A DNA stretch of 59,182 bases from Scytonema tolypothrichoides VB-61278 (GTDB taxonomy: Bacteria; Cyanobacteriota; Cyanobacteriia; Cyanobacteriales; Nostocaceae): contig NZ_JXCA02000016.1 in the NCBI RefSeq assembly GCF_000828085.3, positions 522,425 through 581,606 of the forward strand, in the 5' to 3' direction. Shown one piece after another: positions 1 through 59,182 of the stretch; positions within the stretch are counted from its first letter, which is position 1; every line of letters begins with the position of its first letter. The position numbers were made by a program, and so were the translations under genes. The notes below the pieces were generated by a model. The model ran no database searches and was not told the DNA's origin. It saw only the letters and a program-made list of their open reading frames with translations.

Positions 1-164
1 TCCTGAGTGACTCCTGGCGTTATTGCACCAGCATTTTTATAAATGCGGCTATACGCTAGCAGGTACAAATCCGGGTTGAACAATTGTCTGTAGACATCAT
101 CCAATAGTAAACCACGGTAGCCTCTGTCTCTGATTACACTTAACACCGTTTCGGCGTTTCGCAT
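1..164 (-). CDS. Group II intron maturase/reverse transcriptase of intron C, N-terminal part only
   Basis: The first 54 codons read MRNAETVLSVIRDRGYRG, then a stretch with VYRQLFNPDLYLLAYSRIY, and ending ..AITPGVTQ. This is the characteristic N-terminus of a large class of bacterial group II intron-encoded proteins, with the YRQLFNP-LY-AY-IY region leading into the RT domain. The protein would carry out intron splicing assistance (maturase) and target-primed reverse transcription. The gene is cut by the window edge, so catalytic motifs cannot be checked. The start is the ATG at 164-162. A GAGAGGT stretch lies 8 nt upstream. Confidence 0.75.
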   Translation of the reverse strand, partial: MRNAETVLSVIRDRGYRGLLLDDVYRQLFNPDLYLLAYSRIYKNAGAITPGVTQ

Positions 165-673
165 CTCGCGTACCTCTCGGTTAAAATGTCAGAAATACCT
201 GTTCCCCTTCGCCATGTGAACGGCTTTCCCGTTCTCGGACTACTATGGGAACTCTGTAGTCATAGGACTCGCGTCCCGTAGACCATCCCGCGCTTCATCA
301 ACTCGGTACGTAATAGTGTGATTTAGGTGTCCCACTCATTCGTTAAGCCATCTCATCGGTGGCTGACTTCGTTTGAAGAAGTTGTGTGGTTCAAATGCTT
401 AAAACTACACACAAACGATTATTCCTTTTAGGCGTTGTAGGAATAGGCAATCGCTTATACCGTCAGAATTGGGCTTCAGGTAGTTTAACCTTCACCTTGT
501 CACACAAGCCTTGCCGAGCAATAGTTTTTAACGCCTTCTCTCTATTCCCGGCTTTACCAACATGCTGTTGTTCCTTTTGTCTTTTGACTCTAGGTAAGTT
601 GATTGACTTAGGGACGTTCTTCTTAGTCCCTCCCAACTTCGTTGGGGATACCGCGTTAACTGTCGCGGCGCAC
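1..673 (-). mobile_element. Group II intron C (5' part), nested in intron B
   Basis: Read on the minus strand, this starts with GTGCGCCGCGACAG, a typical group II intron 5' end (GUGYG) followed by a CGCG/CGCG pairing. It begins directly after codon 190 of the maturase gene of intron B. About 500 nt of apparently non-coding, structured-looking sequence (intron RNA domain I onward) precede the start of its own maturase at 164. The element continues beyond the window's left edge, so domains V and VI and the 3' end are not visible. Its maturase belongs to a clearly different lineage from that of introns A and B. The 5' base could also be placed at 677 because GTGCGTGCGC is ambiguous; 673 is preferred because of the pairing. 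Confidence 0.75.
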
Positions 674-1243
674 GCACTTTTCAATATCAAGTTCTATGAC
701 TCGCTTATTGATTCCATTTGCGTTGGAATTTAGGTTTACGAACAAGAACTTCTGTGCATCATGTGCAGCCCTTCCTGGTCTAAACCCGTAACTCCTTTCA
801 TGGAATAATGCTTCGTGTGCTGGTTCTATTGCGAGTTTTGCAAGGCATTGCCAGGCTCTATCCGCAATGGTTGGGATTTTAAGCGTCCGTTTGCTTCCAT
901 CTTTTTTAGGGATGAACACGCTGCGTAACTTCTGGTGTTTCCAATTGTTACTGGACACTTTCAGCAGTTCCTCTAGTTCAAAGCGTTCCTTAAAAGTAAG
1001 GGACTTTTTACCATCGATTCCTGCTGTTTTCTTTCCAGCGTTTAGCTGTGATACTTGACGAATCGCCAGTAATCTAGCCGCAGTGGATTTCAGAATAAGC
1101 CGTTGAAGAGACATAGCCTTACGCTTGTTTCCTGCTTGAACTGCTTTAAACACTCTTTTTTGTAGGCGGAATAAATCACGGCGGAATTTCTTCCACGGTA
1201 GTGATTTCCACGATTCACTATAGTTCTCTATGTGTCCAATCAT
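674..1243 (-). pseudogene. Group II intron maturase of intron B, N-terminal 190 codons, interrupted
   Basis: The fragment starts MIGHIENYSESWKSLPWKKF and contains the usual N-terminal maturase signatures: KTAGIDGKKSLT, a VFIPKKDGSKRTLKIPTIADRAWQ block, and EPAHEALFHERSYGFRPGRAAHDA. These match the RT-0/RT-1 region of cyanobacterial group II intron proteins. It breaks after ..IELDIEKC, exactly where other members continue with F-D-(K/R)-I. The following codons (VRRDS-stop) already belong to intron C. Without splicing of C no functional RT can be made. If intron C is active, its excision would restore the reading frame. Confidence 0.8.
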
Positions 1244-1779
1244 GCTCTAATTCCAAAAAGTGTTTTCTGAATACCTTGTGGCAATTACGCCGCATCCTAC
1301 CCGAATCAAAGGAATTCCACATCTCGTCTTGTCTACCTGGGGTTCGACCGTCCCAAGACCTTTGACTCGTTTTTCTTCGTTCCCTCAGAAGATTGATTGT
1401 TCCGTTAGGTAGTGCCAATTTAACCATCAGAAACCCTAGATTCTTGCTGCTATTCTTGGAAGATGCAGCGGGTTTTAGCTCTGATAAAGTCGGGTCTAGC
1501 TTATGTCCCGCTTGTGAATAGGTTATTTTTTTAGGCATCGGTTTTACCGTAGGAACTCCCTATTAGCACCAGTGTCAACTCATAACAGTCGTCTGATTGT
1601 GCCCTGTTCCCAGCTTCAGCCTCCGGAATTCCGAGTTCGGTCACTGTGGGCAGATAAGGAGTCACGTCTGAATCTGGCGGATAGGACTTTCACCTACATC
1701 AACTAAGAGTTCAACTCCGTGGAGTTGGCAAGTATATGTACGGACTGACTACCGTGATTCTACTTGCAACGAATCGCAC
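674..1779 (-). mobile_element. Group II intron B (5' part), nested in intron A and interrupted by intron C
   Basis: On the minus strand the element begins GTGCGATTCGTTGCAAGTAG at 1779, directly after nucleotide 37 of the intron A maturase reading frame. About 535 nt of intron RNA sequence follow, then the maturase ATG at 1243. The RNA part is colinear with intron A, sharing blocks such as CTGGTGCTAA-AGGGAGT and GAAGCTGGGAACAGGGCA, but is clearly diverged. B is therefore a relative of A, not a fresh duplicate. At 674/673 its coding part is broken by the 5' end of intron C. The 3' part, if it survives, lies beyond the left edge. Confidence 0.75.
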
Positions 1780-1816
1780 TCCAAGATTCACTAGTGTTAT
1801 CACTGTGCCCAACCAT
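1780..1816 (-). pseudogene. First 12 codons of the intron A maturase, interrupted
   Basis: ATG at 1816 opens M-V-G-H-S-D-N-T-S-E-S-W plus one base. This aligns with M-I-G-H-I-E-N-Y-S-E-S-W of the intron B maturase. The next base is the first G of intron B's GTGCG. An A-rich, GGAGTA-containing ribosome-binding-like stretch precedes the start. The remainder of the gene, if retained, lies beyond introns B and C to the left of the window. Confidence 0.7.
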
Positions 1817-2365
1817 GCTCTACTCCTAATGATTGTTTTCTGAACACCTTTCAGCAATTACGCTGAATCCTACCCGCGTTAAAGGGATTCTGTCGCTCGT
1901 CTGACTTACCTGGGTTTCGACCGTTCCCAAGACCTTTAACTCGTTTTTATTCGTTCCTCGGATGAGATTGTTTTGTACCGTCAGGTGTAACCACTTCAAC
2001 CGCTAGAACCCCTTACTCTTACCGTTTGTAATCTGAATCATCGGCGGGATTTTCTCTAGCGAGGTCAGGGTTCTTTGGGTTATGCCCTGCCTGAGATTAA
2101 GTTGCTTTTTCAGGTTCTGTTTTCACCATAGGTACTCCCTGTTAGCACCAGTGTCAGCCCATAACAGCCGTCTGATTATGCCCTGTTCCCAGCTTCACTC
2201 TACGAAATTCCGAGTTCGTTCGGTGTGGGCAGGTGAGGAGTCACCTCTGAGTTTGAGGGGAAGGACTTACACCTTCATCCTGTCCGAAGTTCAATCATAC
2301 TTATGTATGATTGACATGCTTATTTACGGTCTAATTACCGAGCTTCAGCATGTAACGAATCGCAC
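1780..2365 (-). mobile_element. Group II intron A (5' part), interrupted by intron B
   Basis: On the minus strand this begins GTGCGATTCGTTACATGCTG at 2365 and runs through domain I to III-like sequence to a maturase start (ATG at 1816). There the gene is cut after 37 nt by the GTGCG end of intron B. Sequence blocks and their order match intron B, which shows a common origin. The upstream exon flank ends ..GACGACAAGTA and lies in a non-coding stretch (2366-2490), so the host site appears intergenic. Domain V and the 3' splice site are not visible here. Confidence 0.75.
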
Positions 2366-2490
2366 TACTTGTCGTCGTAATTTTGCAGTTTTGAACATAT
2401 CATTGACTTATGTAACAGAATCCTTGACTGTAACTACTCGGTCAAAAGGTTGTCAGTAGTTTGCTATTGACGTTTACAGGTAGCAAACAA

Positions 2491-2868
2491 TTAATGCTCA
2501 GAATTCACTTGCCATGTAATCACAATGACTTCCGCAAATATTAAGACAACTAATAGCCGCGAAAACGCTCCTAAAATGGCTTCCATCGTCCAGTTTTGAC
2601 TCTGAGCCTCCCAGATCGTCACCACAATATTTACTCCAATTACCAACCAGGGTAGAATAACCGCTGAATTCCGTCTGCGATAGAAGCCGAGCGTCGCCTC
2701 GCGCCAAAATGGGAAGGTACTGAGAAAACAAACAAAGTAGGACGCTCCTGCACTGGCGAACAAGCTGGTTTGAAGACTTGAAGGCAGGTTCGGGTATCCA
2801 AGCGCGATCGCCGTCAAGCAAGCTCCCAGCGCTAGATACAGGAAAGTAAACAAGGTAAATCGTTTCAT
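2491..2868 (-). CDS. Small membrane protein, unknown function
   Basis: The 125-residue protein begins MKRFTLFTFLYLALGACLTA. It shows four hydrophobic stretches, at about residues 5-25, 35-52, 67-88 and 98-120, separated by short charged loops such as RREAT- and YRRRN-like segments. It therefore looks like a four-helix integral membrane protein. No catalytic motif is visible and I do not recognise the family. It lies 22 bp downstream of another small minus-strand gene (2890-3177) and may be co-transcribed with it. It is the first gene right of the nested introns. Confidence 0.55.
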   Translation of the reverse strand: MKRFTLFTFLYLALGACLTAIALGYPNLPSSLQTSLFASAGASYFVCFLSTFPFWREATLGFYRRRNSAVILPWLVIGVNIVVTIWEAQSQNWTMEAILGAFSRLLVVLIFAEVIVITWQVNSEH

Positions 2869-2889
2869 TTTTTTCTCTTTCTAATAAAC

Positions 2890-3177
2890 TTATTCTCTGT
2901 ACCAGACACGTACACATTGAAAGCAATTGACTGTAACGCCTTGGCTGATCATCACTGGGTAGACCCCATTACTGACTGTCACGCCGTAGACACCATCACT
3001 TGTGCTTTTCAAGCTATCTGGTAAAACAACGGTTTCAACATTGATCACCTGTATCGTTGTACTTGCAATCCACTGATTGACTTCACTCACAACCTCAGAG
3101 AAGAATTCATATTCGGAAGGGCCACCGAAGGGACCCCGTTTAGTAATCCGAGGCGCAAAATCTTTGTACTGAATCAT
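2890..3177 (-). CDS. Conserved-looking small soluble protein, unknown function
   Basis: I use the second methionine (MIQYKDFAPRITKRG..) because AAGGTGG lies 8 nt upstream. The upstream GTG at 3189 lacks such a signal. The protein of about 95 residues has a basic N-terminus and a helical middle (EFFSEVVSEVNQWI). It then has a beta-rich half with repeated VxV segments and ends in ..CFQCVRVWYRE. The DFAPRxTxxGPFG start and VNxWI pattern resemble short hypothetical proteins common in cyanobacteria, whose role is unknown to me. It precedes the membrane protein at 2491-2868 in the same direction. Confidence 0.5.
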   Translation of the reverse strand: MIQYKDFAPRITKRGPFGGPSEYEFFSEVVSEVNQWIASTTIQVINVETVVLPDSLKSTSDGVYGVTVSNGVYPVMISQGVTVNCFQCVRVWYRE

Positions 3178-3305
3178 TTGATTTACCACCTTAAAACTGT
3201 AGAGTTGAGCATCAATTCAAGTAGTGGGCATCGCCCACCATCTTTAAAACCTTTTACGGTAAAGCTTTGTCGGCAGTGCTAGCCCTACGAGATCTATTCC
3301 AGAAC

Positions 3306-4097
3306 TTAAGCCAACCTTGCCAGTAAACCGTTAAGAACAAAGGCAAAAGCATGAAAGCTGATATGGGCTAACATTGCAGCCTCTAGCGAATATTGCCAAA
3401 AGAGCCAGCCAAACGCGATCCCCGCAATCCCATTCAGTAACAACGCCCGAATAATCACAACTGGAGTGAGGGAAACGATCGCGGCAGTCGCGGGCAGGTG
3501 TAAAAGTCCAAATACCAACGCGGCTAGAACGATCGCACCCTGGTAAATCCCTTGGCTTGGCAACGTAACGCTTTGTTTTAGCCCTTTCCACGCGATCCAA
3601 ACAAGCAGCGACATTAAACCCCAGCGCATCAGAATTTCCTCAGTGATGCCGCCATAGAACATTGCAGTAAGTGAACTCAACCAACTCGGTTCTGTGTGAT
3701 GGGATGCCTGTAGCGCTTCAGGTAGAGCAGGTTGCATGAATCGATCAAGCAACAGAACAATGATTGTGGTCGCTGCACCTACACCCAAGCTCCATTTCAT
3801 CTCAATGACAGAATATGGAATCTTAGGGGTATGAAATACCCAGTAGTCAATCAAATGTGAGCGTAATCCAACGCGATTGGCACAGCCAATTCCAATCAGA
3901 ATGCTGATTGCTAGTAGAACTGTAGGCAGTAATCCTTGCAGCAGCATTAAAATCCACAATGGCTGCACTTTTTCCAGTATTTCTGGAGACAGTTTCGCTA
4001 ACTGTTGCTCGACTAACGGGATAGACGCGATCGTGAACATCACAATTCCTACACTGCCCAATACAAATAAAATCCCGAATTGTTTCAGAATTACCAT
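3306..4097 (-). CDS. CPBP-family intramembrane metalloprotease (Abi/CAAX-like)
   Basis: The 263-residue polytopic membrane protein has about seven hydrophobic helices. The CPBP motifs are present: ITEEILMRWG (E153, E154, R158), FGLLHLP (H200), and a third histidine region AHISFHAFAF near the C-terminus (H245, H249). In this glutamic-type intramembrane protease family these residues line the active site. Members cleave prenylated or other membrane substrates, or process bacteriocins and signalling peptides. The substrate here is unknown. A second, unrelated-looking CPBP gene follows at 4272-5249, 174 bp upstream on the same strand. Confidence 0.85.
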   Translation of the reverse strand: MVILKQFGILFVLGSVGIVMFTIASIPLVEQQLAKLSPEILEKVQPLWILMLLQGLLPTVLLAISILIGIGCANRVGLRSHLIDYWVFHTPKIPYSVIEMKWSLGVGAATTIIVLLLDRFMQPALPEALQASHHTEPSWLSSLTAMFYGGITEEILMRWGLMSLLVWIAWKGLKQSVTLPSQGIYQGAIVLAALVFGLLHLPATAAIVSLTPVVIIRALLLNGIAGIAFGWLFWQYSLEAAMLAHISFHAFAFVLNGLLARLA

Positions 4098-4271
4098 TGG
4101 TTTAATCTCCAGATGATCTGTCCTATTAGCCCGTGCTGGTGAACACCATCACCGGGATTGTAGGCAAGTTGAAAACGACGTGAATGACAACAGCAGTCCA
4201 GACCGATCCACTGCGGCGGTAGATTTCGGCTCCTTTGGTACATTTGCTTGTGGTTTTACGAACTTTCAAAA

Positions 4272-5249
4272 TCACTGACGACCCTGCGATCGCTCTGGGG
4301 AAAGGGTTGGGGACTTACGCTTGAACACTCCGTAGGCGATCGCCAGGAACACAGGGATTGCAACCAGCACTGATAGCGCCCCGTAGGTCGCGTGGTACTT
4401 GCTGATTGTGAACAGAGCTGGTGTGGTCACGGCACTTCCAGTGATGTTGAACAGGAGGATACCGCCGATGTTGTTCGCGAAGTGTACGCCGATGGCGAGT
4501 TCAGTGGTTCCGTCAATCAACGAAACCACAGTCCACAACAGACCCGGAACGAGGAAGTAGTTGGAAAAAACCGTGAGCCAGCCGCCTGCCTGCGCCTCCG
4601 GGTTGAGGAGGTGCGGCAGGGTGAATATCACAGCCGACAGGAGCGCCAGAAAGACGCGGTTGGTCCAAATGAGGCTTGCGCCCTGCACGATATATCCCCG
4701 GAAAAAAAGCTCCTCGGTGGTGGTCTGGATCGCGGTAAGAACCAGTGCGATCGGGACGAAGAAGACGAAGCTCGTGAGATCGGAATTGAAGGAGAAGCTG
4801 TCGGGGTAGAAGAGGTACTGTCCCAGCCCACCTATCAGGCAGAATGGCACGAACCACGCCACGAACCCGTGACCGACACGGTGCCAGCTTATCTTCTCCC
4901 GCGCCGTGATCAGTGTCAGGGGATGACGACGGTGGATGAGGGAGACGGCGATGAGAATCCCGCCGAGAAAGAACGGGAATCCCATCATGATCACCAGGAA
5001 GCTCCCCACGGAACCGAACCCGGAGAAATCCGCCCGACGGAACGCCGCGAAACCCTCCTGTCCGTCAAGCGCGAACGCCACGAGCGCGCTAGCGACGCTG
5101 CCGACAACCAACCACGAAACGAGTATGACTAACAGTCCCAGGAGATACCGCCACCACCGATGTCCACCTCTCTGGGCAACCTCCACGTAAGTCGCGTCTT
5201 TGACTTCGCTTAGGTTTCTCTTCTTTCCTTTGGTTGCTTCGATCTTCAT
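4272..5249 (-). CDS. CPBP-family intramembrane metalloprotease, GC-rich, likely imported
   Basis: I start at the internal ATG 5249 (MKIEATKGKKRN..) because GGGAG lies 6 nt upstream. The protein of about 325 residues has a charged N-terminal tail and around eight membrane helices. CPBP motifs are TTEELFFRGYIVQG, a FTLPHLLNPE segment and GVHFANNIGG. The coding DNA is conspicuously richer in G+C than the flanking genes, and the style of the protein resembles actinobacterial CPBP proteins. A TetR regulator of the same base composition sits immediately upstream on the same strand (69 bp gap), suggesting transfer as a unit. Confidence 0.85.
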   Translation of the reverse strand: MKIEATKGKKRNLSEVKDATYVEVAQRGGHRWWRYLLGLLVILVSWLVVGSVASALVAFALDGQEGFAAFRRADFSGFGSVGSFLVIMMGFPFFLGGILIAVSLIHRRHPLTLITAREKISWHRVGHGFVAWFVPFCLIGGLGQYLFYPDSFSFNSDLTSFVFFVPIALVLTAIQTTTEELFFRGYIVQGASLIWTNRVFLALLSAVIFTLPHLLNPEAQAGGWLTVFSNYFLVPGLLWTVVSLIDGTTELAIGVHFANNIGGILLFNITGSAVTTPALFTISKYHATYGALSVLVAIPVFLAIAYGVFKRKSPTLSPERSQGRQ

Positions 5250-5318
5250 CTTTATCTCCCTCACTCATGGGTATATGTAGTGCTTGGATCGGCTTGCTAA
5301 TTGCCTTTGCGATTGTTT

Positions 5319-5987
5319 TCAGGGATCGACCGGGTCCCCGACGGCTCCACCAGTGGCTACGCGCACGGCATGAGCCATGTGCTTGATCGGGTTGCCGAGA
5401 GAGGCGTGATCAGCTCCTGCCATCAGGGCGGCACTGACATCTTCACTAATGACGCGCAAGACTGCGGTGGCAGCCGCCGCGTGCAGCCGCACCTCGATAT
5501 CGTCAGCCGAACGGCGCAGGCGATCCGCGATGATCTCAGCCAACTCGCGCTCGATTCGATCGTGAGTCATTAGCCAAGCCGCACGCAGATCCGGCTCTTT
5601 TTCAGCTAGCACGGTCATCTTGATCACGGCATCGTCGTAGGACTGCTGATCGGGATTCTTGGGGCGATTCGTCGCCCACTCGAAGAGGTGATCTTCGAGG
5701 GAAACCTCCCGAGGCCAGCGGCGCAACACCGCCACACACTCCTCGACATCCTGCGCCAAGACAGGCTCAGCACAGCTTTCCTTGTTACGAAAGTACCGCC
5801 ACAAGGTACGTACCGAGATTCCTACCGCGTTTGCGATTTGCTCACCGCTCGTGGCGGCGACACCGTGTTCCCAGAACAAACGCGCCGCCTCCCGCGAAAT
5901 CTCCAGACGCATCCGCTGATGCCGCTGCTCACGCATCCCCCCTGATTTGTGATCGTTCGTCGTATCGCTGTCACTATCACTCCTCAT
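5319..5987 (-). CDS. TetR-family transcriptional regulator
   Basis: The protein of about 222 residues has an N-terminal TetR helix-turn-helix. It reads ..ISREAARLFWEHGVAATSGEQIANAVGISVRTLWRYFRNKE.. split over the recognition helix, with the typical GVAATSxExIAxAxGxSxRTxxRYFxxKE pattern. An Ala-rich alpha-helical ligand domain follows. I use the ATG at 5987 rather than the TTG at 6005. Composition and sequence style are actinobacterial. It probably represses itself and the CPBP protease downstream through the two palindromes at 6010-6042. The ligand is unknown. Confidence 0.85.
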   Translation of the reverse strand: MRSDSDSDTTNDHKSGGMREQRHQRMRLEISREAARLFWEHGVAATSGEQIANAVGISVRTLWRYFRNKESCAEPVLAQDVEECVAVLRRWPREVSLEDHLFEWATNRPKNPDQQSYDDAVIKMTVLAEKEPDLRAAWLMTHDRIERELAEIIADRLRRSADDIEVRLHAAAATAVLRVISEDVSAALMAGADHASLGNPIKHMAHAVRVATGGAVGDPVDP

Positions 5988-6009
5988 AGCCGTCTTTCTT
6001 TTCAATACT

Positions 6010-6042
6010 TGTCATTAAATGACAAAATAACACTAAATGACA
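6010..6042. promoter_or_regulatory. Two palindromic operators in front of the TetR gene
   Basis: TGTCATTAAATGACA (6010-6024) is a 15-bp palindrome, perfect around its central base. TAACACTAAATGACA (6028-6042) repeats the same motif with mismatches in the left arm. The centres are 18 bp apart. The pair begins about 23 bp upstream of the TetR start codon. Size, spacing and position are what TetR-type autoregulatory operators look like. No other gene reads across this site. Confidence 0.75.
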
Positions 6043-6254
6043 TACCTCGCAAGAGGTAGCTTTGCCAACAGTGTTATTGAACTTAGGACTGATGCTTTTG
6101 TGCGAGATTGTGATAGCGCCACAAGGATTAGGTCGTTAAAACTCGATCGCTGATATCAGCTCAGGTGTATGAACCGAATCAGAGGTACAACTCTTGGTTA
6201 GCACTCGCCAAACACTTTGTTTTGCAGGAATACATCCTGAATTTTGCAGATCAT

Positions 6255-6650
6255 TTACGCCGCGCTGCTAGTTTCATCCTTGTCCTCAGTTTTGATCACC
6301 AAAGCCCTTAATTCGATAATCTTGTCGCCGCGAAAGCGCCAGATGTCGCAGTACGAGTAATCAGACGCCTTCCCGTCTTCGTCCTTGATTGTTATGTCGC
6401 CGAGTGCCGTGACGAAATCACCCTCAGCGATTAAGTTAGCGACCATAAACTTTGGCGACTCTACGTATGTCGTTGCCATCCATTGGCGAACGGCTTCTTT
6501 TCCTTTAAGGGTCTTGTCGCCTACAAACGTCCAATGCGTGTCGTCGGCGCAGAACGACAAGAATCCTTCATTGTTGCCTGAGCGCAATCGCCGCGTTTGC
6601 CTCTTCTTTGGACTTTGGACAAAAAAGTATTGTTCTTGCCATTCAATCAC
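6255..6650 (-). pseudogene. SnoaL/NTF2-like protein, 5' end replaced by an insertion-sequence end
   Basis: From about residue 28 onward the protein is a clear NTF2/SnoaL-fold member (GFLSFCADDTHWTFVGDKTLKG, KEAVRQWM, DIWRFRGDKI). It has the usual C-terminal half of about 100 residues. The first 27 residues do not fit the family. They include FVQSP, encoded by TTTGTCCAAAGTCCA, the same 15-bp sequence found at two nearby insertion-sequence ends. The natural N-terminal helix is missing, so this is probably a broken gene. A hybrid made from the GTG at 6650 is possible. Confidence 0.6.
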
Positions 6651-6766
6651 TTTTTATCACCTTCTTTGTCGCTACGGAAAGATTTCTTTGACGTGGGTTT
6701 ACGTTTACGCTTGGCTCTTGTCTTAGCAGCGTTCGCGGCGTGAAACTTTGCATCATATCTAAGATT
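6647..6766 (-). pseudogene. C-terminal remnant of a Lys/Arg-rich protein
   Basis: Reading inward from the terminal sequence at 6767-6781, an open frame gives LRYDAKFHAANAAKTRAKRK, then a basic tail ending ..SDKEGDKK-stop. The basic composition resembles the C-terminal tail of a DNA-binding protein or another transposase. There is no start codon, and its 5' part was removed by the adjacent element. I cannot assign a family. Confidence 0.35.
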
Positions 6767-6803
6767 TGGACTTTGGACAAAAAGAGGAACTAAACAGCAA
6801 AAA

Positions 6804-7445
6804 ATGTATCCTCATCCGTTCACCCTTATGAGAATCAGTGTTACTGACGACACAAACGCGCCCGTGTGGAAACCCATGTGGTTAATGGTGAGTGGTACCC
6901 AACGCCTTCAACTTTCTCCTCATGTTGCATACTCTAGTTACAGACAACGGTTTGATATTGAACATATGCTGCGGTTCTCCAAACAGCGTTTGTTAATGAC
7001 GCATTGTCCCCTAATTTTTTGCCAGCCCTCTAACATTAATAACTCGTTGGCAACACAGATCAACCAGAAACAGGGCTGGCAAAAAATTTCGTGTAAGACC
7101 CCCGTGACTCAGTTTCAAACTCCAGAGGTTGAACACGAAGAAAATTGGATACGATTAGTCATGCTTGCTTACGTACAACTATGGGCTGCAAAAGAGTTAG
7201 GGTGCTATTTACCTAAGCCCTGGGAGCGTTCTTTTAAACCGAATAGTGATACAATTCTGACTCCCAGTACTGTACAACGTGATTTTACTAGAATTATTTC
7301 AGAGATTGGAAAACCCGGACATTCTCCCAAACCCCGAGGAAATTCAACAGGGAGGCTGACTGGTCAAACTCAAGCAAAACGACCTAAGCACCCTGTCCTC
7401 AAGAAAGGAAAAAAATCGAACAAGCCACAAAAACAAACTGCGTAA
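6804..7445 (+). pseudogene. Transposase, C-terminal half with an internal MITE-like insertion
   Basis: The order of motifs is ..WKPMWLMV, a YRQRFDIEHMLRFSKQRLLMT block, then QTPEVEHEENWIRLVMLAYVQLWAAKEL. A PRGNSTGR and basic KKGKKSNKPQKQTA tail follow. This is the C-terminal half of a DDE transposase common in cyanobacteria. The N-terminal half is missing, as only about 20 nt separate the frame from the left terminal sequence. Between LLMT and QTPE an insertion of about 100 bp adds roughly 30 foreign residues. The reading frame stays open, but the protein cannot be an active transposase. Confidence 0.75.
7013..7088. repeat. MITE-like insertion with 17-bp perfect inverted repeats
   Basis: AATTTTTTGCCAGCCCT (7013-7029) is perfectly repeated in reverse complement at 7072-7088, with a 42-bp loop. 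It lies inside the transposase fragment exactly where the conserved protein alignment is interrupted. TGAC flanks the inserted segment on both sides (6997-7000 and 7104-7107) and may be a target duplication. The insert preserves the reading frame. Confidence 0.6.
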
Positions 7446-7545
7446 TTTTTCTGATTATACAGTTGTTTGACTCAGCATACGAGCAAGGCTGAGGTAGAAA
7501 AGTTTATGTTCTTTTATTATTCGCTTACATTATTCGCGAACACAC

Positions 7546-8010
7546 TTGTTTGTCCAAAGTCCAATACAAGGGGTAGGACGGATTATTGCTTTAGAAGAGT
7601 TCAACCGAGAGCAAATCATTGAGTTAGCACGGCGTTATGAACTGAATTGGGTGAGAACTGAGGTTGAGCAACTCATGAATTTGATTGGTGGACATCCTCA
7701 TCTGGTGCGTTTGACTCTCTATTATCTTAAATGTGAGCAAGTTTCCTTGGAGAAACTTTTGCAAATAGCACCGAAGGAAGTTAGTCCATTCAGTAACCAT
7801 TTGCGACAGCATTTGTGGAATTTACAACAACATCCAGAACTAGCTGCTACTTTCAGCAACGTAGTAACGGCAAATGCTCCTGTGAGACTAAGATCCCATG
7901 AGGCGTTTAAATTACAAAGCATGGGGTTAGTCAAGACACAAAGCGATGATTGGAGTCCGAGTTGCAATTTATATCATCAATATTTTTCGTCACAACTAGG
8001 AGAAATATAG
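7546..8010 (+). pseudogene. AAA-like ATPase domain protein, C-terminal fragment
   Basis: The protein begins with FVQSP from the insertion-sequence end and then enters a conserved region. This contains a FNREQIIELARRYELNW segment, LMNLIGGHPHLVRLTLYYL, SNHLRQHLWNL and ..EAFKLQSMGLVK. That is the C-terminal winged-helix-like part of the large AAA-like domain proteins used in cyanobacterial signalling, often joined to GUN4, WD40 or TIR modules. The P-loop and the N-terminal two thirds are missing, cut off by the element. Its stop codon TAG lies inside the first bases of the MITE at 8005-8133. Confidence 0.7.
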
Positions 8011-8133
8011 GAATCCGGTTTGATTTCTGAATCCCTCGTGGAGACAGGGAACAGGGAACTCTTAACAGGGAACAGGGAAGAAGCAATAAAAGTGTACTGA
8101 TTTTTTTTCAAAAATCAAATACGAGTCCCATAT
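8005..8133. repeat. MITE-like repeat, copy 1
   Basis: The ends are imperfect inverted repeats: ATATAGGAATCCGGTTTGAT at the left and ATCAAATACGAGTCCCATAT at the right. Between them lies GGAACTCTTAACAGGGAACAGG. A second copy with the same ends and core is at 22361-22484. At about 125 bp, without coding capacity and with A+T-flanked ends, it fits a non-autonomous transposable element. Confidence 0.65.
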
Positions 8134-8195
8134 GGTCCAAAACACTGTAGTTGTTACAGGTAAAAAAGCTTTCATATAAAGTTTTGTCTGTCACT

Positions 8196-8900
8196 TCACT
8201 CTATTGCGCCTGCCTGCTGTAAAATCTGAGCCGCACTCATGGAACGAAACGATCGCCTTGCTTCACTTAATGCCGTTGCCCCCCAACGGTTTCTAGGACG
8301 AAAGTCCGCGCCATGCTCCAGCAAAAGTTCCATCACCTCCAAATCTCCCCGTGCCGATGCCATCATTAAGGGAGTCCAGCCACCTATGTTCTGCGTATTC
8401 ACAGACGCTCCTCGAGAAATCAGCGCCTTCACTGTATAAAACTGCCCATTGTCAACTGCCAAATACAGCGCTGTATCCCCAATCTTGTTGGTTGCATGTA
8501 CATCTGCCCCCAAGTCAATCAAGCGTAGAATCACATCTGTTAGACCAAACCGAGCAACGGACATGAGCACAGTTTCACTGTAGTGGTTTCTCGGATGGAT
8601 ATCAGCTCCATAATCCAGCAACGCATAAATACATTCTGAATAGCCACCCTCTGCGGCGTACATCAGAGCTGTGTAGTTGGCATCATTGATGACATTTACA
8701 TCTGCGCCATGCGTTAGTAGAACGTTAACCACATCGACATAACCCTCTCCAGCGGCCCACATAAGTACGGTGTTGCTTTGTCCAACAGGGGTAACTCCCC
8801 CAGTTGTATTGACCTTTGCCCCTTGATCTAACAGAGATACTACGGCAGTGACGTCTTTGCGAATAACTGCTCGGATTAATTCATGGTCTAAGGAAGACAT
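8196..8900 (-). CDS. Ankyrin-repeat protein
   Basis: The 234-residue protein consists almost wholly of six to seven ankyrin repeats of about 33 residues. Recurrent patterns are TALMYAAEGGYSECIYALLDYGAD, split over a repeat, and LLxHGADVNxxN, GxTPLMMASARGDLEVMELL. There is no signal peptide or enzymatic domain. Ankyrin stacks mediate protein-protein binding, but the partner cannot be deduced. The gene directly follows an unidentified gene (8913-9386) with a 12-bp gap, so the two are probably one operon and may act together. Confidence 0.9.
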   Translation of the reverse strand: MSSLDHELIRAVIRKDVTAVVSLLDQGAKVNTTGGVTPVGQSNTVLMWAAGEGYVDVVNVLLTHGADVNVINDANYTALMYAAEGGYSECIYALLDYGADIHPRNHYSETVLMSVARFGLTDVILRLIDLGADVHATNKIGDTALYLAVDNGQFYTVKALISRGASVNTQNIGGWTPLMMASARGDLEVMELLLEHGADFRPRNRWGATALSEARRSFRSMSAAQILQQAGAIE

Positions 8901-8912
8901 TATTTAGCTGCC

Positions 8913-9386
8913 TCACTGCACCAGTTCAACCTTAAATATACTATCAGCAGGTTTTTGAGCAATGGTAGCTTCCCAAGCGATCGCCTGCAAAAACTCCTCT
9001 ATCGAAGGAGTTTCCACCACATCCACCCCCCATTGTCCGGGTTGTAGCGATTCAGGAGCTGGATTGACTGCCAAAGAGGTTTTCATTCCTCCCAAAACCA
9101 AAATATCTGGAAGTCTTTGTTCACAAGACAACTGCGATCGACGCTTTTGGGCAAGTATTTGGGCGCAGCGATCGCCAATCTGCTGCGGCGAAACTTCATT
9201 GATGGGAAACAGAATTTCTACAATCCAATGAGGATTGTCCACTAGCCGACATTTGATATTTTTCTCATCACTGAATCCTTCAATGAAGACGTTAGCGAAC
9301 TGCTCTCGACTGAGTTCCGGAACACTGTTGTCGGACACATTAAAGTTATGAGAAAGCAGCATTCGTTGCTCTTGTAAGTTATTCAT
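8913..9386 (-). CDS. Unknown soluble protein upstream of the ankyrin gene
   Basis: The 157-residue protein begins MNNLQEQRMLLSHNFNVSD. It has no membrane segment or signal peptide. It alternates predicted strands (CRLVDNPHWIVEILFPI) and helices (QQIGDRCAQILAQKRR). I do not recognise the family. Its tight spacing with the ankyrin-repeat gene suggests joint expression, and one possibility is that the ankyrin protein binds it. Upstream lies an A+T-rich 530-bp non-coding region. Confidence 0.6.
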   Translation of the reverse strand: MNNLQEQRMLLSHNFNVSDNSVPELSREQFANVFIEGFSDEKNIKCRLVDNPHWIVEILFPINEVSPQQIGDRCAQILAQKRRSQLSCEQRLPDILVLGGMKTSLAVNPAPESLQPGQWGVDVVETPSIEEFLQAIAWEATIAQKPADSIFKVELVQ

Positions 9387-9919
9387 TTTATCAAAGATAG
9401 TAGTTATCGAGACTGATAGCTTTCAATTTATAATTTTTCGGCTATCCTTAACTCTTTTTTTCCATTTATAAGATTACTTTATTAACTATTTTTTTTGCAT
9501 CAGTTATTTAGATTCATAAATCAATACTTAGTGAAATATTCACTTAACATCAGAATTTTTCTTGACGCTATTCGCAAGTATTAACGTATTTACAAGCTTT
9601 TGCCGATGTAGTATAATTTTTCATCATCTTGGCGACGTTTATCAAAAAATAAAAACACCTAATTTGTCTTCCAAAAAGACTCTAAAGCAGAAAATAGGAC
9701 GATTTCATTGTAGTATAAACGCAAGATTGACTCCTATTGTGATGGTTTCCAGATATAAAATTATTAATTTTTTTGAAGTCTTTTTATAAAGAATTATTGC
9801 ACGAATCTCTTGCGTTGTTGACTTTTGACAAGTTTTGGTAAATAAGTCTCTCACTGTTCAAAAACCTAGAATTTGCCATTGGACTCAATGATTTTTCTAA
9901 CATCAATGTTAACTGGGAC
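9387..9919. other. A+T-rich intergenic region, no gene recognised
   Basis: This stretch between two minus-strand operons is strongly A+T-rich with long T runs. It probably holds the promoter of the 8913-9386 gene. Short open frames show no cyanobacterial coding character. I see no RNA gene, repeat or hairpin worth reporting. Confidence 0.5.
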
Positions 9920-10669
9920 TTAACCGCTCTGTCTGATTGGTCGAACGATGATCTCATTGACATCCACATCTTCTGGCTGCTCGATCGCAAATGCGATTGC
10001 TCGTGCGATAGCGTCTGCCGGGATGACTGATTTGCGGAATTCCTCCAACCACTGCGCCGCTTGAGCATCGGTGGTAGTGCTGGCGAGTTCAGATTCAGTA
10101 GTTCCGGGCGAAATGATCGTGACACGGATATCCGTCGATTCCTGTCGCAGTCCCTCAGAAATTGCCCAGACCGCATACTTGGTCGCACAATAAACCGCAG
10201 CCGTAGGATAGACGGCATGTCCTCCGATTGAGGACAGGTTCACAAACTGTCCGGATTGCTGTTGCTTGAAAGTGGGAAGGGCAGCGGCGATACCGTGGAG
10301 TACGCCGCGAATATTCACATCAATCATCCGGTTCCATTCGTCAATCTTCAACACCTCCAGTTTGGAGAGCGGCATCACGCCTGCGTTGTTCACCATCACA
10401 TCAAGGCGACCAAACTTATCTTTGGCAAAATCGACAAAGGCTTGCATATCGTCGAGGCTAGTCACATCAAGGGCGCGGTAGACTGCCGAACCACCTTTGG
10501 CCTGGATTTCGGATGCGATCATTTCCAGGCGATCAGTGCGCCGTGCTCCCATCACGACCAGTAAGCCCTTGTGAGCAAGTAACCTGGCAGTTGCTTCCCC
10601 AATACCGCTGCTTGCGCCTGTAATTAGCACGACCTTTTGCGTGTTTGTGCTGTTTTTGTCCGTAGTCAT
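9920..10669 (-). CDS. Short-chain dehydrogenase/reductase (SDR), classical type
   Basis: I start at ATG 10669 (MTTDKNSTNTQK..), which has GGAG 9 nt upstream. The Rossmann cofactor motif is TGASSGIG, followed by the NNAG structural motif and a catalytic Ser. The active-site YCATK gives Tyr160 and Lys164 in this numbering. The Arg pair after the second strand (GARRTDR) favours NADP(H). It resembles the YdfG/clavaldehyde-dehydrogenase-like oxidoreductases. The substrate is unknown. It belongs to a run of detoxification-type genes (RidA, SnoaL-like, aldo/keto reductase) on the same strand. Confidence 0.9.
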   Translation of the reverse strand: MTTDKNSTNTQKVVLITGASSGIGEATARLLAHKGLLVVMGARRTDRLEMIASEIQAKGGSAVYRALDVTSLDDMQAFVDFAKDKFGRLDVMVNNAGVMPLSKLEVLKIDEWNRMIDVNIRGVLHGIAAALPTFKQQQSGQFVNLSSIGGHAVYPTAAVYCATKYAVWAISEGLRQESTDIRVTIISPGTTESELASTTTDAQAAQWLEEFRKSVIPADAIARAIAFAIEQPEDVDVNEIIVRPIRQSG

Positions 10670-10824
10670 AAAACAAATCTCCAAGTTATTTTACATCGTG
10701 TTATGGATTAATTTGCAGTGCTGGCACTCGCCGCTTGCAAGGTAATTGCTCTGGCAATGACGCTGCACAAACGCGCTTGGCTTCAGCGAAATCCTCGTCC
10801 ACAAGTCGATGAACTTGCTCATGT

Positions 10825-10956
10825 CTAGAAAGGCGTTAAGCTAGCTGCGCCTCCGGCAATCGCCTCGATCACTTTGCCGTCTTTCATAACGATCGCACCC
10901 CCTCTTTCTAGCGCTCCAAAACCCGATGTGGAGTGTTTGAGATGGGTTTGGTTCAT
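10825..10956 (-). pseudogene. Possible GlcG/HbpS-like heme-binding protein fragment
   Basis: The open frame MNQTHLKHSTSGFGALERGG continues ..AIVMKDGKVIEAIAGG. It resembles the segment of GlcG/HbpS-family proteins around (A/L)-GG-(I/V)-(P/V)-(I/V)-xDGKVIGAIGVSGG. The frame stops soon after. The 140 bp downstream toward the SDR gene contain only degenerate coding-like sequence. I therefore see a decayed remnant, not a functional gene. The family assignment is tentative. Confidence 0.35.
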
Positions 10957-11127
10957 AACCTCTTGTTGGATTACGACTAACGGTGCGCTTGAGCGGCTGC
11001 AACCAGCTCTTGTAATATACCTGGATCTTCTGTCAGTCCGCTTCAAGCATATTGTTAGGCAGCACTCACAACTACTTTTATTTCTTCTACAAGTTGCAAT
11101 GCTGTTTTGAACACCCTCATTCTTGAG

Positions 11128-11526
11128 CTATTTGACACTTGCTACTGCCTCAATCTCAACTAGAGTTTCTGGTGATGCAAGAGAAGCTACTCCAATTCCA
11201 GTTATGGCAGGACGAGATTCGCCTAAAAACTCAGAAACGATAGGGGCAATGGTATTCATGTATTCACCGAGTTCTCCACGAATGTAAATGCGAACATGCA
11301 ATAGCTGATCGACTGATGACTCAGCAGTCTCTAAGGCAACTTTAAGGTTGCTAAGCGCCCTCCGCAGTTGTCCTTCGACAGATTTCTCTGTAATCTCATA
11401 TTGTTGGTTCCAGTCCACTTGTCCAGAAATGAAGAGTAGTCCTGTTTCTGTCTCAATAACGGCTTGAGAGTAGCCAAATACAGAACTATCAAATAGTTCT
11501 TTAGGGTTGATCAGTTTCTTGCTCAT
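11128..11526 (-). CDS. RidA/YjgF/UK114-family protein
   Basis: The start at ATG 11526 (MSKKLINPKELF..) is chosen because GGAG lies 7 nt upstream. The protein of about 132 residues shows the RidA layout. It has a YSQAV segment near the N-terminus, LLFISGQVDWN, GQLRRALSNLKVALE, and VRIYI before an ESRPAITGIGVASLA stretch. It ends in the VEIEAVA strand that carries the conserved Glu. RidA proteins hydrolyse reactive enamine/imine intermediates. Several usual RidA residues in the Arg-substrate pocket are not obvious, so it may belong to a Rid subfamily other than RidA itself. Confidence 0.85.
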   Translation of the reverse strand: MSKKLINPKELFDSSVFGYSQAVIETETGLLFISGQVDWNQQYEITEKSVEGQLRRALSNLKVALETAESSVDQLLHVRIYIRGELGEYMNTIAPIVSEFLGESRPAITGIGVASLASPETLVEIEAVASVK

Positions 11527-11680
11527 GTTACCACTCCAGTTTGTGTCGCTGAATTTAATAGACATCTCCAGAAATTAAACATTAATCCACACATTACCAG
11601 GGTTTGAGATTAGTTTTCACCAGATGTCTAATGTTGAGAAGTGCACCCTTTGGGCATTTATGGGAAGGTGGCTTTTACAC

Positions 11681-12274
11681 TTAGTTGCAATCGCTGGCGC
11701 GATCAATCAGTGTATTTGAGGGCAAGTTCGGATTGATCGCCTTCCGTGCGCTGTCAATGCCCACAACGGGCAGCGTACCAGGATCGAGCAAGCCGAGTTG
11801 AACCAATACACTCGCCTGATCCCAGTAGATGTGTTCATGGGCAAGCTTGCCGTCACGGAACCGGACAATCGCTACCACTGCCACTTCAACCCGTTTTCCT
11901 GTCGGAGCAATGCCAGGTAGCATCCAGTCCATCCGGATGGTATGAGTGAACTTAACCATCATTTCATCGACGAGCTGATCAGTGCCGATTGTGCGCGATA
12001 TCGGCGTCAGCTCCATGTCCGGCGGCATCTGTGGAATGAAGTATTTGGAATAAAACTCGCGCAGTGCTGGTTTCCCTACTCCTCCAGTCATTACCGGAAT
12101 GTCGTTAACGTAAGCATCTTCAACCATTGTGGCAAGAGTATCTTCAATGTTGTGAGTGTCAAACTCGTAGCGCAAATGCTCTTCCCAGAGTTCTTGCAAA
12201 AACTCCTGATCTGGTGTCAGCTTGGTGGTTGCCTGTAAATTTGTTTGTTCGTCTACAGTTTGCTCTTTGACCAT
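11681..12274 (-). CDS. SnoaL-like (NTF2-fold) ester cyclase/polyketide-cyclase family protein
   Basis: The start at ATG 12274 (MVKEQTVDEQTN..) is supported by an AGGAA stretch. An extended N-terminus precedes an NTF2-fold core with LRYEFDTHNIEDTLATMVED, MTGGVGKPALREFYSKYF, and VDEMMVKFTHTI. The core ends with VEVAVVAIVRFRDGKLAHEHIYWDQASVL. The pattern FRDGKxxHEHIYWDQAS is characteristic of SnoaL-like proteins annotated as ester cyclases. The catalytic substrate is unknown. It lies between the RidA-like gene and the aldo/keto reductase on the same strand, suggesting joint response to a toxic small molecule. Confidence 0.8.
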   Translation of the reverse strand: MVKEQTVDEQTNLQATTKLTPDQEFLQELWEEHLRYEFDTHNIEDTLATMVEDAYVNDIPVMTGGVGKPALREFYSKYFIPQMPPDMELTPISRTIGTDQLVDEMMVKFTHTIRMDWMLPGIAPTGKRVEVAVVAIVRFRDGKLAHEHIYWDQASVLVQLGLLDPGTLPVVGIDSARKAINPNLPSNTLIDRASDCN

Positions 12275-12710
12275 GTTGGTGTAAGTTCCTGATTTATGTG
12301 GTGAGGGTGACATGGATAGACCTATCCCTTTGGGGTAGTGAGTGTTTTAGATTGGTGGTTAAGACTCCTGAAACGTTCAATGTGTAAACCTTTCAGGTAA
12401 AGAGCAACAAATTTAGAACACCGCCAGGAAAATCAACAACTGCATTTTTAGCTTTGAGGTCTACCCAAGGAAAGGATATACTTTTGGGTTCGTACCTCCT
12501 AAGTGGCAAAAGTCTCTTGCAGTTGTATATTGCTCTATATGCGAGGAAGTCTGTATTGGATTCTCCTGGTTCTATCTATTTAAAGTGTATTGAGTTCCAA
12601 TGCTTGATTTCTTTTAGATTCTTACAATGATTTGTCAGATTCTTATGGTGAAGAGCGAACCTGTTTCAGTATTGATAGCGCTTTTTCAAGAGATTAGAGG
12701 TAGAAAGGCT
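12275..12710. other. Intergenic region, no gene recognised
   Basis: About 430 bp between the SnoaL-like gene and the end of the aldo/keto reductase. On the minus strand around 12395-12470 there is a short coding-like stretch ending ..NAVVDFPGGVLNLLLFT. It lacks start context and may be a decayed gene. No RNA or repeat is seen. Confidence 0.4.
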
Positions 12711-13694
12711 TTAATGATTGAGCGCTTTCATTTGCTGTTGTGCGTAGCGAGACCCAGCAGCAATTCCTTTGGGAGCAACCGCTTCAATTCGGCTCAACTC
12801 TTCAGAAGTCAGCACAATCTCAGTTGCGGCAATGTTTTCTTCCAGGTAACTCCGCCGCTTTGTACCCGGAATCGGCACAATGTCATCGCCCTGAGCCAGT
12901 AGCCACGCCAAAGCAAGTTGACTGGGTGTCACGCCTTTTTCGGAAGCGATCGCTTTCACCTGTTCCACCAGTTGCAGATTCTTGTAGAAATTCTCGCCCT
13001 GAAATCTGGGTGAATTTTTGCGATAATCATCTTGGGCGAAATCTTCTGGGCTGGTAAACTGCCCTGAGAGAAATCCACGACCGAGGGGGCTGTAAGCTAC
13101 GTAGCCAATGCCTAACTCGCGCACAGTCGGCAAAATCTCGTCTTCTGGGTCACGACTCCACAGAGAGTATTCCGTTTGCAGGGCAGTAATCGGGTGAACG
13201 GCATGTGCCCGTCTAATTGTGGCGGCAGCTGCTTCGGACATTCCAAGATAGCGGACTTTACCCTGCAGCACCAGTTCTGCCATTGCCCCGATGGTCTCTT
13301 CGATTGGCACCGTTGGATCAACCCGATGCTGATAGTAAAGGTCAATGACATCAACTCCCAAGCGTTGCAACGAAGCATCACACGCTTGATGCACATACTC
13401 TGGTTTGCCCCTGACGCCCAAAAACTGACCATCGCTGCCACGGACGTTACCGAATTTTGTGGCTAACACAACTCGATCTCGACGATCGCGGATTGCTCTG
13501 CCCACTAATTGTTCATTCGTGAAGGGACCGTACATATCAGCCGTATCCAGCAACGTCACACCGAGTTCTAAAGCCCGGTGAATTGTGGCGATCGATTCTT
13601 GTTCATCGCGCCCTGCATAGAACTCAGACATACCCATGCAGCCTAGCCCTAGTTCTGAAACGACCAATTCTCTGCCAAGTTGACGTGTTTTCAT
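12711..13694 (-). CDS. Aldo/keto reductase (AKR13/YakC-like)
   Basis: The 327-residue protein has the full (beta/alpha)8 aldo/keto reductase set. The catalytic tetrad is Asp50 and Tyr55 in [11 protein letters not shown], Lys80 in VVLATKFGN, and His123 in [10 protein letters not shown]. The NADP-binding end contains [15 protein letters not shown]. Length and motifs match the group that reduces aldehydes and ketones with NADPH. It is transcribed away from an AraC-family activator (13888-14805) across a 193-bp intergenic region. That arrangement is typical of an inducible detoxification gene and its regulator. Confidence 0.92.
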
Positions 13695-13824
13695 GAAAGT
13701 TCTCCTGATTTAACTTTCGATTTTCAGTCTTACTCTTGCGCCATAAGTTCATCGTAGGCTTAATCACCTTTGACATGAATACACAAACCTCGCAGATGAT
13801 TGCCTAATCCTCTCAAGCAAGGCG

Positions 13825-13852
13825 TTGGTCAGGGAGAAATATTTCCTATAAT
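13825..13852 (+). promoter_or_regulatory. Likely sigma-70 promoter of the AraC gene
   Basis: TTGGTC (13825-13830) and TATAAT (13847-13852) are separated by 16 bp, and the start codon follows 35 bp later. A GAAATATTTC palindrome sits between the two boxes. It could be an operator for the regulator itself. Prediction from consensus only. Confidence 0.5.
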
Positions 13853-13887
13853 GAGCGCATGAGAACAGTTAAATCAGTCAGGACAGG

Positions 13888-14805
13888 ATGACGATTGACA
13901 CACAAAGTCACGGGACTGCGATCAGCCAATGTGGAGAACTCGCGGCATTAATCGCTCGCCATACTGATGGCAAGGGAAACGGTGCCCATACAACCGCGAT
14001 CAATCCCTTAGCTTTCACGCGAGAATGTGATCCTTCCAAAGCAATTCAGAGTGTCAGCGAACCACTTCTCGCCATTGTGGTGCAGGGCAAAAAAGAAGTG
14101 TTGCTCAATGAAGAAACCTATCGATACGGCGTCGCTCAGTATCTGGTTGTTTCAGTGGATTTGCCGCTGAGTGGATGTGTGGTGGAAGCAACCCCCAATC
14201 AGCCCTATCTAGGATTTAAGCTGAAGCTAGACCCAGCCCAACTCTGTGACATCATTGCTCAAACCAACCCAGATATAGGTCAGAAAGAATCAGTCAGAGG
14301 CTGGTTCATCAGCGATGCCGATCCATCGTTGATTGACTGCGCCATCCGGCTGACAAAGCTTTTAGATACACCGCAGGATATCGCGTTTCTAGCACCGATG
14401 ATCATCCGCGAAATCTATTACCGTTTACTCATGGGTGAACAAGGCGAAGCGGTTCGTCAGATTGCTACCTCTGGCAGCAACATGCAGCGGATTGCTCTTG
14501 TGATCAAACAAATCAAGGCAGATTTTACAAAACCGTTGCGGGTTGAGGATTTGGCAGAGCAAGCAAATATGTCTCCTTCATCGTTCCATCGCCACTTCAA
14601 GGCAGTCACCTCAATGAGTCCGCTGCAATATCAAAAACAGTTGAGGCTGTTGGCAGCGCGTCAGATAATGCTTGCCGAGAACGCCGATGCCACCCAGGCT
14701 GCTTATCAAGTTGGGTATGAGAGTACTTCGCACTTCAGCCGCGAGTATGCCCGTATGTTCGGCGCGCCACCAATCAGGAATATTCAACGTTTACGCACAG
14801 CCTGA
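13888..14805 (+). CDS. AraC-family transcriptional regulator
   Basis: The 305-residue protein has an N-terminal AraC-type sensing domain (CDPSKAIQSVSEPLLAIVVQG.. and YLVVSVDLPLSGCV). About residues 205-300 form the double helix-turn-helix: RVEDLAEQANMSPSSFHRHF, then AAYQVGYESTSHFSREYARMFGAPP. The start has AGGACAGG just upstream. This subfamily is usually found next to, and activates, oxidoreductase genes. Here the divergent aldo/keto reductase is the obvious target, and the SnoaL/RidA/SDR genes further along the same strand may be too. The inducer is unknown. Confidence 0.92.
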   Translation: MTIDTQSHGTAISQCGELAALIARHTDGKGNGAHTTAINPLAFTRECDPSKAIQSVSEPLLAIVVQGKKEVLLNEETYRYGVAQYLVVSVDLPLSGCVVEATPNQPYLGFKLKLDPAQLCDIIAQTNPDIGQKESVRGWFISDADPSLIDCAIRLTKLLDTPQDIAFLAPMIIREIYYRLLMGEQGEAVRQIATSGSNMQRIALVIKQIKADFTKPLRVEDLAEQANMSPSSFHRHFKAVTSMSPLQYQKQLRLLAARQIMLAENADATQAAYQVGYESTSHFSREYARMFGAPPIRNIQRLRTA

Positions 14806-14956
14806 GTGTAGACTGCTTGCTCACTCACTCGTAACGGGTGACGATAGAGGCATTAGCACTTTTGATTGCCTCATGTTATAGTAATGCAGTACTATTATTG
14901 CTCAAACGTAATAGAGATTGAACCAATAAAGAACTCACTCCTCTAAAGTCGCATTC

Positions 14957-16153
14957 TTACTGGGGGTTCGGTGTCAGCAGAATCAACTGGCGTTTTTGGA
15001 GCGATCGCACTCCTTCCAAATCCATCCTCGTCTTCTGTATTAATGTCTCAACTGTTTGCTGTTCCTGAGCATGATCGCACGCTTCTAAAAAAGCATACTC
15101 TGCTTCACTGAGTTTCGCGACTTGATAGTTATAATCTAGGATGACTTGACTTGGCCACCCTTCCATACATGGACTGCGTTCAGGAATAGACTTGAGAAGA
15201 GTTGCCTCATCTGACCAATCCATGTAGGATATTGGAGGGCGACCGAGGAAAAATTCGTAGTGGCTGATTTCTGGATCAAGAAGTTCAGTCAAGCGGTAGC
15301 GTTGACGTTCGCTCAAGTTTGCTGCCCGTTCCATTAAATCTGGTTGTTGACCAATCAACCGTTCCAATTGCCAGTACAAAGGATTTGAGAAACCGATGAA
15401 CTCTAATCCAGAGGCATCAATCAACTCAAACAAAGTCTCAATCCTGTAATCTATTTCTTGGGGATGGACGTACATATCGGCAAAGTAACCATCTCGGTGA
15501 TTTTCTAGCGACCAACGTTCCTTTTCCCGTTTCAGGAGTCGGTTATTTTCCGGTAGGTTAGCAAAGATTTCTCGACCGACTTTCACGCCATCTTGATAGT
15601 CTCCACGGCGATCGCCTTGGAGGAGTGCGATCGCCTTCTGCATCAGGCTAATTTCCCAACGTCCCAATTCAGCATAGACAAAAATATGCATCAACCCCCC
15701 CGGAGCCAGCTTACCCGCCAGACTTTGTATGCCTTTAATCGGGTCGGGGAGATGGTGTAAAACACCAACGCAATTGATATAGTCGAATTCACCCGATATC
15801 TGTTCCACATCATACAGACTCAGGTTGTGAAATTCAACGCCATCAGCTCCGGAACGCTGACAACGTTCGCGAGCAACTGCGATCGCCCCTGCACTCAAAT
15901 CAATCGCGACAACCTGGGCATGGGGATTTAGGTGTACGATATACTCTGTCCCTGCTCCCGTTCCACATCCCGCATCCAAGATACGAACATTTTCACGCTC
16001 CGGTTTGCGTCCCGTGCAGAAGTTATAAGCTGTGTTCCACTTCCATCGCCAGTTATATCCTGGCGGGGGTTCATCTAAAAGGGGATCTGGAGGAAAGGGA
16101 TAGGTGTTGTAAAGTTTGGCAACTGCCGAGCTGACTGCTTGAGAGGAATCCAT
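14957..16153 (-). CDS. Class I SAM-dependent methyltransferase, long form
   Basis: The 398-residue protein carries a Rossmann methyltransferase domain. Its glycine-rich SAM motif is ILDAGCGTGAGTEYI, acidic motif II is VVAIDLS, and YINCVGVLHHLPDP follows at the post-motif region. About 160 further C-terminal residues contain a conserved aromatic segment (GFSNPLYWQLERLIG). The N-terminus VAKLYNTYPFPPDPLLDEPP is typical of a cyanobacterial family of unknown substrate. It could be a small-molecule or protein methyltransferase. Tandem heptamer repeats lie immediately upstream of its start. Confidence 0.85.
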   Translation of the reverse strand: MDSSQAVSSAVAKLYNTYPFPPDPLLDEPPPGYNWRWKWNTAYNFCTGRKPERENVRILDAGCGTGAGTEYIVHLNPHAQVVAIDLSAGAIAVARERCQRSGADGVEFHNLSLYDVEQISGEFDYINCVGVLHHLPDPIKGIQSLAGKLAPGGLMHIFVYAELGRWEISLMQKAIALLQGDRRGDYQDGVKVGREIFANLPENNRLLKREKERWSLENHRDGYFADMYVHPQEIDYRIETLFELIDASGLEFIGFSNPLYWQLERLIGQQPDLMERAANLSERQRYRLTELLDPEISHYEFFLGRPPISYMDWSDEATLLKSIPERSPCMEGWPSQVILDYNYQVAKLSEAEYAFLEACDHAQEQQTVETLIQKTRMDLEGVRSLQKRQLILLTPNPQ

Positions 16154-16154
16154 T

Positions 16155-16244
16155 GTTCAGTTATCAGTTATCAGTTATCAGTTATCAGTTATCAGTTACC
16201 AGTTATCAGTTATCAGTTACCAGTTACCAGTTACCAGTTATCAG
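16155..16244. repeat. Short tandemly repeated sequence, heptamer TTATCAG
   Basis: About twelve head-to-tail units of CAGTTAT/CAGTTAC cover this 90-bp segment between the methyltransferase start and the phycobiliprotein-like gene end. Such heptameric repeats are characteristic of filamentous cyanobacterial genomes. Their copy number often varies between strains. Confidence 0.9.
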
Positions 16245-16267
16245 GAAGTCAATAAATCGCTTCCTCT

Positions 16268-16315
16268 ATTCACTGTTTACTGTTCACTGCGGCTGCTACT
16301 GTTCACTGTTCACGG
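16268..16315. repeat. Second short tandem repeat, heptamer TGTTCAC
   Basis: Imperfect units of ACTGTTC/ACTGTTT appear in two runs (16268-16291 and 16298-16315). They reach into the last codons of the phycobiliprotein-like gene, whose stop lies at 16310. The repeat may have altered the C-terminus of that protein. Confidence 0.7.
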
Positions 16316-16891
16316 TTTGAAAAATTTCAGTTGAGTGATCAGATGGTCAAAATAGGGAGCGAGTGCTGCTTGCTCCTCAGAGTCAATCCGTTTCAAACTA
16401 GCAATTTTAATATTTTCCAAACCAACCACCATTGCATCTAAAGGAACTTGTAGTCCTTGATACAATGCATTCATGTAGTTTAGTCCTGTAGAGCTTGTGT
16501 AATCAGTACTCTGACCAGCAATTCCATAAGTGATGCAACGCAGAAAGTGCCAAAAATCACGCCAACAAGCTTCAGCACGTGCTGGTGGGTAAAGACCACC
16601 TCCAGGTTGAGTAATATCAGGGAAAGTTATCAGGACTTTTTCTCTCGCTTCGTTTACGATTTCAGTGACGCGATCGCGCAACAGCCGTGCAACTGGAATA
16701 AATGCTGAGGTTTGGGGAGAGATAGTTTGGATCTGCTGTAAATCTTCATCGGTGAGATATCGCCCTTGATCATCGGCTGCTTGGAACAGCGGAATAATCG
16801 CTGTTGGGTGCGTCGTCTCCCAGCCAGAAAAACTGACAATTCTGGCTTTTTGAATGAGTTCTTTGACTGCTTCACTGAGTTCAGGCGTCAT
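16310..16891 (-). CDS. Phycobilisome (phycobiliprotein-fold) family protein with conserved bilin cysteine
   Basis: The 193-residue protein aligns with alpha/beta phycobiliproteins. Helical segments surround a GGGLYPPARAEACWRDFWHF core, equivalent to the allophycocyanin Y(P)xxRxxACLRD region. The chromophore-attachment Cys (Cys109) and the Asp three residues later (Asp112) are kept, so covalent bilin binding is possible. LNYMNALYQGLQVPLDAM and VVGLENIKIASL match the C-terminal helices. It is too diverged to be a standard rod or core subunit. It is followed by a calycin-type protein and two HEAT-repeat proteins, a grouping that suggests a bilin-binding protein with its own handling factors. Confidence 0.85.
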   Translation of the reverse strand: MTPELSEAVKELIQKARIVSFSGWETTHPTAIIPLFQAADDQGRYLTDEDLQQIQTISPQTSAFIPVARLLRDRVTEIVNEAREKVLITFPDITQPGGGLYPPARAEACWRDFWHFLRCITYGIAGQSTDYTSSTGLNYMNALYQGLQVPLDAMVVGLENIKIASLKRIDSEEQAALAPYFDHLITQLKFFKP

Positions 16892-16950
16892 GTTTTACCG
16901 ATACTTTTTCGCTAACGTTTGCTAACAAATACAATCTTGAAGTTCTTGTA

Positions 16951-17811
16951 CTAACGTATTCGGTGCTCACTCACGAAAGTCAAGCTACTCCACTTCCCTT
17001 GGTCATTATACGCACGAATCATGCGCTGGCGTAAACCGGGCTGAAATAACCAGCCAACTTCCAGAAAGAAAGGGTGTCCTGGTTTTATCTGAGTTGGACA
17101 GGTGGAAGATGCGCCATCGGGTAGCAGTAAAACTTGGTAAGCCAGAGACTCGTAGTCAAAGTTCAGACGGGATCCATTACTATCAGCCGCAATTGTCATC
17201 GTACGCTGGGTTTCCTCTCCCCCCCAGGAAAAATTTTGTACACACTCATTTTGGGAAGTGCGAGTCAGCTTGAGAGTAGTGTCAGTGGTGACAGGTGGGC
17301 GCGAATCTAGATATAAAGTCACAGTAACTCCTTGCCACTCTCCAAGTAAATCTTCCAGAATCAAAGTTGGACGTTCTGGTGCGTTGGTTCCGGCTCGTTG
17401 TTCTCGAACTAACGTCAATCTGTTAAGCTTGCTATTGGAGGAATCAAACTGTTGAATCAGACGCATGCGGCGATCAGAGAAATCACCCCCAATAAAACTG
17501 AACTCAGCTCCAAAGGGAGTACGAGATCCAAAGTAAACTGGACCTTCACAAAAAGCTCCAGTTTCAAAAAATCGCGAGCCGACACTAGCCGCACTGAAGT
17601 CTAGCACTAAATCTTGCGGTTGTAGCTCGTCTGAACCGGGAGTCGGATAGTAGCGACGCAAAACCAGGTGAATGGCTTGATTGTCGTTGACTCCTTCCAG
17701 CGAAATGACGCTTTTGATATCCTCCATAAGTTCTCCCTGGGGTGAGACACGGGTGAATGATCCGTGCCACTCTCCCAGGTTTTGCAATACACAGTCCCAT
17801 TGGGATTTCAT
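16951..17811 (-). CDS. DUF3598 calycin-fold protein, CpcS/CpeS-like
   Basis: The 286-residue protein starts MKSQWDCVLQNLGEWHGSFT. This W-xxLxNLGxWxGSF pattern opens DUF3598 proteins. It contains two lipocalin-like halves: an N-terminal half with DLVLDFSAASVGSRFFE, and a second half starting LILEDLLGEWQGVTVTLY and ending in LFQPGLRQRMIRAYNDQG. The GEWxGxxxT-motif is the calycin entry strand and is also found in CpcS-type bilin lyases. Lying 60 bp upstream of the phycobiliprotein-like gene on the same strand, it is a candidate chromophore carrier or lyase. That role is inference. Confidence 0.8.
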   Translation of the reverse strand: MKSQWDCVLQNLGEWHGSFTRVSPQGELMEDIKSVISLEGVNDNQAIHLVLRRYYPTPGSDELQPQDLVLDFSAASVGSRFFETGAFCEGPVYFGSRTPFGAEFSFIGGDFSDRRMRLIQQFDSSNSKLNRLTLVREQRAGTNAPERPTLILEDLLGEWQGVTVTLYLDSRPPVTTDTTLKLTRTSQNECVQNFSWGGEETQRTMTIAADSNGSRLNFDYESLAYQVLLLPDGASSTCPTQIKPGHPFFLEVGWLFQPGLRQRMIRAYNDQGKWSSLTFVSEHRIR

Positions 17812-17975
17812 ATGAATTTCAACCTGGATTTTTTATCAGAAATTAAATCCCCAACGAAAACTGTCTTTCATTTTGCGAAAAGTTTGCGCGTCCGGGTTTC
17901 CCGGCGCAAAACTTTTCAAGACGAATTTTGAGATTGCGTCGCAACGCTTCCGCAACGCTAGGGGATTTTGAATTG

Positions 17976-18893
17976 TTAATCCCAGTCGTCTTGCTCTGAT
18001 TGTTTCTCTATTTGAGAAATCGCCAACTTGATCACTTGTTGAACCGCTGTTTCGCTTTCTTGCCCTAACGCCGCTTCCAAAGGTTCTAACACTGTACGAT
18101 CGCCAATCTTCATTAATGCCAGTGCTGCTGCTTTGCGGCTTTCCCAATCAGGATGATGCAGTAACAAAATCAGGTTGGCAACAGCTGGTCGATAGGTCAA
18201 GTTGCCCAAGACTGCTGCAGCTTCGCACCGTACACTTGTGTCTGGATCCCCCAAGGCGTTAACGAGAATATGAAATGCTTCCTCTTCGGGGTTTTCTTGG
18301 AGAATTTTGGCGATCGCCCCAATCACAGCAGCCCGAACATCAGGCGATGAGGAGTCAATTTCCTTATAAATATACTCCTTTGCCTGTGCCCCGATAAATG
18401 CCAGCGCCCATGCGGCATGACCCTTGGTATTTTCAGAGGTATTTGAATCCGCTAAAATTTCCAGCAAAGCTGGTACCGCTGCCTCACCAGTCCTCGCAAG
18501 CGCGCCTACTGATGAACCCTGGACAACTGTGTCCTCATCATTCAGGAAAGAGTTTACCAGAACCGGAACTGCTTTTGGATCGGCGATAATTGTCAAAGTT
18601 TTGGCGCTGGCGCGACGCACAACCACATTCGGGTGATGTGCCAATGCTTCCAATAAGAATGGAGTTGCCAACTCACCAATTTGACCGAGTGTTTCCGCAA
18701 CACGCATCCTTACCAAGCCCCGTGAATCTCCCAAAGACTCAATCAAATTTTTCAGGAGTTCGTGATCATTGGGATTGAAAGTGTCCAGATCCATTTGCTC
18801 CTTAACCGCTTCCAGCAAAGCATCGGTGGCATCCTGGGACGGTGGCACTAAATTACCACCCGATTTCGTTTCATAATTGAGCAAATCACTCAT
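17976..18893 (-). CDS. HEAT-repeat protein (E/F-type bilin lyase-like superfamily)
   Basis: The ATG at 18893 is preferred over the TTG six bases upstream. The protein of about 305 residues is built of eight to nine HEAT/PBS-lyase repeats of about 31 residues. Examples are VRMRVAETLGQIGE-ATPFLLEAL, VVVRRASAKTLTIIADPKAVPVLV, and VRCEAAAVLGNLTYRPAVANLI. A polar N-terminal tail of about 45 residues precedes them. This family includes phycobilin lyases (CpcE/F, CpeY/Z) and phycobilisome-disassembly factor NblB. Which of these it resembles most cannot be judged by eye. It is one of four same-strand genes that appear to form an operon ending in the phycobiliprotein-like gene. Confidence 0.85.
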   Translation of the reverse strand: MSDLLNYETKSGGNLVPPSQDATDALLEAVKEQMDLDTFNPNDHELLKNLIESLGDSRGLVRMRVAETLGQIGELATPFLLEALAHHPNVVVRRASAKTLTIIADPKAVPVLVNSFLNDEDTVVQGSSVGALARTGEAAVPALLEILADSNTSENTKGHAAWALAFIGAQAKEYIYKEIDSSSPDVRAAVIGAIAKILQENPEEEAFHILVNALGDPDTSVRCEAAAVLGNLTYRPAVANLILLLHHPDWESRKAAALALMKIGDRTVLEPLEAALGQESETAVQQVIKLAISQIEKQSEQDDWD

Positions 18894-18981
18894 TATCAAA
18901 TACCTATCAAATTCGTACTAACTCTCAAGAAACACAGTTCCTGACTGAAGTTTACGAAGTCGCTTCGCGATGCTCCAGCTC

Positions 18982-19197
18982 TTAGCCGCCCAAAGGGCGA
19001 TCGCGCAATTCTTTAAGCACAGCATCAATTTTGGCAAGTTCCGGCTCAAGATGAGCGAGTGCGGTTGCTTTCATCACTTTAGCCTTTTGCGCTGTTGCTA
19101 GAGTTTGGCTAATCAACCTTTCCCGATATTCTTCAAATTCTGCAATGACTTCGCTCAGTTCTTGTTCTGTTGGCGTGTTTTCTGAAGTTTCAGTCAT
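18982..19197 (-). CDS. Small helical protein, unknown function
   Basis: The 71-residue protein MTETSENTPTEQELSEVIAE.. continues with EFEEYRERLISQTLATAQKAK and EPELAKIDAVLKELR. It is highly charged and almost entirely helical, and probably coiled-coil. I do not recognise a named family. It is 88 bp upstream of the HEAT-repeat gene on the same strand and is the first gene of the presumed phycobiliprotein-like operon. Divergent transcription of a second HEAT gene starts about 100 bp away. Confidence 0.7.
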   Translation of the reverse strand: MTETSENTPTEQELSEVIAEFEEYRERLISQTLATAQKAKVMKATALAHLEPELAKIDAVLKELRDRPLGG

Positions 19198-19315
19198 TTT
19201 GAGCTTTTCCTAAATTTGTATTTATATAAAGTCTACGCTCGATTTTCTCAGATTACGTCACCACCAAGCAAACCTTTTTGATTACAGTGATGGTAAAGTT
19301 GTGCCATATGTTGCT

Positions 19316-19978
19316 ATGGATATTCACGAAATCAAAACTGCTTTAAATAATTCTGATTTTCAATATCGGTTAAAAGCGATCGCTGCCCTAAAAGACTATA
19401 CACCAGAGATAGCCGTTCCCCTACTCACCAGCAAACTTCGTGATTCGGAATTTTTGGTGCGATCGTTCGTTGCTATGGGACTGGGCAAGCAGCAGACTGC
19501 TGAATCCTTCGCTGCCTTGCTGGAGTTAATGAAATTTGACAATACCCCCAATGTCCGGGCAGAGGCTGCGAGTTCTCTTTCTCTGTTTGGCAGAGTCGCT
19601 GCGTCTCATCTGGTTTTTACTTTTTTTCGGGATGATCACTGGTTAGTGCGGCGCAGTATTCTGGCAGTTTTGCTTGATCTGGAGTGTCCTGAGAAATTGT
19701 TTGAAGTTTGCATCGAAGCTTTAGCAGGAGAAGATTCTAGCGTACAGGCAGATGCTATAGATGCGCTTGGTACATTTGCTCTTACAAGTCTTGAGGAACC
19801 CGCTTTGTCTCAGTTGTTGGCGCTGGTTGGTTCAGAGTCTAAACAGATTCGCATACACGTTGTTCACGCGCTGAAGCGGTTTGATCATCCGCAGGCAAAA
19901 GAAGCCCTCAAGCAACTCCGCCAAGACCCTGATCATCAAGTCGTCGCCGCTGCACTAGAAAACTTGCTTCAGCAGTAA
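19316..19978 (+). CDS. HEAT-repeat protein, divergent to the phycobiliprotein-like operon
   Basis: The protein of about 220 residues begins MDIHEIKTALNNSDFQYRLK if the ATG at 19316 is used. An in-frame GTG at 19301 would add five residues. About six HEAT repeats are visible: LKAIAALKDYTPEIAVPLLTSKL, then LVRSFVAMGLGKQQTAESF, VRAEAASSLSLFG, VQADAIDALGTFA and IRIHVVHALKRFDHPQAKEAL. The pattern is that of the PBS-lyase HEAT family. Shared intergenic space with the opposite operon (118 bp) suggests common regulation. Confidence 0.85.
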   Translation: MDIHEIKTALNNSDFQYRLKAIAALKDYTPEIAVPLLTSKLRDSEFLVRSFVAMGLGKQQTAESFAALLELMKFDNTPNVRAEAASSLSLFGRVAASHLVFTFFRDDHWLVRRSILAVLLDLECPEKLFEVCIEALAGEDSSVQADAIDALGTFALTSLEEPALSQLLALVGSESKQIRIHVVHALKRFDHPQAKEALKQLRQDPDHQVVAAALENLLQQ

Positions 19979-20269
19979 TGTCAACAAACTAGGGGCAAAA
20001 AGAATTCCTCTCCTTGGCAGACAATATCCAAGGAGGGAACGCTATCATATTAATACATAATTCTGTTGAATTTGCAAAAAAAATTCATGGAGTTCCAAAA
20101 GTCCATCAAAAAGACTTCTAGCTATTGTCAAACCGAAGAATCTAGTTTGTATGATCCTAGGACTAAAAAAGTATAAATATTGACATATTTTATTTATCTG
20201 TCTGTCAAAATCTATAAGAATAAAAACACGTAAGATGTGATTGTTTCGCCCATATTTAAGAGGTTATTT

Positions 20270-20470
20270 ATGTCTGACACTCTCCCAGGTCAAATGACGT
20301 GGAAACTCCCAGGGACGACAGATTGTGTGTTGCACCTGCGACACAGTTCATCAGAACCTTGGCGGTACTATAAGGAATTTCCAGAGTATGTTCTACCGGA
20401 TCCACCCCACTTTTCAGAAGGGTATGCCACGTTTGTTGCACTCTTGAAAAAGAAGTGGCAAACAGTTTGA
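20270..20470 (+). CDS. Small conserved-looking cyanobacterial protein, unknown function
   Basis: The ATG at 20270, with AGAGG 8 nt upstream, gives a 66-residue protein MSDTLPGQMTWKLPGTTDCV... It is rich in aromatic residues and prolines (EPWRYYKEFPEYVLPDPPHF) and has no membrane segment. A longer frame starting at 20237 lacks ribosome-binding context. No function can be proposed. Confidence 0.6.
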   Translation: MSDTLPGQMTWKLPGTTDCVLHLRHSSSEPWRYYKEFPEYVLPDPPHFSEGYATFVALLKKKWQTV

Positions 20471-20519
20471 TGTTCACAAATTTTCATAACAATACACAAG
20501 ATTGCAAAAGTGAGATTTT

Positions 20520-20582
20520 ACGAGGTTCTGTTAAGCGTTCAAGTGTTAAGAGTTCCCTGTTAAGAGTTAAGAGTTCCCGACT
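20520..20582. repeat. Imperfect short tandem repeats (GTTAAGAGTTC type)
   Basis: Units of (T)GTTAAGAGTTCCC occur several times in this 60-bp segment downstream of the small gene. They are related to the CTCTTAACAGGGAAC core of the two MITE copies in this window. No coding capacity. Confidence 0.6.
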
Positions 20583-20671
20583 TTTGCAAGAAGTTTAATG
20601 TTTATCACCTGAATCTGCAATTTAAGGTGATAAACGTAAGCTTGAATTGAAAACTCATTTGTAACAGATTC

Positions 20672-22237
20672 TTAAGGGGCATCGCCGGGAGTGTTAAGCG
20701 CAGTTCTGCCGTAGGCAATCGCCAACTGCACTGTAAAAATGGAACCCTCATTTAGCTTACTTTTGACAGAAACAGAACCACCAGAGCGAGATAGCAATAA
20801 TTGTACAATTGGTAAGCCTAAGCCAACACCAGCAGAATCTTCTGTTGTGGTTGGACGTAAGCGATAGAAACGCTCAAAAATTTTAGGAATCTCGCTATCA
20901 GCAATACCAATACCAGTATCGCGAAATTCTAATTGGACATAATCACCCTGAACACGTCCTTGTACCCAAACCTGTCCACCTTTGGAAGTGAACTTAAGGC
21001 TGTTGGAAAGCAAATTAATCACAATCTGCCTTAGTCCACCACTCACACACCAAACAGCAGGAAGTTCAGTTGGTACGGTATAAGCTACCATGATACCTTT
21101 TTCTCGGGCTAGGGGCTGGTAAATACTGACCACTCCGGGCACAACTTCCGAAAGACGTACAACCTCCAAAGGCATCCGTGGTAAATCGCGCTCTAAGTGT
21201 ACCATATCGAAAACTCCAGTAATCAGAGCATTTTGGCGATCGCACTCTTGTTTGAGCATTTGAAAATAACGTTGTCGCTGAGTGATTTTCAAATGAGAGG
21301 AATTTAAAAGACTCAAAGCTGTCTTCATGTGTGTTAGAGGTGCACGTAATTCCTGACAGACATTGCTCAAATATTCGTCTTTGAGTTGCAGGTTCTCATG
21401 GAGTTTTTGATTTTTTTGCTGCATGTTAGCAAGACGCTTTATCGTTCTTTGACGAGAAATTTCATCTTGTTGCTGAAGTTGTTTTGCCAACAGTTGACTG
21501 ATAAGTCTTGGATCTGGTGCTGAGGGACAAATAAAATCAGCAGGCATAAGTAGGGATGACTGTGGTCTGATGGAGGATTTCATAACATCCAATACTTTTT
21601 GAATGATTTCTCCCTCAAAAATCGTCACAGCAAGTAACGGTGCAGTTTTTTTTCTGTTTGCTTTAGCTAAATTGTTTTTACGTGTTCTAAATGGTCTATG
21701 AGCTAGAATCAGACAGCAATACTGCGACGACAACACCATCACAAAGTATTCTCGTTGCAACTGGCTATTTGGCATGCTGTGAACCAGGAAAGATTGGGAA
21801 GATGAGGAGGTAGGGGATGCAGTCCCGCGCCAAGAGTTGTCGCGTGTCTCCTGCACAGGGGCGCTGCTTTGGCGTGGCGTCTGTGTCAACACAGGAGAGT
21901 TTCCTCGTTGAGTGCCAGTAGCGCGCCCCTGCCGTGAGGATGGGGGAGTTTGTTCTCCCTGTACTCCTGTTTTGCTTTCCTGAATGTGCCAAGTACGAAT
22001 GACACCAGACATCGTCAGTTGTTGCTGATAACGGTGAATTTCTGAGTGCCAAATTTTTCCTGGTGGTAGCTTAACCCACAAAGTAGCTGCAATCTGTTGC
22101 TCAATGAGTAAATCAATTTGTGACTTCAATTGTGACAGCAGAGTCGCAGGACTATGAGGCAATAGTTGGGGAAGCGCTTGCATCCCTGAAGCCAACTGCT
22201 GATAAACTGACACATCCTGAGCAAAAGAAAAGTTCAT
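20672..22237 (-). CDS. DICT-domain sensor histidine kinase with degenerate H-box
   Basis: The 521-residue cytoplasmic protein has an N-terminal DICT-like sensory region (about 1-90 and 155-235). A low-complexity Ser/Pro/Thr/Gln-rich insert (about 95-150) splits it. A coiled-coil and a dimerisation region starting at about residue 285 follow. The H-box reads SNVCQELRAPLTHMKT, so Gln295 stands where the phosphorylated His is expected. The catalytic domain is intact: N-box NLLSNSLKFT, G1 DTGIGI, F-box ERFYR and GVGLGLPIV. It may bind ATP without autophosphorylating at the normal site. No response regulator lies next to it. Confidence 0.85.
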   Translation of the reverse strand: MNFSFAQDVSVYQQLASGMQALPQLLPHSPATLLSQLKSQIDLLIEQQIAATLWVKLPPGKIWHSEIHRYQQQLTMSGVIRTWHIQESKTGVQGEQTPPSSRQGRATGTQRGNSPVLTQTPRQSSAPVQETRDNSWRGTASPTSSSSQSFLVHSMPNSQLQREYFVMVLSSQYCCLILAHRPFRTRKNNLAKANRKKTAPLLAVTIFEGEIIQKVLDVMKSSIRPQSSLLMPADFICPSAPDPRLISQLLAKQLQQQDEISRQRTIKRLANMQQKNQKLHENLQLKDEYLSNVCQELRAPLTHMKTALSLLNSSHLKITQRQRYFQMLKQECDRQNALITGVFDMVHLERDLPRMPLEVVRLSEVVPGVVSIYQPLAREKGIMVAYTVPTELPAVWCVSGGLRQIVINLLSNSLKFTSKGGQVWVQGRVQGDYVQLEFRDTGIGIADSEIPKIFERFYRLRPTTTEDSAGVGLGLPIVQLLLSRSGGSVSVKSKLNEGSIFTVQLAIAYGRTALNTPGDAP

Positions 22238-22360
22238 GGGTTAGCACAACAAGGAAAAGACTGCACTAACTTCTCATCTTAATTAATAAAGTCGCTAAAA
22301 AACCTTGTCTTATGATTATTTACATAAAAAAGACACAGAGCATTAAGTATTCATGTCTAT

Positions 22361-22484
22361 ATATAGGAATCCAGTTTGATTTGGTAAAATTGTTTGCGTA
22401 GGGAGGGAACTCTTAACAGGGAACAGGAAAAAAGGCTCCTGAAGTGTACCTAGCTTCGTCAAAAATCAAATAGTAGTCGTATAT
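22361..22484. repeat. MITE-like repeat, copy 2
   Basis: It begins ATATAGGAATCCAGTTTGAT and ends ATCAAATAGTAGTCGTATAT. It shares the AACTCTTAACAGGGAACAGG core and AAGTGTAC with the copy at 8005-8133. It lies in the intergenic space between the histidine kinase and the BMP-type binding protein. Confidence 0.65.
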
Positions 22485-22562
22485 CACAGTCTTATTGGAG
22501 TTGTGAAATCAAAGCATCAGATCAGGTAATCAGGAAGGACGGAGGCAAGAGTTTTTTACCCT

Positions 22563-23702
22563 TCACGATTGTACCTTTGGAATTAACCCTTCAATTCCTT
22601 CTACATACCAATCCATCGCTAGTTGTTCCTTATCACTCAACACCTGACCCTTAGGAACTCGCAGCACACCCTTTTGGTCTTTCACTGGACCATCGAAAGG
22701 ATGTGCAACACCTGTGATAAATTCATCACGCAATGCTTGCACCAGTTGCTGAACATCTTGAGGAATGACAGGATTCAAGGGCGAAATATCTACCATTTCT
22801 TGAGCCATTCCATACCAAATTTCCTCAGCCTTCCAAGTACCATTGATAACAGCCAAGGCTTTATCTGTATAAAATTTCCCCCATTTATTCAGGGCTGATG
22901 TTAAACAAGCTGTTGCACCAAATCGACTCATATCGGTGTTATAGCCAAAAGCATAAATACCTTTTTCCTCAGCTAGTTGGATAGGGGCAGGAGAGTTGGT
23001 ATGCTGTCCTAGGACATCTGCACCCAAATTAACCAAAGCTTGGGCTGCTTCTCTTTCTTTAGCTGGATCGTACCAACTCTGCGCCCAGACTACTCTCACT
23101 TTTGCTTTAGGATTTGTTTGCCGTAGTCCTTGCGTAAACGCACCTATCCCTCGAATGACTTCAGGGATTGGGTATGAACCAACAAAACCAATCACATTCG
23201 ATTTTGTTATTTTGCCAGCAATCATCCCGGTTAAGTATCGCCCTTCTTCAAAGCGTCCCAGATAAGTGCCGACATTTGTAGCGCGTTTGTCTCCACTACA
23301 CTGCTCAAAATAAACATTGGGAAATTCTTTTGCTACTTTAAGGGTTGCATTCATGTAGCCGAAAAAAGTCGCAAAAATTAACTTATTACCTTCTAACGCC
23401 AGTTGACGAATGACTCTCTGGGCGTCTGCACCTTCGCTGACATTTTCGACAAAAGTCGTTTTCACCTTCTGCTGAAGATTTGCCTCCATTTCTCTACGAC
23501 CTAAGTCGTGGGCATAAGTCCACCCAAAATCATTTACAGGTTCAACATAGACGAATCCTACCTTAAGAGGTTCATTCGCCGCCATAGGCGAAGCAGAAAC
23601 AGAGACTTCACCCTGTCGCAGAGATTTACCGCCCCTACAGCCAGCAAACGTAAAGCCACTTCCTGCTAAAGTGGCATACTTTAGAAATTTACGACGCTGC
23701 AT
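22563..23702 (-). CDS. BMP/PnrA-family ABC transporter substrate-binding lipoprotein
   Basis: The ATG at 23702 is chosen because it opens a signal peptide, MQRRKFLKYATLAGSGFTFAGC. This has a twin-Arg-like RRKF and a lipobox FAGC. The mature part is a periplasmic BMP (basic membrane protein/PnrA) domain: VGFVYVEPVNDFGWTYAHDLGR, FGYMNATLKVAKEFPNVYFEQCSG, TGMIAGKITKSNVIGFVGSYPIPEV and GADVLGQHTNSPAPIQ. These proteins bind purine nucleosides or similar ligands for ABC importers. No permease or ATPase gene is adjacent, so the ligand and transporter are unknown. Confidence 0.9.
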   Translation of the reverse strand: MQRRKFLKYATLAGSGFTFAGCRGGKSLRQGEVSVSASPMAANEPLKVGFVYVEPVNDFGWTYAHDLGRREMEANLQQKVKTTFVENVSEGADAQRVIRQLALEGNKLIFATFFGYMNATLKVAKEFPNVYFEQCSGDKRATNVGTYLGRFEEGRYLTGMIAGKITKSNVIGFVGSYPIPEVIRGIGAFTQGLRQTNPKAKVRVVWAQSWYDPAKEREAAQALVNLGADVLGQHTNSPAPIQLAEEKGIYAFGYNTDMSRFGATACLTSALNKWGKFYTDKALAVINGTWKAEEIWYGMAQEMVDISPLNPVIPQDVQQLVQALRDEFITGVAHPFDGPVKDQKGVLRVPKGQVLSDKEQLAMDWYVEGIEGLIPKVQS

Positions 23703-24016
23703 AAATACGATATTAAGAAAGATATTAAAATATTGTATTGCGGCTCCAACCGTGTTTTCTGGTAGCAGAAATTGCCGTAATAACAATTACCCATAAACTC
23801 GTGTGAATTACCAATTTTCTCAAGTCACTGAGTAGCAAAATATGCATTTTAATCGCTTTAGAGGAACAGGGCGACGATGAGCGACTTTGGGCCATAGGGC
23901 GATCTAGGCGCGACTAGCCTGATTTTGCTGGCCAACTACTTTAGTGAGCAAGTAAGCAGTAAGATGAAGACTTAGATATTCACACAAAGTTGGGGAGGAC
24001 GTGTTTCAACACTTAA

Positions 24017-24250
24017 GCGTTTGATGGTGAAAGCTACATTTTGGTACTCCGTGTCGGAGAAGAAAACCAAGGGGTGCTAGGTCTACACAAAACGGGTATC
24101 CCTGATGAATACCAACGCAGCTTGTCTGTACGGTTTATGGGTATCAATGACAAGGCGATTATTTCCTACTTAGTGAGTGCTTACTATTCCGCAGCAATAC
24201 TCATCCCCGACGCACTCGGCATTCTTGAAGATGTCGAAATCGGGCGCTGA
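24017..24250 (+). pseudogene. Probable family-2 encapsulin shell protein, C-terminal fragment
   Basis: The open frame has no proper start. It runs [60 protein letters not shown], ending [17 protein letters not shown]-stop. The order HxxGIPxE, S-R-MGI-xKA-xSYL, YSxAxLxPDALGxLEDVE resembles the C-terminal part of SrpI-type (family 2A) encapsulins, as I recall them. A stop codon lies immediately upstream and nothing similar is found before it. The rest of the gene has been lost, and no cysteine desulfurase cargo gene is present. Confidence 0.5.
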
Positions 24251-24448
24251 GGCAGATGACTCTAGGCCAGTCGGCGCATCATGACTGACTCAGAGTTGTG
24301 AGCGCAACTCATTCTTGTGAGATAATAATTGGTTGTTAGTAAAGTTAGCCAAAAAGTTTTCTTTCCTTTATTGATGACTTGATCCACAACAGACTAAGTT
24401 GAGTATTGGTGGGACAAAATAGCTGTCACGGATCAGGATGCTGAGCAC

Positions 24449-25420
24449 ATGATTACTAAACCTAAGATTTTCATTGATGGGGAATCAGGAACCACAGGCT
24501 TACAAATTTATTCGCGCCTCAACCAACGAGATGACATTGAGTTAGTTAACATTGAACCATCTCGACGCAGGGATTCAGCTGAGCGAGCAAAATTGATTAA
24601 TGCTGTCGATGTTGCCATTCTTTGTCTACCTGATGACGCAGCCCGTGAAGCTGTTAGCTTCGTCAGCAGTACTAAGGTTAAAATCCTCGATGCTAGTACT
24701 GCCCATCGAACGGCTGAGGGTTGGGTTTATGGCTTTCCTGAACTGAGTTCGGGACAGAGAGAGAAAATTGCCAGCGCCCAGTTTGTGAGTGTTCCGGGCT
24801 GTTATCCCACAGGATTTTTAGCTTGTATCCGTCCACTCGTCGCCAAAGGACTGCTTCCCATTCACTTTCCGATTACCATTAATGCGGTATCAGGATACTC
24901 TGGTGGCGGAAAGAATCTGATCAAAGAATACCACGCTTTCCACGAAAAGCAAGCCGGAGCAACATCGCTTCATCCCTATGGCATCTACAGTACACAGTTT
25001 GGGCACAAGCACGTTAAGGAAATGCAATACTTTTCCGGATTAGCATCGCCGCCGCTGTTTGTACCAGCAGTCGGGGATTTTGAGCAGGGGATGCTAGTAC
25101 AGGTGCCCTTAGCACTGTGGACTTTGGATAATCCACCATCAGGTGAGGTTATTCATCAGGCGATCGCCGACTACTACCAAGGCGAAAAATTTGTACAACT
25201 CTCTCCATTCCAAGATTCCACTCTTCTGCGAGACGGAAAATTCCTAGACGTGATGGCAATGAATGGCACCAATATTGTTCAAATTTTCGTCTTCGCCAAT
25301 GATACAACCCACGAAGCGCTCTTAGTTGCTCGCCTCGATAACTTAGGCAAGGGCGCATCAGGAGCAGCTGTACAAAACTTAAACATCATGCTGGGCTTTC
25401 CAGAGGAGTTGGGACTGTGA
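24449..25420 (+). CDS. argC: N-acetyl-gamma-glutamyl-phosphate reductase, type 2
   Basis: The 323-residue enzyme catalyses NADPH-dependent reduction of N-acetylglutamyl-phosphate to the semialdehyde, the third step of arginine synthesis. The nucleotide-binding entry IFIDGESGTTGLQIYSRL, the active-site Cys118 in SVPGCYPTGF, SGYSGGGKNLIKEY and GHKHVKEMQ are all present. The N-terminus GExGTTG and the length of about 320 residues define the type 2 form found in many proteobacteria. Cyanobacteria usually have the longer type 1 ArgC (GxSGYTGxEL). Whether a type 1 copy exists elsewhere cannot be seen. A family-2 encapsulin remnant lies upstream. Confidence 0.9.
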   Translation: MITKPKIFIDGESGTTGLQIYSRLNQRDDIELVNIEPSRRRDSAERAKLINAVDVAILCLPDDAAREAVSFVSSTKVKILDASTAHRTAEGWVYGFPELSSGQREKIASAQFVSVPGCYPTGFLACIRPLVAKGLLPIHFPITINAVSGYSGGGKNLIKEYHAFHEKQAGATSLHPYGIYSTQFGHKHVKEMQYFSGLASPPLFVPAVGDFEQGMLVQVPLALWTLDNPPSGEVIHQAIADYYQGEKFVQLSPFQDSTLLRDGKFLDVMAMNGTNIVQIFVFANDTTHEALLVARLDNLGKGASGAAVQNLNIMLGFPEELGL

Positions 25421-25521
25421 TGCTGAACAAAGCAGCATAGGCAAGCTAGCACAGATGGATGAAAAATCTTCGTTGTGTGGCAAAAAAATAATAAATTTTT
25501 GCTACACAACAAAATTTGCTA

Positions 25522-26151
25522 CTAAACTTTACCATTCATTGAACTTAGCTGCGTCGGTCCTAAATATTTCGTCAAATAAGGCGAGAACACCTCGTAAATT
25601 AACGTTAAAGGCTGTCCGTGATGCCAAAACAAGTAGTGGCGACCCCAAAAAGGTCCGGTTTCATGAAAACCTGACTCCAAAGCATCTGAGTCACCGTAGT
25701 AAATGCCTTGGACATCCCGATACAATTCCGTACGCAGACGAGCTAAACTCGCCCAAATCGGTAATGAACGGTTTTGTAAATACTCATCTACGTGAGAAGC
25801 TTCCCACCATGAGGTGGCATATGCCAATCGTTGACCAGAGGCGGTACGCAGCCACACCTGTCGCCGTAGCCGTGGTCCTGGGACAGCTTTGATAAGTTCT
25901 GGTGCACCATCCAAGTCCATGCCAATTAATGACATATCGATGACATCCACCTCTGTCGGTTCACCCGTTAACAATTGTAAGTGTCTCGTTGGAGACCCAT
26001 CACCTAAAAGCAGTAATTGCCAAGCTGGTGCTAGCTGAGTGTGGGGCAAACTTTGTTGAATGACTTCTTCGCCACCTTGCCAAGTTGCAGTGAGGCGGTG
26101 CCATCCCACAGGTAATGTTAAGTTGTTTGTCGGCCAAAAAGTCGCAGTCAA
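25522..26151 (-). CDS. Chorismate lyase-family protein, plastoquinone head-group pathway
   Basis: The 209-residue protein shows the pattern of cyanobacterial chorismate pyruvate-lyases (DUF98/UbiC-like). It has APAWQLLLLGDGSPTRHLQL, the RRQVWLRTASGQRLAYATSWW core and LRTELYRDVQGIYYGDSDAL. It ends in ESGFHETGPFWGRHYLFWHH. In cyanobacteria such enzymes release 4-hydroxybenzoate, the precursor of the plastoquinone ring. The first available start is TTG at 26151; no ATG fits the conserved N-terminus. The gene lies just downstream of the tRNA-Leu on the same strand. Confidence 0.85.
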   Translation of the reverse strand: MTATFWPTNNLTLPVGWHRLTATWQGGEEVIQQSLPHTQLAPAWQLLLLGDGSPTRHLQLLTGEPTEVDVIDMSLIGMDLDGAPELIKAVPGPRLRRQVWLRTASGQRLAYATSWWEASHVDEYLQNRSLPIWASLARLRTELYRDVQGIYYGDSDALESGFHETGPFWGRHYLFWHHGQPLTLIYEVFSPYLTKYLGPTQLSSMNGKV

Positions 26152-26274
26152 GGTTCTTTACAAAACTTCACTTATTTCTATAAAAGCACAAGTGAAGACT
26201 TTATGGCGAACAAAGTGTTACCTACTGAAAGTTGGCACTTCGGCACTCAGAACTTGGCACTACATACTAAAATA

Positions 26275-26355
26275 TGCGGATGGCGAGACTCGAACTCGCA
26301 AGGCAAAGCCACACGCCCCTCAAACGTGCGCGTATACCAATTCCGCCACATCCGC
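26275..26355 (-). tRNA. tRNA-Leu (GAG)
   Basis: On the minus strand GCGGATG pairs with CATCCGC as acceptor stem, with A as discriminator. The D-arm is GGCGGAATTGGTATACGC. The anticodon stem CACGT/GCGTG carries loop TTGAGGG with anticodon GAG. A long variable arm (GGCTTTGCCTT) marks a class II tRNA. The T-arm is GCGAGTTCGAGTCTCGC. CCA is not encoded. Confidence 0.95.
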
Positions 26356-26778
26356 AAGGTTTCCCTAGATTTATAGTATAGCATAACAGAAATATTTATG
26401 ATCGGTGATACCCAAGTTACAGAAAATTTAAGTGCAAGAATTCACAACTATCAACAGATGGATATACTCGACGGACAGAAACGTCATGGCTTTCCAAGTG
26501 ATATTAAAGGTATCGCGACCGCAGCTGCTGCGAAATTGATTCTACCGTGAAGCCCACGGTACCCTGCTCCTGCCAAAGTCGGGAAATTGAACTCATACTC
26601 GGCAACATCGCTGCTGCTAGTCTAGTTAATACCCGTAGAGGCAAGCAGCGAAATCTTTCCTTATATTTGGAAGGAATTTTGGGAATCTCCAGTCAGAATT
26701 TGAAATGAGGCTCTGCGTAATTTCAATTTTGACGGCAGAACAATGTCAATCTACTGGACTGATATCAAAAGCTAAAAG
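26356..26778. other. Intergenic region upstream of accC, no clear gene
   Basis: The 420 bp hold the promoters of the divergent tRNA-Leu and accC. Two short open stretches give MDILDGQKRHGFPSDIKGIA and SLVNTRRGKQRNLSLYLEGI in different frames. They may be remnants of a decayed gene, but I recognise neither. No hairpin or repeat of note. Confidence 0.4.
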
Positions 26779-28131
26779 ATGAAGTTTGACAAAATATTAA
26801 TTGCTAATCGGGGAGAAATCGCGCTTCGCATTCTCCGCGCCTGTGAAGAAATGGGGATTGCCACGGTTGCGGTACACTCTACTGTTGACCGTAATGCTCT
26901 GCACGTCCAACTTGCTGATGAAGCGGTTTGCATTGGCGAAGCTGCTAGCAGTAAAAGTTATTTGAATATTCCCAATATTATTGCAGCGGCATTGATACGG
27001 AATGCCAGCGCCATTCACCCGGGTTATGGGTTTTTAGCTGAAAATGCTCGGTTTGCAGAAATCTGTGCAGACCATCATATTGCTTTCATTGGTCCATCTC
27101 CCGAAGCTATCCGGCTGATGGGGGATAAATCCACGGCTAAAGAGACCATGCAAAAAGCTGGAGTACCCACAGTACCTGGTAGTGATGGGTTGATAGAGTC
27201 GGAGCAAGAGGGTTTGGCGATCGCCCGCAAAATTGGCTACCCAGTGATGATTAAAGCTACAGCTGGTGGTGGCGGACGGGGTATGCGCTTGGTACATTCT
27301 GAAAGCGAATTTGTCAAATCCTACCAAGCAGCCCAAGGCGAAGCGGGAGCAGCATTTGGCAATTGTGGAGTTTATCTGGAAAAATTTATTGAGCGTCCCC
27401 GTCATATTGAATTTCAAATCTTGGCTGATAACTATGGTAATGTCATCCACTTGGGTGAACGGGATTGCTCAATTCAACGCCGTAACCAGAAGCTTTTAGA
27501 AGAAGCCCCCAGTCCAGCTCTCGATCCAGATTTACGAGAGAAAATGGGACAAGCTGCCGTCAAAGCTGCTCACTTTATCAACTATAGTGGGGCAGGTACG
27601 ATTGAGTTTCTCTTGGATAAATCCGGTAAATTCTATTTTATGGAAATGAACACCCGGATTCAAGTTGAGCATCCAGTCACGGAGATGATTACTGGGATAG
27701 ATTTGGTTGTTGAACAAATTCGTATTGCTCAAGGGGAGAGACTCAAGTTAACACAAGACCAAGTTGTCTTACGGGGTCATGCGATCGAATGTCGTATTAA
27801 TGCCGAAGATCCCGATCATGACTTTCGTCCTTCCCCCGGACGTATCAGTGGTTATCTTCCCCCAGGAGGTCCCGGAGTCAGAATTGACTCCCATGTTTAC
27901 ACTGATTACCAAATTCCTCCGTACTACGATTCCCTCATTGGCAAGTTAATAGTTTGGGGAGTAGACCGTCCCACTGCTATTAACCGTATGAAACGAGCAC
28001 TGCGAGAATGTGCCATCACCGGATTACCCACAACGATTGGGTTTCATCAAAAAATCATGGAACATCCACAGTTTTTGCAGGGGCAAGTCTACACGAGTTT
28101 CGTACAGGAAATGAAAACGTTAGTGCAGTAG
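26779..28131 (+). CDS. accC: Acetyl-CoA carboxylase, biotin carboxylase subunit
   Basis: The 450-residue protein is a full-length biotin carboxylase: N-terminal [23 protein letters not shown]-grasp [10 protein letters not shown], then [16 protein letters not shown] and [20 protein letters not shown]. Catalytic [19 protein letters not shown] follows. It carboxylates biotin on BCCP using ATP and bicarbonate, the first half-reaction of acetyl-CoA carboxylase in fatty acid synthesis. The other subunits are not in the window, as is usual in cyanobacteria, where acc genes are scattered. Confidence 0.97.
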
Positions 28132-28205
28132 TATTTGTGACAGGTTAGTGGTAAGTTGTAAGCTTTGACAATCAAACGACTAACAACTAACAAGTCCAAA
28201 TCCTA

Positions 28206-28496
28206 CTAGGCACGAGACAGCATGGTCAGCAGTCCTTGCTGACCCAGAAGAATTTCCCGTAAAAGACTGAAGATACCAACCCAAATGATTGGGGTGATGT
28301 CCACTCCACCCATAGGTGGCACAATCTTTCGTAACGGTACTAGAAAAGGTTCAGTAGGCCAAGCAACCAGATTAAAAGGCAAACGATTCAAATCAGCTTG
28401 GGGATACCAAGTCAGAATAATCCGGAAAATAAACAAAAATGTCATCAGTCCTAATATTGGACCGAGAATCCAAATGGCAAGGTCAGCACCAGTCAT
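28206..28496 (-). CDS. YggT/Ycf19-family membrane protein
   Basis: The 96-residue protein has two hydrophobic helices (LAIWILGPILGLMTFLFIF and DITPIIWVGIFSLLREILL). They flank the family signature ILTWYPQ-x-N-x-LPFNLVAWPTEPFL, with PLRKIVPPMGGVD following. YggT/Ycf19 proteins (CCB3-related) are small thylakoid or plasma membrane proteins implicated in cytochrome b6 heme attachment and in envelope or nucleoid organisation. It is convergent with accC, with 74 bp between the ends. Confidence 0.92.
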   Translation of the reverse strand: MTGADLAIWILGPILGLMTFLFIFRIILTWYPQADLNRLPFNLVAWPTEPFLVPLRKIVPPMGGVDITPIIWVGIFSLLREILLGQQGLLTMLSRA

Positions 28497-28691
28497 GATT
28501 TAAGCTTTACTTTTTTGTGAATAAAGGGAAAGAACTGAATCAGCAGATTTTAAGGTTTGTAAAGCCTTTCTCTAATTTTAACCAAAGGCTGTTACATAAC
28601 TAGAATCATTTCCCTTTGGCATGAGTGGCTTCTCAACGGTCTACTAGACGATTAGAATTGTTATAAAGTGTGTAAAAAAAGGTTGAAATCT

Positions 28692-28811
28692 ATGACGCCA
28701 TCTTTAGCAAATTTCCTTTGGAGTCTGTTTTGGGGTACGGTTATTGTTGTTATCCCCGCCACAGTCGGATTGATTTTTGTGAGCCAGAAGGATAAAATCC
28801 AGCGTTCATAA
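28692..28811 (+). CDS. psbX: Photosystem II protein PsbX
   Basis: The 39-residue protein starts [20 protein letters not shown] and ends ..[13 protein letters not shown]. It is a single membrane helix with the PsbX pattern TPSLxNFxxSLxxGxxIVVIPxTxxLxFVSQxDxxxR. PsbX sits next to cytochrome b559 and the QB region of photosystem II. The length is the usual one for the mature protein. The ycf66-family gene follows on the same strand about 640 bp away, a linkage often seen in cyanobacteria, here interrupted by a small mobile-element remnant. Confidence 0.95.
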
Positions 28812-28820
28812 GAGTTCTCA

Positions 28821-28847
28821 TAGAGGCGTGGCATACCACGTCTCTAC
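28821..28847. repeat. Imperfect palindrome TAGAGGCGTGGCATACCACGTCTCTA
   Basis: The arms TAGAG(G)CGTGG and CCACGTCTCTA form a hairpin just after the psbX stop codon. It is related in sequence to the perfect 34-bp palindrome at 31737-31770 (GTAGAGACG.. family). It may double as a psbX transcript terminator or stabiliser. Confidence 0.6.
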
Positions 28848-28969
28848 TTTTAAAACTAATTTTCCTTTCGTTCATCGCTGAATTGTTAAAAGTTAGCAAT
28901 TCATTATAAAAAAATACTTATACCAAGCTTACTGAGCAGACAAACACAGACTTGTTAGCTTTGGGTCAT

Positions 28970-29114
28970 AATAGACGCGTAAGTATTGCTTCACTTAGCC
29001 CAAGTGGCAAATTCACGTACTTAAAAAGTTCGCGTCAGTCCCCACCTTCAACCGCACTTGTTGGGTAGGGATGGACAGCGAACAGTGACGAAACACCTCT
29101 GAGCGATTCAATCC
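28970..29114 (-). mobile_element. Probable IS200/IS605-type right-end remnant without tnpB
   Basis: On the minus strand, directly downstream of the small RHH gene, comes CGGTTGAAGGTGGGGACTGA, then CGCGAACTTTTTAAGTACGTG and AATTTGCCACTTGG, ending near TTACGCGTC. Such G-rich, partly structured sequence is what typically follows tnpB in cyanobacterial IS605-like elements. No tnpB sequence is left. The assignment is inference, and boundaries are approximate. Confidence 0.35.
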
Positions 29115-29288
29115 TCACTCTTTGAGAGGGAGTGGGATGATTGAGGAATTACCAGTCTCCGGCGTCGGTAGTCTGTCAATCCAGTCTTCAATCAACTGGG
29201 TCATGGTTTTCTCTTTCCACTCTGCATATAGTCTAAGCTTATTGAGTCTACGTTCAGATATGCGAATATGTAATCCTTTGGCTTTCAT
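29115..29288 (-). CDS. Small ribbon-helix-helix (CopG/Arc-like) DNA-binding protein
   Basis: The 57-residue protein starts MKAKGLHIRISERRLNKLRL and continues YAEWKEKTMTQLIEDWIDRL. A short beta strand (LHIRIS) followed by two helices with KLxxYAxxKxxTxTQLIExxI is the ribbon-helix-helix fold. In cyanobacteria such small genes are commonly found just upstream of tnpB or as antitoxins. Here no toxin and no tnpB follow; the downstream sequence resembles an element end. The gene lies between psbX and the Ycf66 gene on the opposite strand. Confidence 0.7.
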   Translation of the reverse strand: MKAKGLHIRISERRLNKLRLYAEWKEKTMTQLIEDWIDRLPTPETGNSSIIPLPLKE

Positions 29289-29451
29289 AACGTCTACACA
29301 AAATCTAGACTATATGTTACCATAAAGATAGTTGATCACCCACTCAAATGTGTTGCATACAGAAAGCTACTTCAGAGTATATTGTGTCTAATTACAGTAG
29401 AGATTTCAATTCTGACTCGCTAACATAGATTTTGATATTAGGTAAACAACA

Positions 29452-30375
29452 ATGCTAATGTTTGGGCTGAACTCAGCCAGTGTTCTGGCTCAAGTCAATT
29501 TTGGGGCAAACTCAGCCAGTATCCTAGGAATTTTCTTGGCTGTCGCTGGGGCAGCACTTTATTTTCTCCGCTCTGTGCGTCCAGAACTCTCACGCGACCA
29601 GGATATATTTTTTGCAGCTGTGGGCTTACTCTGCGGCTTCATTCTCATATTCCAAGGTTGGCGTCTTGACCCGATTCTACAATTTGGTCAGTTACTTTTA
29701 GCAGGCTCAACTATATTTTTTGCGGTGGAAAGTATTCGCCTGCGAGGTATAGCCACTCAGCAAGCCAAGCGCAACACTCCTATTGTTGATGACGAACGAG
29801 AAGTTAGCGACAACTATAGGTACAACAAGAAGTATAAGGCACAGGTAGACGCTGAATTAGAACCATTGCCTTATGACGATGACTACGATGAGCGCCCCGT
29901 CCGTGGTCGAATTTCGGGTAGCAGGGATAATCGTTCATCTCGGGATGATTACTACGAAGAAGAAACTCCTCGTCGCTCAGAACGTCGCAATGGTAGCGAA
30001 AGACCGACATCAAGTGACAAAAGCGACAAAACCCGTCGCCGCAGTTCTGGACGTTCTGTACGCCCTTCTGAAAGGATTGAAGATGAAGATTGGGGTGGTT
30101 CCGATAGAGTAGTTGATGAGTGGGGTAGTTCAACGACCGAAGAAAGACGAGCTTCGCGTCGTGGTAGTAATGGAACAGTACGTCCAGAAACTCGTGATCA
30201 GGATGTTCCTCCAAGACCGAGAAAACGCCGTTCGCCCAGTGAATCTGCTCCTCAAAGGGGGCGTGATGATGATGAAGTCATTTCTAGTGAGTATGTAGAA
30301 TACAAACCACTAGACCGTTCTGAGCGTTCGGATCAAGATCGAGATAGCTCATCGAAATTTGATGATGATCTATAA
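29452..30375 (+). CDS. Ycf66-family protein with long charged tail
   Basis: The N-terminal ~105 residues hold three hydrophobic helices: ASILGIFLAVAGAALYFLRS, IFFAAVGLLCGFILIFQGWR and LLLAGSTIFFAVESIRLRG. These form the Ycf66 domain, with the GWRLDPILQ motif. About 200 residues of disordered, Asp/Glu/Arg/Ser-rich sequence follow (DDDYDERP, RRSSGRSVRPSER, SERSDQDRDSSS). Ycf66 proteins occur in cyanobacteria and some plastids, and their function is unknown. The tail is longer than the conserved domain and probably acts as a flexible interaction surface on the cytoplasmic side. Confidence 0.9.
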   Translation: MLMFGLNSASVLAQVNFGANSASILGIFLAVAGAALYFLRSVRPELSRDQDIFFAAVGLLCGFILIFQGWRLDPILQFGQLLLAGSTIFFAVESIRLRGIATQQAKRNTPIVDDEREVSDNYRYNKKYKAQVDAELEPLPYDDDYDERPVRGRISGSRDNRSSRDDYYEEETPRRSERRNGSERPTSSDKSDKTRRRSSGRSVRPSERIEDEDWGGSDRVVDEWGSSTTEERRASRRGSNGTVRPETRDQDVPPRPRKRRSPSESAPQRGRDDDEVISSEYVEYKPLDRSERSDQDRDSSSKFDDDL

Positions 30376-30428
30376 ATCTATAAATAAGATTAGGTGAAAG
30401 ACGCGAAAGCGTAACGAAAAAAGTTGAG

Positions 30429-30989
30429 GTGAGCAAAATTACACCTAGTTTTTGGCTCCAAAGGCAAATTCCTTGGGGTCTGAGTGTTGTGTTGGCAAGT
30501 TTTCTTGTATCTTGTAGTTATAGTGATGTCCCTCTTGGACCAACTTCCCTCAACAGCCGTTACACGGAACAGCAACCAGCGTTGAGTGGAAATGGTCGTT
30601 TTTTAGCATTTGTCTCTAATCGCAATGGTAGTCACCAACTGCTGGTATATGACTTGGAACAGCAACAATTTATTCAAACAACGGGCTTAAACCAACGAGA
30701 AACAATTGTTGAAAGTCCTAGCCTCAGCTACACTGGACGTTACATTGCTTATATCACCAGTGACCAAGGTAGACCAGTGGTAGCGCTGTATGATCGCGCT
30801 ACGCAACAGCCCCAGATTCTGACCCCAACCTATCGTGGCTGGATCAGAAATCCAAGTATCAGCCCAAATGGGCGTTATGTTGTCTTTGAAACTGCTAGCC
30901 GTGGTCAGTGGGATATTGAAGTTTTAGATCGCGGACCGGATGTTGAGTTAGATATTGCTAATGGCGCATCGGTGGGTGCATCTCCATGA
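30429..30989 (+). CDS. TolB-like (PD40 beta-propeller repeat) lipoprotein 1
   Basis: A GTG start at 30429 gives 186 residues. The N-terminus is a hydrophobic signal ending LASFLVSC, a lipobox. Three PD40-type repeats follow: QPALSGNGRFLAFVSNRNGS, SPSLSYTGRYIAYITSDQGR and NPSISPNGRYVVFETASRGQ. Each ends in a strand such as -IEVLDR. The partial propeller resembles TolB C-terminal blades. It probably sits in the periplasm anchored to a membrane. A paralogue follows 41 bp downstream, so the two likely form one operon. Confidence 0.85.
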   Translation: MSKITPSFWLQRQIPWGLSVVLASFLVSCSYSDVPLGPTSLNSRYTEQQPALSGNGRFLAFVSNRNGSHQLLVYDLEQQQFIQTTGLNQRETIVESPSLSYTGRYIAYITSDQGRPVVALYDRATQQPQILTPTYRGWIRNPSISPNGRYVVFETASRGQWDIEVLDRGPDVELDIANGASVGASP

Positions 30990-31030
30990 GAGGGATGCTG
31001 TAAAAGTCTTAAGTCTTCGACTCATGACTC

Positions 31031-31561
31031 ATGACTATGAAACATTCTATTTTTTTACCTATATTTGCTACAGCTAGTTTGTTAAGTGGCTGTGTTGGTT
31101 ACCCACGCATAGTCAATTATCCTTACGACCCAGGCGGACTAAGTCTTAATAGTTCTGCTTCGGAATTAGATCCCCAAATTTCAAGAAGATACATCGTTTT
31201 TGCTAGTGACCGACGGGGTAGGCAAGATATTTACATGTTTGACAGAGTCACTGGCAGTTTGGTAGATTTACCTGGTCTAAATTCCTTTGATACTGTCGCT
31301 TCTCATCCTGGTGTTTCTGAAAGTGGTCGTTATGTCGTGTTTGCAGGCAATAGACAGGGTCGCTCAGCTATTTTTCTTTATGATACAGAAACACGTCAAT
31401 TAAGAAATTTGACTGCCAACCTGCAAGCAGAAGTTCGTCATCCAACAATTAGTGCTGATGCTAGTAGGATTGCTTTTGAGTCTAGTGTGAACGGGCAATG
31501 GGATATTTTAGTTTATAACCGTTCTGGGCAACAGCTGAACATACCTCAAGATCCACGTTGA
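31031..31561 (+). CDS. TolB-like (PD40 beta-propeller repeat) lipoprotein 2
   Basis: The 176-residue paralogue of the preceding gene has signal peptide FLPIFATASLLSGC with lipobox LSGC. Its PD40 repeats are DPQISRRYIVFASDRRGRQD, HPGVSESGRYVVFAGNRQGR and HPTISADASRIAFESSVNGQ. The order of repeats is identical to protein 1, indicating a tandem duplication followed by divergence. The two may pair to complete a six-bladed propeller. That idea is inference from three blades each. Confidence 0.85.
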   Translation: MTMKHSIFLPIFATASLLSGCVGYPRIVNYPYDPGGLSLNSSASELDPQISRRYIVFASDRRGRQDIYMFDRVTGSLVDLPGLNSFDTVASHPGVSESGRYVVFAGNRQGRSAIFLYDTETRQLRNLTANLQAEVRHPTISADASRIAFESSVNGQWDILVYNRSGQQLNIPQDPR

Positions 31562-31582
31562 GGGACTGGGGAAGATAATACC

Positions 31583-31612
31583 AATTCAAAATTCAAAATT
31601 CAAAATTCAAAA
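31583..31612. repeat. Short tandem repeat, heptamer TTCAAAA
   Basis: Four head-to-tail units of AATTCAAA lie 20 bp after the second TolB-like gene. This is one of the common heptamer repeats of Nostocales genomes. Confidence 0.85.
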
Positions 31613-31736
31613 TGAAGAAAGGCAGACAGAATAAGGGTTTGGGAATGTGTATCTGTCGCATTCTTTTTTCAAATTGGTATAAGGAAGCAAATGAACAATT
31701 ATAATGCTTCTGGTGTTGCGTGCAATACACACCAGC

Positions 31737-31770
31737 TGTAGAGACGTAGCATGCATGCTACGTCTCTACA
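31737..31770. repeat. Perfect 34-bp palindrome
   Basis: The left half TGTAGAGACGTAGCATG is followed immediately by its exact reverse complement CATGCTACGTCTCTACA. There is no loop. It lies between two convergent genes and may serve as a bidirectional terminator. The related imperfect palindrome after psbX (28821-28847) suggests a dispersed repeat family. Confidence 0.85.
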
Positions 31771-31835
31771 TTATTCGTAGTGTATGTGATTCAAATGGGA
31801 ACCGCTATATCACTCTGGCCTTATCTCCCTCATCT

Positions 31836-32846
31836 CTACACTTTACTTTCTTCTTGCTTGACGGCTTCCATAAGCGATCGCACTTGTTGAGTTCCTTCAG
31901 AAGGTTCAAACGAAAGAGGAAATTTACCTCTAGCTATCATTCTTAACCCAAGGGGAGCAAGACTGAGCAATCCTTTGAGGTCTTTAAAATAGTTCCCGAC
32001 GACTTGTAAACCAAATTGACGTTCATCAATCCAACCGCCTTCTTTGACTAACTCTACCAACACTTTGCGATGGCGAATTGAACGGCTGTCGCTTGCTTGT
32101 TTGCGATCAAGAATTTCCTGCTTGATTTTTGTGATTTGGTCTAGTGGGGCAACATCCATTGGACATACGGAATTACAGTACAAACAACGCGTGCAACCCC
32201 AAACTCCTTTAGTTCCCTCGTTATATTCTTCTAAACGACTTTCGGTTTTGTTATCACGAGAGTCAGCGACCATGCGGTAAGCTTTGGCAAGAGCGTGAGG
32301 ACCAACAAAATTTGGGTCAACTTCACGAGCATTGCATTCAGAGTAGCAAGCTCCACACATGATACAATTACCGGTTTCATCAAGGCGCGATCGCTCTTGG
32401 GGTGTTTGTAAAAACTCTCTTTCTGGGATGTTGCGCCCAGCTGTACTCACATAAGGAACAACCGTCTCAAGGTTGTTCCAAAAACTGCTCATATCTACCA
32501 CCAAATCTTTGATCACAGGCATATTGCCTAGTGGTGCGATGATGATTTCTGGAATCCCGTTTGCATGACTTGTTGTTCTAACCGTTTGTTCCAATTTGGC
32601 AATTTCACTGCCAACATTTTCCTTACAAGCCAAAGCCGAACGCCCATTGATTCGCATCGCGCAGCTACCACAAATCGTGTTGCGACAATTTTTGCGAAAT
32701 GCCAATGTCCCATCTTGCTCCCACTTAATAAGATTGAGACAATCTAGGATTGTATTCCCCCCTTCAACGTCCAAAAGGTAATTTTGCACAATCGGGGAAG
32801 AATTTTGTTGCTGCCGTATGATCTTAAAAATAACTTCCATAACCAC
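31836..32846 (-). CDS. sdhB: Succinate dehydrogenase/fumarate reductase iron-sulfur subunit
   Basis: The 336-residue protein has an N-terminal ferredoxin domain with [2Fe-2S] ligands Cys54, 59, 62 and 74. The C-terminal ferredoxin domain has CIMCGACYSEC (Cys161, 164, 167, 171) and CTRCLYCNSVCP (218, 221, 224, 228) for the [4Fe-4S] and [3Fe-4S] clusters. It transfers electrons from succinate to plastoquinone in the thylakoid respiratory chain. It is longer than the enteric SdhB (about 240) because of a C-terminal extension. No sdhA or membrane anchor gene is adjacent, as usual in cyanobacteria. Confidence 0.93.
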   Translation of the reverse strand: MVMEVIFKIIRQQQNSSPIVQNYLLDVEGGNTILDCLNLIKWEQDGTLAFRKNCRNTICGSCAMRINGRSALACKENVGSEIAKLEQTVRTTSHANGIPEIIIAPLGNMPVIKDLVVDMSSFWNNLETVVPYVSTAGRNIPEREFLQTPQERSRLDETGNCIMCGACYSECNAREVDPNFVGPHALAKAYRMVADSRDNKTESRLEEYNEGTKGVWGCTRCLYCNSVCPMDVAPLDQITKIKQEILDRKQASDSRSIRHRKVLVELVKEGGWIDERQFGLQVVGNYFKDLKGLLSLAPLGLRMIARGKFPLSFEPSEGTQQVRSLMEAVKQEESKV

Positions 32847-34155
32847 TAACCAAAGTCTTTAAATTGCTATAACCATCTGGTGGCAATAATTTCCACACAT
32901 GGGTTGCCCACCAACAACTGAGGTATACTCTTGTTGCCCTTAATTAAAAGCTCGCTGTTAATAGGCTGATGATTAAAGAGCTACTCATTATAGTTTAAGG
33001 ATAATCATCAAAATTTTACTTATATGACTACCCAGTGGGTTTAACATCAAATGTGTCAATAGCCAGGTTACCAGAAAAAATCCTCACTGCTTGACAATTA
33101 AATTATATATTTGGGCTGATGGAGAACGAGAGTTAAACACAGGGACACTGCTCGAGAGACTTAAGTTGATTCTAAGGCACCAAAATTTCCAAATTTAATG
33201 CTCCTTGGATTATAACTATATCTTGATGTCAAGACGAGTTAAAGAAGCTCTGAGTGAAAAAATCGCTCAATTGGTCGTGAAGCTGCATTTTTTTTGGTTA
33301 TATAGAATTCTTAAAGCTCTTAATGAACATCTTGACCAGTTGATCAAGAAACTCTTGGTTCTCACTCATCTTGTTAAAACTGCTTGTCTAAATTAAATGA
33401 ATTTTTATAAATCCTGACCAGCAATACTCATCCCAAGCATAAAAATTTAGATAAAAGTGTATCAGCAATTTGAATTCAAAGTTAAACATCTATTTTGCTA
33501 TTATTAAATCATGCTACTATTTAATATAAAATTATGAGGCAACAAAACCAGTAGCAATCGCCGTGTAAGTGCGACTGTTACTGCTTTGTTTCTTTGTAAT
33601 AAAGTGGAGGCAGGAAATTTCTGGTCTCTACTAGCAGGGTAAAAGGTTGTATGTCAGCACAACCTTATGAAAATACTATGCTGTCAATCATGTTTCTTGA
33701 GTAAAAATGGGGAAAACCCTACGACTCAAGGTCAATTAAGACAGACTTAGGAAAGTGAAAAGCCTGCAATTTATTGGGTCTACGACTTGTTTATAGTGGT
33801 AGAACACAAGGCGCGAGAAATCGGGAGGAAAATCCTCACCGCTTTTGCCTACCCAATTTGTAGTTGTTCAAAGTTGCTCCAGTGTAGTAGTGCCAAAAAA
33901 GAGAATTATTTCGTTTCAGATGGCAAATGATGGTTAGAAATGCCGTAAAATTACGAAAATTAATGCCTGTGACAACTACAACCATCTTTTGTTGTAGTCA
34001 ATCGTAACAGATACTCTTGTGGCTCCCCCTATATGGAGGAATAACCAGTTTGCGATTGAGATCTGAAGCAACTTTGTGCAGATGTCAAAAAGTCAAGTAC
34101 TGGCAAATGATGATTTGTTTATTTTTTTGGAGAGAGTGAGGATATTTCAAGCATA
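32847..34155. other. Long intergenic region upstream of cyAbrB
   Basis: About 1.3 kb, A+T-rich, without a convincing gene. A short frame from ATG 33226 (MSRRVKEALSEKIAQLVVKL..) has weak ribosome-binding context and no recognised homologue. Several hairpins lie at 33643-33860, listed separately. The long leader may carry regulation of cyAbrB or an unannotated small RNA. Confidence 0.5.
33643..33730 (+). ncRNA. Candidate structured RNA or leader upstream of cyAbrB
   Basis: Two hairpins stand in a row: AAGGTTGT/ACAACCTT (33643-33666, 8-nt loop), and CTTGAGT/ACTCAAG (33696-33730) enclosing an inner GGG-GAAAA-CCC helix. A further GAGGA-AAA-TCCTC hairpin follows near 33830. The region is 420-510 bp before the cyAbrB start codon. 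It could be a 5' leader or a small RNA. No known family is recognised. Confidence 0.25.
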
Positions 34156-34623
34156 ATGACTGAAACCGCAACTGCACCATTAACTGGAAAAACACTGCTA
34201 GCGAAAGTCAAAGAGCTTTCTAATTTACCACGGCGAGAAAGAGCAAAGCAGTGTGGTTATTACACCGTTACAAAAAATAACCAAGTTCGTGTCAATCTCA
34301 CCGACTTTTACGATGCTTTGCTCTCGGCTAGGGGAATTCCCTTAAGTCCAGAAGCACCAAAAGATGGTCGTGGGCGTGAACCTACTTATAGGGTTAGTGT
34401 CCATCAAAACGGTCAGATTGTTATTGGTGCAACTTATACCAAAGCAATGGGTTTAAAGCCGGGTGATGAGTTTGAAATTAAGCTGGGTTACAAGCATATT
34501 CACTTAATTCAAGTTGATAGTGATAAAAAGCTACTCCAGCATGATGAAGACGCAGAAGTCTATGATGAAGATCTTGAAGACGAGGAAGATTTAGAAGACG
34601 ACGACTACGAAGACGAGGAATAG
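34156..34623 (+). CDS. cyAbrB-type AbrB-family transcriptional regulator with acidic tail
   Basis: The 155-residue protein matches cyanobacterial AbrB regulators: LTGKTLLAKVKELSNLPRRE, RAKQCGYYTVTKNNQVRVNL, FYDALLSARGIPLSPEAPKD and GREPTYRVSVHQNGQIVIG. These are followed by the C-terminal AbrB swapped-hairpin domain GATYTKAMGLKPGDEFEIKL. Residues after about 130 are almost all Asp/Glu. cyAbrB proteins regulate nitrogen, carbon and redox genes. Two paralogues usually exist per genome, and I do not decide which this is. The very long upstream region suggests complex control. Confidence 0.9.
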   Translation: MTETATAPLTGKTLLAKVKELSNLPRRERAKQCGYYTVTKNNQVRVNLTDFYDALLSARGIPLSPEAPKDGRGREPTYRVSVHQNGQIVIGATYTKAMGLKPGDEFEIKLGYKHIHLIQVDSDKKLLQHDEDAEVYDEDLEDEEDLEDDDYEDEE

Positions 34624-34902
34624 ATTTTTGTGATCGTAGAGGCAAGTTTAAAGCAAAAGCTGTATAACTTGTCTTTACGGCAAGAGTCAAACCTTTGAAA
34701 ATTTTTGAAACTAAAAAAACAATGAAACTTCTTGGATACATGATTCATTCATTTTGGTAAAGGTTTGGTTAAGAAGAAAGAAGAGCGATTAGATGAGCAA
34801 TACTTGAGGTAGTGGGAAAACAAGCACAACCTAGCTATCTCTACTTGAAAGCTGCTCTGAATGAATAAGTCTTTTCTCTTGCCAAAATAAAATGTTTCTA
34901 CT

Positions 34903-35793
34903 ATGCAAGAAGTCGATTGTATTTTTTTACTTACTTTCATATCGTTACCTGAGCCATCAGTCAACTTTTTACTGTCATCTTTAAAAGATGCACCAGTATT
35001 CTTTGTTGTGATGGCTTTCTTTATTATTTGGGTGTCCTGCTGGTTACCCATAGCAGCTTTAACAGCGTTTGTCCTCAAATGGCAACCTTCTCAACTTTTG
35101 CAGCCAGACAAAAAGTTACCTTTACTGGTATCTCTCTACTTGTTAGCTCCCTTCATTTTGTGGGGAATGAGTTGGCTAACTAATACACCTTTCTCAGATT
35201 ACGGCTTTATTGGAAATGTTTCAACTCTATATTCTTTGGTGGTGGGTTTAGCTTTAGGAATATTGAGTATCACATTAGTTTTTTCGTGGCAATTGTGGCT
35301 GGGGTGGTGCTCTTTTCAATGGTCGAATATTAAGCTTGTGCGACCTATCTTACTACCTATTTTGTTAGTAGCGTTATTTGTCGGTGGTATTGAGGAACTA
35401 ATTTTTCGCGGGTTTGTGTTTACTGAATTAGAGAAAGATAGTTCTGTTTGGCTAGCAGCAGTCATTTCTAGCTCGATTTTTGCTTTGCTACATTTGGTTT
35501 GGGAGCAACGAGAAACAATACCACAGTTAGGTGGACTATGGTTTATGGGAATGGTGTTGGTACTAGCACGGTTTGTGGATGGGGGGAGTATAGGCTTAGC
35601 TTGGGGACTGCATACTGGATGGATTTGGGCGATCGCCACAATAGACACAGCCGCACTCATTGATTACACAGGTAACGTCTCAGACTGGGTGACAGGTAAG
35701 AATAAAAAACCCCTTGCTGGTGTAGCGGGTGTTCTTTGTTTACTTCTGACTGGAGGAGTTCTCTGGTTATGGGCTATTTTTCAACCGAAATAA
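34903..35793 (+). CDS. CPBP-family intramembrane protease
   Basis: The 296-residue protein has about eight membrane helices. The CPBP motifs are GGIEELIFRGFVFTELEKD (Glu-Glu...Arg), FALLHLVWEQ (His) and GLAWGLHTGWIWA (His). This variant has an N-terminal extension of hydrophobic segments, and resembles cyanobacterial CPBP proteins, not the imported pair near the left end. The substrate is unknown. The next gene on the same strand (35848) is of unknown function and may be its partner. Confidence 0.88.
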   Translation: MQEVDCIFLLTFISLPEPSVNFLLSSLKDAPVFFVVMAFFIIWVSCWLPIAALTAFVLKWQPSQLLQPDKKLPLLVSLYLLAPFILWGMSWLTNTPFSDYGFIGNVSTLYSLVVGLALGILSITLVFSWQLWLGWCSFQWSNIKLVRPILLPILLVALFVGGIEELIFRGFVFTELEKDSSVWLAAVISSSIFALLHLVWEQRETIPQLGGLWFMGMVLVLARFVDGGSIGLAWGLHTGWIWAIATIDTAALIDYTGNVSDWVTGKNKKPLAGVAGVLCLLLTGGVLWLWAIFQPK

Positions 35794-35847
35794 AACCAGA
35801 TGATTATGTAGTCATTTAAGTCATGAGACTTAAATGCTTTAGCCATT

Positions 35848-36306
35848 ATGAGTAATTTTGAAAAAAATGTCCGCGTGGTTGTGATTCGTGGAGAACACTG
35901 CAATAACCACGGTAAAGTAATTGGTGAGACGATTTACGGTTTTTTAAGCAGAGAAATACCAGTAGAGTTAGATGAATACGGGAAGGTGAATATTCCAGAA
36001 GGAGATTTAGACGAGGAAAACTTAACACCGGACGAAGTGACGGCTGAAATCAAATACGTTAGCAATCAAGTTGAACGAGTAGCTTCCCAACTACCGGGAG
36101 AAATGGGAAAAGAACTACCTAATCATTTGAGATTTCTTGGGGATGCTCTAATGTCTAAGGATAAACCTAAGGCTGACGACGAGTACACATATGTCGTCAA
36201 GAACCTAAAAAGAGCAAGCGAAAATGGATCTGTCCCTCAAGATTGGTGGGAAACTGTGAGAATAAGCTTTGACAAAATACATGGGGCTGTGAAGCGTCTT
36301 CCTTAA
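35848..36306 (+). CDS. Unknown soluble protein
   Basis: The 152-residue protein begins MSNFEKNVRVVVIRGEHCNN. It has a short beta-rich N-terminus (VRVVVIRGEHC..GKVIGETIYGFLSREIPVEL) and an acidic, helical C-terminal half (ENLTPDEVTAEIKYVSNQVE). It ends in ..ISFDKIHGAVKRLP. No membrane segment or catalytic motif is visible and I do not recognise the family. It follows the CPBP protease gene by 54 bp. Confidence 0.6.
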   Translation: MSNFEKNVRVVVIRGEHCNNHGKVIGETIYGFLSREIPVELDEYGKVNIPEGDLDEENLTPDEVTAEIKYVSNQVERVASQLPGEMGKELPNHLRFLGDALMSKDKPKADDEYTYVVKNLKRASENGSVPQDWWETVRISFDKIHGAVKRLP

Positions 36307-36473
36307 AGATAGTAATTGTCATTTAAATCAAGTACATATCTTTTTCTAAAACTTCAGTTTAAAGAAACAGATGAAGTCAGAAGTTGCTACTGGCGGTATT
36401 AAAACTTTTAGGGTTTTCATGGTGCTGTTCCTTTGAATTTATAATCAAATTATCGTTTCAGCCACCCTTATAA

Positions 36474-37118
36474 ATGCGACAATTGGTGCTCTACAGCGAT
36501 CAAGTTATCGCAGCAAATCAGCAGGTGGATTGCTACCTCCTTCAACTATTGGGCACTCGCGCCGCACGCATTGGCTATATTTCCTCGTCAAGCGATCCAA
36601 AACGTCAGTACTTTACGGTAAAACAACAGTACTATCAGCAGTATGGTCTCGAACTCGCGCTCTACGTTGAACTGGATGTGGCATACTTTAGAGACCTTCT
36701 CGATCCCTTGCTCGCCTGTGATGCGATTCATTTATCTGGCGGTAATACCTATTACTTCTTGTACTGGCTCCAACAACGCGGTTTGATGGGGCGACTCCAG
36801 CACTATGCTGAACATCAAGGCGTGTTAGTTGGCATTTCGGCTGGGGCAATTATGATGACACCAGAGGTTACCTCGGCGCAACTTTGTGGTGATGCCCCGT
36901 ATGCACCGCTTACCACCTACCAGGGATTAGGTCTAGTAGACTTTGCGTTTGTGCCGCATGTGCAGGATACACCAGAGGATTATGCCCGTATGCAGGCATA
37001 CGCCAACCACCAGCAACGAGTGCTATACGGTTGTCATGATGGGGATGGGATTGTAGTCGCTGGTGAAACGGTTACGTTGGTTGGCAATGTTGTAACCATA
37101 ACACCAACAAGCACGTGA
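36474..37118 (+). CDS. Peptidase S51 family protein (dipeptidase E/PepE-like)
   Basis: The 214-residue protein has the S51 fold: ARIGYISSSSDPKRQYF, the segment AIHLSGGNTYYFLYWLQQRG, and the nucleophile elbow LVGISAGAIMM with Ser122. A HVQDTPEDYARM stretch is followed by YGCHDGDGIVV. PepE hydrolyses Asp-X dipeptides, and cyanophycinase belongs to the same family but is longer. A role in turnover of Asp-containing peptides, such as products of cyanophycin, is possible but not shown. Confidence 0.82.
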   Translation: MRQLVLYSDQVIAANQQVDCYLLQLLGTRAARIGYISSSSDPKRQYFTVKQQYYQQYGLELALYVELDVAYFRDLLDPLLACDAIHLSGGNTYYFLYWLQQRGLMGRLQHYAEHQGVLVGISAGAIMMTPEVTSAQLCGDAPYAPLTTYQGLGLVDFAFVPHVQDTPEDYARMQAYANHQQRVLYGCHDGDGIVVAGETVTLVGNVVTITPTST

Positions 37119-37274
37119 GTTATGCTTTTACAGATGTTTGCTTGGATGATTGGCGAAATAACTTAAGAGGCGATTGCCCCCCACAAGCACCATGACTCAC
37201 TCAACGATTTGCCTAACTTTTCCACTCAGTCCGGCTACCTCATCCAAGCCAATGCTAACAACATGAACTTATAA

Positions 37275-38399
37275 CTACCCACCAAAACCCGGAACAAGGC
37301 GCTTGAGGGCGCGACCAGTCACTTCGCTATAACGCAGTTCACCACACAAAAGTTTACCCATAATCTGTACAGATGACGGACGCTTTACACCCACCTTGTA
37401 ACCAACACCAGGGAAGCGGTAAAACGCTATAGCTAATTTCTGCGCCCAAGCCATCTCACTACCCCATTCTTCGTTGATGGTGTCAGTGTATTTTTCTAAA
37501 GCGTTGATATCACCAACCAAAGCTTGGTCAATGGCAACTGCAGCTTTCATCCCGCTAAAAATTGAGGGACGAATACCTTCTGCTGTGAAGGGGTCAACGA
37601 CACAAGCAGCTTCCCCAGCTAAAACTGCATTTTCAGTGTGCAGTTTTTGATTGCCATTCCACAAGCACAAAGCGTGTCCATACTGCTTACAGATTTTGAT
37701 ATCTAAACCAAACAAGTCGCCATACTCGTTCAAAATGCTCTTGAAATCTTGGGCTTCACCGCCACCAACAAACGTCCCAATTCCTATTGAATATCCATCA
37801 GCTTTGGGGAAGTTCCAGAGATAGCCATTTTTAACTAAGCCAAATTCAAAGTGGGCTATGTGTCCGTTCTCTACTTTGGCTGGTGCTTCTGCTTCTAATG
37901 CTCCTGCTAGACGGCGTTTGCGCTCTTTAAAGCCTAGCCATCTTGCGACTGGTCCTTTTGCGCCATCAGCAGCAATTAAGTAACGTCCTGTAACAAATCC
38001 ATTTGCTGTATTGACTTGCCAAGAGTCCCCTTTAAATTCAATTCCTGTAACTTCCGTATTCTCTTTCAGTTCAGCGCCTTGCTTTTGCGCTTGTTGAATG
38101 AGGAAATGGTCAAAAACATCGCGCCGAACCATCCAAACTGGTTCAGGAGTACCTATTTCAGCTTCTACAGGTTCGTCCATTTTCCAGGTGCAGCGAATTG
38201 TGGTTGCTTTGATAGAAATTGCAGGGCTAAAGTCAAAGTCAAACCATTGGGTGATCGCCGGTGATACTCCACCCCCACAAGGTTTATATCTCGGCAGGGT
38301 TTCTTTTTCCAGAACTAAGACTGACCGTCCCCGCTTAGCTAAATGATAGGCGGCTGTTCCACCAGCTGGTCCTGCACCGACGATAATACAGTCGTACAT
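37275..38399 (-). CDS. Geranylgeranyl reductase-family FAD oxidoreductase
   Basis: The 374-residue flavoprotein has the FAD-binding N-terminus YDCIIVGAGPAGGTAAYHLA. The family mark PRYKPCGGGVS follows, then LIAADGAKGPVARWLG and AGEAACVVDPFTAEGIRPS. These match the ChlP/geranylgeranyl reductase family, which reduces the geranylgeranyl chain of chlorophyll, tocopherol or archaeal lipids. It differs from canonical ChlP (about 405 residues) in length. A paralogue acting on another isoprenoid is likely; the exact substrate is open. Confidence 0.85.
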   Translation of the reverse strand: MYDCIIVGAGPAGGTAAYHLAKRGRSVLVLEKETLPRYKPCGGGVSPAITQWFDFDFSPAISIKATTIRCTWKMDEPVEAEIGTPEPVWMVRRDVFDHFLIQQAQKQGAELKENTEVTGIEFKGDSWQVNTANGFVTGRYLIAADGAKGPVARWLGFKERKRRLAGALEAEAPAKVENGHIAHFEFGLVKNGYLWNFPKADGYSIGIGTFVGGGEAQDFKSILNEYGDLFGLDIKICKQYGHALCLWNGNQKLHTENAVLAGEAACVVDPFTAEGIRPSIFSGMKAAVAIDQALVGDINALEKYTDTINEEWGSEMAWAQKLAIAFYRFPGVGYKVGVKRPSSVQIMGKLLCGELRYSEVTGRALKRLVPGFGG

Positions 38400-39173
38400 A
38401 TGGTTTTTGTCTTTGCTCCTGAACTTGTTAGCTTCCCTGTTTTTCTTTCTGATTCTGTCAATAGACAGTTTAATTAGACTTTTACTGTTTTTATAGTTTG
38501 CTGTTTAAAATAGTATAGTGTTTGGTCTGATTCCGAAAAATCTTTATTTTTTCTAAACCATTTTTAAGCGTAAATCTTTAGTATCTGGGACTATGTTCTT
38601 AATTTCTTGAGTGATGACAGCTTTGTTATCATGATTTTTTATGATCCAACATAAAGTGGGACAATGTAAACGTTCATTCCCTGGAAATCACTCGTCTCTT
38701 TTTTCTTTATATACTAAAATACAATTCATTCATTCTACTTGACAAAAATTTTGTACCATGTTTTTCACAACTTGATAAAGCTTTTGTAATTTTTTGATTA
38801 TTTTTTCCATTTCACAAAAAATGTATAAGATTTTATAGGGGTAATCAAAATTTTATAAAAGTCATTTATAACAGTTACTAAAAAGTAGATTTAGACCTCA
38901 ACCAACAGTTTTGAGGTAGTGTACAAGAATGTGTTTCTATGCTGCAAAAACTGTAAGATGCGCTGACGCGGTTTCAGTTGTACGCGTATACACGAAGAAA
39001 AGGAGACGTTGTGACATTGTTGATAAAGTGAAGATAACTAGAACCTGTGACACGGAAAATTTTTCGGAAGAATATCCCCGTGGTTTGTCCTTTTGTCCTC
39101 GTATCCTTTATCCTCATGTCTCCCTTGTCTTTAAGAACCGCGTCTCCCTGATGAGCATTTTGTTGTGTTGTTT
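38400..39173. other. Intergenic region, no gene recognised
   Basis: About 770 bp, very A+T-rich (38480-38900), between the reductase start and the end of frr. Around 39080-39150 imperfect CCTTTTGTCCTCGTATCC-type repeats occur. No convincing coding frame, tRNA or strong hairpin is seen. Confidence 0.5.
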
Positions 39174-39722
39174 CTAGACAGTTGTGATGTCTTTTTCTTT
39201 TTCTGCCAGTAACTCGTCTATTTTGGCAGTGTACTTGTTTGTCAATTTTTGGAGTTTATCTTGCTGATCGCGTGAGTCATCCTCAGAGATTTCCGCGTTT
39301 TTTTCTAGTTTGCGAATTGTATCTAGAGTATCGCGACGGATATTGCGAATAGCAACGCGCCCTTCTTCGGCATACTTGGCGGCGATTTTGACTAATTCTT
39401 TACGGCGATCGCTCGTCAAGGGTGGAATGTTTAGCCGAATGAGGGAACCATCATTGCTTGGGGTTAAACCCACATCTGACATAGAAATTGCCTTTTCAAT
39501 CAGACTTAGGGTATTGCGATCGTAAGGCTGAATCAGAATTGTTGTGGAATCTGGCGTACTAATGTTTGCCAGTGATTTTAAGGGCGTTGGCGAACCGTAG
39601 TAATCCGCTGTCACCTTATCCAATAAACTCGCGTTTGCGCGACCAGTACGAATTGTATTAAAAGCCCGTTGAGTAGACTCTACGGTTTTTTGCATTGTAC
39701 TCTCAGCTTCAGCTAATTTCAC
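39174..39722 (-). CDS. frr: Ribosome recycling factor
   Basis: A GTG start at 39722 ([15 protein letters not shown]..) is used. GGGAGG lies 5 nt upstream, within pyrH. The 182-residue protein has the RRF pattern: [60 protein letters not shown] and [20 protein letters not shown]. It releases ribosomes from mRNA after termination, together with EF-G. The start overlaps the last 14 nt of pyrH. The pyrH-frr pairing is conserved across bacteria. Confidence 0.97.
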
Positions 39723-40437
39723 AAGAACCTCCCACAAGCGTCCCTATCGATTCTCCCATGACTGCTCGGTGGATATTACCGCGCACAGTTAAGTCAAATA
39801 TAAGAATAGGGATATTGTTTTCCTTACACAAGGCTATCGCGGTACTGTCCATTACTCGCAAATCTTTTGCCAAAACGTGTCCATATGTCAAGCTATTGTA
39901 ACGTTTGGCGTCCGGGTATATGTGAGGATCAGCATCATAAACGCCATCTACCTTGGTGGCTTTAAAGATCACTTCAGCCTCAATTTCTGCCGCTCTTAAT
40001 GCTGCGGTAGTATCGGTGGTGAAGAAGGGATTTCCAGAACCAGCACCAAAAATAACCACCCGCCCTTTTTCTAAGTGACGGATGGCACGACGACGAATAT
40101 AGGGTTCAGCGACTTCTTGCATAGAGATTGCGGTTTGCACGCGCGTCTGTACGCCGATTCGTTCTAGTGAATCTTGTAATGTCATGGCATTCATTACCGT
40201 AGCAATCATCCCGATGTAGTCAGCGGTTGCTCGATCCATTCCCGCCGACGCCGCCTTGACGCCACGAAAAATATTTCCGCCTCCGACGACGATGGCAGTC
40301 TGAACGCCTGTTGACACCACCTCTGCTACTTCTTCGGCTATTTCCTTGACCACTTGTGGATCAATTCCATAACCCAAATTGCCCATGAGGGCTTCACCAC
40401 TCAGTTTAAGTAAAACCCTTCGGTAATGTGTTCCCAT
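39709..40437 (-). CDS. pyrH: UMP kinase
   Basis: The 242-residue protein is a hexameric-type bacterial UMP kinase (amino-acid kinase fold). It carries [13 protein letters not shown], the [13 protein letters not shown] loop, [40 protein letters not shown] and [15 protein letters not shown]. It phosphorylates UMP to UDP with ATP. It overlaps frr downstream by 14 nt, implying translational coupling. Confidence 0.97.
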
Positions 40438-41205
40438 GAAGTTACGCGCTTATCAAAAATTTGTGATTACCTCCAATTTAAGATAGCAATACAGTGGCAT
40501 TCTGTCTCTAGTTTTTGATTACCAAAAAAGTATAAATTCATTCAGTGTCTTTGGGATGAATTTTTTAAGCTTACAAAAAACAGATGATTGGGCAAAGTTT
40601 ACTACCCACTGCTTGGGGGATGGTCTAGTACCGCTGCGCGTTCGTCAAAAGTCAAAAGTCAAAAGGATGATTATGCAGGCTTTTCGTTGATTTGGAATCG
40701 TGAATCCAGGGCGCATGAGTCCTTGTTTCCCTCAGGCTTGTTCTGGTGTATGCGCTTTGCGCACGCAAGCGAGGACTAAAGCCGTCAGGTGAAGGCAGGC
40801 ATACCCGATAGCCCTCCGGGTTCGCCAGTCGCCTGCGGAGGGAGACCCTCCCGCAGCGCTGGACTCACCGTAAGGCGTGACCGTTCCCATAGTGCTAGCT
40901 ACCTGTACTGGCGTTCTGGGTATTCAAAGAGCGATGAAAGTAGCACTACGGCAATGCAAACTCCGTTTGCATTAGTCCTAAGGGCGATTCCACGCTTGTT
41001 GATAATTCTGCGAGTGCACCTTCTGAGTTTTACGAGTTATCATCTTGTTTGTCCTTGACGTGTGTTGGCAGGGTTATGAACATATTTTTCATGCCCAACG
41101 CTTAACACCTAAGGCTAATCATTGTTAAGTACTGCAACAATAAAAACAGTCGTACCTGCGGTATGCCGGTGCATATCTACTCCTTGTACCAATCATTAAT
41201 CTCCC
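40438..41205. other. Intergenic region with repeats
   Basis: No gene. A GTCAAAA heptamer run lies at 40643-40663. A G+C-rich block at 40735-40880 contains the hairpin TGCGGAGGG-AGA-CCCTCCCGCA (one bulge) and GCGCTGGACTCACCGTAAGGC. Such blocks are dispersed intergenic repeats in Nostocales. The promoters of pyrH and of the hydrolase must lie at the two ends. Confidence 0.5.
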
Positions 41206-42105
41206 ATGACCACCTCTGCTTCCACTCCAGCATTTACTTCAACAAAAACGTGGATTTGGCAAGGTTTTCCCATTTGCTACCAAACCCAAGGAAGCACTGG
41301 ACCTGCTGTTATCCTCGTGCATGGCTTTGGTGCTTCTTGGTGGCACTGGCGGAAAAATATCCCTGTGCTGGCAGAACACTGCCGTGTCTATGCCCTTGAT
41401 TTGATTGGTTTTGGCGCTTCAGCTAAACCAAAACCAAATGAGACAATAGCCTACACAATTGAAACTTGGGGACAGCAAGTCGCTGATTTTTGCCGTGAGG
41501 TGGTGGGTGAACCAGCTTTTTTCGTTGCTAACTCCATCGGCTGTATTGTGGTGATGCAAGCGGCGGTGAGTGATCCGGAAGTCGCTTTGGGAGTTGCTTT
41601 ACTCAACTGTTCCTTACGGCTGTTGCATGATCGCAAGCGGGCAACTTTACCGTGGCATCGCCGTTTTGGAGCACCAATACTCCAACGTGTACTATCTGTT
41701 AAACCGATTGGTGACTTCTTTTTCAATCAAGTCGCTAAACCCAAAACAGTGCGGAAAATTCTCTTGCAAGCCTATGCTAATTCAGAAGCAGTTACAGAGG
41801 AGTTAGTAGATATACTAACGGCACCAGCACGCGATCCGGGGGCTGTAGCTGTTTTCCTGGCGTTTACCTCTTATTCCTCAGGTCCTTTACCAGAAGATCT
41901 TTTACCTCAATTGCTCTGTCCTGCGATTATGTTGTGGGGAACAGCAGACCCGTGGGAACCTATCGAGTTAGGTAGAGAGTTAGCCAATCTTCCGCAAGTG
42001 CAGAAGTTTTTTCCTTTAGAAGGCGTTGGGCATTGTCCTCAGGATGAAGCTCCTGAGGTGGTAAATCTAATTATACAGGATTGGATTTGGAAGCTAACAC
42101 GATAA
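41206..42105 (+). CDS. Alpha/beta-fold hydrolase
   Basis: The 299-residue hydrolase has the oxyanion motif VILVHGFGASWWHWRKNIPVL and GFGASAKP. The nucleophile elbow is FFVANSIGC (Ser with Ala-Asn before it, not the usual Gly-x), a late acid lies in LWGTADPWEP, and the catalytic His in EGVGHCPQDEAPE. The sequence style resembles pheophytinase/chlorophyll-dephytylase-related proteins of cyanobacteria. The substrate is not certain. It stands alone between pyrH and the LCP gene. Confidence 0.88.
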   Translation: MTTSASTPAFTSTKTWIWQGFPICYQTQGSTGPAVILVHGFGASWWHWRKNIPVLAEHCRVYALDLIGFGASAKPKPNETIAYTIETWGQQVADFCREVVGEPAFFVANSIGCIVVMQAAVSDPEVALGVALLNCSLRLLHDRKRATLPWHRRFGAPILQRVLSVKPIGDFFFNQVAKPKTVRKILLQAYANSEAVTEELVDILTAPARDPGAVAVFLAFTSYSSGPLPEDLLPQLLCPAIMLWGTADPWEPIELGRELANLPQVQKFFPLEGVGHCPQDEAPEVVNLIIQDWIWKLTR

Positions 42106-42187
42106 CGTCACAATCCCCAGATTTTCTGGATAAATGAACAAAGCCAAATTCATCCAATTGGGGAAATGTTAATTTATCTTGTTCGAC

Positions 42188-43594
42188 CTATGGTTGAACA
42201 GGGTTCTGATTGATTTCTGTTTGCCGCAACCAGTCCTTACCCAGTTGGATACTAATATCAGAACCGAGATTACCAGTGCTTTCTACCCGCACTTCTCCAA
42301 ATCCTAAAGTATTGCGAATTGATTCGGCGCTGTTACCGTCTCCTTGTTGGGCGACAATATGAGTTTCTTCTAGAGGTTCACCCCAGCTTTTGGCTACATA
42401 AACGTTGGTATAGCCAAGTTTTTGCAAAGTTCTAATCAATGTTCGGAGATTAACTTTATCGTTACCTGTGCTGTTTTGAATTGCGACTCGCAAAGATCCT
42501 GGATTGACCACACCAGATGTAGAATCTGTTTGCACATCAAAGTACTGACCCATCATGCTATTAATGCGCTGGCTATCTGGAATCCAGTAGCCCCCTTTTT
42601 GACCGAATTGGCCAGGTAACATTAACATTTGCATATTGGAGCGATTTGTTCTTACCCCAAAACCAACTAGTGCTAGTAGCTCCTCAAGTGTCAAGTTAGT
42701 ATCAATGTGTTCTTTTACGACGTTAAGAACTTTGGGCAATTGAGCTACGGTTGCTGGGTTGACAGATTGCTCCATCAGTGCTCGCATGACCATTTGCTGC
42801 CGCTGAATCCGGCCAATATCGCCATTTTCATCATGTCGGAAGCGCAGAAGTTGCAGTGCCTGATCGCCATTGAGATGCTGTTTTCCTTTCTTTAAATTAA
42901 TATATAAGTGCTGAGAGTCATCCTGATATTTCATATCCTTGGGTACGTACACTGTAACTCCACCCAAGGCATCAATGAGCTTGCCAACTCCCAAGACGTT
43001 AATCCGCATATAGCGGTCAATTCCTACATCACCTAACAAATTACTCACAGTTTTGGCGGTTAAAGCTGGTCCACCAATAACATTTGTGGAATTAATTTTT
43101 TTTGTACCATATCCATCTATTTGTGCCCGAGTATCTCTGGGAATAGAAAGCATCATGACTTTTTTGTGCTCTGGATCAAATTTGACCAAGAGCATAACGT
43201 CAGCAAGACCATCGAAAGAGTTGACTTGAGGCAGATATCTCAGATTTTTGGTTTGAGTGGCAGGATTTCGCACATCAGGAGGAAGTACGCTCATCCCCAT
43301 GATTAAAATATTCACGGGGCGAGTTAACTGTGAAAATTTCAGTCCATCTCCGGCAATGCGATCGCTATCAAACACCGCTGCTTCATCTGGGCTTAGAGAA
43401 GCTTGCATTAAAGGCTTACCTGTTAAAGAAACCGCCAACAATGCTCCTGCTGTTGCTGATACCATTGCAATCCCGCTCATACCCACCCAAAACCACAGCC
43501 AACGTCCAGATTTGTCAGTGTTGGCATTTTTATCACTTAAGTTGCTAGTATCTGTAGAATAGTCGTCTTGCGCCGAAGTTCTTTGAATAGTCAC
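42188..43594 (-). CDS. LCP (LytR-CpsA-Psr) family protein with LytR C-terminal domain
   Basis: A GTG start at 43594 is chosen because GAGGAG lies 5 nt upstream. Frames that start further out lack this. After a short cytoplasmic segment comes one membrane helix (LWFWVGMSGIAMVSATAGAL). The LCP catalytic domain follows, with NILIMGMSV, VMLLVKFDPEHKKVMMLSIPRDTR, GIDRYMRINVLGVGKLIDAL and LQLLRFRHDENGDIGRIQRQ. A LytR_C domain (VAIQNSTGNDKVNLRTLIRT) ends the protein. LCP enzymes attach undecaprenyl-linked glycans to peptidoglycan or other cell-wall acceptors. Confidence 0.9.
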   Translation of the reverse strand: MTIQRTSAQDDYSTDTSNLSDKNANTDKSGRWLWFWVGMSGIAMVSATAGALLAVSLTGKPLMQASLSPDEAAVFDSDRIAGDGLKFSQLTRPVNILIMGMSVLPPDVRNPATQTKNLRYLPQVNSFDGLADVMLLVKFDPEHKKVMMLSIPRDTRAQIDGYGTKKINSTNVIGGPALTAKTVSNLLGDVGIDRYMRINVLGVGKLIDALGGVTVYVPKDMKYQDDSQHLYINLKKGKQHLNGDQALQLLRFRHDENGDIGRIQRQQMVMRALMEQSVNPATVAQLPKVLNVVKEHIDTNLTLEELLALVGFGVRTNRSNMQMLMLPGQFGQKGGYWIPDSQRINSMMGQYFDVQTDSTSGVVNPGSLRVAIQNSTGNDKVNLRTLIRTLQKLGYTNVYVAKSWGEPLEETHIVAQQGDGNSAESIRNTLGFGEVRVESTGNLGSDISIQLGKDWLRQTEINQNPVQP

Positions 43595-43923
43595 GCTACT
43601 CCTCACACTTATCTGAATAAAATCTGGATAATCTGCTGCTATGGAAACAGACAAATTAACCCATGATAGCTAACTCTGAGATTAACAATGATATATTTTA
43701 CACTTCCGTATGAACCACAACACTTATTGGAGTAATTCTCCTATTTTTTGATAAATCCGGAGAGGTTTTCTTAGAAGTATGACAATCTCAAAAGAGATTT
43801 GACTAGACCTGTTTAGAAGAAAATGCATATTTTTTTGGCAAATTAAGTAAAAACCCTGTCAACTGCTTTGACGACTAAAGAATTATGACAGGTATTTGCC
43901 AAGCGTTCTTTGCACAAAACGAT

Positions 43924-44277
43924 TCACGGGCGTGGCAATCGCCTTAATCTGCTCTTAACTAGAGGAACAATTAACCAGATATTAATTAAAAAGTAGGGAC
44001 AGGTGAGAAAGTTATGAACGATAAGTAGATGCAATGTAAAAAAAATTGAAGTTGTCGCCCCAGTTGCGAGTATTAGGTAACCCAAAAGCCAGGTAAATAC
44101 CAAAGTTATTGACAGATAACTAACTCGAACTTGTTCCCAACTTTCCAGATGGTGGTAGAGTGTCCATAGTGAGGAGAAAAAATCTCTGACTGGATAATGG
44201 TAGATAAGCACTCCTCCACCAGAGGTGGAGGAATCTTGAGGATGGTAAGAATTGTCAGATAATTTAAGAATTTTCAT
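43924..44277 (-). CDS. Small membrane protein, unknown
   Basis: The 117-residue protein MKILKLSDNSYHPQDSSTSG.. has a soluble N-terminal third and two hydrophobic helices: VSYLSITLVFTWLLGYLILA, then TSIFFTLHLLIVHNFLTC-PYFLINIWLIVPL. It ends in a basic tail (KSRLRRLPRP). No motif is recognised. It is divergent from the AI-2E transporter gene, with 104 bp between starts. Confidence 0.5.
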   Translation of the reverse strand: MKILKLSDNSYHPQDSSTSGGGVLIYHYPVRDFFSSLWTLYHHLESWEQVRVSYLSITLVFTWLLGYLILATGATTSIFFTLHLLIVHNFLTCPYFLINIWLIVPLVKSRLRRLPRP

Positions 44278-44381
44278 TTGCCTGAATGCAATCCGAAATA
44301 AGAGGGATGAATCATAGTGGTGTAGTCAGAGATAATAAGCTGTAAAGAGAATTTTATTTAGTTGTATCCAACAATTGGCAG

Positions 44382-45659
44382 ATGCAGACACGTAAGCTCT
44401 TAAACTGGTGGGAAACACTTACACCCCTAGCACGATTCTTGACAATCACTCTGTTCGCTCCACTGCTAGTGCTCAATGGTTGGGCGATTTCAGCAATTTT
44501 TCATTACTTTCACTCGCTAATTGTTATTTTAGTCGGAGCGTCAGTGCTAGCATTTCTGCTAAACTACCCTGTAAGCTGGATGCAGCGTCAAGGTGCTAAG
44601 CGAGAGCAAGTTGCTATTTTAGTCTTTCTACTCGCTTTGTCAGTTTTACTGGCGTTGGGTGTCACCCTTGTCCCGCTTGCTCTGACTCAGGCTCAGCAAC
44701 TGGTGGCGCGTATACCAGAGTTAATAGATTCTGGGCGATCGCAATTGATGATCCTGAACGAGAAAGCAGAAAGTTTCGGTTTACCCATTAACCTTGATGC
44801 TTTGGTCTCACAAATTAACGACCGTGTCAAGGGACAATTGCAGGCGATCGCTGGACAAGTTTTAAATTTGGCTGTTGTTACAGTCACAAGCCTGCTTGAC
44901 TTTATCTTGACAATGGTATTAACTTTTTATCTCCTACAGCATGGGGATGAACTGTGGGAAAGTTTAGTATATTGGCTACCTATTAGATTCCGCGAGGCTT
45001 TTTCAGATACAGTACGCCTCAGCTTTCAAAATTTCTTCATTAGCCAGTTAATTTCAGCCACTTGTATGGCATCAGCCTTGATTCCCATCTTTTTGTGGCT
45101 GAAAGTCCCATTTGGCTTACTATTTGGCTTGACCATTGGTATCATGGCACTTGTCCCATTTGGTGGTTCTGTAGGTATTGCTCTAACGACTTTGATCGTG
45201 ACACTACAAGACTTTTGGATGGGGGCAAGGGTATTGATTGCTGCACTTATTGTCCAGCAAATTCTAGAAAACTTTATTGCTCCGAGAATTTTAGGGAGTT
45301 TTACGGGTTTAAACCCTGTTTGGGTCCTGATTTCAGTTTTGACAGGTGCAAGAATTGGTGGACTTTTGGGTGTGATCGTAGCGGTACCCAGCGCTGTTGT
45401 TATCAAAACAGTTTTAAGCGCCATACGTCCTTACTCTTCATCCAGTGGCAATAATGTAGAAGTACTTCCTCAAGGAAGTTCACAATCTTGCAATACGGAA
45501 AATCATGACACTGGAGGGGGTAGTATCACCCCAGATTCAAAGGCTCATTCTACTGAGGTAGCTGCACCCGTTTCTGTTGAAGCCTCGCCTCCAACTGCTC
45601 AAACAAATCATCCTGCGGCAAATCCTTCTAAGACTGTGGCGCCACAATGGAACCCATAA
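44382..45659 (+). CDS. AI-2E family (UPF0118/PerM-like) transporter
   Basis: The 425-residue protein has the AI-2E transporter layout. Membrane helices begin FLTITLFAPLLVLNGWAISA and LIVILVGASVLAFLLNYPVS. A periplasmic helical stretch follows, then a C-terminal bundle with LPIRFREAFSDTV, the ISQLISATCMASALIPIFLW helix, PFGGSVGIALTTLIV and LVPSAVVIKTVL-type segments. A Ser/Pro/Thr-rich tail of about 75 residues follows. Family members export small molecules or couple to ion gradients. The substrate is unknown. Its last 32 bp overlap the end of the serpin gene on the other strand. Confidence 0.88.
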   Translation: MQTRKLLNWWETLTPLARFLTITLFAPLLVLNGWAISAIFHYFHSLIVILVGASVLAFLLNYPVSWMQRQGAKREQVAILVFLLALSVLLALGVTLVPLALTQAQQLVARIPELIDSGRSQLMILNEKAESFGLPINLDALVSQINDRVKGQLQAIAGQVLNLAVVTVTSLLDFILTMVLTFYLLQHGDELWESLVYWLPIRFREAFSDTVRLSFQNFFISQLISATCMASALIPIFLWLKVPFGLLFGLTIGIMALVPFGGSVGIALTTLIVTLQDFWMGARVLIAALIVQQILENFIAPRILGSFTGLNPVWVLISVLTGARIGGLLGVIVAVPSAVVIKTVLSAIRPYSSSSGNNVEVLPQGSSQSCNTENHDTGGGSITPDSKAHSTEVAAPVSVEASPPTAQTNHPAANPSKTVAPQWNP

Positions 45660-46956
45660 ACAATATGCTTCCTGTCTGATTATCCCGAATCGCACAGAAG
45701 AAGGGACGCTCAACAATCATTCGGAATGGCTCTTTTGCTGGCAATTGAGCTGATAATGGCATCATTACCACAGAAGTAGCAGCAGCAGCTTCTGTACCTT
45801 CCTCATTGACTTCAACAAAAGTTTTATGCTTTACTTCGCTTATTTTTAAATCCTTACCCATAGCTGAAAAATTTGCTTGATTGCTAAAAGCCTCACCCAT
45901 ACCTATGGCTGTCAGAGCATCGTTGAGCGTTATGTCATAGTCCATCTTAAAACGGGGCAAGCGAATAAATCCCTGTTGTTTGCTGAACTGAGTCATCCAA
46001 TTTTCCCAATTCTCTGCATTCAGGTTTTGATAAAAGCTTTCTAGACTAGAGTTTTGTTTAGGCAGGAAAATATAAAAGCTAATCTTACCATCTTTACCAT
46101 AAGGTAAACTGACTGCTTGAAATTGTTGATTTTCATAGTATCTATAGTCACCTGATTGTGACATCATTAGGTGTTGTTTCTGCTGACCGGAGGAGAGATA
46201 GAAAGGATATTCTGCGGTTTGCTGTTTATCAAATTCATTTGTCCAGCTACCTTTAAAATAGATAGCGTTGATGAGAAATAGCATTTGTGAAGGTTCTATT
46301 TTTTCAATTATCTTATTTATCTTTCCACGTGTCTTCTCACTAACCCAATCATTAATAATTGCAGGAGAACTTATATCTGTGAAGTTGAGATTAGCAACCC
46401 TAGCTGTGTAAAAATCTCTATTGCGTTGCAGAAAATCGGGATTGAAACTAATCTCTTTATTTGCCCAAAGCGAATTAGCAATTGTCAGTTGCACCTTAGG
46501 ATCTGGGTTTTCTAATAACTTTTTTAGCACCGCGTTAGAGGAATTAATTTGTTCTAGATTCAACTCCTTAAACTCCAGTGCTTTAGCCATTGCTCGTTTT
46601 GTACTGCCACTAGCGCCATTGTAGGTCATGGCAAGGGCGATCGCTACGCTAGAAGGTGAAATAAAAATGTTCTTGCCACTATCGTTTTTTAAAACTTCGG
46701 AAAACAGTTTCAAGCCAAATTTTGTGTTGGCAGTAATCAGTTTAATATCAGGATATGACATTGATTTGGGTATCGGAGATTCTGAGCGAGGTAAACCCGA
46801 TTCGGCAAAGGCACTCGTGCTACTATTAACTTGAGAGCATCCTATAACACCCATTAAGACAACACTCGCCGCTGCCAAAACGTAACGTCTGCCTAAACGA
46901 ACTGCATAACGTCTTTGTAGGAAATTTTCCCCAGGATTGCTAAATTTTTGCTTCAT
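45628..46956 (-). CDS. Serpin-family protease inhibitor, predicted lipoprotein
   Basis: The ATG at 46956 (MKQKFSNPGENF..) has GGTGG close upstream. A signal with lipobox VLMGVIGC suggests membrane anchoring in the periplasm. The serpin core is complete, about 390 residues: FSEVLKNDSGKNIFISPSSV, LFLINAIYFKGSWTNEFDKQ, MSQSGDYRYYENQ and VKHKTFVEVNEEG. The reactive loop is EEGTEAAAATSVVMMPLSAQ with the inhibitory hinge GTEAAAAT. Aligned on alpha1-antitrypsin, P1-P1' is Leu-Ser. Target proteases would be elastase/chymotrypsin-like. A subtilisin-like protease gene is the next gene on the same strand. Confidence 0.93.
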   Translation of the reverse strand: MKQKFSNPGENFLQRRYAVRLGRRYVLAAASVVLMGVIGCSQVNSSTSAFAESGLPRSESPIPKSMSYPDIKLITANTKFGLKLFSEVLKNDSGKNIFISPSSVAIALAMTYNGASGSTKRAMAKALEFKELNLEQINSSNAVLKKLLENPDPKVQLTIANSLWANKEISFNPDFLQRNRDFYTARVANLNFTDISSPAIINDWVSEKTRGKINKIIEKIEPSQMLFLINAIYFKGSWTNEFDKQQTAEYPFYLSSGQQKQHLMMSQSGDYRYYENQQFQAVSLPYGKDGKISFYIFLPKQNSSLESFYQNLNAENWENWMTQFSKQQGFIRLPRFKMDYDITLNDALTAIGMGEAFSNQANFSAMGKDLKISEVKHKTFVEVNEEGTEAAAATSVVMMPLSAQLPAKEPFRMIVERPFFCAIRDNQTGSILFMGSIVAPQS

Positions 46957-47246
46957 CTTACCACCCATAATAGCTAGAGTCTTTATTTTGACTATCGCAT
47001 CTGGTGTGAGGTGATATCTGACCCGTTACAGTTTTGGCAACAGTGATTGTACAGTTTGAATTTTTTTTAGCTGTGGGTAGTTTGATTTCTGAGTCATAAG
47101 TATTAGTTACTAGATTTTAGATTTCATCACTGTTTGTGGCGGTGGATGAATTACCGTTCCTAGCCCCTGATGCGATATAGCTTTCTCATCCACATCCAAA
47201 TCAGTTGATTCGCCGCTTTCTGTGCTGTACCTAGCTAGGCAATTTC

Positions 47247-48839
47247 CTACCTCACGGGTACACTCCACCAAGCTAAAGCGTAAGCTTGAGTTGCTTCATT
47301 AACTTTCTTGCGAAATTGAACACGGATTTTGTAGTTACCTGTTGCAGGAACAGGGCAGAAAATATGTTCGACACTGTCAACTTCACTAATTGAGGAACAG
47401 ACAGCCTCAGCATTTGCATTTTTGTCATCGGCTTTGACTAGATAAAGGTCGAGGTTATTTAAGCCGCGATTGCGAAAATCTTCCCCTGCGTCAAACTGAC
47501 CGTTTTTATTCCTGTCGTTTAGCTCTACTAACCTATCCCAAGTTAAGGTGATAGAAACAAAACTCCCCTGCTTTAAGGGTTTTGCTAACTCATATTCTAC
47601 AGATGCTTCTGTATTGACTGTGCGATAGTCCCAACCAAGAGCTGGTACAGTTTGGGTTGGATTCCATTCACCTGCGCTAAATTGTTGATAGGCGCGAAAA
47701 ACATTCAAATGACCAGTTCCCATTTGGGAATCTAAAGGAATTTTTGGGTCATTATATGCATCAGAAGCCAACCAGTCTTTATTTTGTTTATCAATGAGCG
47801 TCCGCGTCATTCCTAAGCGCAAACCGTCGCCATTATCTTGAATTTTCTCAGCTGAATTGAGCAGTACTGCTTTCATCACTTCATGTCTGCGAGAATCTAT
47901 GCTCCAGTTAGGTTGCTTTGTTCGCAGTTGTTTATCACCAAACTCCTGCAATAGAGCGACTGTAGCAGTTACTTGAGGCGCTGCAAAGCTTGTCCCTGTG
48001 ACTTTATTCTTCTTCCCATCTGGATTTCGCAAGGGAATGTTATTCCCGGGAGCAACTATACCAATAGCACGACGCGGACCAAGATTAATCTCTTTTCCTG
48101 CAAGGCGCATCGCTAGTCCTTCACTAACAGCCGCCAAATTAGAAACATCAACTTTATTAAAAATCCCTCCTCGACGGGATGAAAAAGCTACGTTCACTCC
48201 GTTATAATTATCTGTAGGTATAGGAATACCGCCTTTTCCCTGATTACCTGCAATGATGTACAAAGAATTGTGAACGCGACTAGACCAGTCAATACATAAA
48301 GTTAGTAAAGCATTGCCATCTAAAACAGCCTCTGGTCGTGGGTCACGGTTTAAAGGTTCGCCAAAGCTAAAGTTAATTGCGCGGACATCTCCCCCATTTT
48401 GTAGTGCTATGTGCTGTGCAGACAAGCACTCTTGTGGTTGACCTAAGCTTTTTCCATAACCCACAGCAGATGAGTACAATCGCGCTCCTGGGGCGACTCC
48501 AGGAAAACCTTTATCTGTACTGACCATCATACTAGCGACATTGTAGGCGTGGGGGTCAACACCGCTATTAGATTTAGCAAGTTCATTGCGTAGGAACGCT
48601 CCTGCTATGGTTACGGAGCGATTTTTAGAGACGGCTTTATCTAACCCAAACCTACCCGGACGCCCAATCTCTACCTGACCAATAGCAATCTTGCGACCGA
48701 TTAAATTATATGGGAGTTGGTGTAGTCTTAAAGCATCAATACCATTAGTGCCAAAAGGAGATTCCACAGCAGCAAGTACCGGCGCACTCAAGCAGCAAGC
48801 ACCTAATCCCCAAATTATCCAACTTTGTTTGTTCGCCAT
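47247..48839 (-). CDS. Secreted S8 (subtilisin-like) family protein with Glu at the catalytic Asp position
   Basis: The 530-residue protein has a signal peptide (WIIWGLGACCLSAPVLAA). The S8 domain spans about residues 45-400. His98 (DPHAYNVASMM), oxyanion Asn199 (IIAGNQGKGG) and Ser284 (TGTSFAAPQVT) are present. The usual D-(S/T)-G segment is replaced by IAIGQVEIGRPG, so Glu57 occupies the Asp position. The C-terminal ~110 residues include a DRNKNGQFDAGED calcium-type loop and a beta domain (NLDLYLVKAD, GNYKIRVQFRK) like pre-peptidase domains. It precedes the serpin gene on the same strand. Confidence 0.88.
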   Translation of the reverse strand: MANKQSWIIWGLGACCLSAPVLAAVESPFGTNGIDALRLHQLPYNLIGRKIAIGQVEIGRPGRFGLDKAVSKNRSVTIAGAFLRNELAKSNSGVDPHAYNVASMMVSTDKGFPGVAPGARLYSSAVGYGKSLGQPQECLSAQHIALQNGGDVRAINFSFGEPLNRDPRPEAVLDGNALLTLCIDWSSRVHNSLYIIAGNQGKGGIPIPTDNYNGVNVAFSSRRGGIFNKVDVSNLAAVSEGLAMRLAGKEINLGPRRAIGIVAPGNNIPLRNPDGKKNKVTGTSFAAPQVTATVALLQEFGDKQLRTKQPNWSIDSRRHEVMKAVLLNSAEKIQDNGDGLRLGMTRTLIDKQNKDWLASDAYNDPKIPLDSQMGTGHLNVFRAYQQFSAGEWNPTQTVPALGWDYRTVNTEASVEYELAKPLKQGSFVSITLTWDRLVELNDRNKNGQFDAGEDFRNRGLNNLDLYLVKADDKNANAEAVCSSISEVDSVEHIFCPVPATGNYKIRVQFRKKVNEATQAYALAWWSVPVR

Positions 48840-49000
48840 AGTCAGTTAGAAATCATGAGTTGTTATTTGTTTGTTGTCAGAAAGCACTATTAACGACGAA
48901 TTAATCCTCACGAATGAAAAAGTGGGGATCAGATAGATGAGCGGTTGCTCAAGTTTTGTTACAATGCTGACAGACGAGGACGCTTTAAAACCCACTAGCC

Positions 49001-49708
49001 ATGACCCAAACACAATCTAAAAAGCCCATTGTAATAGCTCCATCTATCCTATCAGCAGATTTTAGTCGTTTAGGAGACGAAATACGTGCTGTAGATCAGG
49101 CTGGCGCAGATTGGATTCATGTCGATGTAATGGACGGTCGCTTTGTACCTAATATTACGATAGGTCCTCTGATTGTGGAGGCGATTCGCCCAGTGACACA
49201 AAAGCCTCTGGATGTCCACTTGATGATTGTAGAGCCAGAGAAGTATGTAGAAGATTTTGCTAAGGCAGGGGCAGATCACATCTATGTTCATGCTGAACAT
49301 AATGCTTCTCCTCACTTACACCGCACGTTGGGACAAATCAAAGAAGCTGGTGCAAAAGCAGGAGTGGTTCTTAACCCCGGTAGCCCTTTGGAACTGATTG
49401 AGTATGTTATAGAACTATGTGACTTGGTGTTGATTATGAGCGTCAACCCCGGTTTTGGTGGTCAAAGCTTTATTCCTGAAGTTGTGCCAAAAATCCGCAA
49501 ACTGCGTCAAATGTGCGACGAACGTGGTCTTGATCCTTGGATTGAAGTGGATGGAGGATTGAAAGCAAATAATACCTGGCAAGTTTTGGAAGCTGGGGCT
49601 AATGCGATCGTCGCTGGTTCAGCCGTATTTAAGGCTAAGGATTATGCTGAGGCTATAGAGGGTATTCGCAACAGCAAGCGTCCTACTCCACAACTAGCAA
49701 CAGCATAA
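49001..49708 (+). CDS. rpe: Ribulose-phosphate 3-epimerase
   Basis: The 235-residue (beta/alpha)8 enzyme interconverts ribulose-5-phosphate and xylulose-5-phosphate in the Calvin-Benson and pentose phosphate cycles. Metal and catalytic residues are in [60 protein letters not shown] and [12 protein letters not shown]. The length is standard. Dispersed repeats follow directly after the stop codon. Confidence 0.98.
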
Positions 49709-49945
49709 CTCTCGTTCCCTGGCTGAGCCAGGGAATGCATAATTATTTCTCGTTTCTTTTTTCTCGTTCCCAGCCTCAGGCTGGGAATGCATAACTTGAG
49801 GCTCTGCCTCAATATAATCATTATAATCATTGGGAGGCAGAGCTTCCCTTTAGGCATTCCCATGCAGAGCATAGGAACCAGAGGGTAATCATTGGGAGGC
49901 AGAGCCTCCTTTTAGGCATTCCTATGCAGAGCATAGGAACGAGAT
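49709..49945. repeat. Cluster of dispersed palindromic repeats
   Basis: Palindromes TTCCCTGGCTGAGCCAGGGAA and TTCCCAGCCTCAGGCTGGGAA are followed by two direct copies, about 60 bp apart, of a unit. The unit contains CATTGGGAGGCAGAGCYTCC, TTTAGGCATTCCYATGCAGA and GCATAGGAAC. They are arranged head to tail between 49827 and 49945. No gene is present. This looks like a REP-type repeat family, possibly stabilising the rpe transcript end. Confidence 0.8.
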
Positions 49946-49956
49946 CTTGTGTTATA

Positions 49957-50673
49957 TCAATTTCTTGCCCAACGCGTTCCCTTCCAAATACTGATAAACA
50001 AAGTTCCTCCAACCACAGCACCAAGATTCCATTTTGCAGAAGTCTTAATCAAGCTTAACCCTCGAAGAGACTGAGTTGCTTCTGCTTGAGTTTTTATATT
50101 TTTCTTAGCTTTTGACACTTCTGTCAAAAGTTGATTTTTTAATTCTTGAGGATTTTTGCCATCTAATGAACGACCTTGAATCTTGAAAAACTTATCTATT
50201 TGATCAGGTGTAACTTGACTCAGTTGCTTTTCCAACTCTTCAGCACGAGAAACTTGTTGAGTAGATACAGCTTTAATTTGAGCAGCATTTTGAGTGTTTA
50301 ACCGAATGGTACTAGCAAGTCCTAAAGGTATCAGTAGAAAAAATAATATTCCAAATAATAAAGTTAACCAAGATAAAAACTTTAAAAGAGGAATCTCCAA
50401 TTTCGTTCGCGAATGTAGCTCTCCAAAAAATACTAATACTAGCCCAATTAAAGGCACTGGTACTTTTTCAACTAACATCCCCATTGTTTGAAATTCCCAA
50501 ACAGGATTCATAAAGTTGGGCGGGATAAACATCTCAATGATGTCGAACAATGCCAATAATAATAAACCATAGCCCAGCACTCTAAGGATTGTCATCGAGC
50601 CTTGCTGACTGAAGGCAAAGTCTTGTAGTTCTTGAACAACAGGAAGAAATTTTTCGTTATTTGATTTGGTCAT
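49957..50673 (-). CDS. HpsJ-family membrane protein
   Basis: The ATG at 50673 (MTKSNNEKFLPVVQELQDFA..) is used; an upstream extension is not conserved-looking. The 238-residue protein has four hydrophobic segments, among them ILRVLGYGLLLLALFDIIEM, PLIGLVLVFFGELHSR and LTLLFGILFFLLIPLGLAST. A coiled-coil stretch (VSRAEELEKQLSQVTPDQID) and a last membrane helix follow. HpsJ is linked to hormogonium polysaccharide production in filamentous cyanobacteria, and members often sit beside cyanoexosortase genes, as here. Confidence 0.8.
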   Translation of the reverse strand: MTKSNNEKFLPVVQELQDFAFSQQGSMTILRVLGYGLLLLALFDIIEMFIPPNFMNPVWEFQTMGMLVEKVPVPLIGLVLVFFGELHSRTKLEIPLLKFLSWLTLLFGILFFLLIPLGLASTIRLNTQNAAQIKAVSTQQVSRAEELEKQLSQVTPDQIDKFFKIQGRSLDGKNPQELKNQLLTEVSKAKKNIKTQAEATQSLRGLSLIKTSAKWNLGAVVGGTLFISIWKGTRWARN

Positions 50674-50711
50674 TTTGCGAACCGAGTAAAATAGAAGTAA
50701 GAGATGATATT

Positions 50712-51362
50712 TTAGGACTTGGGAAAGCGTGGTTGCCACCACTGATACCAAGAAAACCAAGCATTTTCTAAAACTTGGTAAGCTGCTTCTGGTGAATAAT
50801 TGTTTAAGGGAATTGATAAATGCGTCCAAAGACAACGGTTGTCTTGAAGTTGTTCCTGACTAAGTATCCAGGACAATAGACGTTGAGGCTGGATTGCGTG
50901 AATATGTAGATTTTGATGAAATTGTTCATTAGTAAACGTACTGCCGCCTTGAGGATTGATACACGCACTCAAGTAAGCTCGTTGCTTTTCTACTCCCACA
51001 CCATAGTAGCCGATTCCCTGTTGCTGACGTACAACAGCAGAGGAAGAGATAAAACTAAAATCTCGCAGAAACCTAACAACATCTCCATCCTTCAAATAAC
51101 GCATTTCGATATCTAAAACCAAATTCTTGTTTAGGTATTGATAATGCTTTTGAGCTATGACTTGGTAAATCTTTTTTGTTGGCTGTGGTAGTGGACGACT
51201 TATGCTGAATTGCCATTGTGGTAAAGGAACCTCTTGAGGAAATGTAAACGCAGTCGCTGTCTTAGGGTTTTTTGTGGGAAGAAACACTATACTTCCTAAA
51301 ACAAACAGGACGCCACTCAGAGTAAAAGCCAAAAGTGGTATGCGCAATTGTTTCCAAATCAT
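50712..51362 (-). CDS. Cyanoexosortase A system-associated protein
   Basis: The protein of about 216 residues has one N-terminal membrane helix (LLAFTLSGVLFVLGSIVFLP). A soluble periplasmic domain follows: QEVPLPQWQFSISRPLPQPT, YQYLNKNLVLDIEMRYLKDG and VGVEKQRAYLSACINPQGGS. It ends with a hydrophobic aromatic segment. This is the partner protein regularly encoded right after cyanoexosortase A. The gene overlaps or nearly abuts the exosortase gene (13-bp gap), indicating one operon. Its exact role in sorting is unknown. Confidence 0.85.
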   Translation of the reverse strand: MIWKQLRIPLLAFTLSGVLFVLGSIVFLPTKNPKTATAFTFPQEVPLPQWQFSISRPLPQPTKKIYQVIAQKHYQYLNKNLVLDIEMRYLKDGDVVRFLRDFSFISSSAVVRQQQGIGYYGVGVEKQRAYLSACINPQGGSTFTNEQFHQNLHIHAIQPQRLLSWILSQEQLQDNRCLWTHLSIPLNNYSPEAAYQVLENAWFSWYQWWQPRFPKS

Positions 51363-51375
51363 CGTTTCCAAATCA

Positions 51376-52239
51376 TTATTTTGATGACTCCGTGGCGTCT
51401 TTATTTCTTAATTCAGACCTTCCAAGGGTAAACCAGCAAAATAATCCAAAAAGTAACACAGCAGTTAGTGCAAATATTAGGGAACCATCCCCTTCATGCC
51501 AATAATCAAACGCTTGCTTATGTCCTTGTGTTACCAAGACAGCCATCAGAGCAACTCGTATCCCATTAACAATAAACCCCAAAGTGACAGCTATTATTGG
51601 CACAATAATTTTTTGGTTTCCCTTATGAGGAAACATTAACAGAAAAAGTAGAGCTAAGCTCAGCATTTCAAAGATAAGTTTTAGCCCTGAGCAGCCAGGG
51701 TTAACTTCTACGGTTCCAGTAGGAAGACGAATTATAACCCCATTTCGAGCAACTTCAAAACCTGTATACCAAAGAATCAAAGAAGCACATTTAGCAGTCC
51801 AGAGGGATATATTAATGAGTGAGAAGGGTAATACTTTGGGTAGACTGATAGAAGACAGGACAAGTAATTCACCCCTATATTGCTTCAAGCCTTTAAAACC
51901 AGACGCCAGCAGCGCTAACCCAAGAGCAAAAATCGCTGGTGAAATATATAATAAGAAGCTACTAAGACTTGTTAGAGATATAGTCTTGATAAGTAAGAGC
52001 GCAATCAGTGATAAACCAAAAAAGCTGGAGAAAATATCGCTTTCTAGATTTAAACTGCGACGCTTTTCCCAAATAAGAGAAGATATCGCTGCCCAAAAAA
52101 GAAAACTTATGGCCAAAAGGCCAGGATTGTCTACCTTCCAAGTGAGAGTCAAATGAATGGCAATGAAACTTGCTCCTATGGCTAATAGCCAGAAGTGGGG
52201 GTATTTGAGTTGTGAGACTGTGAGGTGGGAAACTTTCAT
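51376..52239 (-). CDS. Cyanoexosortase A
   Basis: The 287-residue membrane protein has about eight helices and the exosortase catalytic residues: Cys183 in VEVNPGCSGLKLI, Arg228 in FIVNGIRVALMAV and His248 in FDYWHEGDGSLIF. Exosortases cleave the PEP-CTERM tail of secreted proteins and are thought to transfer them to the cell surface. Next to it are the associated protein (downstream), HpsJ, and a PEP-CTERM substrate gene 90 bp upstream. The four genes therefore form a self-contained sorting locus. Confidence 0.9.
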   Translation of the reverse strand: MKVSHLTVSQLKYPHFWLLAIGASFIAIHLTLTWKVDNPGLLAISFLFWAAISSLIWEKRRSLNLESDIFSSFFGLSLIALLLIKTISLTSLSSFLLYISPAIFALGLALLASGFKGLKQYRGELLVLSSISLPKVLPFSLINISLWTAKCASLILWYTGFEVARNGVIIRLPTGTVEVNPGCSGLKLIFEMLSLALLFLLMFPHKGNQKIIVPIIAVTLGFIVNGIRVALMAVLVTQGHKQAFDYWHEGDGSLIFALTAVLLFGLFCWFTLGRSELRNKDATESSK

Positions 52240-52328
52240 GTCATGTTGAATATAGCTATTAGCCAGGAGTAATAAACCCCTGGCAAGTGATGAGGTGGGC
52301 GTAAGAAATAGATTTTATTTAAGTATTC

Positions 52329-53438
52329 CTACACTTTTGCAGTCTCTTTTTGTTGCTGCTTGTTGTATTTGCGACGGAGAGCAACACCAAAACTACCTGC
52401 TGCTAGTGAACCTAATATGGTAAGAGGTTCAGGAACAGGCTCACTGGGAGGCTCACCGACTCCAGAAAAACCAAAAATAAAGGTGTTTGGTCTTCCAGTG
52501 CTTGCACCATCTGCCACGCTCGCCTGTCCTAAGGAATAAACTTTATCGGCACCAACAGCAGCTAGTGCAGCCAATGCTTGCGCTTCGTCGGAAGCAGCAC
52601 CGTAGAAGATATTAAATGTGCGGCTGGCTCCGGCTGCTAGCGCACCGAACCCAAAATCGAATAAAGCACCATGATCACGCGGACCAGAGTCAGCAAATTC
52701 TCCAGTAGATCCCAAATTGCTTGGTCCACTCAGCGGGTTTGCGTTGGCAAAACCATCGTCGCTGGTAAACAGTACGTTTGATGCACCACTTGTTTTAACT
52801 GTTGAATATTCGTTAAAAGTAGTCGGCGGAATATCCCAATCCATCACGCGGCGGTAGCGCAAATCTCCAATAAGCTCCTTACCAATGTTTTCAATGGTAA
52901 CTACAGCCTTATATAAATTGGGCGTTTCCGCTGCTGGGGCATAGTCATGAGTGACTTTGAAAGTACTCCCAACATTGACTACGGAAGTAGCTTTAATTCC
53001 ATCAGAGATGAAAGACAATACACTTAGATTACTACTAACTCCTCCGTTATCACGGCTGGCAAAACCTGTAATTCCCCTACTTGCATCTGCCACACCCCAA
53101 CCCTCACAATCGCAGCCTGGAGAAATTCCATCATTATTTGTTGGTAAAAATTTTATACCAACTTGAGTCGGACCATCTATGATGTGACCTTCTCTATTGA
53201 CACCTAGCTGAATAGTACCATTGCCAACAACTGCAGCATTTGCACCAGTTACTAGTCCTAAACTTAAGGATGTACTAGTGCCCATAAATATAAGTGTTCT
53301 CAGAGTAGTTTTGCGTATGCCCAGTCTAGATCTACCTTGATTAACACCTGTCTGTTTCATGCCAAGTGTTCCGAAAGCAAGATATTTTGCTTTGGAACAA
53401 GCTTTACGTAACTTCTTTCTAACCTTAAATCTCGTCAT
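52329..53438 (-). CDS. PEP-CTERM surface protein, substrate of the cyanoexosortase
   Basis: The start at ATG 53438 (MTRFKVRKKLRKAC..) has AGGAG upstream. The roughly 369-residue protein has an N-terminal signal-like segment (TLIFMGTSTSLSLGLVTGAN). A beta-rich region of about 270 residues contains EGHIIDGPTQVGIKFLPTND, VANIG-type strands and SLGQASVADGASTG. The C-terminal PEP-CTERM tail has VPEPLTILGSLAAGSFGVAL followed by RRKYNK. It is the presumed surface cargo of the neighbouring exosortase. No known enzyme domain is seen in the middle. Confidence 0.88.
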   Translation of the reverse strand: MTRFKVRKKLRKACSKAKYLAFGTLGMKQTGVNQGRSRLGIRKTTLRTLIFMGTSTSLSLGLVTGANAAVVGNGTIQLGVNREGHIIDGPTQVGIKFLPTNNDGISPGCDCEGWGVADASRGITGFASRDNGGVSSNLSVLSFISDGIKATSVVNVGSTFKVTHDYAPAAETPNLYKAVVTIENIGKELIGDLRYRRVMDWDIPPTTFNEYSTVKTSGASNVLFTSDDGFANANPLSGPSNLGSTGEFADSGPRDHGALFDFGFGALAAGASRTFNIFYGAASDEAQALAALAAVGADKVYSLGQASVADGASTGRPNTFIFGFSGVGEPPSEPVPEPLTILGSLAAGSFGVALRRKYNKQQQKETAKV

Positions 53439-53847
53439 GGAACTCACTCCTAAATACAGGTAAAAGTTGATGGTAGATTTACCCTGGAGTGAGATTCGCA
53501 AGTACCTCAAAATAGTTGCACTGGAAAGGGCTGCGACGGGTTAGGGTTAACCTGTCGCACACCTGATTACAAAACATCTATCAAACGTTGATCGCAAGTT
53601 CTACACTTGTCTCTATTTCTGAGGTACTAACGGTGTTTTCAGTAATGATTCTGAAATAGTACAGTAATGAGTGTCACTGTTTAAGTAAGCAAAATCAACT
53701 ATTTCTAGTTGTCTTAACACAAATTTTAAAGTGAATGTTGTTATTACGTAAACATTACATAGCATGAATAGTGAGCTTATATCAAGCTTCCAGATGATTC
53801 ATCACCGAAATTACTATATAAAAATTTAGTAAATTTATGACTATTAA
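53439..53847. other. Intergenic region, promoter side of the PEP-CTERM gene
   Basis: About 400 bp, A+T-rich. It contains the leader of the PEP-CTERM gene and no coding frame. The only clear structure is the terminator just to its right (53848-53877). Confidence 0.45.
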
Positions 53848-53877
53848 ATAAAAAAGATGGGCATTGTTGCCCATCTT
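53848..53877 (-). terminator. Rho-independent terminator of the 53906-54430 gene
   Basis: On the minus strand a perfect 10-bp stem AAGATGGGCA/TGCCCATCTT with a 4-nt loop is followed by a run of six T. It lies 29 bp after the stop codon of the gene transcribed toward it. Confidence 0.85.
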
Positions 53878-53905
53878 ATAAACTCAAGAACCCAACACTC
53901 AACTG

Positions 53906-54430
53906 TTATCGGCGGTGATTGCCTAACCATTTAGCTGCTGCTACACCTAAAACAGCTGCAACAACAGGATTGCTGAGAAATTTGATGATACCTGGTTGCT
54001 CTGCCAACACTTCGCGGAAGATATCGGGATGATTGTGATAAGCGAAAGAAGCGAGTTTACTAACATCGTCAGCAGTCATACGATTAGGAGCATGGGTAGA
54101 AAGCCCGAGTTGTTGCTCTAAATGACGATCATCTAATCCTCTTTGCTTGAAGTGCTTGAAGAAGGCGCGCGCGACATCATCCCGTTCATTGGGTTTAATT
54201 TGAGAAATTGCCTTTTGCAATTCTGGCTCCATTTGTTGGGCAGGAATATTGTCGTGGTGTAAAGATTGACCAAATAACTGACGGCGTTCTTCGTGTGTTG
54301 AGCGCTGGGCAAAATCATCAAAATTGTCGTACTCTGTTGTTGAGCCGGTGGGAGCATCACCTAAAGACTCAACATTTCCCTGAGCCAAATCACTCATGAT
54401 GTGACGTCTGTATTGATCGCTAGTGCTCAT
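53906..54430 (-). CDS. Unknown protein, two-part (soluble plus C-terminal hydrophobic helix)
   Basis: The ATG at 54430 (MSTSDQYRRHIMSDLAQGNV) has AGGAG upstream. The roughly 174-residue protein has a charged N-terminal part (DFAQRSTHEERRQLFGQSLH). A helical domain follows (ERDDVARAFFKHFKQRGLDD, RMTADDVSKLASFAYHNHPD). It ends in a single hydrophobic segment (FLSNPVVAAVLGVAAAKWLG). I do not recognise a named family. Its neighbours (a lipoprotein and CsbD) are stress- or envelope-related. Confidence 0.7.
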   Translation of the reverse strand: MSTSDQYRRHIMSDLAQGNVESLGDAPTGSTTEYDNFDDFAQRSTHEERRQLFGQSLHHDNIPAQQMEPELQKAISQIKPNERDDVARAFFKHFKQRGLDDRHLEQQLGLSTHAPNRMTADDVSKLASFAYHNHPDIFREVLAEQPGIIKFLSNPVVAAVLGVAAAKWLGNHRR

Positions 54431-54520
54431 TTTACTTATCTCCTTTTTCTTATCAAACTTTTTCAATTTCTCGTTTTTAAATCAACTGACTTCGCTCAAG
54501 TTTTTGACAAAATTCAGCAA

Positions 54521-54961
54521 CTAGGTGTACTGAACTTGATTTGTTTGTACGTCATACTGAGCTGTCAAAATGAGTTTCTTATCAGGCGCATACACCAAAA
54601 CTTTCAAGTCTTCATTAGGGAAGTTCCGGCGAAAACCTTGTAGCAAGGATTTTGCTAAGGGACGTACATCGCTGGGAGGAACTTTAGAGGAAATGACAAC
54701 CCCTAACTTGTTGTTCTCACGCACATAAGCATCTGTGATTAATCCTTTTGATGTCTGTACAACCCAGTTACCAAAAGTTTGTCCGGCTGGGGTATTTCCT
54801 CGTTCTAATTCCCCATAGGTAACATTTCGACCAGCAACTGGTAAGTTGGTTGTGCGATCAGCTACTGTCGCATTACTAGCGCCACAGGCAGTTGTCAAAG
54901 TTAAGACTAAAATCAAGACACAAGCTATAATTATTTGACGGCTCTGCTTCAGCACACTCAT
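54521..54961 (-). CDS. Small lipoprotein, unknown function
   Basis: The ATG at 54961 has GGGAGG 8 nt upstream. The signal peptide IIIACVLILVLTLTTAC ends in lipobox LTTAC. The mature part of about 125 residues has two strand-rich segments (GRNVTYGELERGNTPAGQTF, GNWVVQTSKGLITDAYVREN) and a C-terminal alpha/beta part ending ..YDVQTNQVQYT. That part resembles the FDxLVY-like repeats of periplasmic SPOR-free lipoproteins, but I cannot name a family. It is in line with, but not tightly linked to, the 53906 gene. Confidence 0.7.
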   Translation of the reverse strand: MSVLKQSRQIIIACVLILVLTLTTACGASNATVADRTTNLPVAGRNVTYGELERGNTPAGQTFGNWVVQTSKGLITDAYVRENNKLGVVISSKVPPSDVRPLAKSLLQGFRRNFPNEDLKVLVYAPDKKLILTAQYDVQTNQVQYT

Positions 54962-55237
54962 GTTTATTACCTCCCTCAAATAAGTTTTCAGTCAAATTAA
55001 ACGGAAGATTTATTCCGGTTAATTGAGTCTATTTTTATTGAATTTTCTACACTCACTGAGTAAAGTTCTTCTGACATCTCAAGTACTAGATTAAAAAACG
55101 AAGCCCATTGACGCGGACTTCGTTCCCGCGCTTTCATAATGCGCGTTTACTCAGTTGAGAAGTTTAACAGCGTAGGTATTTATTAAGATAAATACACCCT
55201 AATGAAACGCTCAAACTTACTAAAAAAAGCATTAGTC

Positions 55238-55420
55238 CTATTTAAGTGCGTCCTTTACGTCATCTTTGACATTTTCAACACCATGACGTACTTGGCTTTC
55301 AGCTTGCTTTGCTTGACCTTCTGCTTTATCTTCTGGATCGCCAGTAACATTTCCTACTGCTTCTTGAACTTTACCTTCAATGTTTTTCGCTGTGGCTTTG
55401 GCACGATCTTCTAAACTCAT
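55238..55420 (-). CDS. CsbD-family stress protein
   Basis: The 60-residue protein MSLEDRAKATAKNIEGKVQE.. is hydrophilic and helical. It contains the CsbD signature KAKNIEGKxQEAxGxxTGDPEDKAEGQAKQ. In many bacteria CsbD is induced by general stress or salt, and its molecular function is unknown. The ribosome-binding site GGAGG lies 6 nt upstream. Confidence 0.92.
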   Translation of the reverse strand: MSLEDRAKATAKNIEGKVQEAVGNVTGDPEDKAEGQAKQAESQVRHGVENVKDDVKDALK

Positions 55421-55694
55421 TTTGACCTCCAGACCTTCTTTTAATTACGTTTCAAAGTTGATAAGTAACCTTGAACTTGTTTTTTATTACTCTTACAAAC
55501 TAGCTTAATCTTCTGACAGCAGCCTTCCACCTCTAGATATATTAGTTCCCTATACTAAAAGAGAGAGGATAAGTGACTATTAGCTACTCCTTTAACACTA
55601 GTTAGTGATTCACAAACTTTTGCTCCTACTAGACACTAAACCATTGAATAATAAGGTTTTATGAATAAATTTTCATGTCGCTTATTTCATTAAT
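55421..55694. other. Intergenic region, no gene
   Basis: A+T-rich spacer between the CsbD start and the terminator at 55695-55725. It presumably holds the csbD promoter. No repeat or RNA is seen. Confidence 0.45.
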
Positions 55695-55725
55695 GAAAAA
55701 CCCGGCTTCCCTACGAAAACCGGGT
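55695..55725 (-). terminator. Rho-independent terminator of the 19-residue-repeat protein gene
   Basis: On the minus strand the stem ACCCGG/CCGGGT with a 14-nt loop is followed by TTTTT. It lies 28 bp downstream of the stop codon at 55753. Confidence 0.8.
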
Positions 55726-55752
55726 CAATAAAGTAATTTGTACAATTGTGAT

Positions 55753-56172
55753 TTAATCAAGAAAACCCATTAGACTTTCAGAATCGTCAATAGTATTTGA
55801 TGCTATTGGGCGATTTCCCATGACAGAGTATGTTTCAGAAATGACGAGATCACTTGAAGCAATTGGACGAGTTCCAGACAGGTTCAGAGTGTCAACAACG
55901 TGGAATGTGTTTGCTGTAGTCGGGCGTATACCCATTATGTTTTTTGTTTCTACAACTTGCAAATCACTGGAGCTCACGGGACGTATTCCAGAGATAGCTA
56001 GTGTATCATGTACCTCCAGTTTACCTGGTAATTCTACCCGCGTTTGCTGGTCACTACTGTGCTCTACTTTATCCCAACTTTCACCTTGATTATTTTCCAC
56101 TGTAGTTTCTCCCTTAAGCTTCTGATTTTTTCGCCGAGGACTTCTTACTTCACCAGAGCTAGTTATGCTCAT
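55753..56172 (-). CDS. Protein with four perfect-length 19-residue repeats, unknown function
   Basis: The 139-residue protein has a basic, disordered N-terminus (MSITSSGEVRSPRRKNQKLK). Then come four consecutive units of exactly 19 residues: LEVHDTLAISGIRPVSSSD, LQVVETKNIMGIRPTTANT, FHVVDTLNLSGTRPIASSD and LVISETYSVMGNRPIASNT. A fifth unit is cut short (IDDSESLMGFLD). The consensus is hydrophobic-x-V-x-(D/E)-T-x4-G-x-R-P-x2-(S/A)-(S/N)-x. There is no signal peptide or membrane segment. I do not recognise the family. A terminator follows. Confidence 0.75.
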   Translation of the reverse strand: MSITSSGEVRSPRRKNQKLKGETTVENNQGESWDKVEHSSDQQTRVELPGKLEVHDTLAISGIRPVSSSDLQVVETKNIMGIRPTTANTFHVVDTLNLSGTRPIASSDLVISETYSVMGNRPIASNTIDDSESLMGFLD

Positions 56173-56452
56173 TGCTTCTGACCTGGTGCATTGTTAACTT
56201 ATTTTACAATATTCTGGAAAAGTTAAATTTTTCCTTAATATCTAAGTTTAACTTTAAAAAATCTTGTGTAGGTATAATTTTTTTTGAGATTCATAATATT
56301 AAATATACATATAGTATTTTTGTAAAATTTAATAAAGAAACATTGCAAAACCTAGTCTCCCAATTACTGGCGACGAAACTCATTTCTACAGTAAAACCAC
56401 CTTGTGTGGAAGTTGCTTAGCATATAAAATAGAAGCAGCTAAATTAAGTTTT

Positions 56453-58453
56453 ATGACGCAATTTCATCTCCAAGCTCCCTTTCAACCAACAGGTGATCAA
56501 CCACAGGCGATCGCTCAACTCATGACGAGTGTTCAAGATGATAACAGGTATCAAACTTTACTGGGAGCGACGGGAACAGGAAAAACTTTTACCATCGCCT
56601 CAGTGATTGAAAAAGTGGGGAAACCCACTCTGGTGCTTGCTCATAACAAAACTCTCGCAGCACAACTGTGTAACGAGTTACGAGAATTCTTTCCTCACAA
56701 TGCAGTTGAGTATTTCGTTAGCTACTACGATTACTATCAGCCAGAAGCCTATATTCCTGTCAGCGATACATATATAGAGAAAACGGCTTCGATTAACGAT
56801 GAAATTGATATGTTGCGACACTCGGCGACGCGATCACTCTTTGAACGTCGCGATGTCATCGTTGTTGCATCTATTAGTTGCATCTACGGTTTAGGAATGC
56901 CTTCAGAATACCTGAAAGCTGCTATTCCCTTTCAAGTCGGTTTGGAAGTCAACCAACGGGAAATACTGAAAGACTTAGTATCAGTTCAGTATAGCCGCAA
57001 CGATGTGGAATTGGGTCGTGGACGTTTTCGCGTCCGGGGTGATGTGTTGGAAATTGGTCCAGCGTATGAAGACCGAATTATTCGCGTGGAATTCTTTGGT
57101 GATGAAATTGACGCTATTCGCTACGTTGATCCTGTGACAGGTGAAATCATCAAAAGTGTGGAAGCGGTGAATCTTTACCCTGCGCGTCACTTCGTCACTC
57201 CAGAAGAAAGGTTAGAAGAGGCTATTAATGCGATCGCAGCAGAACTCAAAGAGCGAAAAGCACAATTAGAGGAAGCTGGGAAATTACTGGAAGCGCAACG
57301 CATAGACCAGAGGACGCGCTATGATTTGGAAATGTTGCGTGAGGTGGGTTATTGCAATGGTGTGGAAAACTATTCTCGTCACCTTGCAGGACGCCAAGCA
57401 GGCGAACCACCCGAATGTTTGATTGATTATTTCCCTAAAGATTGGCTTTTAGTTATAGACGAATCTCATGTCACCGTACCGCAAATACGCGGAATGTACA
57501 ACGGTGACCAAGCACGCAAAAAAGTGCTAATTGAGCATGGATTTCGTCTACCCAGTGCGGCTGATAACCGTCCATTGAAGGCAGAAGAATTTTGGACAAA
57601 GGTGAATCAGTGTATTTTCGTTTCCGCTACCCCAGGAAATTGGGAATTAGAAGTTTCTGAAGATCATGTTGCACAACAAATCATTAGACCAACTGGAGTG
57701 GTTGATCCAGAAATCATAGTCCGTCCTACAGAAGGGCAAATTGATGATTTATTGGGCGAAATCAAAGATAGAGTTGACCGCCACGAACGAGTGCTGATTA
57801 CAACACTGACTAAGCGCATGGCAGAAGATTTAACTGAATATCTGCAAGACAACAGTATTCGGGTGAGGTATCTGCATTCTGAAATCAATTCGATTGAACG
57901 AATTGAGATTTTGCAGGATTTGCGCGATGGTAACTTTGATGTGTTGGTTGGTGTGAACTTGCTGCGGGAAGGTTTAGATTTACCAGAAGTTTCTCTCGTG
58001 GCGATTTTGGATGCTGATAAAGAAGGCTTTTTGCGTGCAGAACGTTCGCTGATTCAAACGATTGGAAGAGCAGCGCGTCATGTGCGGGGACAAGCAATTA
58101 TGTATGCGGATAACTTAACTGATAGCATGATCAAAGCTATGGAAGAAACCGAGAGGCGTCGCACGATTCAAATCGCTTATAACCAAGAGCATGGAATTAC
58201 ACCGCAACCAATTGTCAAGAAAAAATCGAGTAATGCAATTTTGTCTTTCTTAGAAGTGTCGCGGCGATTAAATGCAACTGAGTTAGATACTGTTGAACAA
58301 CATATAGATGAATTTCCTTTGGAAGAAATTCCAGGGTTGATTACTCAACTGGAAGCACAGATGAAAGAGGCGGCGAAGAAACTGGAGTTTGAGGAGGCGG
58401 CGAAATTGCGCGATCGCATTAGGCTACTGCGGGATAAGTTGGTGGGACGATAA
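56453..58453 (+). CDS. uvrB: Excinuclease ABC subunit B
   Basis: The ATG at 56453 ([20 protein letters not shown]) gives 666 residues. UvrB signatures: Walker [15 protein letters not shown], the beta-hairpin region [12 protein letters not shown], helicase motif [10 protein letters not shown] and the [14 protein letters not shown] motif. Motif VI ([12 protein letters not shown]) and a C-terminal UVR domain ([20 protein letters not shown]) follow. It verifies damage and loads UvrC in nucleotide excision repair. Other uvr genes are not in the window. The start lies downstream of an A+T-rich region of about 280 bp. Confidence 0.97.
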
Positions 58454-58586
58454 CAATTCAAAATTACAGCGTTTTGCAAGTACATGAGGTACACCCTGCC
58501 CCTAATCCCCAAAGGAGACCCCGAGTTCCCCAACCCTCACGCCAGGTGCTACAACGGGACGGCAGGTGCTCCACTTGAGGAGTTAT

Positions 58587-59182
58587 ATCATGTCCGGTTG
58601 ATTACTTATAATAAAGATGGAATCGTTGCAGTGCGTCTACTTACACTATGCCGAAACGGATTGCGATCGCCAACTACTTAAGTCCGGAAGAACTGTTTTC
58701 CCGTTACCGTAAAGCAACACAAACAACGGAACGTAGTCATTACCAAATAATTTGGTTATTGGTAACAGGAAAGACCGTGCTGGAGGTATCTCAAGTAACA
58801 GGTTACACGAGAATTTGGATTTATCAACTCGTCAAACGTTACAACCAAGATGGTCCAATGGTCTTGGGAGACCAACGGCATCAGAATCGAGGCAAAGAAT
58901 CATTATTAACAGATGTACAACAAGCCCAACTGTGGCAAGTGCTTTCACACAAGGCACCAGATGGGGGATTGTGGAATGGTCGTAAGGTGGCAGATTGGTT
59001 AAGCGAACTAACAGGACAAAGTATTGATCGTCGGCGTGGATGGGAATACATAAAACAAATGACTTTCCGCTTACGTGTGACTCGACCGGAGCATGGCGCT
59101 TGCGACCCAATCGAACAAGAAAACTGGAAAAAAAACTCGATTTACGGCTCCAATTCCTTCAATCCCGATATCCAGATGCCGA
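58587..59182 (+). mobile_element. IS630-family element, left part (continues beyond the window)
   Basis: TCATGTCCGGTTGATTACTT after a TA dinucleotide (58585-58586) looks like an IS630 terminal end. IS630 elements insert at TA. The transposase starts 60 bp later. The right end is beyond the window. The element has landed 130 bp downstream of uvrB. Confidence 0.7.
58648..59182 (+). CDS. IS630-family transposase, partial, with probable programmed -1 frameshift
   Basis: The ATG at 58648 opens MPKRIAIANYLSPEELFSRY. An N-terminal helix-turn-helix follows (GKTVLEVSQVTGYTRIWIYQ), then LVKRYNQDGPMVLGDQRHQN, KAPDGGLWNGRKVADWLSEL and RRGWEYIKQMTFRLRVTRPE. After ENWKK the frame departs from the family. 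The -1 frame instead gives the expected KKLDLRLQFLQSRYPDA. The switch coincides with A AAA AAC (59128-59134 region), a classic slippery heptamer. IS630 elements commonly use such frameshifting. The DDE catalytic half is outside the window. Confidence 0.8.
   Translation, partial: MPKRIAIANYLSPEELFSRYRKATQTTERSHYQIIWLLVTGKTVLEVSQVTGYTRIWIYQLVKRYNQDGPMVLGDQRHQNRGKESLLTDVQQAQLWQVLSHKAPDGGLWNGRKVADWLSELTGQSIDRRRGWEYIKQMTFRLRVTRPEHGACDPIEQENWKKNSIYGSNSFNPDIQMP

Follow-up and report, generated by a model that had tools for sequence, protein, structure and literature searches.

An aplA gene within a phycoerythrin accessory cluster as the best explanation of a phycobiliprotein locus in Scytonema tolypothrichoides VB-61278

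The window analysed here is a stretch of 59,182 nucleotides from the cyanobacterium Scytonema tolypothrichoides VB-61278, and the five genes that the original prediction had placed in it were all located. The gene aplA (16310..16891, minus strand) encodes a protein of 193 amino acids that matches the Pfam family Phycobilisome (PF00502) with 173.7 bits. At increasing coordinates on the same strand lie a gene for an AplA-linked DUF3598/BFA1_C calycin paralogue (16951..17811, 286 aa, DUF3598_N and BFA1_C domains), HEAT1 (17976..18893), a CpeF/MpeV-type protein and probable phycoerythrin beta-subunit lyase with HEAT_2 and PBS-lyase HEAT repeats in Pfam, and SMALL (18982..19197, 71 aa), recognized by its position as the upstream companion of HEAT1. 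HEAT2 (19316..19978, plus strand), an NblB-related protein with the same two types of Pfam repeats, is the conserved divergent neighbour of aplA, and the gene DN77 (20270..20470, plus strand, 66 aa, no known family) is its downstream neighbour. As judged from the sequence, this gene order fits a putative four-gene minus-strand unit plus one divergent gene. A scan of the locus found seven promoter-like sites against 5.9 (sd 2.7) in shuffled sequences, and one terminator-like site against 4.1. Furthermore, the box TTGCACA, which we take to be an RcaC-type motif, occurred in six of 58 stretches between aplA and HEAT2, and a conserved box of this type was thus rejected. For comparison we have used 388 genomes evenly drawn from the class.

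The phycobiliprotein is AplA, an allophycocyanin-like protein, because it carries a 28-residue N-terminal extension, belongs to a clade of its own and retains invariant attachment-site residues. Its residue 39 aligns with residue 11 of ApcA, which gives the extension its length, and residues 108-112 read ACWRD (Cys109-Trp-Arg111-Asp112). The bilin-site residues, presumably Cys84, Arg86 and Asp87 in consensus numbering, are all kept. AplA was detected in 96 of the 388 genomes, and C109, R111 and D112 are retained in all 96, so that the find is not a matter of chance, and the preserved attachment site and conserved Cys109 of the original prediction hold true. A role as a canonical phycobilisome subunit was rejected: AplA matches six NCBIfam subunit models, all far below their cut-offs, the best being ApcA (77.9 bits, cut-off 270), with ApcB at 77.5 bits (cut-off 228). 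The phycobiliprotein tree that had been proposed as a check, computed with 40 of the 96 AplA rows and 20 canonical subunits (alignment A1 holds the window and 65 others), places AplA in one clade with 100/99 support, separate from all 20, on long branches that meet and call for caution. The protein had accordingly been described rightly as diverged, and as too diverged for a normal rod or core subunit; what had been missed is its identity as AplA and its tie to phycoerythrin. AplA is said to have been first described from Fremyella by Montgomery et al. in 2004, and the N-terminal extension there reportedly also has 28 residues. Among the titles listed in the literature searches, none dealt with what AplA does or with AplA and CotB together, and such papers may exist. 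Six et al. 2007 (PMC2246261) describe the aplA product as a photoreceptor outside the phycobilisome, and give its function as unknown.

The closest companion of aplA is HEAT2. It was found in 78 of the 85 AplA genomes outside the picocyanobacteria, and was missing, at the cut-off used, from the other seven and from all 11 picocyanobacterial ones. In 52 of the 78 genomes with both genes it lies within 2.5 kb of aplA, and in 50 of these 52 the two are divergent; by hand count the divergent pair spans 12 families. HEAT2 matches were also found without AplA in 26 genomes, including G022, which lacks CpeA as well. NblB is the highest-scoring NCBIfam model for HEAT2; an assignment to NblB itself was rejected, as the score is 98.6 bits against a cut-off of 300 (NF045915), and another gene in the genome reaches 361 bits. 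HEAT2 may be CotB-like. In Fremyella, the green-light-induced genes include phycoerythrin genes. The title of Balabas et al. 2003, as it stands in the reference list of PMC2327270, ties CotB to green-light-induced genes.

The strongest result of this study concerns phycoerythrin: CpeA was found in 28 of 28 AplA-positive genomes versus one of 28 AplA-negative ones, and within a single genus in 8/8 versus 0/8, where the Fisher tests on this co-occurrence, like those on the AplA-HEAT2 pairing, ignore kinship. These 56 genomes were chosen before the CpeA search, with their AplA, HEAT1 and HEAT2 state known; 24 of the AplA-negative genomes share a family with a positive one, and four (G037, G051, G164 and G171) share the order only. 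CpeA is also encoded in the genome of VB-61278 itself and in the picocyanobacterium G248, both AplA-positive, and was thus looked for in 30 of the 96 AplA genomes (the 28 and these two). The exception among the negatives, G252, which has phycoerythrin without AplA, had been included deliberately as an AplA-negative genome with both HEAT1 and HEAT2. Phycoerythrin without AplA is likewise on record for the marine strain WH7805 (PMC2246261). The gene aplA lies within 10 kb of cpeA in 9/28 genomes, and in VB-61278 cpeBA is on another contig than aplA. DN77 was found in 43 of the 80 named loci, always on the strand of HEAT2 (43/43), and was dropped from the phycoerythrin set, to which it probably does not belong: within genus g60 it is present in seven of the eight CpeA-negative members.

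HEAT1 follows the same pigment. It is present in all 29 CpeA-positive genomes of the 56 and in none of the 27 CpeA-negative ones; counted by AplA, it occurs in 28/28 positive genomes and 1/28 negative ones, the single case being the CpeA-positive G252. HEAT1 lies within 10 kb of cpeA in 10/28 genomes, and adjoins cpeBA, far from aplA, in for example G334 and G375. The protein next to cpeBA in G334, which also lies with a cpeZ-like gene and CpeY, is the reciprocal best match of HEAT1 (403 bits versus 53 for the next), and HEAT1 has one match only at 1e-50 in its own genome. CpeZ throughout, and CpeY in G375 and G283, were named by size, start and place rather than by profile; in G248 the CpeY-like gene reaches 311.6 against a cut-off of 600. 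On these comparisons HEAT1 is a probable CpeF/MpeV-type lyase for the phycoerythrin beta subunit, its most likely substrate being phycoerythrin, since it tracks phycoerythrin and adjoins cpeBA elsewhere. SMALL lies on the strand of HEAT1 and within 540 nt of it in all 21 named loci in which HEAT1 reaches at least 180 bits, and matched no family above cut-off in the Pfam, NCBIfam and lyase-profile searches. HEAT1 also adjoins aplA in several lineages: in eight of the 78 genomes with both, it lies upstream of aplA on the same strand within 1.1 kb, although in one of the eight (G223) the upstream gene is a second HEAT1 relative of 40% identity. In 44 of the 78 the two genes are on different contigs or more than 20 kb apart, and HEAT1 is missing at cut-off from 10 AplA genomes outside the picocyanobacteria.

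The calycin matches DUF3598_N and BFA1_C at full length and above the Pfam cut-offs (195.6 and 182.6 bits), and its closest solved structure by sequence is PDB 2o62. As a lyase of the CpeS/CpcU or CpeT/CpcT type it was rejected, as PF09367 and PF06206 both gave no hit with E values allowed up to 1, while the CpeS and CpeT of the same genome, as positive controls, scored 209.8 and 226.9 bits. The family is present in 259/388 genomes. In the DUF3598 tree, the AplA-linked copies fall on one side of a branch with 100/100 support (8 linked versus 15 unlinked rows, picked by linkage and high score), and the sampled members of this clade adjoin aplA or HEAT2. No match to the calycin was found in 72 of the 80 named loci as taken, whose flanks differ, and four of the eight loci showing it (L009, L011, L012 and L013) hold fragments only, which were dropped from the tree, where the rows G077 and L076 are identical. 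The AplA-linked copies are uncommon, and fragmentary in some relatives, their count among the 388 genomes being a lower bound.

Taken together, the best explanation of the locus is an aplA gene within a phycoerythrin accessory cluster, and its neighbours are not one single set dedicated to AplA. We consider it likely that AplA and HEAT2 constitute a phycoerythrin-linked bilin or light sensor, with HEAT1 and SMALL engaged in loading the phycoerythrin beta subunit and the calycin as an optional helper. Cys109 of AplA would hold a covalent bilin, with AplA standing outside the antenna; HEAT2 may bind the globin domain of AplA, by analogy with the E/F-clan HEAT proteins that bind phycobiliproteins, and would either load AplA or read its bilin-bound or light state. 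From the observed pairing of AplA with HEAT2 and the observed tracking with CpeA we infer the sensor step itself, in which the pair may inform phycoerythrin production about the supply of bilin or the colour of the light. HEAT1, presumably present here as a phycoerythrin gene, would together with SMALL furnish the beta subunit of phycoerythrin with its doubly linked phycoerythrobilin, and the linked DUF3598 protein may assist. A more specific version, in which AplA and the NblB-like HEAT2 are the two parts of a photosensor or bilin gauge that serves phycoerythrin alone, an antenna fold being used as a soluble sensor, the HEAT partner controlling phycoerythrin genes or assembly and an AplA-specific DUF3598 calycin serving as an optional bilin carrier, is offered tentatively. 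AplA could also be a bilin protein that does not sense.

The original prediction had the calycin and both HEAT proteins serving this one bilin protein. The pairing with HEAT2, the DUF3598 clade tied to aplA or HEAT2, and the placement of HEAT1 beside aplA in several lineages, including the eight genomes noted above, speak for a dedicated set of lyases or chaperones loading AplA. We nevertheless hold such a set to be very unlikely, as HEAT1 follows phycoerythrin and sits beside cpeBA at a distance from aplA in genomes such as G334 and G375, and the calycin belongs to a widespread family, matches no CpeS or CpeT profile, and is unmatched in most loci or reduced to fragments in half of the rest. 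A conserved HEAT neighbour is found in HEAT2, and with the DUF3598 clade and the aplA-adjacent HEAT1 copies the idea holds in part.

Alternatively, AplA and HEAT2 might act in the disassembly or turnover of phycoerythrin or of its bilins, with no sensing involved. NblB as the top model for HEAT2, and a bilin-site protein that is paired with it and tracks phycoerythrin, would fit a bilin acceptor, but a gene above the NblB cut-off is encoded elsewhere in the genome and the present analysis gave no sign of degradation, and we regard turnover as unlikely. The separation of AplA and HEAT1 in 44 of 78 genomes, together with the plausible transfer of pigment clusters, could also mean that the genes merely travel jointly on phycoerythrin gene islands and share no mechanism; against this quite improbable account stand the divergent AplA-HEAT2 pair in 12 families and a co-occurrence that holds also where the genes are unlinked. 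The sensor reading is the one we retain. AplA has been without a known job since 2004, and is here shown to follow phycoerythrin in the tested genomes; with one HEAT protein divergently beside aplA in a dozen families, an open question becomes testable by colour. The mixed neighbourhood should on the other hand not be taken as one machine, since one of its HEAT genes most likely serves phycoerythrin.

The AplA described from Fremyella diplosiphon and from marine Synechococcus resembles the present one in being allophycocyanin-like, in its N-terminal extension and bilin-site residues, and in its co-occurrence with phycoerythrin; here, in contrast, aplA adjoins a CpeF-type gene, a gene for a 71-aa protein and a DUF3598 paralogue. 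The CpeF/MpeV lyases (PMC7948978) share with HEAT1 the HEAT repeats and, in genomes with phycoerythrin, the company of cpeBA plus genes like CpeY/cpeZ, whereas in VB-61278 HEAT1 is placed in the aplA cluster, away from the contig of cpeBA. The calycin has both Pfam domains of the DUF3598/BFA1 family (PDB 2o62, 5yvf) at full length, but falls in a separate, aplA/HEAT2-adjacent clade. Finally, HEAT2 is, like NblB and the CotB of Fremyella, which by the title of Balabas et al. 2003 acts on green-light-induced genes, a HEAT-repeat, NblB-related protein, yet it reaches only 98.6 of the 300 bits of the NblB model, and can only tentatively be called CotB-like.

All five genes that the original prediction placed in the cluster are present. 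The minus strand carries a 193-aa phycobiliprotein (16310-16891; phycobilisome family match, 173.7 bits), a calycin (16951-17811; DUF3598_N and BFA1_C), the HEAT-repeat protein HEAT1 (17976-18893; a 307-aa ORF, 305 aa counted from its ATG) and a 71-aa protein without family (18982-19197), while the plus strand carries the divergent HEAT protein HEAT2 (19316-19978; 225 aa, 220 from its ATG). Between a methyltransferase gene and the phycobiliprotein gene, the heptamer TCAGTTA is repeated in 12.6 copies (16157-16244); elsewhere in the window a 62-base unit occurs twice with 93% matching (49824-49944). Near the cluster (20672-22237, minus strand) lies a histidine kinase that carries the sensory domain DICT, and its strong relatives (86-93%) are confined, among the fetched loci, to L009, L010 and L011.

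The 193-aa protein falls below the cut-offs of all six named-subunit models that it matches (top score 77.9 bits vs a cut-off of 270), and its closest solved structures are allophycocyanin subunits, alpha-B first. Its N-terminus is 28 residues longer than that of ApcA, with its residue 39 aligned to ApcA residue 11. Such an extension reportedly defines the allophycocyanin-like AplA, known from Fremyella diplosiphon (Montgomery et al. 2004), and we use this name for the window protein. Six et al. (PMC2246261) treat aplA as coding for a photoreceptor that is not part of the phycobilisome. A protein search (E up to 1e-25) found AplA in 96 of the 388 genomes sampled from the class Cyanobacteriia. 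Conservation of the bilin-attachment residue Cys109 among orthologues, named as a test of the original prediction, holds throughout: Cys109, Arg111 and Asp112 are kept in 96/96 genomes, as are R105, F116 and R118, and the cysteine is also invariant across 110 locus rows, with overlap in species. In a tree of 40 AplA proteins and 20 canonical subunits, a branch with support 100/99 separates AplA from the rest; its depth is unsure because long branches meet in the tree.

In the genomes searched for both, AplA tracks phycoerythrin. The phycoerythrin protein CpeA was searched in a chosen set of 28 AplA-positive and 28 AplA-negative genomes, eight of each from one genus; 24 of the negative genomes belong to families that also hold a positive genome, and the other four share just the order. 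CpeA scored above cut-off in 28/28 positive vs 1/28 negative genomes, and in nine of the 28 positive ones aplA and cpeA are no more than 10 kb apart. As the window's own genome and the picocyanobacterium G248 also carry both proteins, CpeA is present in all 30 AplA genomes searched, out of 96. HEAT1 matches CpeA presence exactly across the 56 genomes, and HEAT2 occurs in 27/28 positive and 2/28 negative genomes (G252 and the CpeA-negative G022). G252, the sole CpeA-positive AplA-negative genome, has HEAT1 and HEAT2, with AplA not at cut-off; Six et al. (PMC2246261) likewise describe the marine strain WH7805 as having phycoerythrin and no aplA. Both count against a strict need of phycoerythrin for AplA.

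HEAT1 was found in 100/388 genomes (1e-50); outside the picocyanobacterial family, AplA and HEAT1 each occur in 85 genomes and together in 75. In G334, G375 and G283, HEAT1 stands with cpeB-type, cpeA-type, cpeZ-like and cpeY-like genes and adjoins a homologue of the 71-aa gene (79 aa), itself beside cpeBA, and in G248 the HEAT1 homologue adjoins a cpeZ-like gene close to a CpeA and a CpeY-like gene. CpeA is above cut-off in all four; for CpeY, G334 exceeds the cut-off and G248 falls short of it, the cpeY-like genes of G375 and G283 are labelled from size, start and place, and the cpeZ labels are based on size and place. According to Six et al. (PMC2246261), two strains have cpeZ on the downstream side of mpeV, and PMC7948978 groups CpeF with MpeV in a single phycoerythrin beta lyase family. 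When the G334 protein was searched in the window's genome, where CpeA, CpeB, CpeY, CpeS and CpeT lie on another contig than the cluster, HEAT1 scored 403 bits and the runner-up 53, so that this genome shows no other CpeF-type candidate. From these neighbourhoods, the CpeF/MpeV family and the lone strong match, we read HEAT1 as a putative CpeF-type protein. It lies within 5 kb of aplA in 14/78 genomes with both and within 20 kb in 34/78; being near aplA in several lineages, it forms a mixed neighbourhood that recurs. The 71-aa gene accompanies it in 21/21 named loci with HEAT1. In G283, a second phycoerythrin-like alpha/beta pair (L130, 9957-11189) directly adjoins the CpeF-type gene and groups in the tree with one of the two G248 pairs (L125, 6467-7615).

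HEAT2 (104/388 genomes) is the steady neighbour of aplA. It occurs in 78/96 AplA genomes, or 78/85 without the 11 picocyanobacteria, and 26 genomes have a HEAT2 match without an AplA match. Of the 78 genomes with both, 61 have them on the same contig and 52 within 2.5 kb, divergently in 50 of these 52; of the 80 named loci, 72 extend 3 kb or further upstream from aplA, and 56 of those have HEAT2 divergent and within 3.5 kb. HEAT2 was rejected as NblB (98.6 bits vs a cut-off of 300; another gene of the genome reaches 361). Many cyanobacteria encode, after HEAT2 and in the same orientation, a 66-aa protein without family (20270-20470, plus strand), matched in 131/388 genomes in two score groups and not tied to phycoerythrin.

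DUF3598 proteins resembling the window copy at 1e-30 are found in 259/388 genomes, and the window's genome holds a second copy (L214). The window calycin had no CpeS or CpeT profile match, whereas the genome's own CpeS and CpeT, as positive controls, matched strongly. A branch supported at 100/100 separates the sampled copies adjoining aplA or HEAT2 from 15 unlinked copies, which include the second copies of the window's genome and of G089. DUF3598 is near aplA in 8/80 named loci, and in four of these (L009, L011, L012 and L013; Brasilonema and Scytonema) it is matched as fragments only, next to an aplA with a full-length or almost full-length match. The window-type protein thus seems to be a specialised yet optional companion.

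The most likely reading is that AplA carries a bilin and is read or loaded by its HEAT partner, the pair telling the cell which colour the light has or how much bilin there is for phycoerythrin. The analysis shows a kept attachment site, a recurrent pairing of the two genes and the tracking with phycoerythrin. AplA would carry a bilin; the HEAT partner may bind it and read or load it, and the two might sense light colour or bilin supply and act on phycoerythrin. The main rival is a turnover role for AplA and its HEAT partner. G252, which has phycoerythrin and belongs to the same family, offers a natural case for what AplA adds. Among known systems, CotB of Fremyella is a protein of the same type as HEAT2, and HEAT2 may be CotB. 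A review (PMC2327270) cites Balabas et al. on CotB, in a title that links it to green-light-induced genes.
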